From IMG/VR virus record IMGVR_UViG_3300033551_000022, positions 1-36,742 of that record: a stretch of 36,742 nucleotides of DNA; one strand, written 5' to 3'. The translations under genes were made by a program, and so were the position numbers. The DNA is from a virus. Of the stretch, positions 1 through 36,742 are shown one piece after another. The notes beneath the pieces were generated by a model, which was given only the letters and a program-made list of their open reading frames with translations, had not been told where the DNA came from and searched no databases. Every line of letters begins with the position of its first letter. Position 1 is the stretch's first letter.

Positions 1-22
1 ATTTAAAAGAAAAAGTATAAAT

Positions 23-55
23 AAAAACGGGAGGTGTTATTTTCCTCCCGTTTTT
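23..55 (-). terminator. Bidirectional intrinsic terminator after scaffold gene
   Basis: A perfect 12-bp stem (AAAAACGGGAGG at 23-34 pairing with CCTCCCGTTTTT at 44-55) encloses a 9-nt loop. Each strand ends in a run of five T, so it can stop transcription from either side. It sits 7 bp past the scaffold stop codon and would end or attenuate the late leftward transcript. Confidence 0.85.
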
Positions 56-62
56 AACGCTG

Positions 63-884
63 TTATTTTTTCATCTTATCGGCATACTCGTTAACTTTCT
101 GCTGCCTTTTTACCTGCTCGGGGGTGAGATTCTTGCCGGACGGCGGCGGAGTTCCCGTGCCTGGAGCCTGCGCCCCGTTCACTTTATAAAGTTTCGCCTC
201 TTTCGCCTCTTTCTCAAAAAGCTCTTTGGCTTCCATCTGCCCAGTGGCGGCCGAATTTCTTACGATTTCGCCCGCCTTGGTAAATACCAATATCTTGTCA
301 CCCTCACGCTTAAACGAATATTTGGACTCCATTTCCATACGCAGCCCCTTCTTCGCAAACGGGCTTACATCGTCAACCCACTTTACCGATTCAAATTCAC
401 GGTCCAGAGAGTGATTGAGCCGTTCTGTTTCCGCTTCTTCTTTGGCCGACTTGCGTACGGTTTCAATTTCTTCCTCTTTTGCGGCAAGTGCCGACTTTTG
501 CTCATCGGATAATTTACGGAGTTCGGTCAGCTCTTTTTTTTCCTTGTCGGTGAGACTCCCCGGTGTGGCCTTTTCCAGTTCTGTTATGCGGTCGTTTACT
601 TCTGTGTACTTTGACTCAAGCAGCGGCAAAAGTTCGTCGTAGTCTTTTCCCTTGGCGCTTTCGCCCAAGATGCGGCTGAAAACCGTTTTGCCGGCACCTG
701 TGATGCGGCCGACCGTGGAACTAAGTTCGCGCTTATGAACCTCTCTTGTTATAAGCACTTCTCCCTTTTGGGCATTGATGGCGTCCAGTGTTACATCACC
801 TTCGATTTTAGAAAAATCAACCTCCGGCAATACCTGCTTGATGGCCTCCAGCGCGGGGCCTTCATATTTTATGGGGTCACTCAT
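63..884 (-). CDS. Phage capsid scaffolding protein (probable)
   Basis: 273 aa. It has the usual build of a phage scaffold: a short N-terminal part, a long highly charged coiled coil at about residues 95-155, then a compact basic segment around residues 175-235 and a Gly/Pro-rich tail (GTGTPPPSGK) before a basic C-terminus. Scaffold proteins assemble the procapsid and leave before DNA packaging. Its start overlaps the stop of the upstream gene (TAATG), and a strong Shine-Dalgarno sequence (AAGGAGGAGG) lies just upstream, one of the best in the window, fitting a protein needed in many copies. Portal lies two genes upstream; the major capsid gene would be expected to the left, outside the window. 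The family is inferred from composition and context, not from a diagnostic motif. Confidence 0.7.
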   Translation of the reverse strand: MSDPIKYEGPALEAIKQVLPEVDFSKIEGDVTLDAINAQKGEVLITREVHKRELSSTVGRITGAGKTVFSRILGESAKGKDYDELLPLLESKYTEVNDRITELEKATPGSLTDKEKKELTELRKLSDEQKSALAAKEEEIETVRKSAKEEAETERLNHSLDREFESVKWVDDVSPFAKKGLRMEMESKYSFKREGDKILVFTKAGEIVRNSAATGQMEAKELFEKEAKEAKLYKVNGAQAPGTGTPPPSGKNLTPEQVKRQQKVNEYADKMKK

Positions 885-1327
885 TATTTACCTCCTCCTT
901 TCTTGGGCTCGGCCGGTTTTACCGGTTCAGTTTTTTTATTGTCTGCTTCGAGGTCTGCTTCGTTTTTAACCGTAGGTTCATCATGGGGCGCTGACTCGAG
1001 CTCGGCTATCCGTTTTTTCATAGCCTCTATCTGAAGTTCCTGCTCTTTAGCCGCCTGTGTCAGTTCCACGATTTGTTTGTCGGCCACGGAGTCTTTTTGC
1101 TCACGGCCCAGTAAGACATCTTTTTCTTCAATTTCGTAGGGCTTGAAGTTTTGAATCTGCCAATCTGAGACAAGCATTTTGCCCTGCTTCCCGAGGGTGA
1201 TTTTCATACGCTCGAACTTTTCTGCCACCGGCTCGGTCTTGCCTAGCTTCGCCGGTATGTACCCACCGTTTTTGCGCACGTTTTGTGGTGCGGCAACGGT
1301 GATTACGTCAATTAATTTTTTTGCCAT
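884..1327 (-). CDS. Small coiled-coil virion-region protein
   Basis: 147 aa, function not recognised. Residues 1-70 are a basic globular-looking segment; residues 80-115 form a charged heptad-like coiled coil (QIVELTQAAKEQELQIEAMK), followed by a disordered Glu/Lys/Pro-rich tail ending in KKGGGK. It lies between portal and scaffold and is joined to the scaffold gene by a 1-nt stop/start overlap, so it is probably a head-assembly accessory protein. That role is inferred only from position. Confidence 0.75.
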   Translation of the reverse strand: MAKKLIDVITVAAPQNVRKNGGYIPAKLGKTEPVAEKFERMKITLGKQGKMLVSDWQIQNFKPYEIEEKDVLLGREQKDSVADKQIVELTQAAKEQELQIEAMKKRIAELESAPHDEPTVKNEADLEADNKKTEPVKPAEPKKGGGK

Positions 1328-1342
1328 CGTATATGTGTTTTA

Positions 1343-1555
1343 TTAAACCTGTGTTATGTTAGGGTCGCCCTGTACCGTTTTCAGTTGCGGGGTTCCTATC
1401 TGTCTGCGCGCTTCTTCTTCTGAAATTTTAAACCTGCTTGCCACGAGCGCAACGGCGGCATCCAGGTCATACAGTCCGGCGGCTACGGCTTTGGCAATCT
1501 CAATCATGCCCGTAAGACCGCCCACCGATTCGGCAAGGGTATTACCCCCCCCCAT
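1343..1555 (-). CDS. Portal C-terminus in a shifted frame
   Basis: An open frame whose residues from about 5 onward (NTLAESVGGLTGMIEIAKAV and a following helical segment) look like a C-terminal helical tail of a portal protein, not an independent protein. The only ATG is inside the run of nine G that ends the portal frame (coding GAT followed by G9 and TAATACC). Dropping one G, or a +1 ribosomal shift on the GGG codons, joins the two frames into a 670-residue protein. An independent start here would have to initiate on ATGGGGGGGGG with no ribosome binding site, which is unlikely. See the linked finding for alternatives. Confidence 0.7.
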   Translation of the reverse strand: MGGGNTLAESVGGLTGMIEIAKAVAAGLYDLDAAVALVASRFKISEEEARRQIGTPQLKTVQGDPNITQV

Positions 1556-3356
1556 CTATGGCACCCACCGAGAACGGGTCAGCCGGTTGCGGTATGGCTT
1601 TGATAATTTCTTCGGCATAACCCTCAATGATTTCTTTCTGCTTTTCAGCGCCCATGGTTTCAAAGTCTTTGTGCTCTGAAAAGGCACGGCTGATGAACGA
1701 GGTAATCCGCTGGTGTATCACGATGTCCGTATAGGTTAGTGTTTTACCCACGTATGGTATCAACTCAGTTGAGGTGCTTGCCCACAAATCATCCAAAGCC
1801 ATGCTCATTTTTACCATATCCACCGCATCCTGGTTAGAATTGAACCGGGTTTTGCCCGCTTCCTCAATCAGTTGCATTTTGTAGGAAGGCGGCATATTTG
1901 AGGTGTTGGCCTCTGAAATTTCCGTGGTTATATCCTGCGGTGAACGGAAAGAGAAAGTAGTAGGCTTAGATACGCTCGGCATCGTAAAATCCGACTGGTA
2001 CCGGTACCATCCGCAGGCCTCAATGGCAAATTCCATCAGGTCGAAAAATTCATTCGAGAACTGCACAAGGAAGGAGTGGTACTCGTCTTTTTCCAGGTGC
2101 GAACCTTCGGCGGTCTGTTGTATTTTCTCGGCAGACTTAAAAATGTGGGCAAAGGCCCCTTCTTTTTTTTTGTCTATCTGTTCATCCAGCGGCTGTATGG
2201 TATCCGGAGTGGGCGCCACGTAGGCCAGCACTTCGCCGAGTGGCATAAACTTACTCGGGTCGCCGTCCATTTTATCCGGTACGGTAAATACGGTTGTCGG
2301 CCCTTTGCCGCTTCCGGAACAGCCGGGGCAAGCCACGCGTTCGCTCCTTGCCGGACTCCAGACAAACCCTCCGTTACACATGTGCCCCTCGGTCACAACG
2401 GTGCATTTACGCTCCCGCTGGATGGCCACGGGGTAGGCGTTGGCGTGCAACACCATGGTAAGGGTTGAAGAAAGCCGTATCACTTCGTCCAGGTCGGGAA
2501 GTGCTCCGGAGAAAACGCTTTCGTAGAAAATTTCCCCGTCTATCTCCTTGGGCTTACCGCCCAGCTTTCTGCACGGTACGTAATTCCAGTCATGCCGGTA
2601 GATTTCGGTTTCCGTGTAGACAATCTGCCCCTCGGATGTTCTGGCCGTGGGTACAACTTCATAAATGGAAGTGCGGTCGTATGCTTTGAACTTTACGTAG
2701 TCGGCATTTTCAAAACGTACTTTGCCGTCAGCGATTATGCTCAGGTGGTTTTCCGAATGAAAAATGACATCGCGCTCCTTTATAAGTCTTACGATGGGTT
2801 CAATATCAACGCTCTGGTCCGGAATCAGATTTCCTTCGCCGTTCATTTTAACGGGTATCCTCAAAGGTTCCACAACCATTAACTGGTTGGGGTAGTTTAT
2901 TTTGGACTCGCGTACAATGTCAAAGAAATAAGACTCCAGCGAATGATATTTCGGGTAATCCCTGTAGAAGTATTTTTCCTGCTCAGGGTCCCAGCCGGTT
3001 ATGGAATAGTTCTGCTTATTGGCTATTACCTTGGTTTTGTTGAGCGCACGCGTCCACGTAGAGCGGGTATAGGGCACGTAAAGCCCACATTGGTAATCCC
3101 ACTCTTTGGGGTCCTGGTTGGGTGCTTTTGTCCGCAGTACCTCGTATGGGAATACTTTAGCCTCTGCGTGGATGGCTACTTCGAAATGGTGCCTTACGGT
3201 TTCGGCATAAACAGGGTTTATATCCGGAAGCCGCTCACACCATCTCTCGTACTCGAAATTCTTCTTTTCGGTATAACCGGGTACGCGCCAATCGGCCGAC
3301 ATCATTTTTAATGCGGCGTTTGCACAGATGGTTGATATTTCTCCCGCAGGCAACAC
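1542..3356 (-). CDS. Phage portal protein
   Basis: 604 aa in this frame (about 670 if the downstream frame is joined). The portal forms the dodecameric DNA channel at one capsid vertex. Long mixed alpha/beta protein; a four-cysteine zinc-site-like element lies near residues 318-346 (C318, C327, C343, C346, the last pair as CPGC followed by a Gly-rich turn), followed by a long helical C-terminal half with an Asp/Glu/Lys-rich segment (LDEQIDKKKEGAFAHIFKSA) typical of portal stem and clip regions. The first possible start is a GTG at 3356 placed directly after an in-frame TAA; the next ATG is at 3305. There is no clear Shine-Dalgarno. The ORF ends within a run of nine G followed at once by TAA. 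Neighbours are a coiled-coil protein and scaffold downstream. The portal call rests on overall resemblance and context. Confidence 0.72.
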   Translation of the reverse strand: MLPAGEISTICANAALKMMSADWRVPGYTEKKNFEYERWCERLPDINPVYAETVRHHFEVAIHAEAKVFPYEVLRTKAPNQDPKEWDYQCGLYVPYTRSTWTRALNKTKVIANKQNYSITGWDPEQEKYFYRDYPKYHSLESYFFDIVRESKINYPNQLMVVEPLRIPVKMNGEGNLIPDQSVDIEPIVRLIKERDVIFHSENHLSIIADGKVRFENADYVKFKAYDRTSIYEVVPTARTSEGQIVYTETEIYRHDWNYVPCRKLGGKPKEIDGEIFYESVFSGALPDLDEVIRLSSTLTMVLHANAYPVAIQRERKCTVVTEGHMCNGGFVWSPARSERVACPGCSGSGKGPTTVFTVPDKMDGDPSKFMPLGEVLAYVAPTPDTIQPLDEQIDKKKEGAFAHIFKSAEKIQQTAEGSHLEKDEYHSFLVQFSNEFFDLMEFAIEACGWYRYQSDFTMPSVSKPTTFSFRSPQDITTEISEANTSNMPPSYKMQLIEEAGKTRFNSNQDAVDMVKMSMALDDLWASTSTELIPYVGKTLTYTDIVIHQRITSFISRAFSEHKDFETMGAEKQKEIIEGYAEEIIKAIPQPADPFSVGAIDGGG

Positions 3357-3422
3357 TTATTTGGTGGGCTTTGTTGGTTTAGTCCTTGGCTTTGTGGGCC
3401 GGCCGCAGCATTTACTTTTCAT
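3357..3422 (-). CDS. 21-residue Lys/Pro-rich mini-ORF upstream of portal
   Basis: ATG at 3422, stop TAA at 3357-3359; the peptide begins MKSKCCGRP and continues with repeated KPT/TKP units. It fills the only gap between the methyltransferase and portal genes and is in the same frame as portal, separated from its GTG by the single TAA. It could be a real tiny basic protein, a leader for translational coupling, or the relic of a longer portal N-terminus. No function can be assigned. Confidence 0.4.
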   Translation of the reverse strand: MKSKCCGRPTKPRTKPTKPTK

Positions 3423-3424
3423 GG

Positions 3425-3940
3425 CTATTTACGTTTAAGTATGGTGAGCCCCCGTTTTTCTGGGGTGTTCAGCGTGATTTTGGAGTAATCGTATTGTTCT
3501 GCGTAATCCATCAACCTCACCACGTCGGGCATGTGTATGCCGTCATGGTAAACGATGAGGCCGCCGGGGGTCAATACGTGCTCCACCTGTTTGAATTCAG
3601 GCAGAATATGCTCCCAATGGTGGGCGCTGTCCACGAAAACCAGGCCGAAGTGATTTCGGGTGAGCTTGGGCAGTTCCAAAATGGAATCACCGAGTATAAA
3701 ATCAATGGACTTACCCTTTGCAGAATAGGCCTTTTTGGCATCTGCGGTGCGAAAGTCCTCAATGTCGATACCCGCAAAGTATCCGTCCTTGGGAAGTGCA
3801 TTTATGAGCGCGATGGAAGTTTCACCCTCAAATACGCCCACCTCCAAAACGGTTTTTGCGCCGGTCATTGCGATAAGCCCGGCAAGAAACCAACCCACCT
3901 CGGGTTCACTGTTCCACTCTTTTGGAGGGTTATTATCCAC
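3425..3940 (-). CDS. Class I SAM-dependent methyltransferase
   Basis: 171 aa. Rossmann-type SAM-binding motif I is LEVGVFEGE (residues 32-40); the acidic residue after strand 2 is in GIDIED (57-62); a DSAHHW motif (104-109) and GGLIVYHDG (126-134) match O-methyltransferase or sugar-modifying families of the Methyltransf_24 type. The start is a GTG at 3940, chosen because a strong Shine-Dalgarno (AAGGAGGT) precedes it by five bases; it overlaps the glycosyltransferase stop by 8 nt. The linkage to two glycosyltransferases suggests it methylates a sugar or a glycosylated virion protein; the substrate is unknown. Confidence 0.75.
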   Translation of the reverse strand: MDNNPPKEWNSEPEVGWFLAGLIAMTGAKTVLEVGVFEGETSIALINALPKDGYFAGIDIEDFRTADAKKAYSAKGKSIDFILGDSILELPKLTRNHFGLVFVDSAHHWEHILPEFKQVEHVLTPGGLIVYHDGIHMPDVVRLMDYAEQYDYSKITLNTPEKRGLTILKRK

Positions 3941-5147
3941 CTAGCACCTCCTTGCATTTTTCGATAAACATCTGCCCGTTATTCAGCCTTACCTCAAATG
4001 CATGGTAGATACCGCCCTGGTAAGTTGTACCCAAGCCGAACGTGGAGTTTTCGCCCAAATCCCATTTGGGTTGAACTACATGCAGGGGCCAAATCGATTT
4101 GCATTTTTCAAAACCACCTGCGGCCAGGGTGACTTCACCGCCGGTATCGTTGGTTTCAGTCGGGGCAAAAGAGGGCTTGCCCCATTTCTTCCACATGGTT
4201 TCGGTAAAGGTGATGTAGGCCACACCCACATAAATGGGCTTTCCTTCAATGTGGTGAGCCTGTTGTGCGATGCCGCACAACTTTTTGGGGTCGGTGGGAA
4301 TTTCCGAAGTTGTGGGAATGGCGTCTACATCCCAGATGTGGATGCGGGAAAATTCGTTATTGTTCAACCAGTGGTCGATGGCTTCCCCGTGGGGAAGTTC
4401 CGTAAGGACCTGTGTGATTTCGATGCCGAAGTGTTCAAAAACCGCCTTTTGGTGGGCGAGTACCTGCGGGTCAATACCCGAGTTGTAGAATGTTATGTGC
4501 ATACCCGTGGGAATTACAGATTTAAAGGCCTTCGAGTCTGAAATTGCCTTGTTTTTTCCAAGTGTTTCGTATTGGTCAATATCAGCGTGGAAAGCATTGC
4601 GTGATTCGTGCGTGTTATTCACGATGAGCGAAGGCTCGAAAAAACTTTGCTCCAACCCCGAGGCTTTGAGGCGTTCGTACATGTCGATGTCGTCATAGCC
4701 CCAGCCCTCCATCAGTTCGTTATAACCCCTTACCTGTTCAAAGTCGTTTTTGTAGATAAGCATACATCCGCATCCGTTCCACGGAGGCGAGGTGAGCCCG
4801 GTTACAAAAGCGCCGGGTTTGAGTTTTTGGAGGGCATCAGACAGGAAATTAGGCTCCAAAACGGTATCGGCGTCCAAAAAGAGAAGTACATCACCGTCTG
4901 CGTGTCGGTAACCGGCATTACGGGCCTTATTGAGGTTCCAATATCCCTCTGAAACGGGTTCTTTATAACAGGAAACCTTTTTGTTTTTAAGACTGTCGAT
5001 GTATTTTTCGGTACCGTCCGGGCAGTTATAATCTACCACAAGAATATCGCTATCCCCCTCAAGGGCAATCCAGGTGGGCAGGCAGTCCTTTAATTGGGAA
5101 AGCCGGCCTTTGCAATAGCTGATTATGGTAACTTTAGACTTAGGCAT
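3933..5147 (-). CDS. Two-domain glycosyltransferase (GT2-like N-terminal)
   Basis: 404 aa. The N-terminal domain (about 1-210) is a GT-A fold glycosyltransferase: TIISYCKGR opening, a nucleotide-sugar-binding DADT motif at 92-95, and a GWGYDDIDMYERL motif (148-160) resembling the acceptor/catalytic region of galactosyltransferase-like GT2 and GT7-C enzymes. The C-terminal domain (about 217-404) has its own HIWDVDAIP motif (270-278) and could be a second sugar-handling domain. Cytoplasmic; no signal or membrane segment. The next gene upstream is another glycosyltransferase (8-nt overlap) and the downstream gene a methyltransferase, so the three probably modify one virion glycan. Confidence 0.82.
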   Translation of the reverse strand: MPKSKVTIISYCKGRLSQLKDCLPTWIALEGDSDILVVDYNCPDGTEKYIDSLKNKKVSCYKEPVSEGYWNLNKARNAGYRHADGDVLLFLDADTVLEPNFLSDALQKLKPGAFVTGLTSPPWNGCGCMLIYKNDFEQVRGYNELMEGWGYDDIDMYERLKASGLEQSFFEPSLIVNNTHESRNAFHADIDQYETLGKNKAISDSKAFKSVIPTGMHITFYNSGIDPQVLAHQKAVFEHFGIEITQVLTELPHGEAIDHWLNNNEFSRIHIWDVDAIPTTSEIPTDPKKLCGIAQQAHHIEGKPIYVGVAYITFTETMWKKWGKPSFAPTETNDTGGEVTLAAGGFEKCKSIWPLHVVQPKWDLGENSTFGLGTTYQGGIYHAFEVRLNNGQMFIEKCKEVLGG

Positions 5148-6108
5148 CAGCTGTTTTCTTCTTGGTTTGCTTGGATTTGTCGGATTTAGGTTTTTCAGGA
5201 ACGCTTATTTTGACGGGTTCGGGAATTGTAAACCTTTTACCCACCAGAGGACGCCCGCCCAAAACGAATTTGCGGGCCATCATGTGATGGTACTTATATG
5301 GACAAGTTCTTCCCATAAGCGCGGCCCAATATTTAAGGCTGTACCTTCCGTAGTTCTTATAGGTCTTGAGCATGTCGTTGCTGCTGGCTCCGTAAAGACC
5401 TATCGCGTAGGTATGGGTGTGCAGTGCGCTGATGTCGTGCTCGGACATCTTAAACTTTACCGGGGTGTCTTTATCGTCGCTTATTTTAAGGTCTTCATCA
5501 CAGAGCGCAGCGGCAACGTTGAAAGCCAGTTCATCGGGGAATGATTTACCCCATGTAGTCTGGTACTCCGGCAGGTGACATTGTTTAGCAACGTCAAAAT
5601 ACCGCTCTGCCGCCGGGCCCTTTTTGAAGTACATAAACGAACTGTTGATTTCCGGCAGGTTGAACTTTTCGGGTAATCCGTAAACTGTCCGCGTGTCCGG
5701 CAGGCTCATCCACTGGCAGGGCCATACTTCGTTTTCTTCCGTAGATACGGTGTTTACCTGTGAGGCAACCTGCTTACCTGAGCAGAGTTCAAAAAGACCT
5801 GAGAGGGGTTTTATGCAAAGGCCGTCAACGTCCAGGTAGATTGTTTCCTCAAAGGGGGAGTAGTCGTACATGTGAAGTTTGGCATAACCCGGCGCAAAGT
5901 TTCCGCTTACGGTACAATGCGCCGGGTTGATGTCAATTACACTGTGAAACAAACCAAGTTCTTCTTTGGAAAGATGGGCCTTACATGCAGGATCCACCAC
6001 AAGGGCTATCGGCATTCCGGGATTATGGTATTTCAATGAAACGGCCATGTTAGCCGCCCATTGCGCATAAACCGCGTTGCCGATAGCCATCAGTAGTGTA
6101 CCTGCCAT
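5140..6108 (-). CDS. Glycosyltransferase, GT8-like GT-A fold
   Basis: 322 aa. The N-terminus (residues 1-40) is a Rossmann-like beta-alpha unit with a long helix rich in Ala; YLDVDGL at 91-97 provides the DxD metal and nucleotide-sugar-binding motif, and residues 150-160 (NSSFMYFKKG) resemble the acceptor-side strand of GT8-type enzymes. A disordered Lys-rich tail covers the last 25 residues. It heads a three-gene set with a second glycosyltransferase and a SAM methyltransferase inside the late operon. Donor and acceptor cannot be told from sequence. Confidence 0.75.
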   Translation of the reverse strand: MAGTLLMAIGNAVYAQWAANMAVSLKYHNPGMPIALVVDPACKAHLSKEELGLFHSVIDINPAHCTVSGNFAPGYAKLHMYDYSPFEETIYLDVDGLCIKPLSGLFELCSGKQVASQVNTVSTEENEVWPCQWMSLPDTRTVYGLPEKFNLPEINSSFMYFKKGPAAERYFDVAKQCHLPEYQTTWGKSFPDELAFNVAAALCDEDLKISDDKDTPVKFKMSEHDISALHTHTYAIGLYGASSNDMLKTYKNYGRYSLKYWAALMGRTCPYKYHHMMARKFVLGGRPLVGKRFTIPEPVKISVPEKPKSDKSKQTKKKTADA

Positions 6109-6120
6109 GTATAATATTTT

Positions 6121-6660
6121 TTAACCGAAGATGCCGGCCGGCGCGTTCAGCAGTTCGCCGAAATTGTCGTTCCCGTAGCGCCAAGACAGTGTAACGTTGT
6201 AGTGCTGGGTGTCGCTTCCGTTACCCACGGCTTGGGGAATACGTGCGGAAACCTGTACCGTTTCCAGTACGCGGATTTCGTTTTCCTCGCAGTAGAAAGG
6301 AACCACAGTGTAGGTTTTGCCGTTGATGCCCGTCCAAAATGCATCGTTCTCGGCGCTTACGTTCGGGTCGATTACGGTTAACGTATAATCCACGCCGACC
6401 TGCTTCTGCGCGGGTCCGCATGCACGTTTGTTGTCAATCTGGATAGGGGCACCGTCCGGCAGGTCTGCCATAAGCTTGCCGGTAATTACCGCATCGCCGT
6501 TTGCGATAGCCGACTGCCATTGTGTGGCATTCGTGTAGTCGGTAATTGTTGTTTGGCCCGGCTTCAAAAAAGCCAATTGGGAAATGGCGGCTAATTTCTC
6601 AATCTCGCATACGTTCTGGTCGTACGGCGGAATATCGGTAGAACACGGTAAAAGTGACAT
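6121..6660 (-). CDS. Putative structural protein, possibly tail tube
   Basis: 179 aa, not firmly recognised. It lacks membrane segments and enzyme motifs, starts with a Cys-containing segment (PCSTDIPPYDQNVCEIEK), and is otherwise predicted beta-rich with regularly spaced polar and aromatic residues, like small phage virion proteins such as tail tube or head decoration subunits. It is the first gene of the leftward unit that includes the glycosylation genes and portal and has a candidate promoter directly upstream (6684-6691). It is too short to be an HK97-type major capsid protein. It may be the target of the neighbouring glycosyltransferases; that is speculation. Confidence 0.5.
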   Translation of the reverse strand: MSLLPCSTDIPPYDQNVCEIEKLAAISQLAFLKPGQTTITDYTNATQWQSAIANGDAVITGKLMADLPDGAPIQIDNKRACGPAQKQVGVDYTLTVIDPNVSAENDAFWTGINGKTYTVVPFYCEENEIRVLETVQVSARIPQAVGNGSDTQHYNVTLSWRYGNDNFGELLNAPAGIFG

Positions 6661-6683
6661 ACGCTTGTTTGTTTGGAATAGGA

Positions 6684-6691
6684 CAAAACTA
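6684..6691 (-). promoter_or_regulatory. Candidate -7 element for leftward late unit
   Basis: The minus strand reads TAGTTTTG, matching the Bacteroidota -7 consensus TAnnTTTG, about 24 nt upstream of the start at 6660. No TTTG is seen at the standard -33 distance, so this is a half-match only. Confidence 0.35.
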
Positions 6692-6752
6692 CCGTGTTAA
6701 GGCCGTAATATAAATTTTGTCTATTTGTATCGTATTTTAAATAGATATATTC

Positions 6753-6760
6753 TATATTTG
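6753..6760 (+). promoter_or_regulatory. Candidate -7 element for rightward cassette
   Basis: TATATTTG matches the Bacteroidota -7 consensus TAnnTTTG and lies 30 nt before the first rightward start (6790) in a very AT-rich stretch. A TTTG at 6724-6727 is 25 nt upstream, longer than the usual 19-21 nt. The surrounding 10-mer CTATATTTGT recurs, inverted, at 19301-19310 upstream of another late gene, which supports a promoter role. Confidence 0.5.
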
Positions 6761-6789
6761 TACTGTAAAAAAAAGATGAATAACAGCCA

Positions 6790-7035
6790 ATGGAAGCAGT
6801 AAAAGGAACTAACGGCAGCGGAAAAAGACTGTTGACCTATGCGCGACACAAGCACGTGGCAGAGCGATACCAGTACTGGACTGACGTAAAAAGACGCCGT
6901 GAGGACGATGTTATAGCCATCCTTAAATACAAGGAGTGTTTTCTGGAAGAGAAGGTAATTTACTCTATCATTAAGGGTTTTCAACCCAATTCAGAACTGG
7001 ATAAGCTTTTGAAGAGTTCTACACCCGGCTCGTAA
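6790..7035 (+). CDS. Small basic protein, phage accessory
   Basis: 81 aa. Highly charged and helical, with an ARHKHVAERYQYWTDVKRRR segment (18-37) and then DDVIAILKYKECFLEEKVIYSI. The arrangement resembles small proteins that recur in Bacteroidota phages and mobile elements, but no function is known to me. It is the first gene of a five-gene rightward cassette and follows a candidate promoter. No Shine-Dalgarno is visible before the ATG. Confidence 0.6.
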   Translation: MEAVKGTNGSGKRLLTYARHKHVAERYQYWTDVKRRREDDVIAILKYKECFLEEKVIYSIIKGFQPNSELDKLLKSSTPGS

Positions 7036-7055
7036 ACAGAAATTAGATAGCTTTT

Positions 7056-7418
7056 ATGAAAAAGACCTGCACATTGGAGCAAGCCAAGCGGCTGAAAGAA
7101 TTGGGCGTTGAGCAAAAGTCAACACAATGGTATGCGGATGTAAACTATGACCATCCGCCCCGCGCAAACAATAGAGAGGATTTCGCCGCCTTCGACACGG
7201 ACGAACTGCTGGCGATGCTTCCAGATGATTTTTATCTGGTAAAAGGCGGAAGGTCTTCTTACTACGCAAAACACTCAGACAATTACTACATGGATACGGC
7301 AATATTTGACTCACCTTCACATGCATTGGCAGCTTTAATTATTGATGGATTTGAGAAATGGGATGGCTTCTCCCTCCCCGAAATCAACGAACTAATCAAA
7401 CAATACCATGAAAAATAA
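7056..7418 (+). CDS. Hypothetical protein
   Basis: 120 aa, soluble and acidic. It opens with CTLEQAKRLKELGV (4-17), a helical start shared in style with many small Bacteroidota phage proteins, contains FAAFDTDELLAMLPDDF (44-60) and ends in an amphipathic helix. No enzyme motif. It overlaps the next gene by 11 nt, which suggests translational coupling within the cassette. Confidence 0.6.
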   Translation: MKKTCTLEQAKRLKELGVEQKSTQWYADVNYDHPPRANNREDFAAFDTDELLAMLPDDFYLVKGGRSSYYAKHSDNYYMDTAIFDSPSHALAALIIDGFEKWDGFSLPEINELIKQYHEK

Positions 7419-7722
7419 AATCAACTATTGGATGCTGCGATTGGCTAAAATAATAATCGCCAGACATATTGTAAGGTCACCCACGAAACTAACGCCTGAA
7501 TACCTAACAAAAAGAGGTTGGATTGAGCAAGACGGATATTTTTTTGAACCGGGACTCAAAGACCGTGACCGTATAAGTATTTCTTTTGACCAAAACACAT
7601 ACCGTGTTTGGCACAGTAACAAATTAACTTTCATTGCGATGGAGTCCTCTGTAGAGTGGTTTGATATTTACTACTTGATGGCGCACCCCGATAACGGACG
7701 GTATGAATTGGCCAACGTATAA
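7408..7722 (+). CDS. Hypothetical protein
   Basis: 104 aa. A basic helical N-terminus (residues 1-25) is followed by LTPEYLTKRGWIEQDGYFFE (28-47) and a beta-rich remainder. The codon usage is visibly AT-rich compared with the flanking virion genes. Function unknown; it belongs to the rightward accessory cassette. Confidence 0.55.
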   Translation: MKNKINYWMLRLAKIIIARHIVRSPTKLTPEYLTKRGWIEQDGYFFEPGLKDRDRISISFDQNTYRVWHSNKLTFIAMESSVEWFDIYYLMAHPDNGRYELANV

Positions 7723-7770
7723 TCCGTTCCTTGGAACGAACAGAACCGTAATAGGATAAAACACATTAAT

Positions 7771-7977
7771 ATGTCAACAACAGAGCAAATTAACCAAATC
7801 CAGGTCCTGAGAAACAGGATTGATGAAACGCAGCATCGGATAAATGCACTGATGAAAGGCTTGACTTCCGAGTTTCCGTCAGTGGGGTTCGATATTTCTT
7901 CTGTACGCATTGACAGTAAAAGAGCGCGTAGCCCCCACATGTTATTCATAGGGGTAAGAATTGAGGCTAAAATATAG
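7771..7977 (+). CDS. Small hypothetical protein with N-terminal coiled coil
   Basis: 68 aa. Residues 3-32 form a polar heptad-like helix (QINQIQVLRNRIDETQHRIN), followed by a short hydrophobic C-terminal half. There is a 48-nt spacer to the previous gene. Function unknown. Confidence 0.5.
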   Translation: MSTTEQINQIQVLRNRIDETQHRINALMKGLTSEFPSVGFDISSVRIDSKRARSPHMLFIGVRIEAKI

Positions 7978-8164
7978 TATTGTGTGTAGATGCGGAAAAT
8001 CAAGGTCTGCCAAAGACAGACAACTGGCGAAGTCCAGAAAACAAGACGAAGCGGCCTTACGTAAAGCCATTTCAGATGCCGTTAAGATGGAAGAATACGA
8101 GACAGCCGCAAGGTTGCAGTCCGAACTTGATGGCGTGATGAAGATGGTGGGGATTGTAGATTAA
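7961..8164 (+). CDS. Small protein with UVR-like helical motif
   Basis: About 60-67 aa. The C-terminal half (LRKAISDAVKMEEYETAARL then QSELD) fits the UVR motif found in UvrB, UvrC, ClpC and McsA, a helical hairpin used for protein contacts. Two cysteines (CRC) and a basic stretch precede it. The start is uncertain: TTG at 7961 overlaps the previous gene by 17 nt, and GTG at 7982 lies just after that gene's stop. Its 3' end overlaps the convergent MuF-like gene by 4 nt, leaving no room for a terminator between the two units. Confidence 0.5.
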   Translation: MRLKYSIVCRCGKSRSAKDRQLAKSRKQDEAALRKAISDAVKMEEYETAARLQSELDGVMKMVGIVD

Positions 8165-9087
8165 ACTTCCAACCCTAATTTCCCCCTAACCCTTTTCGGA
8201 AGTTCGCTTTCTTTTACCCATCCCTTTTTGATGGCATTTTCAAGTACCTCCACAGGTACTTTATCCACTGGCACAGGCGCTAAAAAATGATTACAGTTCC
8301 AGCCGCCCAAAAAAGTAAAAATCGTGTTTGTGTCGGTGCCTCTTTTCTTACCGGCCCATTGTTTACCGGCCCAGCTTTCTATTTCCTTTTTGTGGAAATA
8401 GTGCCCAGCTCTTTCTAAGCAAAATTCTCTTGTAGTGTCCTTGTTTCCTCCACTGTACCGGTAGAATTCTATACCGTAGGCTTTATTTACCTGCTCGGCG
8501 TACTTACGGTTGGTAATGGCAAATGAATCCTTTGCGTACAGATTGGCGTACCTCGATAACGCCCCGTCCACTTCCGCATTACCCGTTACCGTATTGCGTA
8601 TGGAGGATACCGTTTGGCTGAAAGTAGAGGATGAGCCGATGGAGTTGTTGAGCGCCCCGGCAACCTGGTCCCGGAAAACACCCACAGCGCCGGTAGATAC
8701 GGTTCCTATCGCTTCCGCTCTTGAAGCGGCCCAAACCGCATCAAATTCGGCAAAAGACAGCCTCGGGTCGTCCAGTAAGGTACGGTAAAGTGTATCGGTG
8801 AGCGCCCGCTGCTCCGCAAGGCTTGAAGTAAAATCTGTTATCGCGGTACGCATGCCCGACTGTATCAGTATGGCATCCATCTGCTGGTTTATCTGTGCCG
8901 AAATGGCATAGTTTTCGGCGTTGGCCAGCACCTGTTTTGTTACCGGATCCAGTTGAAGGCTTTCAAGCAGGGGTAATATCCGCTTATAGGCCTCGGTCTG
9001 TACTTTGTTCACCGCCGCTATGTAAGCATCCGGTACCGAATCCATCCGGCCCGTAAGCTCCCGTAATGTTTCGGAATACGTGGGCAT
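8161..9087 (-). CDS. MuF-like minor head protein
   Basis: 308 aa. The N-terminal two thirds are a long helical region. The C-terminal part has the MuF-type signature: TTREFCLERAGHYFHKKEIE (218-237) followed by W, and then GGWNCNHFLAPVP (261-273), with conserved Arg, Cys, Gly and His in the expected order. MuF-like proteins are minor capsid components associated with the portal and are ejected or needed for DNA entry in some phages. Usually the gene is next to portal; here it is separated from portal by the rightward cassette and the glycosylation genes. The start is coupled to the upstream gene by a 1-nt overlap (TGATG). Confidence 0.75.
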   Translation of the reverse strand: MPTYSETLRELTGRMDSVPDAYIAAVNKVQTEAYKRILPLLESLQLDPVTKQVLANAENYAISAQINQQMDAILIQSGMRTAITDFTSSLAEQRALTDTLYRTLLDDPRLSFAEFDAVWAASRAEAIGTVSTGAVGVFRDQVAGALNNSIGSSSTFSQTVSSIRNTVTGNAEVDGALSRYANLYAKDSFAITNRKYAEQVNKAYGIEFYRYSGGNKDTTREFCLERAGHYFHKKEIESWAGKQWAGKKRGTDTNTIFTFLGGWNCNHFLAPVPVDKVPVEVLENAIKKGWVKESELPKRVRGKLGLEV

Positions 9088-9299
9088 CAGCGGGAGAGTG
9101 TAATGTTGAATTCATCCTCCGAAAGAGGGGTAACGGTATCCACAAGGAATGATGAGCGGAACGCGGCGGGTACATGAGCCGGCCAGGTTCTTTTTACGAC
9201 ATACTCCGGCAGTATCACCCGGTCGCCCCGCTTGGGGCTGCGGTCGGTTTTTATGGTAATTATGGAGGCTTCACCCTCCATGGTGTAGTTGAGTGTCAT
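9087..9299 (-). CDS. Small virion-region protein
   Basis: 70 aa, predicted beta-rich (SIITIKTDRSPKRGDRVILP, then short strands). Coupled at both ends, by ATGA overlap with the tail-tip gene upstream and TGATG with the MuF-like gene downstream. Size and position fit a small head-tail or tail accessory protein; not recognised. Confidence 0.6.
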   Translation of the reverse strand: MTLNYTMEGEASIITIKTDRSPKRGDRVILPEYVVKRTWPAHVPAAFRSSFLVDTVTPLSEDEFNITLSR

Positions 9300-11056
9300 G
9301 CGCTGTAGGTAAATGTTTCGGTCTGGTCCTTTTTTACAACAAGAAGATTCACCTGCACCAATTCGGTGTTTTCCTGCCCGGAAGATTGGGCAAACTCCTT
9401 CATTGTGTACGGAACCCCGTCTATCAATACATCGTTATGGGCCATGGCCACGGTAAGTGCATTGGCAAGGTAGGGCGGCATCAGTTCCGTTTCCAGATAT
9501 TCGGCTTCGTCCAGGTTTGCATAGGCGGTAGAATACCAACCGGGCGAAGATTTGAAAACCTGGTAATCGTTTGAGACCATGGCCGACTTAGTGAGTTCGC
9601 CGCAAAATCTCAGCCGGTTCCGGTGGTTAATCAATTCTTCGCCTTCGTAGGCAAACCCGTAAATATTTTCGCGGTGCCTGTAATCAACAACCAATTCGCA
9701 GGGGAGTTCGTCACACATGCAGAACCGCTCCGAAACCAAATCGGCATCGACCCCTACAGGTACTTTTGTTATCGTGATGGCCTCGAGAGTGAGCGTAACC
9801 GTTGTGGCAAACGGGTCAACTGCGGTAACCGAGAAAGTATCCAGCCCGATACACGAACCGCCCGGCGTAAAGTTAAAGCTGTAATCTCCGGGACCGTCCG
9901 CGATGAAAACCCCGCCGGCAAAAACAATATCCACGGCCCCGCCGGCATACCCGGATACGGAATAAGAAATTATGTACTCTTCCCCGCACACTATCGGGCA
10001 GGTAAAGTCGCAGGTGTAATCTGCCTGCGCGCCGTCAGCCGCGTTCTCAAAAATAAGCGACTGTGCACCGGAGTTCACTGTAATACCCTCGTCAGTATCC
10101 CAACACTCAGTATCCTTTTCCCATTGTATCTGGTTCTTGGTGTAACAGGGCGAGGAAAAAATAGAAAAATGGAAGCATTGACATTCTTCCCCCAAGAGCT
10201 CACCCCAGGTCAGGGGTATATCGGCCATAAAAACCCCTGACTCCAGCGCATCTTCAACAAACGGTATAGGCCCGTAATCGATAACGTTACCCATAACGTC
10301 CATGGTAACGCCTATTTCTTCGGTATTCACGGCGTAGAGTTCAAATGAATCCAATCGTATGGAGCCGACAAAATCCTGCGTACCCGAGCACACAAAACCG
10401 ATGTTGGTGTTATTGGCTTTTACGTATACCTCGTGGAATCCGTTTGTATCAAAAGTGTGAAACTGATAAACGCCTGTCAGGTTCATTTCGCCCGATATAT
10501 AACCGGTTATTTCAAATCGGAAGTAATACCACTTGTCTATTTCGGTTATGCCCGTAACAGATACAAGGGAAGAGGCCCCCGAAGATGATTTTGTGAATAT
10601 GGTACCGTTCGCCTGTTCCACCATCCATTCGGTGCCGGAGGCTACGTAGTTGTACCTGTAAATTTCATCACCGGTCAGAAATACATCGGCGGCGACAGCT
10701 ACGGTATCGGCATCGGGCACACCGGTGATAATGGTACTGGCGCCGCCCACCGCATAGAGAAGGTTACCCGTTGAAGCGTTGTTACCTATTCCCGTGGCCA
10801 CCACGAACCCCGGCGAAACGGAATCTACTTCACCCGTGTAGGCGTGTGTTGTTTCGAGCAGGTTATCGCCGGTAAAGTTGGGCTTGAACTGCAATCTGTC
10901 CACCGGGTCGGTAAATGCTACCTTCTGGCAATGCTCCAAATCAATACGGCCGCATCTTTTAATGCGGTTGTTCCACTCGTACTTTTCCCAATCCACATAG
11001 GATTGCATGCCGTACTTGTCAAACTTTAAAGGCCTTATACTTTCCTGAAAAGGCAT
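9296..11056 (-). CDS. Large tail-tip or receptor-binding protein (putative)
   Basis: 586 aa. Beta-rich, low in Lys and high in Gly, Thr, Ser, Val and aromatic residues across about 60-440, with segments resembling carbohydrate-binding jelly-roll modules (for example YYFRFEITGYISGEMNLTGV near 180). Several Cys clusters occur in the second half (ECQCF, CDFTCPIVC, RFCMCDELPC), unusual for a virion protein and possibly metal or disulfide sites. The C-terminal 150 residues look like a conserved anchoring domain. It follows a strong terminator (11082-11113), so it starts a separate transcription unit. A receptor-binding role is inferred from composition and position. Confidence 0.55.
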   Translation of the reverse strand: MPFQESIRPLKFDKYGMQSYVDWEKYEWNNRIKRCGRIDLEHCQKVAFTDPVDRLQFKPNFTGDNLLETTHAYTGEVDSVSPGFVVATGIGNNASTGNLLYAVGGASTIITGVPDADTVAVAADVFLTGDEIYRYNYVASGTEWMVEQANGTIFTKSSSGASSLVSVTGITEIDKWYYFRFEITGYISGEMNLTGVYQFHTFDTNGFHEVYVKANNTNIGFVCSGTQDFVGSIRLDSFELYAVNTEEIGVTMDVMGNVIDYGPIPFVEDALESGVFMADIPLTWGELLGEECQCFHFSIFSSPCYTKNQIQWEKDTECWDTDEGITVNSGAQSLIFENAADGAQADYTCDFTCPIVCGEEYIISYSVSGYAGGAVDIVFAGGVFIADGPGDYSFNFTPGGSCIGLDTFSVTAVDPFATTVTLTLEAITITKVPVGVDADLVSERFCMCDELPCELVVDYRHRENIYGFAYEGEELINHRNRLRFCGELTKSAMVSNDYQVFKSSPGWYSTAYANLDEAEYLETELMPPYLANALTVAMAHNDVLIDGVPYTMKEFAQSSGQENTELVQVNLLVVKKDQTETFTYSA

Positions 11057-11081
11057 AGATTTTATTTATAGCGAAGGTAAT

Positions 11082-11113
11082 AAAAAAAGAAACCCGTTTG
11101 CAGACGGGTTTCT
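11082..11113 (-). terminator. Intrinsic terminator of tail operon
   Basis: On the minus strand a 10-bp perfect stem (AGAAACCCGT at 88-97 and its complement at 11104-11113) with a 6-nt loop is followed by a run of seven T. It lies downstream of the membrane protein gene ending at 11234 and upstream of the tail-tip gene starting at 11056. The 120 bp between 11114 and 11233 hold only a 25-codon ORF that I do not support as a gene. Confidence 0.88.
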
Positions 11114-11233
11114 AGATAATCAATGTTGCATCTATAAGAAGTGGCTACAAAAATAAGAATTTCTTTCTACTTTTCGGGTGGTTTTCATGGCCGTTTATTT
11201 TCTGCTTTGGAGGTAGGCGCATATTCTGGGTGG

Positions 11234-11659
11234 CTATAGGTCATAATCCTTTTCACTAACTATTTTCCCGTTTTTTGAGAGATAAAACACCTTGCTTTCA
11301 TTCTGCCATTTTTCACCCTTCTCCCTGTGCTTATATTTGTGGGTTACCAAATAAAAATATCCGCTAGATGGATTACCCTTTTGTACATTGCCCCAGCTTA
11401 TTGGCTTGTATTCTTCGTGCCTCCGTCCCAAATGGTCTACAACCTGTGACACTGAACTGTCCTTACTGTTATTGAATACCGTTTCCGCATGCTCAATAAC
11501 TGTGGTGGAAGACCTGCCGTTTTTTATTAGTTTAGGAACAATGAATATACCCACAACCAATAAAATGGCTCCTGCAATAATTAGCTTTTGCATATTTTTT
11601 TCGCGCTGACGCTTTTTTAGCATCAGCATGTGCGCCTCAAACTTTTCTCTGTCATTCAT
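11234..11659 (-). CDS. Single-pass membrane protein
   Basis: 141 aa from the ATG at 11659, chosen because longer versions (to 11797) run across the upstream gene. A charged N-terminus (about 24 residues, Lys/Arg/Glu-rich) precedes one transmembrane helix (KLIIAGAILLVVGIFIVPKL, about 25-44) and a polar C-terminal domain probably outside the membrane. It could be a lysis or superinfection-exclusion protein or a tail-region moron; none is proven. It ends 120 bp before the tail-operon terminator. Confidence 0.6.
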   Translation of the reverse strand: MNDREKFEAHMLMLKKRQREKNMQKLIIAGAILLVVGIFIVPKLIKNGRSSTTVIEHAETVFNNSKDSSVSQVVDHLGRRHEEYKPISWGNVQKGNPSSGYFYLVTHKYKHREKGEKWQNESKVFYLSKNGKIVSEKDYDL

Positions 11660-11673
11660 ATGGGCTTGTGTGG

Positions 11674-12054
11674 TTATTGTTTTTGGTAGGTATATTCTCC
11701 GGGCCCGTACCTCAGCTTCATGTTTTTTATTTCGTAGCCGTGGGCTATTTTGAAGCCGCCCGAGGTTATCAGAAGGGCGCCACCCACACCAAAGCATCCG
11801 TAAGCGCCCAGCGCATAGCCCTGCTTGCCTGTTTTGAGGTGGGCCACCATAAGGCCGGTACCCAACCCAGAAAAAACGGTTCCAAGAATCATGGTCACGC
11901 CTGATACCTGCTGATACTGGCCGGCGTACATCATTCTGTGCTCAAATTCCATTTGGTCCGCCTTGCGTATAACCACCGATGTGGTGGTGTCTATCTGGGC
12001 GTAAGAGATGGCGCACACCAGGAGCGCCGCAATAAGGGTACATAGTTGTTTCAT
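11674..12054 (-). CDS. Exported membrane protein
   Basis: 126 aa. The N-terminus is a signal peptide (MKQLCTLIAALLVCAISYAQ, cleavage likely after SYA), and two hydrophobic Gly-rich segments around residues 50-70 and 80-100 suggest membrane insertion. It ends in a polar Tyr/Lys-rich tail. Together with the next membrane protein it could form a pair acting on the envelope, such as lysis or exclusion; holin function is possible but not shown. It lies after the tail-tip hub gene, with a 37-bp gap. Confidence 0.6.
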   Translation of the reverse strand: MKQLCTLIAALLVCAISYAQIDTTTSVVIRKADQMEFEHRMMYAGQYQQVSGVTMILGTVFSGLGTGLMVAHLKTGKQGYALGAYGCFGVGGALLITSGGFKIAHGYEIKNMKLRYGPGEYTYQKQ

Positions 12055-12091
12055 GCCGTGTGTTTTTGGTAAAATTATTGATTTTTGGATA

Positions 12092-13954
12092 CTATGCGTT
12101 TTTGGCGGTCAACTTAATTGATGTTTTTCCGCTCGAAACGTTTCTTTGGTATTCAAATATCGTACCGGTATAGTTCCTGAATGTGTTAGGCATCACATAA
12201 TTATCAAACCTTGAATTTCGTATAGCCCGAGCATTCGCAGGGGAAAGATAGCCCTCCGCCGATACTTCGTACGAGGGTCTTTTGCAGGTATTTCCCGAAA
12301 ATGATTGGTAAGAGTTGTGGTAAATCTTTACGAAACTGTTCGCCGTCAGTATGCCTATGGGACCGTTGGTCTGCGCTTCTATTATCAGCGGTATTTCAGG
12401 GTCAAGAGCAATATTATTAAACACACCTGAGTAAATAACAGTGTCTCCTATAGTGTATGATGTCGTGACACCTGTAACATATTCACCAAAGGTTGAGCCT
12501 ACGTTAGTCCATCCTGTATAAGGCTTGATAAAATTGTTTGAGAGGTATTCTAAAGTGAGACTGACAGTTCCGGAACCCGGGGGGTTGTCGTCCAAGCTGA
12601 ATTCAATTTCGAGATATAATTCCACGGTGAATCCATAGGCGTTGCCATTTTGTATAAGGTCGGCACCCGTCCAAAAACAACCCGGGACCACAGGCGTATT
12701 AATGATAAGGGCCAACGGGCTGGATAATATTACGCTATCTTCACTTCCATTATACTGGCTATCGCAGCCGGACGCACTTATGGGGTAAGTAAAACAAAAT
12801 TCCGCAAGCCATCTGCTCAGTTGCCTTGATACCAAAAGGTCGAAATTATTCAGCGGTGTTGACGGCCCCGTATTGGTATACCATACATCAGCGCTTGCGT
12901 TGACTAAAAATATATCCTCATCAAAGGATTTGTCTGTCCCTGAATTCAGCGCGTTTGATACTGTATTGGTATCATAAACTATTCGCGTTGTGGACAGGTT
13001 AAGCGTATTTCGAACCGCACAGTTACCGTCCGCAGAAATGTTACTCTCCGTGTGAGCCGACCACGGTTGCAGCAATTCTGATACCAGCCATGTATCCGAG
13101 TCGTCCGCATCGGTACTCGTCTGCTTGAAACTCCCGAAAGTAAAATCGGAAACCAAAACCGCATCGTTTGATTTTATAGAGAATCCGGCAAAATCGTTTA
13201 TGTATTCGTAGTTTGCCGACCCGGTGAAATATTGCAGAGTCTCAAACTTGAACTTAAGTTGACCTGATTCGCGAATTATAACCCATCTGGCACACCAAAG
13301 GCGGCACAGGTCTTTCAGTATTTCCCCGAACTTCAATTCAGGAAAAATCGAATTATCGTTCCTTATGGCGTTGCCCGAGGTGAAAAAATATTTATTGGCC
13401 GGCGCGGTAGTCAACAACTCCGAATCCAGCACCATAGCATTATCGGTAAGGTACCTGACCAAAAAGTCAAGGACATCAAACTGTGTTATTACAGTGCGAT
13501 TGTAAGCGGCGTTTAAATGGTCAACTATTGTTATTGTATCTGTGGTGATTAATGCAGGTTCTCCATTTTTGGTGGTAGAAGAAAATAGATTTATAGGCAG
13601 GTCGGCGTAGTTAAGGATGCGAGCGACAAATCCGTCGTCAATAACCTGCGTTTTTGCAATCCTGCGGTCGGTATCAAACTCAATATCGTTGGTATAAATT
13701 AAACCCTTATACAGCAACCTCCACGGGCCCGTGTCCGAATCTGTTTCCCTCACCTCAACGCTTATTTCTGAGCAGATGCTTTCGGAGAACAATTCGTAAA
13801 GGGCGGTAAAATCTTCGCCTATAAATTGAAGGTTTGCTTCCCACTCTTGGCGGTATCCAAAAAAAAGCGGGTCATAAAACATTCGCTCGGTTGCCTCAGA
13901 TACTCCATTGGGTTGGTTTACGGCCGCAACTCCATTTAATAAAACTTCAATCAT
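12092..13954 (-). CDS. Tail-tip / baseplate hub-like protein
   Basis: 620 aa, directly after the tape measure gene, joined by TAATG, the usual place of the distal tail and hub proteins in siphophages. The first 120 residues look like a distal-tail-like or hub entry domain (RQEWEANLQFIGEDFTALYE); the middle has FGEILKDLCRLWCARWVIIR (about 208-227), reminiscent of the hub domains that build the tail tip; the remainder is beta-rich and probably exposed. Codon usage is more AT-rich than the tape measure gene. The exact role is inferred from position. Confidence 0.65.
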   Translation of the reverse strand: MIEVLLNGVAAVNQPNGVSEATERMFYDPLFFGYRQEWEANLQFIGEDFTALYELFSESICSEISVEVRETDSDTGPWRLLYKGLIYTNDIEFDTDRRIAKTQVIDDGFVARILNYADLPINLFSSTTKNGEPALITTDTITIVDHLNAAYNRTVITQFDVLDFLVRYLTDNAMVLDSELLTTAPANKYFFTSGNAIRNDNSIFPELKFGEILKDLCRLWCARWVIIRESGQLKFKFETLQYFTGSANYEYINDFAGFSIKSNDAVLVSDFTFGSFKQTSTDADDSDTWLVSELLQPWSAHTESNISADGNCAVRNTLNLSTTRIVYDTNTVSNALNSGTDKSFDEDIFLVNASADVWYTNTGPSTPLNNFDLLVSRQLSRWLAEFCFTYPISASGCDSQYNGSEDSVILSSPLALIINTPVVPGCFWTGADLIQNGNAYGFTVELYLEIEFSLDDNPPGSGTVSLTLEYLSNNFIKPYTGWTNVGSTFGEYVTGVTTSYTIGDTVIYSGVFNNIALDPEIPLIIEAQTNGPIGILTANSFVKIYHNSYQSFSGNTCKRPSYEVSAEGYLSPANARAIRNSRFDNYVMPNTFRNYTGTIFEYQRNVSSGKTSIKLTAKNA

Positions 13955-16503
13955 TACCCTCTGCGTTTTGGTGTTTTATTAAGAGCACCCGAAATATCCT
14001 TGAGGTACCTGTTTGATTCCAGTATACCCCCGAACAACCGTCCGTCATTGAACTTTGTTGATGTAAGGTTTACGGCAATGGCCTCGGCAAGTTCATTCTG
14101 CTGCCGGGCCCGCTGCTTTCTCTCATGCTCTTCTATTATCGGTGCGGCGAACGTTCTTTGTACATAATCGCCGAGCAAACCGGCGTTTATCGACTTGGCC
14201 AGTCCCGGATACTTTTTGTTTTCGGAAGTCTTGATAACCGCCTCGCCCTCGTTGAGAAATGCGGGTATTGTATCCCGGCCCGGCTTGTTTTTACCGCGCT
14301 GCACATAGTCGGTACCGTGAAAGAAGGCGGGGGCTGAGGGTGCGGGCTGCGAGGCGATAATTGCTATTTGGGCCGCTGCCAATGCTGCTGCAACCGCCGC
14401 AAAAGCCGGACCTACCGCCAAGCCGGCGATAGGAATAGCCGCTCCCGAGCTGAACGCCGCAATTACCGCTTGGGCACCCTGTATGGTTGCATTTGCAATT
14501 TGCAGGGCCTGAGATACCCTGAACTGTTTTAACTGTATTTGGTATTGTTCTTGGGCGGCTTTTTTATTCAGTTCAGATATGCGCTTTTGCTTTTCTTCTT
14601 CGGAAAGGGTTGATTCCTCAACGGCTTTTATCTGCGCATTCTTAGTGTTATCAATGTCCTGTATTTGCCTTTGGGCTATAATATCGTTCAGTTGGCCCGC
14701 TAGCGACACAACACTGTTTAATGTATCTATCGTGAACTGCTCCTGAACTTGTGCGGCTTTCGCCTGTTCGTCAGCGGTTTTTTGAATCTGCTCCCGCTTA
14801 GCCTCTTCTGTCTTAACGAAGTTGTCTAGTATGCGGTCGCCGGCATCTTCGTTTATCTCAAATAATTCTTGGGCATAATCTTTTGCCGGCTTAATATCAA
14901 ACTGGCCTGTCTGCTCAACAGTCACCTGCGCCGTTGCATTAAACCCGGTGCGGTCTCTTGTGCGCTGTATGAGTTTGGTGTACTCTTCCGAGGCCGATTT
15001 AAGGCGTTTTTCCAACTCAATTACCCGGTCAACGTCGGCCTGCTGGATAACCCCGCCGGCCGCAACCTGGTTCTGTACCTTTTCGGTCACCCCGCGCAGT
15101 TCGTTGGATAATGCCTGCAAAAGGGTAATCTTTTCTTGTGTCTGCCTGTTATCCTCCTTGTCCACGCCAAGTTTTACCCGCTCGGCGGCCACATATTCGT
15201 CAAACTCTTCCCGGGTAGCACCCAGCACCTCAGCGGCGCGTTTGTAGAAAATCTCCAGCGCCTCGCCGCCCTCGGTAACAGCCTTGGTAAACTGGCTCTG
15301 CCTTGCCACGTACCTCTCCTGTATCTGCTCGGCTTCGCTCAGTTCGTCCGAGAAAACGCCGGTCTGCTGGCCGATAAACCGGATGGCGCCTATGGCCGGG
15401 TTGGTCGCCGAAACAATGTCCAGCATTCCCACACCTATACGCTCCAGCGCATCTTCGTAATTACCGTCCTGTATAAAGCCCAAGGCCTTATTGAAGTTGT
15501 CAAAGCCGGATATAAGACCGCCTATTCCCATTCCCAGCGGATTGAGACGGCTTTCCAGTTCATCAATATTTGAAAGGAACCCGTCTACGCTGCCGCTGTT
15601 GAACGCATCGAACAAATCACCGACCGAAAGAAGTATCTGCCCGCCGATGAACTCCTGAAATTCCCCGAGCTGGTTCTGCGCCTTGGCTATTTTACCCGCC
15701 TCGGTATTGCCCACGGCCTCCGCGAAACCCGCGTACTTTTCGGTAACGAGGTCGATTGCCGCGCCGTTGGCCAACTGCTCTTTTGTCAACCCTTTAAACC
15801 GTTCGTCCAGTTTCCCCAACCGGCCGATACTGCCCTCATAGGTGGCATCCAGTTTTTCCACGGATGTCTGCAAGTCGTCCCCGGTAACCGCCGAAAGGTC
15901 GGTGGCTGCTTTTATGAGTTTGGTTATCTGCTCTTCGGTACGGCCCTGTGTAGCAAGGAATGTCTGAGCCTTAATAATGGTGTCGTCGTCGTAAACGGTG
16001 GTGTTCTGGAAGTCAGAGGCCTGTTTGAGCAGGCGCTGCTGTATGGCTTCGTTCCCCTGTAGTGAGTTAAGTAAGAGTGTGGCGTTCTTTTCGGCGTCTA
16101 CATAGGCCTCGACCGAGGCTTTTCCGAACTGGATTACCTGCTGCACACCGAAGGCTACCCCGATGGCCGGCCCCAACTGCGTGGCGAGGTCTTTAATTTT
16201 GGTGAACTGGCTCCCGGTGGAAGCAAGCGCCTTTTGCTGGGCAGCGGCGCTCTGCTGGGTGGTAACGGCAAGCCCCTTAACCTTCGCCGCCTGTGCGTCA
16301 ACGGCTTTTCCCTCCTGCTGGTACGACTGCACCACAGACTTTGAGGCCTGTTGCGTTTTGGTCGCGGCCACCTTTGCATCGTCACCCACCTTTTTGGTGG
16401 ATTTGTCCAGTTTATCCACGGACACGGTGGCCGCTTCCGTTTCCTGCCGGAACTTGTCGGTTGCCGCAACGTACTCAACCAGTATTTGTACTTTATCGCT
16501 CAT
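13954..16503 (-). CDS. Tape measure protein
   Basis: 849 aa, the longest gene. Sets tail length and is carried in the tail tube. Low in Cys and rich in Ala, Gln, Lys and Thr. Residues 1-110 are coiled coil; 110-380 contain the conserved tape-measure core with helical repeats (for example VEKLDATYEGSIGRLGKLDE); 560-690 form a second long coiled coil (EEKQKRISELNKKAAQEQYQ); 700-745 are an Ala-rich hydrophobic segment (PAFAAVAAALAAAQIAIIAS) as often seen in tape measures; the C-terminus includes GRDTIPAFLNEGEAVI, common in Bacteroidota phage tape measures. At about 1.5 Angstrom per residue the length implies a tail near 125 nm. ATGA overlap with the preceding chaperone frame. Confidence 0.92.
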   Translation of the reverse strand: MSDKVQILVEYVAATDKFRQETEAATVSVDKLDKSTKKVGDDAKVAATKTQQASKSVVQSYQQEGKAVDAQAAKVKGLAVTTQQSAAAQQKALASTGSQFTKIKDLATQLGPAIGVAFGVQQVIQFGKASVEAYVDAEKNATLLLNSLQGNEAIQQRLLKQASDFQNTTVYDDDTIIKAQTFLATQGRTEEQITKLIKAATDLSAVTGDDLQTSVEKLDATYEGSIGRLGKLDERFKGLTKEQLANGAAIDLVTEKYAGFAEAVGNTEAGKIAKAQNQLGEFQEFIGGQILLSVGDLFDAFNSGSVDGFLSNIDELESRLNPLGMGIGGLISGFDNFNKALGFIQDGNYEDALERIGVGMLDIVSATNPAIGAIRFIGQQTGVFSDELSEAEQIQERYVARQSQFTKAVTEGGEALEIFYKRAAEVLGATREEFDEYVAAERVKLGVDKEDNRQTQEKITLLQALSNELRGVTEKVQNQVAAGGVIQQADVDRVIELEKRLKSASEEYTKLIQRTRDRTGFNATAQVTVEQTGQFDIKPAKDYAQELFEINEDAGDRILDNFVKTEEAKREQIQKTADEQAKAAQVQEQFTIDTLNSVVSLAGQLNDIIAQRQIQDIDNTKNAQIKAVEESTLSEEEKQKRISELNKKAAQEQYQIQLKQFRVSQALQIANATIQGAQAVIAAFSSGAAIPIAGLAVGPAFAAVAAALAAAQIAIIASQPAPSAPAFFHGTDYVQRGKNKPGRDTIPAFLNEGEAVIKTSENKKYPGLAKSINAGLLGDYVQRTFAAPIIEEHERKQRARQQNELAEAIAVNLTSTKFNDGRLFGGILESNRYLKDISGALNKTPKRRG

Positions 16504-16730
16504 TTCTTCATCTCATTATCGCGCCGGTTCTTGCGTATAGCCGCGCAGTAATCCGCCACGGTGCCCCTCTTTTTGAATTCTATCGACTCCACTACACCGC
16601 CTACCAATATCACAAGGTCGTCCGTGAATTTTTCTAACCAGGCCCACTGCTTACCGATGAATGAATTTCTTGATAAGTCCGAAGGGCGGTCTTTGTCTGG
16701 CTTTTGTGCCTGTCCCAATGCCCTTGCCAC
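16500..16730 (-). CDS. -1 frame extension of tail assembly chaperone (T-like)
   Basis: The stand-alone ORF would be 76 aa from a GTG without a ribosome binding site, but the frame stays open upstream to a perfect slippery heptamer at 16784-16790. A -1 shift there gives a 361-aa fusion whose added part (TRGVFPNSGCGEIHRQVARA, then on to KKRGTVADYCAAIRKNRRDN) looks like a normal folded protein. This is the layout of the lambda G/GT tail assembly chaperones, which lie immediately upstream of the tape measure gene. Confidence 0.75.
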   Translation of the reverse strand: MARALGQAQKPDKDRPSDLSRNSFIGKQWAWLEKFTDDLVILVGGVVESIEFKKRGTVADYCAAIRKNRRDNEMKK

Positions 16731-17584
16731 TTGTCGATGAATTTCTCCGCATCCTGAATTAGGGAATACACCCCGAGTTTCATAAAAAAAGCGACTTCCC
16801 CTCCATGGAGTAGGAATGCTTGTTTCTTTGCCTTGTGAACCTCTTCGTTGATAACGGTCGGTTCCTCATCGTCACGGATAAGGAACAGTGCCGCGATGTC
16901 GCACAGTATCTCCGGGTGAAACATCAACACCTCGTTGCGGGATTCGATTTCCTGCACAGCCCACATCGCCTTTTGAAGGCCTTCCATACGCTTACCGGCG
17001 TTGGCCGATGCAATGGCGCCCTCGAATGATTTTTTGCAGATGCCCGTGAGGTGCCGCAACTCTTCGTTGGTTAATCTGTTATCCAGTTGGATGAGGAGCG
17101 GCTGCAATACCTCGTAGCGGTTCAGGGGTAAATCGGAAGGGTTGGGGAACCGGTGGTATTGATGCCCGTCCAGTTCAAAAGCGAATTCAAGGAGTTCGCG
17201 CCATTGGGGTATGGTGTGGGTTTTGGCGGTGAGGTCGTCTACCTGTTGGCGCAGTTCAAGCGCAGCAATGGACAACGTATTGTAATCTTCGTTCCGCTTC
17301 CAGAACCTTTCGCTGGTCGCCTTATGGGCCTCCCGCTCAGCCTCAATCCTGCTTTTTTGTGTAGGGTCTGCCCAATGGGCCAGCCTTTCCCAGCCTGTTG
17401 CTTCTTTTTTATCGTCAAACTCCACCTTGCCATTGTTCCAATAAGCGGGCACTTTAGTATGTGATGCAAACACCTTAATGCCCATAAACCAAATCGTTCG
17501 TACAAATGCCGAACGGTACGGGAAGCCTTCCAGCCGGCACTCAAACCGCAAAAAGCGGCCTATTTTAAATGTTTGATTTTCCAT
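16634..17584 (-). CDS. Tail assembly chaperone, G-like
   Basis: 316 aa from the ATG at 17584, chosen because it overlaps the preceding stop by one base (TAATG); longer forms run into the upstream gene. Mostly helical, with a coiled-coil stretch at about 85-135 and a compact helical domain from 140 to 300. Immediately upstream of the tape measure gene and carrying a U_UUU_UUU slip site near codons 265-267, with a second product by -1 shift, as for siphophage chaperones that coat the tape measure during tail assembly. It is longer than the usual 120-200 residues, so the N-terminal part may hold an extra domain. Function inferred from position and frameshift. Confidence 0.7.
   Translation of the reverse strand: MENQTFKIGRFLRFECRLEGFPYRSAFVRTIWFMGIKVFASHTKVPAYWNNGKVEFDDKKEATGWERLAHWADPTQKSRIEAEREAHKATSERFWKRNEDYNTLSIAALELRQQVDDLTAKTHTIPQWRELLEFAFELDGHQYHRFPNPSDLPLNRYEVLQPLLIQLDNRLTNEELRHLTGICKKSFEGAIASANAGKRMEGLQKAMWAVQEIESRNEVLMFHPEILCDIAALFLIRDDEEPTVINEEVHKAKKQAFLLHGGEVAFFMKLGVYSLIQDAEKFIDKWQGHWDRHKSQTKTALRTYQEIHSSVSSGPG
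16784..16790 (-). promoter_or_regulatory. Programmed -1 frameshift site (U_UUU_UUU)
   Basis: In the chaperone frame the codons read GCT TTT TTT ATG, giving the canonical X_XXY_YYZ heptamer in phase. The -1 frame is open for another 94 or so codons and ends at the tape measure start. I see only a weak GGG/CCC pairing downstream as possible stimulator. Confidence 0.8.
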
Positions 17585-18147
17585 TATGCGCGTAAATTCC
17601 TGATGTGTATCTGAACTGTTTCGGGATTCAACGGACACCGATAGGTAGAACCGTTAGCGTGTATTAATGTCTGCGTTTCGCCCGCATCCGTTTGCCAAGG
17701 CTCAAGCGCCCCTACGGAAACGAATGTCATTTCCCTTACCTCTAAGTCTTTATCGTCATATTCCAAATCGAGGTCGTGAAGTACTTTTGTGTTGTCGGAA
17801 TGAAAAAACACAGGTAACTGCACATACGGCACCGATTCGTCTACTCCGTATGATTCCAATAATTCAAACAGGTAGTGAATAAACCCGTTCAGTGAAACCC
17901 CGCAGACGATAACCAACGGAAGCAGAAACGGGTCGGCCCCGAACAACAGGCATGCCCCGGCATGGATAATGATACCATGCACCGAAGCCATGCAGAAAAT
18001 ACAGCCGATAACCGGTTTGTAGAGCCAGCTAGGTAAGTGAGTCTCGGCCCAGTCGTGCGGGTGTTCTAGTATCATGCCCGACCCTGTGGCAATACGCAGG
18101 CCGAGGCACCATAAGGCGAGTAGAATAAGTTCGGCGAATATTAGCAT
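17584..18147 (-). CDS. Membrane protein with CxxCMxS motif
   Basis: 187 aa. Three hydrophobic segments: residues 1-18, about 45-70 and about 73-95. The second holds GCIFCMASVHG, a CxxCM(A/S)S(V)xG signature that I recall from small membrane proteins in Bacteroidota phage structural operons; two cysteines at the membrane surface may bind metal. The C-terminal 90 residues are soluble. It lies between head-tail joining genes and the tail chaperone with 7-nt and 1-nt overlaps, so it is co-translated with virion genes, an odd place for a membrane protein. Function unknown. Confidence 0.7.
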   Translation of the reverse strand: MLIFAELILLALWCLGLRIATGSGMILEHPHDWAETHLPSWLYKPVIGCIFCMASVHGIIIHAGACLLFGADPFLLPLVIVCGVSLNGFIHYLFELLESYGVDESVPYVQLPVFFHSDNTKVLHDLDLEYDDKDLEVREMTFVSVGALEPWQTDAGETQTLIHANGSTYRCPLNPETVQIHIRNLRA

Positions 18148-18305
18148 GATAATGGTTTTAATTCAATATCGGGAAAGTATGGCCCGTATATGTGCCATGA
18201 ATTTGTTTTTGCGGTGTAGGTTTCAGTTAAAACAACGTTTTTTAAACCCTCTGGTACATCTATTGTGCGTCGAGGCCATATGCAGAAGTCTCCTAATGTT
18301 ATCAT
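18141..18305 (-). CDS. Small hypothetical protein, 54 aa
   Basis: Open from ATG at 18305 to TAA at 18141. The start overlaps the preceding stop as ATGA and the end overlaps the next start by 7 nt, so it fills the only gap between two virion-region genes exactly. The product (MITLGDFCIWPRRTIDVPEG then mostly polar) has no recognised motif. The tight coupling on both sides is the main reason to believe it. Confidence 0.65.
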   Translation of the reverse strand: MITLGDFCIWPRRTIDVPEGLKNVVLTETYTAKTNSWHIYGPYFPDIELKPLSC

Positions 18306-18709
18306 ACAATCAGTATTTGCTCTAAAATGTTAAATGGAAACCCGTCAACCCCGAACACCTTCTCGAAACTTACCGTTGCACAGGTGGCGGGCTCTTCGGC
18401 CCCGTAATCAAACGGTACATTGTCGTGCAGTTGCCCGTCAACCGCTGTAACCCATACGGTAAAGGTTGTTTTATCGGTCAGGTAAGGTATAATGCCGTCC
18501 AGTTCCACCGTCAGTAACCCTTGGGCATCGGAACTGCCCAAAATAACCTGTACCACTCCGTTGCTGTCGTTGGCGAAGTGTACATTGTAGTCATTGCTGA
18601 CGCCCTCAACGGTGCCCAAATCTAGCGTGAACACATCTTCATCTCCCGGACATTGGGGGAGGGCCAGGCACTTAAACCTTACACAATTATTGCAGTCTTG
18701 GCAACTCAT
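18302..18709 (-). CDS. Virion-region protein with Cys-rich N-terminus
   Basis: 135 aa from ATG at 18709 (ATGA overlap with the upstream stop). Residues 2-20 contain five cysteines (SCQDCNNCVRFKCLALPQC), possibly a metal site; the rest is predicted as an Ig-like beta domain (residues 30-110) with regularly alternating Val/Thr/Asp. Its location between a joining-protein gene and the tail chaperone suggests a tail tube-associated or joining role; not established. Confidence 0.6.
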   Translation of the reverse strand: MSCQDCNNCVRFKCLALPQCPGDEDVFTLDLGTVEGVSNDYNVHFANDSNGVVQVILGSSDAQGLLTVELDGIIPYLTDKTTFTVWVTAVDGQLHDNVPFDYGAEEPATCATVSFEKVFGVDGFPFNILEQILIV

Positions 18710-19275
18710 GAACAACAGGAAGTTATACAGTTGGGGTAATATTGGGCGGTGTAGTTCAATTCCATCTTATGCAGAACTAAATCAACAGGGAGTCTGATGT
18801 CCATGCCCTGCCAAATCTCCGCAGCATTGCGGGCCGAATCGGTAGAGAGTGTGGAAGAGGACAACTTAATTACATTTACGTTCAGCGACTCGCGCAGGTC
18901 TTGTTCGTTGTTGAGGAAGGTGTTTTTGTACATGCAGAACTCCAATAAATCCACACCATTCTGCGATTCCCGGCGCTTCATGTAGTAGAGCGCCACGGAA
19001 TAACTGCCCCTTACGTACGGGTCGCACCCGCGCTTGCTTTCTATTTCCGTTATCCTGTCGGACTGCGTACGCAGGAAAAAGCAGACCCCTGCCGTGTAAT
19101 CGGAAAGGGAAATGGGCTTCATGTTGTCTTTGTTGTGGTATACCGCAGGGTACACCTTGCGCGCGTTGGGGTCTTGGCTTGATTCGGAAATGAGCTCGGC
19201 CATTCCGTTGACCTGCGAAAGCTGGTTTGTGGCTTTAATACGCCCGGCTACGTATGTGACTATCTGCTCAAGCAT
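18706..19275 (-). CDS. Head-tail joining or tail-terminator-like protein
   Basis: 189 aa, mixed alpha/beta with a helical N-terminus (residues 1-30), central strands and an ending with NCITSCCS. It is the first leftward gene after terminase, where siphophage head-completion and tail-terminator proteins usually lie. The start at 19275 is 20-30 bp after a candidate promoter. No decisive motif. Confidence 0.5.
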   Translation of the reverse strand: MLEQIVTYVAGRIKATNQLSQVNGMAELISESSQDPNARKVYPAVYHNKDNMKPISLSDYTAGVCFFLRTQSDRITEIESKRGCDPYVRGSYSVALYYMKRRESQNGVDLLEFCMYKNTFLNNEQDLRESLNVNVIKLSSSTLSTDSARNAAEIWQGMDIRLPVDLVLHKMELNYTAQYYPNCITSCCS

Positions 19276-19289
19276 GCGGTATTTATCTA

Positions 19290-19309
19290 TACATTTGAAG
19301 ACAAATATA
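19290..19309. promoter_or_regulatory. Overlapping opposed -7 elements in a palindrome
   Basis: TACATTTG (19290-19297, plus strand) and TATATTTG (19309-19302, minus strand) both match TAnnTTTG and lie on the two arms of ATTTG-AAGA-CAAAT. The plus gene starts at 19320 and the minus gene at 19275, so each promoter would fire across the other. A single regulator or polymerase interference could choose between them. No -33 element at standard spacing. Confidence 0.5.
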
Positions 19310-19319
19310 GAAAAAATCT

Positions 19320-19895
19320 ATGGCTATTTCACCCCAGCAGTTAATATCCCAAATGAGGAAGGTGGCTGACGCTTTGGAGGATTCCGAGCCCATGTTTTTT
19401 GCCGTATCCAACTCGGTGCGCAATCAGTCTATACGTGTTTTTGAACAGGGCGGGGTAGGACCGGACGGTGCCCCGGGAAGGTACTCATCAAAGCCTCTCT
19501 ACGTAAACCCGGCCGACTCGGTGCGCAAGTTTCCGCTAAAAGGCAAGAACGGTGGCGGTGCGCAGTTTAAAAACGGCAAGCCCCGCAAGACCTCCTATTT
19601 CCAAAGCTATGCCGACTTCAAACGGACGATAGGTGAACCGGCGTTCGTCAACCTGCGGGTATTCGGCAACCTTGCACGGGCGTACGGCACGGGAGTGGCC
19701 GTAAGGAAAGAAAACGGACAGGTAAGGGTATTTCACCAGATACGCTTGGATGCTTCAAACCCATCGGGGAAGATAAACGGGTTGATTTCAAAATACCCCG
19801 GCGCGTTCAGGCCCACCAAAAAGGAACTGGCCGAGTTCCGGGAGGATTTGCAGAACTATACTAATGATTTAGTGGAGCGGATTATTGGCGGCTAA
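19320..19895 (+). CDS. Tail-completion / virion morphogenesis protein (HK97 gp10-like)
   Basis: 191 aa. Resembles the HK97-gp10 / Mu gpG group of tail-completion proteins: helical start (about 1-35), a basic glycine-rich middle (FEQGGVGPDGAPGRYSSKPL at about 41-60, later KGKNGGGAQFKNGKP), then strands ending with VNLRVFGNLARAYGTGVAVR. It lies where such proteins are expected, between terminase and the head-tail joining genes, but on the opposite strand from all its neighbours. Own candidate promoter directly upstream; convergent with terL with a weak terminator between. Confidence 0.6.
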   Translation: MAISPQQLISQMRKVADALEDSEPMFFAVSNSVRNQSIRVFEQGGVGPDGAPGRYSSKPLYVNPADSVRKFPLKGKNGGGAQFKNGKPRKTSYFQSYADFKRTIGEPAFVNLRVFGNLARAYGTGVAVRKENGQVRVFHQIRLDASNPSGKINGLISKYPGAFRPTKKELAEFREDLQNYTNDLVERIIGG

Positions 19896-19948
19896 ATTTG
19901 TAAAATAGTTTATTTTTTAACTACCTTATTTTCTTGTTTTTAGTCTCG

Positions 19949-19970
19949 TTTTATCCCGCGTGGAATAAAA
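19949..19970. terminator. Weak bidirectional terminator between convergent genes
   Basis: TTTTAT (19949-19954) pairs with ATAAAA (19965-19970) and CC with GG inside one mismatch, around a GCGT loop, in a T-rich stretch. It lies between the rightward tail-completion gene (ends 19895) and leftward terL (ends 19989). Stability looks modest. Confidence 0.45.
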
Positions 19971-19988
19971 TGAACTCTGCAATATAGT

Positions 19989-21869
19989 TTACATATTCAG
20001 GAAATTCCGATTGAAAGCGGCGAGGTCGTAGCGGATGCAGTCCAGATACGCGCCGACACCCCCGTCCGTAGGGTCATGACCCACTATTTTACTGTCCGAG
20101 TCTGCATCTGCCTTGGCGAGGTCCGAAATAAGACCCGTACAGGCCGTGTTTATCAGTATCTCATCGTATCGGGCAAAAACCTCATTACACAGGGACCTGT
20201 TGCCCGCCATGTTTACGTTGGCCCGGTTTATGTTTACCTGATTCCACGAAATACCCATCGTTCCCATGAACGTCTGCCACTGTTCGTTGCTGGCCCCTCC
20301 CAATAAATCAGCCTTACCCGCCACGGAACCGCCGGTAACCATAAATAACCGGTGCTTGGACTGTAGCGGGCATATCCGCTCCAATTGTTCCGTCCAATCG
20401 GCATCGGCCACCAGCTCCGCGAAATAGTGAATGTACCCGTACCGCTTATTGACGGGTTCGCCCCTGTGGGACAGCAACAGCACTGGCCTCAGTCCCGAAA
20501 AGTTAACAGATACGTACACAATCTGGTTTTGTTGGTATACAGCCAGCGGCGATACGTGCGTTACCCTGTCGTAACTGTGCAGCCATGCCGCCGTTGTGTG
20601 ACCCAATTCAAAGTATTCCCTCATCATTATGGAGTCCCAGTCGTCGGGGGACCGGCCGATATTTTCTTTTACTTTTTTCTTCTTGATTACGGACAGTTTA
20701 CCGTCGTCGTCGATGTTGGCCACCTTTACCTGTTCCATTTCCTCAGCAACTAAGTCTTTTACAGTCCCATTGTTGCTGATTTCCCCGTATTTGCGGGCCT
20801 GTATCGCTTTGGCCATGCGTATGGAACATTGGTCTTTAAGTGATTTGTAGTTTATTTCGCCGACCGGTGATGAGTTGTTGGTAAACCCTTTACAACCCAT
20901 TATATCCACTACGCCGCCGCCGACCCCGTCCTCATCAACCACGGTGCGCGAGTTTGGTATGCCGTATTTATGCTGTAATTCTTTACCCCTCTCGGCTATT
21001 TCGGGTATAAGTGTTTTGGGTAGTGATAACCGGTAGATACACACTTTGCCGTGCCACACACGGAACACCGTGCTGTCTTTACCTTTCCGGGCCACGTCTA
21101 TGGTGAGGTATTTATCGCCTTCCTGTTTGAGGTGGTCGGGTCTGAAGTAGTCCGAAATTGCCTCTTGGTCAATAAGTGTAGCCGGGTCGTCGTCATACTC
21201 CCAATTTCCGTAGTAAAGGCGCTCCCTGCTATTCTTTTCCATCTGTAGTAAAGAACGCAGGTAGCTTTCGGGCAGGTGCGGGTTGTCGGTGGGCAGCGCA
21301 GCTACGAATTTGCGGTACGGCTTTATTACCCCTTCTTTCTTCGGACGGTAAAACTCACGGTACGGCCAATTTTTAGTCGGGTTGCAGGTTCCGAGTATCT
21401 TCGGGTGGATATTGTACTCGTTCAGTTTGTAGCGGATGCGGGACATTACGGTCTGCCACGCCAAGAAAGTTATTTGACCACATTCGTCTATAAAGGCGCC
21501 GCTAATCTCTAATGAGCCAAAGCGGTCGAATTTATCATCGGATGGAAGAAAACGTAAATCCTTTAGTATTATCTGACTCCCGTTGTGCCAGTTTATTACG
21601 TGGTCCTGTCCATTATAAGTATACTGGTCTGTTATGCCCAAACGGGAGCACCAATCGAAAAACGTATTCAGGGTAGTTTCTCGTAGTGTTTTAAGAAAAG
21701 CGCGACCCATCAGCCACCTCGTGCCTGGATGCCTTTGACACATTTCTATGAGCCAAAGGCATCCTATGCTTGATTTGGCTCCACCCGCAGCACCCCCGTA
21801 GAGTATTTCCGTGGTAGTTGAGTCCCGCAGATACCAAAGTGCGTTTTCCTGCTTAGGAAGTAGCTTCAT
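19989..21869 (-). CDS. terL: Terminase large subunit
   Basis: 626 aa. DNA-packaging motor. ATPase domain: deviant Walker A GGAAGGAKS (25-33), Walker B AFIDE (125-129), coupling motif TCNPT (161-165). Nuclease domain (RNase H fold): TIDVARKGKD (256-265) with first Asp, VVDEDGVGGG (310-319), and DDWDS (409-413). The protein continues about 180 residues beyond the normal end. This extension (about 448-615) repeats the same fold pattern: a first strand YVSVNFSGLRP, a GGSVAGKADLLGGAS segment, a helix, CTGLISDLAKADAD, and DGGVGAYLDCIRYDL, as in a terminase nuclease, but with Asn instead of the first Asp. Typical large subunits are 450-550 residues. It follows terS with a 17-nt overlap. Confidence 0.93.
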   Translation of the reverse strand: MKLLPKQENALWYLRDSTTTEILYGGAAGGAKSSIGCLWLIEMCQRHPGTRWLMGRAFLKTLRETTLNTFFDWCSRLGITDQYTYNGQDHVINWHNGSQIILKDLRFLPSDDKFDRFGSLEISGAFIDECGQITFLAWQTVMSRIRYKLNEYNIHPKILGTCNPTKNWPYREFYRPKKEGVIKPYRKFVAALPTDNPHLPESYLRSLLQMEKNSRERLYYGNWEYDDDPATLIDQEAISDYFRPDHLKQEGDKYLTIDVARKGKDSTVFRVWHGKVCIYRLSLPKTLIPEIAERGKELQHKYGIPNSRTVVDEDGVGGGVVDIMGCKGFTNNSSPVGEINYKSLKDQCSIRMAKAIQARKYGEISNNGTVKDLVAEEMEQVKVANIDDDGKLSVIKKKKVKENIGRSPDDWDSIMMREYFELGHTTAAWLHSYDRVTHVSPLAVYQQNQIVYVSVNFSGLRPVLLLSHRGEPVNKRYGYIHYFAELVADADWTEQLERICPLQSKHRLFMVTGGSVAGKADLLGGASNEQWQTFMGTMGISWNQVNINRANVNMAGNRSLCNEVFARYDEILINTACTGLISDLAKADADSDSKIVGHDPTDGGVGAYLDCIRYDLAAFNRNFLNM

Positions 21870-22314
21870 CGGCAGGGGGCAGTCCTGTGCCCAGGTATAT
21901 TACATTCGGTTTAATCTGTTCGCCGGCGCTGGTGACGTCCAGTTTGTCGCCGTACTTCTTGGGTGCCATTTTTCCCATAAGCCACTTTCGGGTATCTATT
22001 TTAAGCCGCGAACGCTGCACAACCTCATGATTTATATACTCTTTTCCCGTTTCGGGGTCTATTTGCCAATCGTTGGCCGATTCGTCAGCTATCTCCAATA
22101 TTTCGTCCGCCATGGCATCGCTACGGGCAACCATCGCGCGCGCATATTGGTCGGCAAAGCCCTTGTTTTCAGAGCACCAATCCAAGAAAGTACTTTTCGA
22201 TATAGGCTTGTTATCCTCCGTGGCTTTGCGCAGTGAAATATTATTGGAGATTATCTTCTCGCAGATTTCATCCACAATTGCCCTTTTTTCCTCATCCGTT
22301 TTTGCCGCCGCCAT
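21853..22314 (-). CDS. terS: Terminase small subunit
   Basis: 153 aa. The small subunit recognises phage DNA and recruits TerL. N-terminal helices include a helix-turn-helix-like segment (NNISLRKATEDNKPISKSTF at 29-48, then LDWCSEN) typical of the terminase small subunit of the Terminase_5/6 type; a long central helical part (RAMVARSDAMADEILEIADE) follows, and the C-terminal part has RKWLMGKMAPKKYGDK, a common ending of this family. A 17-nt overlap with terL downstream. A candidate promoter lies 23-30 bp upstream, which would start the late transcript. Confidence 0.88.
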   Translation of the reverse strand: MAAAKTDEEKRAIVDEICEKIISNNISLRKATEDNKPISKSTFLDWCSENKGFADQYARAMVARSDAMADEILEIADESANDWQIDPETGKEYINHEVVQRSRLKIDTRKWLMGKMAPKKYGDKLDVTSAGEQIKPNVIYLGTGLPPADEATS

Positions 22315-22336
22315 ATAAATTTCCTATTTACTCTTG

Positions 22337-22344
22337 CAAATTTA
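22337..22344 (-). promoter_or_regulatory. Candidate late promoter -7 element upstream of terS
   Basis: The minus strand reads TAAATTTG, matching TAnnTTTG, 23-30 nt upstream of the terS start in the AT-rich gap (22315-22354) between early and late genes. No good -33 element is seen. Confidence 0.45.
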
Positions 22345-22354
22345 TAGATTTTGT

Positions 22355-22591
22355 TTATAAATCCGCATTCAGCGTGGATAACTTATCACTTACCTTATGC
22401 CTCGCACGATTACCCCACTGTACGCATACACCGAAGCAACGGCAGAATTCGGAACCGTTATGGGTTACACTGAACCCCATCCTGCGGAGTCTCTCCCTTG
22501 TGGGTTTATCCATTTTGGGAACGTAAGTCCGCTGCTTGCCGTCGGCCATGTAGGCGCGTATCTGCGCGATGGATTGTTCGTAAATGGTCAT
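22355..22591 (-). CDS. Small hypothetical protein
   Basis: 78 aa, basic. Residues 1-35 are helical and basic; a CRCFGVC cluster (about 50-56) could hold a metal. Located at the distal end of the early operon, 2 bp after the DnaA-like gene. Function unknown. Confidence 0.55.
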   Translation of the reverse strand: MTIYEQSIAQIRAYMADGKQRTYVPKMDKPTRERLRRMGFSVTHNGSEFCRCFGVCVQWGNRARHKVSDKLSTLNADL

Positions 22592-22593
22592 TT

Positions 22594-22983
22594 TTATTTA
22601 GTGGTGAGTTCTTTTTCTATCTTTCCGTATTCTTCGGGACCTACAACATGGTACAGCATCTGCCTAAGGTCGTCTGCGGTCCTGAACGCCTCTTTGAACT
22701 TTTTAAGGTGATGGAGTACCGTGCAATGCTCTTTGCCGACCATGGCCCCCAAAAGGGAAAGAGAGACGCGATGCTTTGACCTCCGGCACAGGAAGTAAAA
22801 TATACTTCTGGCGTCCACGGTGTATTGCTCCCTGTTTTCGTCAGTAAGGCTCATTTGAAGCCGGGTTTCTACAAGGTGCTTTATCTCGTACGGGCGTTTT
22901 TCCTCCAATGGCTTTGAGGGAATGGAGAATTTTCGCATCCCGTCGAGATTACATACCCTGAGTATCTTTTCGCTCTGTTTCAT
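22594..22983 (-). CDS. DnaA domain IV-like DNA-binding protein
   Basis: 129 aa. The segment 57-95 (DARSIFYFLCRR, then SLSLLGAMVGKEHCTVLHHL) matches the helix-turn-helix region of DnaA domain IV, including the basic loop and the DHTTV-like signature here read as EHCTV. No AAA+ domain is present, so it can bind DNA but not load helicase by itself. Such stand-alone domains occur in phages and may bind the phage origin or compete at the host origin; which applies is open. The start at 22983 overlaps the methyltransferase by 35 nt; ATG at 22938 would avoid the overlap. Neither start has a Shine-Dalgarno. Confidence 0.75.
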   Translation of the reverse strand: MKQSEKILRVCNLDGMRKFSIPSKPLEEKRPYEIKHLVETRLQMSLTDENREQYTVDARSIFYFLCRRSKHRVSLSLLGAMVGKEHCTVLHHLKKFKEAFRTADDLRQMLYHVVGPEEYGKIEKELTTK

Positions 22984-24391
22984 TCAGAATGTCGTTTACT
23001 TTCTGTATTCTTTTGCCTATCCACTCCATAACGGGCACGGCCATGGAGTTGCCCAATGCCTTGTATCTGGGTCCGTCAGCCGCCAGTTTGGCACATTCTT
23101 CGCGCGTGAGACCTTTGGGGTTGCCGCGGGCCTGGTACTTTATCCAGTCGGCTGCCAGTTTTTCGGGCTTTACGCCGCGCCCGAACGGAACATTTGTCCA
23201 CCCGTCAGGAAACCCCTGTAATCTTTCACACTCCCTGGGGGTGAGGCGACGCACGTTTAGTCCGTCAAACATATTTTGGTCTGGCGATGTTTCAAAATGC
23301 GCGGAGGTAATTACATGCGGCAAACTTGCACTTGACAATGTTCCAGCAGAATCTCCAAACTCCACCGTTGAACGGTTTGTCTTGCTGGTAATCTGTACGC
23401 CATCAAAATAAGCCACCGCGTGGGAGTGACTTGTCGTTATGGTAAATGCCGGGTCCCCATCTTCACCGACACCAAATCCGGTTCCGTTACCCATGGATAT
23501 ATGCCTGGTTGCCACTTGGGTGTTTATCGGAATGGCACCGAAGGACACTGCAAAAACTTCAACCTCAAAATCATTCCGCTGCCCCTTAGCCGTTGCGGCA
23601 TGCCTTACGGCTAAGGGGCCCGATGTATTACCGCCCCCGAAACATAATGTTTCGCTCCCTCCGCCCAGGTCGCCGCCGTTGGCTCTCACGGTTCCTCCGA
23701 CTTCCGTTTCGATATATGCACCAATGCTTGATGCAGCAAAGCAGGAAGGGTCTTGCCCCGTTTTTCTGCCCGGCGCAGGATGCCAAGCGCAGCCTTCGGC
23801 GTCAAAAAGTACCGCCGCGGCATGTCGCCAGTCTCCAAGGTATCCGACAACGAACACACGCTCGCGTCTCTGGGCCACACCGAAGTACTGAGCGTCAAGC
23901 ACACGCCAGGCGAGCCCGTAGGCATTCCGGTAGCCGGGGATGATTCCGGCCTTTTTCCATCCTCCTTTTGGCGGCTCAATTCCTTGTCCGCTGAGGAATC
24001 CCAAAAACTCCGCAAAGTCGCGTCCTCCGTTACTTGAAAGAACACCGGGGACGTTTTCCCATAGGATCCAGCGCGGCCTTTTTTCGGCGGCAATACGTCC
24101 GAAGGTGAGTGAAAGCTGAGAACGCGGGTCGTCCAAGCCGCCCCTGAGTCCGGCGATTGAGAACCCTTGGCAGGGTGTTCCTCCGCAAATAAGGTCAATA
24201 GGCTCATTTATGAAAATTTCGTTTGTGAATACTTTGGTCATGTCCCCTATATTCGGGACTTTGGGAAACCTGTGTGCAAGAACAGCACAAGGGAACGGTT
24301 CTATTTCGGAACAATACACCGGAGTCCACCCCAACGGTTCCCATGCGGTTTCTGGCGCTCCTATCCCGGAACAGAAAGTGGCAAATCTCAT
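22949..24391 (-). CDS. DNA (cytosine-5) methyltransferase, Dcm-like
   Basis: 480 aa from ATG at 24391, which overlaps the helicase-loader stop as ATGA and has a strong Shine-Dalgarno (AAAGGAGGT). Motif I FCSGIGAPE (6-14), catalytic motif IV GGTPCQGFS with Cys74, motif VI ENV (112-114), motif VIII QRRERVFVVG (174-183), target-recognition region about 190-380, motif IX RLTPRECERLQGFPDGWT (382-399), motif X GNSMAVPVMEWIG (447-459). All catalytic elements are intact. The recognition region is unusually long and Gly/Thr-rich, so the target cannot be predicted. No partner restriction enzyme is visible, so it is probably an anti-restriction or regulatory orphan methylase. Confidence 0.95.
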   Translation of the reverse strand: MRFATFCSGIGAPETAWEPLGWTPVYCSEIEPFPCAVLAHRFPKVPNIGDMTKVFTNEIFINEPIDLICGGTPCQGFSIAGLRGGLDDPRSQLSLTFGRIAAEKRPRWILWENVPGVLSSNGGRDFAEFLGFLSGQGIEPPKGGWKKAGIIPGYRNAYGLAWRVLDAQYFGVAQRRERVFVVGYLGDWRHAAAVLFDAEGCAWHPAPGRKTGQDPSCFAASSIGAYIETEVGGTVRANGGDLGGGSETLCFGGGNTSGPLAVRHAATAKGQRNDFEVEVFAVSFGAIPINTQVATRHISMGNGTGFGVGEDGDPAFTITTSHSHAVAYFDGVQITSKTNRSTVEFGDSAGTLSSASLPHVITSAHFETSPDQNMFDGLNVRRLTPRECERLQGFPDGWTNVPFGRGVKPEKLAADWIKYQARGNPKGLTREECAKLAADGPRYKALGNSMAVPVMEWIGKRIQKVNDILNETERKDTQGM

Positions 24392-25128
24392 TCTTGACCT
24401 CCTTTCCCTAAAGAGTCCCAATACTGCTTTAACCTGTTGCCCATACCTGACCTGTTTATCTCCGGTTTTTCTTTGGCAGCCGCTTCTTCCTGCCGGCGCT
24501 TACATTTATCAATCCACTCTAACTGCTCGGCGGTCGGCGGGTGATAAACCGGCGGAAACCCTTTGAAATTTTGGAGTCTGCGGAAATCCATCTGGGGCAT
24601 CTGATAAACATCACACATCTCAAAAATCCTTACTACAGCCCGTTTTCCATATCTTTCCTCTAAGTCTCTAATCCCAAGATTAGTAGTGATGTGGGTTTTT
24701 ACACCTGTGGAACGCCACAGGTCATACCTCCTTGGCAGGAGCTGATTAAACACGTCTACGCTGTCACCGTAATATTTTCCAACAGGTTCAATACCCAAAT
24801 CATCATAGATAATATTCCTGTCCTTGCCGTGCAAAAACGCGGAATGCCCGTTAGTGTTAAAGTCTAATACCGTATCAATTACGGATATTTTGGCAAATTT
24901 TACCGATGACGAAGGGTGTATCACCCGCAGTAAGATTTCAAACAGCATGGTTTTACCGCAGCCCGTATTTCCGATAAGACAGGCACCTTTATTACTTTCT
25001 GTTATGGTGTCGAATATCTGCTTGACCATTTCCCGGTTTCGGTCATCAATGGTATACCCTCCGTCCATCACGAGTTTAGAATACTCGATAAACCAATGTT
25101 TCAGATTACTCTTTTCAGTGTTTTTCAT
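24388..25128 (-). CDS. DnaC-like helicase loader ATPase
   Basis: 246 aa. AAA+ ATPase: Walker A GNTGCGKT (53-60), Walker B IIYDDLG (106-112), sensor-1 THITTNLG (145-152) and a box VII region ERYGKRAVVRIFEM (158-171) with candidate arginine fingers. This is the DnaC/DnaI-type loader that brings replicative helicase to an origin. C-terminal 50 residues are a charged coil. Lies between the DUF1376-type replication protein and the methyltransferase, forming the replication module. No replicative helicase gene is visible, so the host enzyme is presumably recruited. Confidence 0.88.
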   Translation of the reverse strand: MKNTEKSNLKHWFIEYSKLVMDGGYTIDDRNREMVKQIFDTITESNKGACLIGNTGCGKTMLFEILLRVIHPSSSVKFAKISVIDTVLDFNTNGHSAFLHGKDRNIIYDDLGIEPVGKYYGDSVDVFNQLLPRRYDLWRSTGVKTHITTNLGIRDLEERYGKRAVVRIFEMCDVYQMPQMDFRRLQNFKGFPPVYHPPTAEQLEWIDKCKRRQEEAAAKEKPEINRSGMGNRLKQYWDSLGKGGQE

Positions 25129-25129
25129 T

Positions 25130-25807
25130 TTATGCTTCTCCGTAGCTTAATTTACCCGCAGGTGTATCAGAGGTATCCGAGACTGTTTTTGTGTCAACCA
25201 CGGGCCTGCTATTGGCCCCGAAGTTGTTTTTTGCCCAGTTCCGCACGGCTGCTTTCCAGTCCTTCATGGCCGATTTGCCCCCGACTTTCCAGCCGTTGCT
25301 CTCGTAGTGGTCAATAAACCTCTGCGCGTCAATGTTGGCTTTTATCTCCCCGGAATAAGTTTTTACTTCCTCGACGGTCGGCTTTGTGAATTTCCCTTTT
25401 TCCCCTGCACCCCTTTTACCCTTAATCTCAATTTCATTATCTATATCATTATCATTATCCATATGAGGGGCCATATGATTATCCATATGCGTTCCCATAT
25501 GGGAGTTTTTCACTCCTTTAAGGTTGTTTTTACGTGATTCGGTGTAAGCTTTACGTTTATTTCTCTCGGTTTCCATCCGCTCGTTAAAAAAAAGACCGTC
25601 GCCGGTTTGCGTGAATTTTTTGCGCAGCGCATCCCATTGGGAAAAGTCGCTGCCCAAAATATTTTTTATCTCATTTAACGAGAGTGGGCCGGAGTTAAAC
25701 TGCGCGTGCAGCAAATCCATGTAACAGCCTTTCTGGTGCCTGGTGAAACCTACCGTACCTCCGTGCCAGTCGTTCCAATAAAATGCCAATGCCGGGTCTT
25801 TTGCCAT
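25130..25807 (-). CDS. DUF1376-type replication initiation protein
   Basis: 225 aa. N-terminal DUF1376-like domain (KDPALAFYWNDWHGGTVGFT at 3-22, then a winged-helix-like region to about 95), a low-complexity linker and a C-terminal domain (FIDHYESNGWKVGG and KDWKAAVRNWAK at about 164-193) found in phage replisome organisers. The linker contains four HM dipeptides at exact four-residue steps (103, 107, 111, 115) followed by an Asp/Asn run, because the DNA here holds four CATATG sites at 12-bp spacing. Upstream of DnaC-like loader (1-nt gap), as expected for an origin-binding or helicase-loading partner. The DUF1376 assignment is from recalled resemblance. Confidence 0.75.
   Translation of the reverse strand: MAKDPALAFYWNDWHGGTVGFTRHQKGCYMDLLHAQFNSGPLSLNEIKNILGSDFSQWDALRKKFTQTGDGLFFNERMETERNKRKAYTESRKNNLKGVKNSHMGTHMDNHMAPHMDNDNDIDNEIEIKGKRGAGEKGKFTKPTVEEVKTYSGEIKANIDAQRFIDHYESNGWKVGGKSAMKDWKAAVRNWAKNNFGANSRPVVDTKTVSDTSDTPAGKLSYGEA
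25436..25501. repeat. Four 12-bp CATATG iterons with adjacent AT-rich tract
   Basis: CCATATG occurs at 25459, 25471, 25483 and 25495, each exactly 12 bp apart, and CATATG itself is palindromic. An AT-rich stretch (25436-25458, with repeated ATTATC/ATCATT) adjoins it. The repeats lie inside the replication gene, as in the lambda O gene, and could be a replication origin. Confidence 0.6.
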
Positions 25808-25819
25808 TTGTGATGGGTT

Positions 25820-26041
25820 TTAATCGTTTTTTATGGTAGTTCGGGCAGGTATCTCCGGTATCCACCGGTGCTTTTCAAGTTCGGCGGAGAGGTGCTTACA
25901 CTCCCCCTCCAGCAGCGCCATAACATCATTTACCCCATCCCAGTGGTAATATCCGTTTTTGGCTACCCTCAATTGTTTCAAATCAGAGAACCCCCACTTC
26001 TCTGCCACCATCTGCTTGGCGGCTTCTACTGTTAAACTCAT
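25820..26041 (-). CDS. Small hypothetical protein
   Basis: 73 aa, acidic/helical. Opens with SLTVEAAKQMVAEKWGFSDL and includes DVMALLEGECKHLSAELEKH. A Shine-Dalgarno-like GGGGAGG and the recurrent start context TAACCATG precede it; the stop of the gene upstream is two bases before this ATG. Function unknown. Confidence 0.6.
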   Translation of the reverse strand: MSLTVEAAKQMVAEKWGFSDLKQLRVAKNGYYHWDGVNDVMALLEGECKHLSAELEKHRWIPEIPARTTIKND

Positions 26042-26043
26042 GG

Positions 26044-26463
26044 TTAATCCTCCCCAAAAATTTCAAGAATCGAATCTGCGTCCCAATCTTGGATAAAACC
26101 TTCGGCATCAACGTCCATTATGATGTAATCGCCGTAGCCGGAATCCTTTGGGCAAAGTACATTAGGTACGTAATCTCCTTCTTGGTAGTAAACTGCCTCA
26201 CCGGATTTGTCTATTAGGGAAAATGAACACTGGTCGCATACCTTGTAATGAATGTCCGCAACTACCCCCTTCTGCCAATTTGTGATTTGGCCGGTATCAA
26301 TATTAATTATGGGGCACCATGTTTCACCATCACGGCAAGGAATAAGCGCGCCGTTGTTATCTTCTTGGCCGTTCACCTCGGCATCTTCCCAATAACGGAC
26401 TTTGGCAACCACACGCATTTCTACAACATTGTGTGTTTTGGTTTCTTTGATTTCTATTTTCAT
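26044..26463 (-). CDS. Hypothetical protein with Cys pairs
   Basis: 139 aa, acidic, beta-rich. Cysteines at about 43, 50, 76, 79 and 104 include a CDQC pair, suggesting a possible zinc site. The segment CRDGETWCPIINIDTGQITN resembles small phage proteins of unknown role. Starts in the TAACCATG context with no Shine-Dalgarno. Confidence 0.6.
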   Translation of the reverse strand: MKIEIKETKTHNVVEMRVVAKVRYWEDAEVNGQEDNNGALIPCRDGETWCPIINIDTGQITNWQKGVVADIHYKVCDQCSFSLIDKSGEAVYYQEGDYVPNVLCPKDSGYGDYIIMDVDAEGFIQDWDADSILEIFGED

Positions 26464-26475
26464 GGTTATATTCGT

Positions 26476-26688
26476 TTAAAGTCCCAATGCTTTTTGAATA
26501 TCCCACTTTGCCTTACATTCGCCTGCCTCGATTAAAGTTTTAAGCAAATCCTCGTGGTTTTCAATTTTCCTTACATTAATATCCGGATAACCCGGCTTTT
26601 GCCAGGTGTTCAGGTATGGACTGGTCCAACCTTGGGCGGTTAATGCCTTCTCTAACTCTTTTTGAAAATTAGTGAGTTCCTTTTTCAT
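26476..26688 (-). CDS. Small hypothetical protein
   Basis: 70 aa, mixed charge, helical at both ends. ELEKALTAQGWTSPYLNTWQ and then DINVRKIENHEDLLKTLIEA; no recognised motif. Located between the broken methyltransferase and a Cys-pair protein in the early operon. Confidence 0.5.
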   Translation of the reverse strand: MKKELTNFQKELEKALTAQGWTSPYLNTWQKPGYPDINVRKIENHEDLLKTLIEAGECKAKWDIQKALGL

Positions 26689-26704
26689 CTTAGTTTCTGT
26701 TTTA

Positions 26705-27180
26705 TTACTCAGGTATTTTCATAAAAGTTACCCAAATTGTTTCTCCGTTGCGGGAGGTGGTGTGACCGAATAGGTGGGGGGCGCAGGGAATAATGGCTTT
26801 ACATCTTTCAGTTTGATGTCGCGCTCATTCCATTTGAAAATCAAAACGCCCCAATCGTCCAACACGCGCATACATTCTTCAAGTCCTTTGCCTATCATAT
26901 GGCGCCAGTCCAAAGACAGGACACCGTATTTCTTGGCCATCCAAGAGTTTTGCCCCAGTTTAAGTAAATGTGGCGGGTCAAATACCACAAGCTTGAAGGA
27001 TTTATCTGAAAACGGTAATTCCGTAAAATCGGCCTCAATATCCGGGCTTATTTCCAAGGCGCGGTTGTCGCAGAGTGTATGGGATTCGGTACGCTTGTCG
27101 GTAAACAAAACCAGCGGATTGTTTTTGTCAAAGTGCATCATACGAGCTCCGCAGGTTACGTCCAATACGGGTTTATCCAT
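26705..27180 (-). CDS. DPPH-motif SAM methyltransferase, frameshifted near its end
   Basis: In the uninterrupted frame 150 aa ending at 26728. N-terminus VLDVTCGARMMHFDKNN (5-21) is the SAM-binding motif I; FDPPH (67-71) is the DPPY-like catalytic motif of N6/N4 DNA methyltransferases. The last 15 residues in this frame are a Pro/Thr-rich artefact-like tail. In the -1 frame from a run of six C (coding strand, 26776-26781) the sequence continues as HLFGHTTSRNGETIWVTFMK and stops at 26705, which is the usual ending of this phage methyltransferase family. The joined protein is 158 aa. One missing C, a natural mutation, or a -1 shift would explain it. An 8-nt overlap links it to the gene upstream. 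Confidence 0.72.
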
Positions 27181-27688
27181 TTTCTTTCATTTTAGCCAGC
27201 ACCACCCATTTGCCCGTGCGGGATTGGGCGTGTTCATAATGGTGGTATATAGCTTCTTTTTCACTTTCTGTATATCCAGAAAATCCCTCATCAATTTGGT
27301 TAAAGTCTTGTTCGTACGGATTCACTGCGTACACTTCCAGTTTATTCAGCAGCGAGAGGGCAGAAGACACGGCCGATACAAAGGCATGTGTTCCTTTTTC
27401 ATAATCTATGTAGGTAACCAATTCGGGGCCGTTGCCCTGCTGTGATGCATAGCCACACAGCAACACTCTTTGCCACTGTTCGTTGGTAAGGGTGAACGGG
27501 TCGCCCAACAGTTGCCATTCGCCGTTTCCTTCCGGGAGTGGCAAATTATCCCATACCTCGTTTAAATCGGTGCCTATCATAAGGCTCTTGCATCCGCCGG
27601 TTGAATCTACCCAAACTTTGGGATAATCGGTTTTTATAAACAACAGTTCGGCCACGCCTGTGTTGAATGTAGTCAGCTGGTTATCCAT
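27173..27688 (-). CDS. Hypothetical protein
   Basis: 171 aa from the ATG at 27688, chosen because a strong Shine-Dalgarno (GAGGAGG) precedes it and the start overlaps the previous stop by 8 nt as ATGGATAA. Acidic, alpha/beta; QLLGDPFTLTNEQWQRVLLC and a helical C-terminal half. Function not recognised. Confidence 0.6.
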   Translation of the reverse strand: MDNQLTTFNTGVAELLFIKTDYPKVWVDSTGGCKSLMIGTDLNEVWDNLPLPEGNGEWQLLGDPFTLTNEQWQRVLLCGYASQQGNGPELVTYIDYEKGTHAFVSAVSSALSLLNKLEVYAVNPYEQDFNQIDEGFSGYTESEKEAIYHHYEHAQSRTGKWVVLAKMKENG

Positions 27689-28088
27689 TGGACCCCTCCT
27701 CAACTGGTAGCGCAAGACCGCGACCGATTAAACCGAATACATCAAAGTGAAGCGATACTAACCATTCAAAAACATATTGCGGCAGTGATTGGCAGTTGGA
27801 TTGCAGTTCCCCTGTTTCTTCACTAGTGTTTTCATACAATACATCGTCGTTAGCCCCAAAGCAGTTTGCATAGTGTTCAACTGGATGAAACGTTTCGCCG
27901 TGATGGGTTATCTCCTTGGCGAGGTCTGATAATGGGCGTACCAAAGGCTTATATTCGTTATTCATGATGGTTTGCAGATTGGAAGGTTTTAGCCACGCAT
28001 ATTCTTTTTGCCCATCCGGGTGTTGAAATACACACATTACATCATAGGGCAACAGCGCCGCCCATTCTTTCAATGTTATTTTATCCAT
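27681..28088 (-). CDS. Hypothetical early protein
   Basis: 135 aa. Contains PLSDLAKEITHHGETFHPVE (about 52-71) and LHFDVFGLIGRGLALP near the C-terminus, a combination I recall from small uncharacterised Bacteroidota phage proteins. Start and stop are both in 8-nt overlaps with neighbours using the octamer ATGGATAA. Function unknown. Confidence 0.6.
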   Translation of the reverse strand: MDKITLKEWAALLPYDVMCVFQHPDGQKEYAWLKPSNLQTIMNNEYKPLVRPLSDLAKEITHHGETFHPVEHYANCFGANDDVLYENTSEETGELQSNCQSLPQYVFEWLVSLHFDVFGLIGRGLALPVEEGSNG

Positions 28089-28452
28089 GGTCTTGTTTGT
28101 TTAGTGAGTTATACCAAGTGATGGCTTCGGAAAGCAGGTCGAAGGTTTCGGAAACACCTGACCGTGTTATTGCGTTTTCAATTGTTTCTAAATGGTGTAA
28201 AAAATCAGCGCTGGGTTTTAGGTTCATGTCAGGCTCGAATTGCCTGTACTTTTCCCTGAAGGCCACCCATACCGGCATTAATGAATCATAAGAGGTATTA
28301 AAAGGCACATCATTGACGTTCATAACCTGTCCATCTTTTCGCAGGTAAAACCCCTTATCCCCCAACGGTTTTGCCAACTTTTTCCATCCCATGAACACGG
28401 CCATGGTGCGCAGTTTGTCGGTGGTGCTTGGTGCTTTTGTGTTATCAGCCAT
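28081..28452 (-). CDS. Hypothetical early protein
   Basis: 123 aa. N-terminal half with WKKLAKPLGDKGFYLRKDGQ suggests a small alpha/beta domain; C-terminal helix ADFLHHLETIENAITRSGVS. Overlaps the next gene by 8 nt. Function unknown. Confidence 0.6.
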   Translation of the reverse strand: MADNTKAPSTTDKLRTMAVFMGWKKLAKPLGDKGFYLRKDGQVMNVNDVPFNTSYDSLMPVWVAFREKYRQFEPDMNLKPSADFLHHLETIENAITRSGVSETFDLLSEAITWYNSLNKQDHG

Positions 28453-28455
28453 TTT

Positions 28456-28704
28456 TTAACAGTCTGTTTTTGAGAATAAGGGTTTACCGCATTTACAGCA
28501 CTCGACATGATAATCAACATCGGCATAGTCCTGCATATATCCACAGGTGTCGCCCGATTCATAGTCTATTTCATCCGCAAATTCTCTGTTGGTGTTTATT
28601 TCATCCATTCTTTCTTCTACGCATGGAAAACAATAGAAGTTTGCATCTCCATAGTAAATCCAATTAGCCAGTTCTTTGTCGGAGGTGCTCGGTGTGTTGC
28701 TCAT
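28456..28704 (-). CDS. Small acidic Cys-rich protein
   Basis: 82 aa, strongly acidic. Cysteines are arranged as CFPC (about 25-28), a single Cys near 54, CCKC (69-72) and a C-terminal Cys, consistent with one or two zinc sites. Acidic small metal-binding proteins in phage early operons are often inhibitors or DNA mimics, but no such role can be shown here. ATGA overlap with the small gene upstream. Confidence 0.58.
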   Translation of the reverse strand: MSNTPSTSDKELANWIYYGDANFYCFPCVEERMDEINTNREFADEIDYESGDTCGYMQDYADVDYHVECCKCGKPLFSKTDC

Positions 28705-28832
28705 TTTTTTCCCTCCTGTGATTTTAAGTGTAGGCTCATAATGGCATTTATGGCTCTGTTTTTACCACGTATGCGACCGTTTTTATCTGCCTTGAGGGTA
28801 GCGAGCACCTTTTCAATTTCCAATGCGTTCAT
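28701..28832 (-). CDS. 43-residue basic small protein
   Basis: ATG at 28832, TGA at 28701; both ends are ATGA overlaps with flanking genes. The product (MNALEIEKVLATLKADKNGR and then RGKNRAINAIMSLHLKSQEG) is basic and helical. Its own stop region encodes a GGAGGG ribosome binding site for the next gene. Coupling at both ends makes it a credible gene. Confidence 0.65.
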   Translation of the reverse strand: MNALEIEKVLATLKADKNGRIRGKNRAINAIMSLHLKSQEGKK

Positions 28833-29314
28833 TTTCCTTGTCCTTTCTGCGCATCAGCAATAGTGCGCATTACATTATACGTTTCAAGTGCGCCACGGCC
28901 GGCATAGGGGAGATACATATACCAATCTACCGCTACTTTTATAATTTCCCGCAATTGTACATTCTCCGCTTCCAGTTGTTCGGCGCGGCTTCTCGGGGGA
29001 TTGTGGTCAGTATTGTTGCATTTTTTTATGCAACCACTTATTTGGCATATAGCCAATTGGCAAAATGGCACTTCTTCCACCGGTTTATCGAACTCGCCGG
29101 CACGGGCACGATAAAAAACATCTTCCCAATACGAATAGCCTTCGGGAGTTTGCGACCAATCAAAAGACCACTTTATGGTATAAGCGAGTTCGTGCGTCGG
29201 AAAAACATCAGAGCCACTCGCATATTCATGGTCATAGTGAGCTAAATACTTTTCAGCGATATCTTTCGGCAATACGGCGGCCACTTCTTCGGGGGTGTTG
29301 AATGTTTTACTCAT
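28829..29314 (-). CDS. Hypothetical early protein
   Basis: 161 aa. Starts with helical NTPEEVAAVLPKDIAEKYLA, then an aromatic section with WSFDWSQTPEGYSYWEDVFY, four cysteines between 85 and 100 and a coiled C-terminal helix. The mixture of Trp/Tyr and Cys suggests a compact globular fold. Start in the TAACCATG context; ATGA overlap with the 43-aa gene. Confidence 0.6.
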   Translation of the reverse strand: MSKTFNTPEEVAAVLPKDIAEKYLAHYDHEYASGSDVFPTHELAYTIKWSFDWSQTPEGYSYWEDVFYRARAGEFDKPVEEVPFCQLAICQISGCIKKCNNTDHNPPRSRAEQLEAENVQLREIIKVAVDWYMYLPYAGRGALETYNVMRTIADAQKGQGK

Positions 29315-29328
29315 GGTTACTTATTATT

Positions 29329-29583
29329 TTAAAGCCCGGATGGGTTTGATACACTTTTATTTGACATTACCCGCAACATTTTTAAATCATCATCCGTAAT
29401 AAACTGCGCGTTATCCATCACCGACTTTAACAGATGGGATAAGTCTGTTTCGCGGCTGCCGGACACGCCCGAAAGTGAGACACAGTAACCTTTAGATTCT
29501 AGAAGGTCGGCCATTTCTTGGCGGTCGTAATTATCCATGTCGTCAAAAAATTCCCGAACGGCCGGGTAATGTTCATCACTCAT
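29329..29583 (-). CDS. Small acidic hypothetical protein
   Basis: 84 aa, acidic. REFFDDMDNYDRQEMADLLE is helical; remaining part has GSRETDLSHLLKSVMDNAQF. ATGA overlap with the gene upstream. Function unknown. Confidence 0.58.
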   Translation of the reverse strand: MSDEHYPAVREFFDDMDNYDRQEMADLLESKGYCVSLSGVSGSRETDLSHLLKSVMDNAQFITDDDLKMLRVMSNKSVSNPSGL

Positions 29584-29948
29584 AATCCCAAGAGGTATTT
29601 ATAGGCTGTTATCTGTCCGGAAACGGTCTTTGTGTCCATTTCGTTGTTGTATTTTGTTTTGGCTTTTGATTCGTCCAGATTAGCCAGCTGGGGGTTTTGG
29701 TCGCGCCAGTCCCGGTAACCGGCCTTTATTTTGTCCAGGAGATTTTCCAGCCTTTCCAAATCGGAGCGTATGAATGATTCGTGCGGTGCACTTTCCAGGT
29801 ACATAACCATGGTCATTAACCACGAGATGCGGGCAAAATGCGCGTTGAAAGTCCGCTGGGATTGTTTCCTCAGCTCTTTCAATTCATCCTCCGTGTACTT
29901 TTTTTTGAGGTCGGCTATTTCAGCCTCTACATCTGTTATGCTTTTCAT
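29580..29948 (-). CDS. Helical hypothetical protein
   Basis: 122 aa, largely coiled coil: TDVEAEIADLKKKYTEDELK, then a middle hydrophobic helix LMTMVMYLES and a basic helix near the end. Overlaps the preceding gene by 29 nt. No motif recognised. Confidence 0.58.
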   Translation of the reverse strand: MKSITDVEAEIADLKKKYTEDELKELRKQSQRTFNAHFARISWLMTMVMYLESAPHESFIRSDLERLENLLDKIKAGYRDWRDQNPQLANLDESKAKTKYNNEMDTKTVSGQITAYKYLLGL

Positions 29949-30279
29949 TTCTTAAACTTTTAATAAAATCGTTATAGTTAAATGAACCTTCGTCTATCGC
30001 CTCATGAAGCAGACCACGGGCCTGTTTTTCTTTCCATGTGGCGTAATCACTCCACTCTTTTGCCGAAGCCGGGAAGCAGTAGCCGGAAGGTGTTTTCATC
30101 AGGAACCTGTAGGGTAATTTTCTGACAATCTTAGCCACATCCCGGCGCGTAAAGTCTGCCTTGGCTTTTACCTTGGCAACTTGGATTATGTGCTCCTTGG
30201 TGATGCTCCATTTTCTGCCGAGTTCCTTACGGTCCAGCATGGATTCCAGCATTTCGGTGATTACCTGTTGCAGATTCAT
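29920..30279 (-). CDS. Hypothetical protein with possible winged-helix region
   Basis: 119 aa, basic. Segment 25-75 (SITKEHIIQVAKVKAKADFT, then RRDVAKIVRKLPYRFLMKTP) has the spacing of a helix-turn-helix with a following wing, so it may bind DNA. The ORF overlaps the gene downstream by 29 nt. This is a guess from residue pattern. Confidence 0.55.
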   Translation of the reverse strand: MNLQQVITEMLESMLDRKELGRKWSITKEHIIQVAKVKAKADFTRRDVAKIVRKLPYRFLMKTPSGYCFPASAKEWSDYATWKEKQARGLLHEAIDEGSFNYNDFIKSLRNEKHNRCRG

Positions 30280-30281
30280 GG

Positions 30282-31004
30282 CTAGCAGTGACAGTGTTGC
30301 TCAAACATACTCTCATCAAAATCCGTAGCATCTACAGTTACTACGGAGCGACACATACATAGCCTTGCTATGTAAGATATAAATTCATCCTGTAGTAAAT
30401 TTCCCGTAAGGGGCATTTCAATGATGGCGTCTTCCATCTTTACCCGCATTGTGCGGTGATATTCCTTAGTGTGGGATGGGTACGGCAGGGATAGGATTAT
30501 GTATTTTTCTTTCTCGTCAGCCTTGGAGGCGTGGTTCTTGTGAAGTACAACCCGGTATTCTCTGTCCGGGCTACTGAGTGTTACATCCAGCCAGCCGTGT
30601 GTGCTTTTTTCGACAGAAACTTCAAACTCGTAAATAAGTTCAACACCTTTCTCCGGAGCCGTGTCAACGAATTTTCTTAAAATATCGGAGAATCTAATCT
30701 CCGAATCCTCCCGGGTCAGTATTCTTTTTACAAGTGGAATAAATGTTTGAGCAATGGCGGCATTGGCGATATTATCAATCTCCGCAGACAGTGAGTCGTT
30801 TATTTTTGCAATAACATCCGGAAGTTCAAGCGAAGAGCCAAACTCCTTGCCTTTCAGGCCCTCTTCAATAGCCTTGACATACGGGGAATTATAACCGCTG
30901 TAATATTCCTTAATAGCCTTTGTGGCGCCGTCCATAGCCGCCTCGTTAGCCTTTTGCTGTAATACTTCTAAGTCAAGAACGGGTAAGATTTGTGTTTGTT
31001 CCAT
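30282..31004 (-). CDS. Hypothetical early protein
   Basis: 240 aa. N-terminal long helix rich in Ala/Glu (MEQTQILPVLDLEVLQQKAN onward), a middle segment with Asp/Ile-rich helices, and a C-terminal beta domain ending in MFEQHCHC. No catalytic motif is clear. Possibly a nucleic-acid binding or structural early protein. Confidence 0.58.
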   Translation of the reverse strand: MEQTQILPVLDLEVLQQKANEAAMDGATKAIKEYYSGYNSPYVKAIEEGLKGKEFGSSLELPDVIAKINDSLSAEIDNIANAAIAQTFIPLVKRILTREDSEIRFSDILRKFVDTAPEKGVELIYEFEVSVEKSTHGWLDVTLSSPDREYRVVLHKNHASKADEKEKYIILSLPYPSHTKEYHRTMRVKMEDAIIEMPLTGNLLQDEFISYIARLCMCRSVVTVDATDFDESMFEQHCHC

Positions 31005-31022
31005 TGTTATAAAATTTAATAG

Positions 31023-31271
31023 TTACTTTCTTTTGGGGATTGTGTTATAGTTATCCGGCAGCGCAAAGCCCGAGAGATTACCCAAGTACTCAAGACGGAT
31101 GCGCAAAGCCGTCAGTTTGATACGGATGTTGTTCTTCTCCAGTAGAATTTCATCAAAGCGGGCCGACATAACCCCGGTTACCTGCTGTTCTTTTTCAAGT
31201 TTCAGCAGCCGGTCTGAAAGCGATTTAATCTGCTTTGCCAAATCGTTTGTATCTTCGGTTTTGGTGCTCAT
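31023..31271 (-). CDS. Small coiled-coil protein
   Basis: 82 aa. Residues 5-60 form a continuous heptad-like coiled coil (LAKQIKSLSDRLLKLEKEQQ), then a short basic tail. It probably dimerises. Function unknown. Confidence 0.6.
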   Translation of the reverse strand: MSTKTEDTNDLAKQIKSLSDRLLKLEKEQQVTGVMSARFDEILLEKNNIRIKLTALRIRLEYLGNLSGFALPDNYNTIPKRK

Positions 31272-31275
31272 GGGG

Positions 31276-31881
31276 TCAGTATTTATAAATTCCCAGTCTT
31301 TCGTTGAACTTCCTGCGGTACTCCAGTCTCATGCTGTTATCTAAAGGGCACAGAAACAGGTCAAATTCCCTGATAAGTTGCCGGGTAACCGTTATTTTTT
31401 CTTTCAGTTCGATTATTGAGAGGTTAACGGTTGGATGTCCCTTGAGGCTGTCTACATAATCCAGGTGCTCAGCCCCGAATGTGTTACACAATCCCTCGCG
31501 GTATCCTATCGGGTTGCCGCTTTTGAACCTGTTCTGCTCGGAGGTCTGCGCGTAGATATTCATCAGGTGAAAACGGATGGTATCGTTACCTCCCACAGAG
31601 TAGTAATGCCCCGCATGGAATTGGCCCGTTATGTTTCCGCTGCTTATGCAGGGGTGGCCCGTGTCAATCAAGCGGACCAGTCTGTTAATCTCGTCCTGTA
31701 ACTGCTTTACGTAGTAGGGTCTTTTTTTAAGGGTTTCCTTTACGGCTTTCAGTATGCGCTTTTCGGACTTTATCGCAAGTGAACGCTGCCATATTGCCCC
31801 ACACTCTTCGTCACAGGTATTTACACCCCGTTTTGCGGGAGTGAAAGGCTTGGTACATACTGCACACTTGCGGGTTTTCAT
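31276..31881 (-). CDS. ninG: NinG / Rap-like recombination protein
   Basis: 201 aa. Lambda NinG (Rap) is a Holliday-junction resolvase-like recombination protein. N-terminal zinc site C6, C9, C23, C27; central helical region; then CISSGNITGQFHAGHYYSVG (78-97) and RFHLMNIYAQ (103-112), GNPIGYREGL (122-131), which match the conserved NinG catalytic/HNH-like block with AGHYYSVG. In the usual family this block also carries further Cys (CxxC and CN). Here only C78 is kept and the others are Ser/Gln, so the second zinc site is probably absent. Overlaps RNase H by 4 nt (ATGA). Confidence 0.82.
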   Translation of the reverse strand: MKTRKCAVCTKPFTPAKRGVNTCDEECGAIWQRSLAIKSEKRILKAVKETLKKRPYYVKQLQDEINRLVRLIDTGHPCISSGNITGQFHAGHYYSVGGNDTIRFHLMNIYAQTSEQNRFKSGNPIGYREGLCNTFGAEHLDYVDSLKGHPTVNLSIIELKEKITVTRQLIREFDLFLCPLDNSMRLEYRRKFNERLGIYKY

Positions 31882-32354
31882 TTCTTTTGCTTAGTTGATA
31901 TTTTCATCCACTTTTTTGCCTCTTTGTCACACCATTCGTTAACGAAAGAGCGAGGGTCATTGGCGCCTGTATGTGCTTTCACGTGGCGCATAACCATTGT
32001 TTTTGCGCCGGTTTTAGATTTGAGTTGCAGCCATAGTTTTTTTACCTGTTTGCCCAGCGGCGTCTTGGCCGCCTCAATTGTATCCATTCCCGGTACGCAA
32101 TCGCTGTTCAGTAAGACCCAATCAACTTCCGGTATTTGCTTTTGGGCCAAAAGGGTGGCTATTGCATTACCTATACACATTATTTCTGCTTCAATGGGAT
32201 TGGCTGGTTCCCTCTTCTTAAACATACCGCCCTTTTGTATTTTGAAAAGGTTACATACAATCCAAAAGGCATAGCCGGCACAACCCCTTTTATGGGTATT
32301 GTAACTGGCGTCAGTGTTAATTGTAATTCCACTTCCTTTAAGGGTCTGTTTCAT
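31878..32354 (-). CDS. RNase H-like nuclease
   Basis: 158 aa from ATG at 32354, which overlaps the preceding stop as ATGA and has a strong Shine-Dalgarno AAAGGAG. RNase HI-type acidic residues are visible in order: D15 in INTDASY, E55/E57 in IEAEI, D85 in LNSDC, and D143 in NEWCDKEA. It would remove RNA from RNA-DNA hybrids, for instance primers or R-loops at the replication origin. Lies between NinG and a hypothetical gene, in the recombination/replication cluster. Confidence 0.82.
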   Translation of the reverse strand: MKQTLKGSGITINTDASYNTHKRGCAGYAFWIVCNLFKIQKGGMFKKREPANPIEAEIMCIGNAIATLLAQKQIPEVDWVLLNSDCVPGMDTIEAAKTPLGKQVKKLWLQLKSKTGAKTMVMRHVKAHTGANDPRSFVNEWCDKEAKKWMKISTKQKK

Positions 32355-32737
32355 GCCAACTCCTTTCTGATGTTTTTGGTGTGGTGTAAAATTTCTTCCG
32401 ATGTGTACCGGTGATGCTCTGCCCAATCACTTACGCGCATCACTTTGAAAACAGAACCTTCGGGCAGGTGGAAGTAGAGTATTTTTCCGTTGTGGTCGGC
32501 GCCGAACCGGATGCCCTTTCTCGGGTCGTTTTCGGAGGGGACCGGTAATACATCTATAACAAACGGCTCCGCATCGGCAACCATTCTTTCACAATCCGCG
32601 AGTTCTTTGGCCTCTTTGTAATCGGACGGCATGAGGTTTTCTCTGCCTAACGATTCGGGCACATCGCCCGTGTAGAGAAACCAAACATCTCTTACCGGAA
32701 GCCCAAGCGGGGCAGATATGTTGATTTCGGCTTTCAT
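32351..32737 (-). CDS. Hypothetical early protein
   Basis: 128 aa from ATG at 32737 (ATGA overlap with the YopX gene). Mixed alpha/beta with LPVPSENDPRKGIRFGADHN and HLPEGSVFKVMRVSDWAEHH segments. No motif recognised. The downstream ATGA overlap with RNase H suggests coupled translation. Confidence 0.6.
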   Translation of the reverse strand: MKAEINISAPLGLPVRDVWFLYTGDVPESLGRENLMPSDYKEAKELADCERMVADAEPFVIDVLPVPSENDPRKGIRFGADHNGKILYFHLPEGSVFKVMRVSDWAEHHRYTSEEILHHTKNIRKELA

Positions 32738-33177
32738 GGGGTGAGTAGTTCGGGGTTGTCGTGGATGTTGCCGATAACTTCCCATTCTTCGCGACAATCG
32801 GCAAAATCATTAGCAAATAATGCCGAATATTCACTTCTCTCAAACTCTCCATTTTCTTCATTTATCACCTCACAAGAGATACTCGAAACAAACAGGGCAT
32901 TTACGGCATCCCATTTAACCGCAACAGTACCATGCGGCCAACCGCCCATAATGTCGCCCTCAAAAATCTTGGTGCCGTTCTTGTCCATAAGGCCCGTGTA
33001 TTGGCCAATGGTGCCGGGCTCCACATAAAAATCGGCCATCGCACCAGTAAATTCCAAGCCTTGGAAATTGTGGATATAATGGCAGTTTGCGCCGGCCCTC
33101 ACCGAGTTGGAGTAGAATCCTTCAACCCATTTGCCATTATCCATACACTTACCCCTAAATAAAATTTCTCTGTTCAT
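32734..33177 (-). CDS. YopX family protein
   Basis: 147 aa. Matches the YopX pattern (PF09643): REILFRGKCMDNGKWVEGFY (3-22), then PGTIGQYTGLMDKNGTKIFE (54-73) leading into GDI, and a closing WEVIGNIHDNPELL (131-144). YopX proteins are short phage and prophage proteins of unknown biochemical role. Start in TAACCATG context two bases after the preceding stop. Confidence 0.85.
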   Translation of the reverse strand: MNREILFRGKCMDNGKWVEGFYSNSVRAGANCHYIHNFQGLEFTGAMADFYVEPGTIGQYTGLMDKNGTKIFEGDIMGGWPHGTVAVKWDAVNALFVSSISCEVINEENGEFERSEYSALFANDFADCREEWEVIGNIHDNPELLTP

Positions 33178-33179
33178 GG

Positions 33180-33485
33180 TTAATTTGTTTTAGGTTCAAT
33201 ACCCATCAATTTTAAAACCGCTGAGGATTCATTAGGATAAAGTTTTCCAATAGTGATAAAGAATTTGTCAATATTAGTTCCTTTCCCCTCAGCGCACTTG
33301 GCTAAAATATCGAGAAGACCCGTTACCATGTGAGCACCTTCCGGATTTATCATTGAGCGACAAAAACTATTTCCATCGTACTCAAAAGAAGCAAACATGG
33401 GTATTTCTTCGCGCTTGCATATTTCAAGTATCTGTTTCATCAGCGGAAATATTTCTTCATCGTAAACGTGTTCTTTATTTCCCAT
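33180..33485 (-). CDS. Small hypothetical protein
   Basis: 101 aa. LMKQILEICKREEIPMFASF and an acidic hydrophobic middle suggest a compact alpha/beta fold; no motif recognised. The ATG is two bases after the ASCH-type stop codon (TAACCATGG). Function unknown. Confidence 0.6.
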   Translation of the reverse strand: MGNKEHVYDEEIFPLMKQILEICKREEIPMFASFEYDGNSFCRSMINPEGAHMVTGLLDILAKCAEGKGTNIDKFFITIGKLYPNESSAVLKLMGIEPKTN

Positions 33486-33487
33486 GG

Positions 33488-34246
33488 TTAAAAGTTTTCT
33501 GGTTTATCTACACGAACGAAACTCACCACCCAAACCCACGGGTTAATATCCCAACAGCCTTTGCCGTTGATGGATTCCCAAAGAGTTTGAAATGAAAGTA
33601 CGGGGTTTGTGGTGCCCAATTTTTCTTTTAGATTATACTTCCTAAAAACCGGCACTTCGGATGAGTGAATTATTTCAATTCCCTCAGCGACCGCATCTTC
33701 TTCTGAAATATCGTTCAGCCGCTCAACCCGTATATCGGTGATGCGAAGGAACAGCCGGCAAGCGGATTTGGGCATGTACAAAGAAGGCTTCCATAGCTTT
33801 TTGCCCCATTCCGGATGCAGCGGATTAATTTCACAAGTGCTATCTGCCTTGAAAACAATATATCTATCTTCCTGTATTTCCACCGCGCCCTTTTTTTCGT
33901 CTGGACTTACTTCATCTTTACCAACCGCCAAAGCCCATGTTTCGCGAACCCAAAGTACATCTCCAACGGCACCGTATGGACATTTAAACCACCCGCAAGG
34001 GGACATCACATCAACTTTACCGTATTCTTGTGTTGTTCCGGCATGCGGATGCTGGAACTGAGCACCCAGCTTCCCATTAATTTCACAAATATAATTGGAT
34101 GGGCATCGGGCTAAAGTTTCAACGTCTGCCCATTTTGATTGCAGCCCATTAGCGGGCTTTACAAGCCGCCTGTCATGCGTTTTATCTCCCCGCAAAATAG
34201 CCTGTACCATTGGCGTTGAGAAAAGTATTGGTTTGGTACTATTCAT
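33488..34246 (-). CDS. ASCH-like phage protein
   Basis: 252 aa. ILFSTPMVQAILRGDKTHDRR (7-27 region), VGDVLWVRETW, ADSTCEINP..., RITDIRVERLNDISEEDAVA and a final FQTLWESINGKGCWDINPWV fit the ASCH-domain phage proteins, which have an RNA- or nucleic-acid-binding fold related to PUA. The role in phages is unclear. The gene is next to the exonuclease gene. Confidence 0.75.
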   Translation of the reverse strand: MNSTKPILFSTPMVQAILRGDKTHDRRLVKPANGLQSKWADVETLARCPSNYICEINGKLGAQFQHPHAGTTQEYGKVDVMSPCGWFKCPYGAVGDVLWVRETWALAVGKDEVSPDEKKGAVEIQEDRYIVFKADSTCEINPLHPEWGKKLWKPSLYMPKSACRLFLRITDIRVERLNDISEEDAVAEGIEIIHSSEVPVFRKYNLKEKLGTTNPVLSFQTLWESINGKGCWDINPWVWVVSFVRVDKPENF

Positions 34247-34248
34247 AC

Positions 34249-34989
34249 TTACCCCTCCGTAATTATTGTTGCGTTTACTTCACTGTCGTGGTCGGCCAGC
34301 ATAACAAAAGGCTCGGTAGACCAATCCAGTTTAAAGTGCTCTTTGGGTAGAATTTCCAAAAGCGTTTCTATTGCCTTGGAGAGGCGCACAAGCAATTCAT
34401 TGAGGTATGATACATCTCGGTCAACCCAAATAATTTTTAGCCGCATGTCCTCAATTTTCAGGCGTGGGTCGAACGAAACAAACACGCCCTTTTCTTTTCC
34501 GGCGCAAAGCATATTAAACTGCAACTGACCATAATATCCGGGCTCGTTCTTTTTGAGGTCGGCTGCATTCTTGTAAGAAAGGCGCTTCAGGTGGTGTGCG
34601 GTCTTTTGCGGGCACTTAACTTCCCCCACGGCATGCGTGGTTTCAAAGTCCGGGGAACCGCCGGCAAATTGGGGTGCCTGTTCCAGGGGGTAGAACTTGG
34701 GATTGGCGTTACCGTAGTAGGCAACCTCCATAAATGTTTCGGCTTCAAAGGCGCGTACAGCTAATGCTTCATTGGCATGCCCCCACTCGGTTGCGGAGTT
34801 ACCGCCAAAGTCGTCAGCCTTTTCCCCCGTGATAAGTTCACCGGCCACCTCCAGAATGTAGGTCATGGCGCCCACGGAAAAATATTCGGCCTTTGTTTTG
34901 CCCGTACCCATAAGGACGTGTATTTGACTGGCGGTGAACTTGCCCAGACGCGCGGCTTCCCATTCGTTAGTTTCTTCGATGAATCCCAT
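34249..34989 (-). CDS. YqaJ-type viral recombinase / exonuclease
   Basis: 246 aa. PD-(D/E)xK nuclease of the YqaJ (lambda exonuclease-like) group: WEAARLGKFTAS (10-21), TEWGHANEALAV (67-78), catalytic GGSPDFE...VGEVKCP with D114, E123 and K125, and a YYGQLQFNML motif (152-161). It would resect DNA ends for single-strand annealing recombination. The partner gene downstream in the transcript order (34989-35471) is a candidate annealing/accessory protein. Start and stop share one base with the gene upstream (TAATG). Confidence 0.87.
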   Translation of the reverse strand: MGFIEETNEWEAARLGKFTASQIHVLMGTGKTKAEYFSVGAMTYILEVAGELITGEKADDFGGNSATEWGHANEALAVRAFEAETFMEVAYYGNANPKFYPLEQAPQFAGGSPDFETTHAVGEVKCPQKTAHHLKRLSYKNAADLKKNEPGYYGQLQFNMLCAGKEKGVFVSFDPRLKIEDMRLKIIWVDRDVSYLNELLVRLSKAIETLLEILPKEHFKLDWSTEPFVMLADHDSEVNATIITEG

Positions 34990-35471
34990 TATTTTACTGT
35001 TAGGAGTTTTTCGTTTTCTGTGGATAATGTGTAGTGTTTTCTGATACCCTCAACGGTGGCCGTACCGTCAATGATGGCCTTTTTGGCGCCATCCCATTTA
35101 GGGCTCACCGGGGTCAGTTCTGGGAGTTTGTTTTCGGGAACAGCTGGCCGGATGCGGAGACATTCTACCTCGTCCCCGGCTACTTTTGTGGTGGTAGCAA
35201 AGACTGTTATCTTTTTACCGGCCCAATCCTCTATATAAGGGGTGAGATAAAGTTTGCTGATGGTTTTGCAATTCGTCCGGTTTAAAATCATCGGCTTTAC
35301 ATTTTCAACAAAATGGGCTACAGTACATTCGTCTGATTTCCCCCCTTCCCCCTTCACCATCTGCCGCCCAACCGTCTTTATGGTCAGTGTAAGGTCTTTG
35401 CCCGGGTCTAGACTGTGTGCCCCTAAATAATCGGGGTTTATCAGCCGCTTCCAGTGTGTTTTTTGCTCCAT
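34989..35471 (-). CDS. Recombination-associated protein
   Basis: 160 aa from ATG at 35471 (MEQKTHWKRL), chosen because the longer start at 35510 overlaps the preceding gene. Beta-rich with INPDYLGAHSLDPGKDLTLT (9-28) and a segment TISKLYLTPYIEDWAGKKIT. It lies directly next to the YqaJ exonuclease, as single-strand annealing or accessory proteins do, but I cannot match it to a known annealing protein. Shine-Dalgarno weak. Confidence 0.65.
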   Translation of the reverse strand: MEQKTHWKRLINPDYLGAHSLDPGKDLTLTIKTVGRQMVKGEGGKSDECTVAHFVENVKPMILNRTNCKTISKLYLTPYIEDWAGKKITVFATTTKVAGDEVECLRIRPAVPENKLPELTPVSPKWDGAKKAIIDGTATVEGIRKHYTLSTENEKLLTVK

Positions 35472-35476
35472 AGGTA

Positions 35477-35632
35477 TTACTTGGTTTGCTTGTGTATATA
35501 ATTTGCCCAATTGTTATAGGTAGGCTTGGGCTGGGCCTGTAAAGTGGTTTTATTCCTTGATCCGATAGGCGTGGTTATGGAAGTGCCGGGCTGCTCGTCG
35601 CCGGAGTCGGTTATGATTACTGTATTTGCCAT
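35477..35632 (-). CDS. 51-residue small protein
   Basis: ATG at 35632 (MANTVIITDSG...) overlapping the Cys-repeat gene's stop by one base (TAATG). Short, with a Gly/Thr-rich middle and a basic C-terminus (NNWANYIHKQTK). The start matches the overlap style of this operon, supporting it over a longer ORF to 35674. Confidence 0.55.
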   Translation of the reverse strand: MANTVIITDSGDEQPGTSITTPIGSRNKTTLQAQPKPTYNNWANYIHKQTK

Positions 35633-36423
35633 TATGATTCCTGTTTGGATTGTTTCGCCTCCTCTTCCGCACATCGCTTAATATCCTCCATTGCCGTTTC
35701 GTTGCCCTCGTAAAACCTCACGGGTGAAACCCGTATATTGCTGGACTTTCGATAAATCTGCAATGCGGCAAATTCGGTACTTGTTTCTTCCTCCAAAGCT
35801 TTACCATCTTCGCCCGCAAGGGTGACTACCCAGCCCGCCCTACAGTGCGTTGTGTCGCATGTGTGCCAGGTAGACATGTCTAGTGCGTTGGGCATTTTGA
35901 CCGCATCCAACACTTTTTGATGGATATTTTCAATTACCGGTATTCCGGCAGGCTTTGATTCTCCCTTTTTATCGGAGCAGTCGGAGCAGCCGAAGCAGTC
36001 GGAGCAGTCGAAGCAGCCGAAGCAGTCGGAGCAGTCGAAGCAGCCGGAGCAGTCGGAGCAGCCGGAGCAGCCGAAGCAGCCGGAGCAGCCGGAGCAGTCG
36101 AAGCAGTCGGAGCAGCCGGAGCAGCCGGAGCAGCCGGAGCAGTCGGAGCAGTCGAAGCAGTCGGAGCAGCCGGAGCAGCCGGAGCAGCCGGAGCAGCCGA
36201 AGCAGTCGGAGCAGCCGGAGCAGTCGAAGCAGTCGGAGCAGTCGGAGCAGTCGAAGCAGCCGGAGCAGCCGGAGCAGCCGGAGCAGTTCCAACAACCTTT
36301 GTTAGTGGCGTTCTGGGCCTCCCAGTTGGGATTATTGTCAGCGAAAATCTGACTTACGCCGTTTTCGGCTTTATCCTCTCTTTGCAGGAATTCCGAGTAG
36401 TCTTTGAAAATTTTTGTTGCCAT
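35632..36423 (-). CDS. Cysteine-repeat protein, first gene of early operon
   Basis: 263 aa. N-terminus (1-43) acidic/polar (TKIFKDYSEFLQREDKAENG), then CWN and 35 consecutive Cys-x-x units (residues 47-151) in four forms: CSG, CSD, CFD, CFG. Overlapping CxxC motifs could hold many metal ions or disulfides. Residues 165-263 form a separate domain with HTCDTTHCRAGWVVTLAG (187-204), WH and C motifs found in several phage hypothetical proteins. I know no enzyme function. It has about 39 cysteines, and a tRNA-Cys gene lies less than 200 bp upstream, with a strong terminator between them. Cytoplasmic by sequence; no signal peptide. Confidence 0.72.
   Translation of the reverse strand: MATKIFKDYSEFLQREDKAENGVSQIFADNNPNWEAQNATNKGCWNCSGCSGCSGCFDCSDCSDCFDCSGCSDCFGCSGCSGCSGCSDCFDCSDCSGCSGCSGCSDCFDCSGCSGCFGCSGCSDCSGCFDCSDCFGCFDCSDCFGCSDCSDKKGESKPAGIPVIENIHQKVLDAVKMPNALDMSTWHTCDTTHCRAGWVVTLAGEDGKALEEETSTEFAALQIYRKSSNIRVSPVRFYEGNETAMEDIKRCAEEEAKQSKQES
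35971..36285 (-). repeat. 35-copy 9-bp tandem repeat encoding Cys-x-x
   Basis: Coding unit TGCTYCGRC, 35 in tandem (315 bp). Counts: CSG 14, CSD 11, CFD 6, CFG 4. Apart from one GAT in the last unit, every variant is a transition at one of two positions; no synonymous changes occur. The 54-bp (six-unit) sub-pattern repeats partly, suggesting growth by slippage or unequal recombination. Confidence 0.95.
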
Positions 36424-36449
36424 GTTATATTCAGTGTAATTGATTTGCC

Positions 36450-36484
36450 AAAAAAAACCGCCACCGATACCTGACCGGCGGCGG
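36450..36484 (-). terminator. Strong intrinsic terminator between tRNA-Cys and Cys-repeat gene
   Basis: On the minus strand a GC-rich hairpin (CCGCC and CCG at 36458-36466 paired with CGG and GGCGG at 36476-36484, one mismatch, 9-nt loop) is followed by eight T. It would end the tRNA transcript 27 bp before the Cys-repeat ATG, so the early operon needs read-through, antitermination or a promoter in the 26 bp left. Confidence 0.8.
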
Positions 36485-36533
36485 CCAACCTTAACCTATG
36501 AAAACCGTTTTTGGGCGGTACCCCTTTGTTTGC

Positions 36534-36563
36534 TCCGGTAAGCCAAACCAATGACTTACCGGA
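36534..36563. other. Nine-bp hairpin in leader
   Basis: TCCGGTAAG at 36534-36542 pairs with CTTACCGGA at 36555-36563 around a 12-nt loop. No T run follows on either strand, so it is not a simple terminator. It lies between the tRNA and the terminator and may be an RNA processing or protein-binding element. Little more can be said. Confidence 0.5.
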
Positions 36564-36590
36564 AACCCTTCATCAACTAAACTAAACCCG

Positions 36591-36661
36591 AGAACAGTAC
36601 AGGAATCGAACCTGTGTATCCGGTTCTGCAAACCGGTGCCTGACCGCTCGGCCAACCGTTC
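36591..36661 (-). tRNA. tRNA-Cys (anticodon GCA)
   Basis: A complete cloverleaf folds on the minus strand: acceptor 7 bp (GAACGGT with ACTGTTC, one G-U), D arm GCC/GGC with a GAGCGGTCA loop, anticodon arm CCGGT-TTGCAGA-ACCGG with anticodon GCA at 36627-36629, short variable loop ATAC, and T arm ACAGG-TTCGATT-CCTGT. The discriminator base is U, as usual for tRNA-Cys. The 3' CCA is not encoded. It reads UGC, the codon used in all 35 repeats of the nearby Cys-repeat protein. The upstream sequence can pair with its 3' strand (see findings). Confidence 0.93.
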
Positions 36662-36674
36662 GTTTTACCCCCGG

Positions 36675-36735
36675 GTTCTCGGTTAAGCTGCGAGGTATAC
36701 CCAGGGGTTTGTTTGTGTTTGATTGATAACCGAGA
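36675..36735. other. Leader with competing inverted repeats
   Basis: TCTCGGTTA at 36677-36685 is complementary to TAACCGAGA at 36727-36735 (9 bp). The same GTTCTCGG at 36675-36682 is also complementary to CCGAGAAC at 36588-36595, which is the 3' side of the tRNA acceptor plus flank. No gene fits in 36662-36742. Two mutually exclusive pairings are therefore possible in the transcript leader. Confidence 0.55.
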
Positions 36736-36742
36736 TTTGGGG

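Follow-up and report, generated by a model that had tools for sequence, protein, structure and literature searches.

Cysteine at every third residue: a widespread repeat module of phage proteins, and the tRNA-Cys gene beside one of them

Why would a gene whose product has cysteine at every third residue, over a run of 36 cysteines, lie next to a gene for tRNA-Cys? The window in which they are found is the whole of a linear IMG/VR virus record of 36,742 bases that may itself be a fragment, and the answer offered in a preliminary description was that the phage supplies the limiting tRNA for a protein with extreme demand. The pairing is indeed tempting. However, the interest of the locus turns out to be not a matched tRNA supply and instead a widespread phage repeat with frozen cysteines, diversified neighbours and fast change in length.

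The gene, its modules and its relatives

The gene for the poly-(Cys-x-x) protein is on the minus strand at 35632–36423 and, from an ATG start, specifies 263 amino acids of which 39 are cysteine. Alignments set apart an N-terminal module of residues 1–43 (36295–36423, minus strand), ahead of the array proper, which occupies residues 44–149 (35977–36294, minus strand) and has its 36 cysteines in exact register, spaced by exactly three residues, with Ser or Phe as x1 and Gly or Asp as x2, the units being CSG, CSD, CFD and CFG. A C-terminal helical domain follows at about residues 159–263 (35632–35949, minus strand), as recognised by alignment, by AlphaFold2 and by the profile of phrog_31265. At the DNA level TRF reports a tandem array of 9-bp period, with 34.9 copies and 89% matches, at 35973–36286. 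The cysteine codons of the array are 35 TGC and one TGT, which comes first, and the statement that 35 UGC codons are consecutive is right if taken as one in every three codons. Such an array is far beyond chance, and it recurs as 140 distinct arrays elsewhere. The window protein matches, by profile, phrog_31265 (E 2.8e-31) and phrog_15341 (E 1.3e-23), families that both have no function label, and a search of phages for near DNA gave no match. A second short tandem repeat of the window (25450–25501, period 24, 2.2 copies) is inside the ORF at 25130–25807.

How widely are these modules distributed? With the C-terminal domain alone as query, 42 viral loci and 37 loci in bacterial genomes were found, and with the two types of N-terminal module as queries, 80 and 42 further loci, many of them with the same C-terminal domain. 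Both N-terminal types occur ahead of Cys-x-x arrays; the window has the one for which alignments give the pattern xIFKxYxEFLxRxDKxxNGVSxxFA...NxGCWNC, and that type as sole query retrieves further array proteins both with and without the C-terminal domain. In five stand-alone cases the protein ends after the array (L201, L203, L204, L217 and L218). The C-terminal domain is compact, helical in the model and has a conserved C-x-T-T-H-C-R-A-G-W motif, the phrog_31265 profile matching it in 38 of 38 aligned members; in the window the WHTCDTTHCRAGW motif is at 35830–35868. Searches of NCBIfam and Pfam with this domain gave no convincing match, and the best Z among 52 Foldseek chains was 3.9, which is not meaningful. 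RbfA was considered as a relative, being the best PDB sequence-profile match, and at E 0.042 was judged to be there by chance.

The loci with this C-terminal domain mostly have a Cys-x-x array ahead of it, the others having pentapeptide repeats, hexapeptide repeats or no repeat at that place. Pentapeptide repeats are matched by Pfam in P0001 (E 4.5e-57) and L037 (E 6.5e-58), and the pentapeptide form is also present on a plasmid of Bordetella bronchiseptica that has phage genes. Hexapeptide repeats are found in L039 and L040, that of L039 being the hexapeptide left-handed helix of Pfam (E 4.4e-11); L110 has no repeat, and L092 has a stretch that looks LRR-like by eye and has no Pfam match. The Cys-x-x array thus changes places with beta-solenoid repeats. 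In a tree of 89 rows of the domain, with resolution limited by its few columns, one change parts the Cys-x-x from the pentapeptide forms, and the hexapeptide form sits among pentapeptide rows.

Named phages with arrays are Flavobacterium phage FL-1, Vibrio phage 1.238.A and Campylobacter phages CP220, CJLB-12 and WX1. The array gene of FL-1 (KY421186.2) is like that of the window in having the same N-terminal module, an array of 36 units and the C-terminal domain, and unlike it in that, as deposited, the C-terminal part is in a different frame from the array, so that the domain is split off (L074, 7600–8313, two tblastn pieces). This is possibly a sequencing error, the genome having been read at 11x with 454/Ion Torrent (PMC5465603). 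Breaks of reading frame in or near the array were seen in two of the loci found (L169 and L172). Some records have several such genes: there are three (L026, L203 and L204) in the 158-kb record IMGVR_UViG_3300035703_000016, which also has more than 20 tRNAs and a tmRNA, and IMGVR_UViG_3300037584_004880 has two stand-alone array genes, L201 and L218, with x1 and x2 far more varied, the latter specifying 59 cysteines in 231 residues. Judged by its relatives in sequence, the array is a widespread phage module with versions in more than 100 phages, and in the freely accessible literature on Cys-x-x repeats and Cys-rich phage proteins no description of such arrays was found.

What are its neighbours? 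Downstream in the window come a gene at 34989–35474 (minus strand; phrog_21613, a family without function label) and, two genes from the array gene, one for a YqaJ/RecE-like recombination exonuclease at 34249–34989 (minus strand; phrog_149, E 3.6e-27, and phrog_434). The latter is a recurrent neighbour, the YqaJ cluster being present in 18 loci. Of 184 loci taken with short flanks, 37 have a recombination gene (YqaJ, ERF, RecT-like or other) nearby and most have none within that distance; the gene names come from reading the sequences, and YqaJ alone, in the window, is confirmed by PHROGs. As the record, possibly a fragment, ends 81 bp beyond the tRNA gene, the suggestion that the array gene is the first of an early operon is not demonstrable from it. 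Near the Cys-x-x gene of five loci there is a gene with another repeat (L023 at 3320–5318, L028, L136 at 220–723, L202 and L222), that of L136 matching the YdcK beta-solenoid repeat (PF18836, E 1.8e-14), and beta-solenoid genes may cluster near Cys-x-x genes. An ORF of 490 amino acids at 22949–24421 of the window resembles a DNA cytosine methyltransferase, and Dcm-like genes are near seven related loci, the name in both cases coming from reading of the sequence.

What is kept and what changes

The 140 distinct arrays have from 7 to 62 units. Cysteine is present at 3583 of their 3601 inner register positions, a proportion that leans upward in that the array finder sought runs of cysteine and allowed every second unit to be without it; of the 18 replacements, Ser is the commonest with 10, and two are Ala. 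Entropy over the set is 0.06 bits for the cysteine position, 1.71 for x1 and 2.56 for x2, and every array has more than one kind of x2 residue, the median being 4. By a minimum-spanning count of codon states, synonymous and nonsynonymous changes stand at 28:1 for cysteine, 16:99 for x1 and 4:309 for x2, where the potentials are 1:6.95, 1:2.44 and 1:3.66, respectively; since the arrays are not phylogenetically independent, these are counts and not rates. Variation at x2 is selected, and the contrast, as read from codons, between a cysteine that is kept and an x2 that is diversified within one and the same 9-bp unit is a large one.

Within any one array third bases are nearly uniform, with medians of 0.94–0.98, and so are the codons for cysteine and, in 116 of 122 arrays, those for serine. 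Across arrays, both cysteine codons are used and each of the six serine codons is somewhere the dominant one. As codon choice differs while the residues stay the same, and as cysteine changes are 28:1 synonymous, it is the protein sequence that is kept.

Number of units is gained and lost rapidly. Three pairs whose flanks are 99.7–100% identical (599–600 of 600 bases, or 369 of 370 and 373 of 373 over shorter stretches) differ in it, L010 and L011 having 28 and 25, L153 and L154 42 and 37, and L232 and L234 16 and 28, though metagenome assembly of repeats could explain part of these differences. The members of a pair differ by few substitutions, all in x2 and at its first or second base. Could a diversity-generating retroelement be the source of the variation? 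It was rejected on the absence of RVT_1 from all 32 records searched, some of which may be incomplete, with positive controls.

The fold and its competitors

What would an array of this kind look like? We infer that it folds as a narrow beta-solenoid with the geometry of the beetle antifreeze protein. Each third residue of the array, the cysteine, would then be turned into the core, with its thiols reduced or binding metal, and x1 and x2 would face the solvent. The resulting rod may serve as a scaffold by which the C-terminal domain is presented or held at a distance, or its variable outer face may be where a partner binds, and in the phage it would be an early protein, from a region of genes for recombination and replication. 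Taken whole, with narrow solenoid rod, modular scaffold role and early action, the explanation seems to us about evenly balanced between being right and being wrong. One and the same helical domain follows repeats of all three kinds, pentapeptide, hexapeptide and Cys-x-x, and this speaks for a solenoid in the array as in the other two. The beetle antifreeze protein 1EZG is matched by a profile of the stand-alone array proteins at E 3.6e-5 and by the window protein alone at E 0.0068, matches for which a composition rich in Cys may by itself account, and the array protein of Vibrio phage 1.238.A was deposited as an 'insect antifreeze protein' (IPR016133); Pfam at E 1 gave no antifreeze match for the window protein and four other array proteins. 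AlphaFold2 gave no confident model of the array, pLDDT being below 50 there in both proteins tried, with a mean of 39 for the stand-alone array L218; for the C-terminal domain of the window protein the model is helical, its pLDDT by block being mostly 77–96. Spacing within the array was examined for the register of a coil, and lags of 4 units (12 residues) and 5 units are favoured weakly and alike (z 3.6 and 3.5), which is not decisive.

Might the cysteines be there for their chemistry instead? Given their near-absolute conservation in 140 arrays, metal binding or dense disulfides, both raised at the outset, are possible. In one form of this idea the array would be a metal-thiolate sink or carrier, like a metallothionein or a copper-storage protein, that binds Zn, Cu or Fe in the course of infection and folds only with its metal. 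Cysteine being kept so strictly while the flanking residues change freely is more than packing alone needs, and the stand-alone arrays, without the C-terminal domain, speak for a sink. However, Pfam gives no match to a metal-binding family, there is no metal gene as a recurrent neighbour and, where the window protein has its array, some relatives with that C-terminal domain have pentapeptide or hexapeptide repeats of no comparable cysteine content, so the domain can do its work without thiol chemistry. We consider the sink unlikely, while rating it the most serious of the competitors. Clearly less probable is an array that is a disordered, redox-sensitive polymer, crosslinking by disulfides with itself or with host proteins, and with its length setting the valency. 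The low AlphaFold2 confidence and the highly variable length fit such a polymer, but it does not require a register of three kept so strictly and so nearly free of insertions, and the replacement of the array by true solenoid repeats in that position is against it.

What then of the tRNA? Its gene, for tRNA-Cys with anticodon GCA, is at 36590–36661 on the minus strand and scores soundly (60.8 bits with the Rfam tRNA model); it is the only tRNA gene in the window, matches the array in amino acid, and is upstream of the array ORF on the same strand, with a gap of 166 bp to its start. As to number, orientation and a distance of less than 200 bp, the preliminary description was accurate, but not in having the tRNA read exactly the UGC codon, GCA being the usual single bacterial Cys anticodon, which reads UGU as well as UGC. 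The Rfam tRNA model was run on the window record and 38 related viral records, some of them possibly fragments. Matches above the cut-off occur in 11 of the 39, several of them weak and unconfirmed by ARAGORN, and besides the window just one of the 38 related records has a tRNA-Cys, namely the 158-kb record, as part of its large set. Other tRNAs confirmed by ARAGORN in related records are for Gln, Gly, Trp and Tyr, and a lone tRNA is one of these and not Cys. None of the five named array phages has a tRNA-Cys: the three Campylobacter phages checked have tRNAs only for Arg, Tyr and Pro, Vibrio phage 1.238.A has no tRNA, and neither does the complete genome of FL-1 (PMC5465603), so an array as long as that of the window exists in a phage without any tRNA, an outcome that the preliminary description had itself named as fatal to its proposal. 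Furthermore, arrays made mainly with UGU are fairly common (15 of 140). Outside the array the cysteine codons of the window are 80 TGC and 69 TGT; the uniformity of TGC is therefore a property of the array, as homogenisation of repeats would give, and such homogenisation can imitate a match of codon to tRNA. A tRNA-Cys beside an array is, as a rule, incidental, and that the two form a supply-and-demand pair is highly improbable, though a private effect of the tRNA in this one phage may exist. The best phage match to the tRNA is a tRNA-Cys at 81%, a weak match of phage type. An origin as a copy of a host attachment site was considered, and three array-carrying Bacteroidota genomes, which may not be those of its host, have no near-identical DNA. 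Least credible of all is a functionless accident of repeat expansion, for while slippage or unequal recombination would give the near uniformity of Cys and Ser codons inside arrays, it is the same residues that all six Ser and both Cys codons serve across arrays, with cysteine codons varying almost only synonymously.

Known solenoids and what the arrays may add

If the fold is as argued, phages hold many natural repeat proteins with one cysteine per three residues and from 7 to 62 units, a series on which the folding of solenoids and cores of thiols or metal could readily be tested. Frozen cysteines set against a diversified x2 and fast turnover of units suggest a surface that is under pressure early in the life of the phage. 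A bolder proposal, which we hold to be rather doubtful, is that this is a new thiol-lined solenoid, a beta-helix in a three-residue register with an all-cysteine core that perhaps holds metal ions in a row or a ladder of thiols. Diversifying selection on its x2 face and change of length between near-identical phages would then fit a surface for recognition, in conflict with proteins of the host.

How do the arrays compare with solenoids already known? The repeat of the beetle (Tenebrio) antifreeze protein, TCTxSxNCxxAx, forms a right-handed beta-helix (PMC8038014) in which C, S, C and A point inward at a spacing of three. Tandem repeats, small core residues at that spacing and many cysteines are shared with the arrays, whose positions at spacing three are, like the insect core, Cys, Ser or Ala in nearly every case. 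The beetle protein differs in that it has a 12-residue repeat, is secreted and disulfide-bonded, and has an ice-binding TCT face (PMC8038014), and in that its core alternates Cys with Ser or Ala, while the phage arrays have almost all Cys and no TCT, presumably reside in the cytoplasm and come with additional N- and C-terminal modules; neither the 12-residue repeat nor any TCT is present in the window protein. The other comparison is with pentapeptide repeat proteins of the MfpA/Qnr type, members of which in proteobacterial phages and prophages share the C-terminal domain. Their family, PF00805, with eight or more A(D/N)LXX pentapeptides, is matched in Pfam by those relatives only and not by the window protein. 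A unit of five residues with a central Leu is unlike Cys-x-x, but outer residues rich in S, G, D and R are common to the two.
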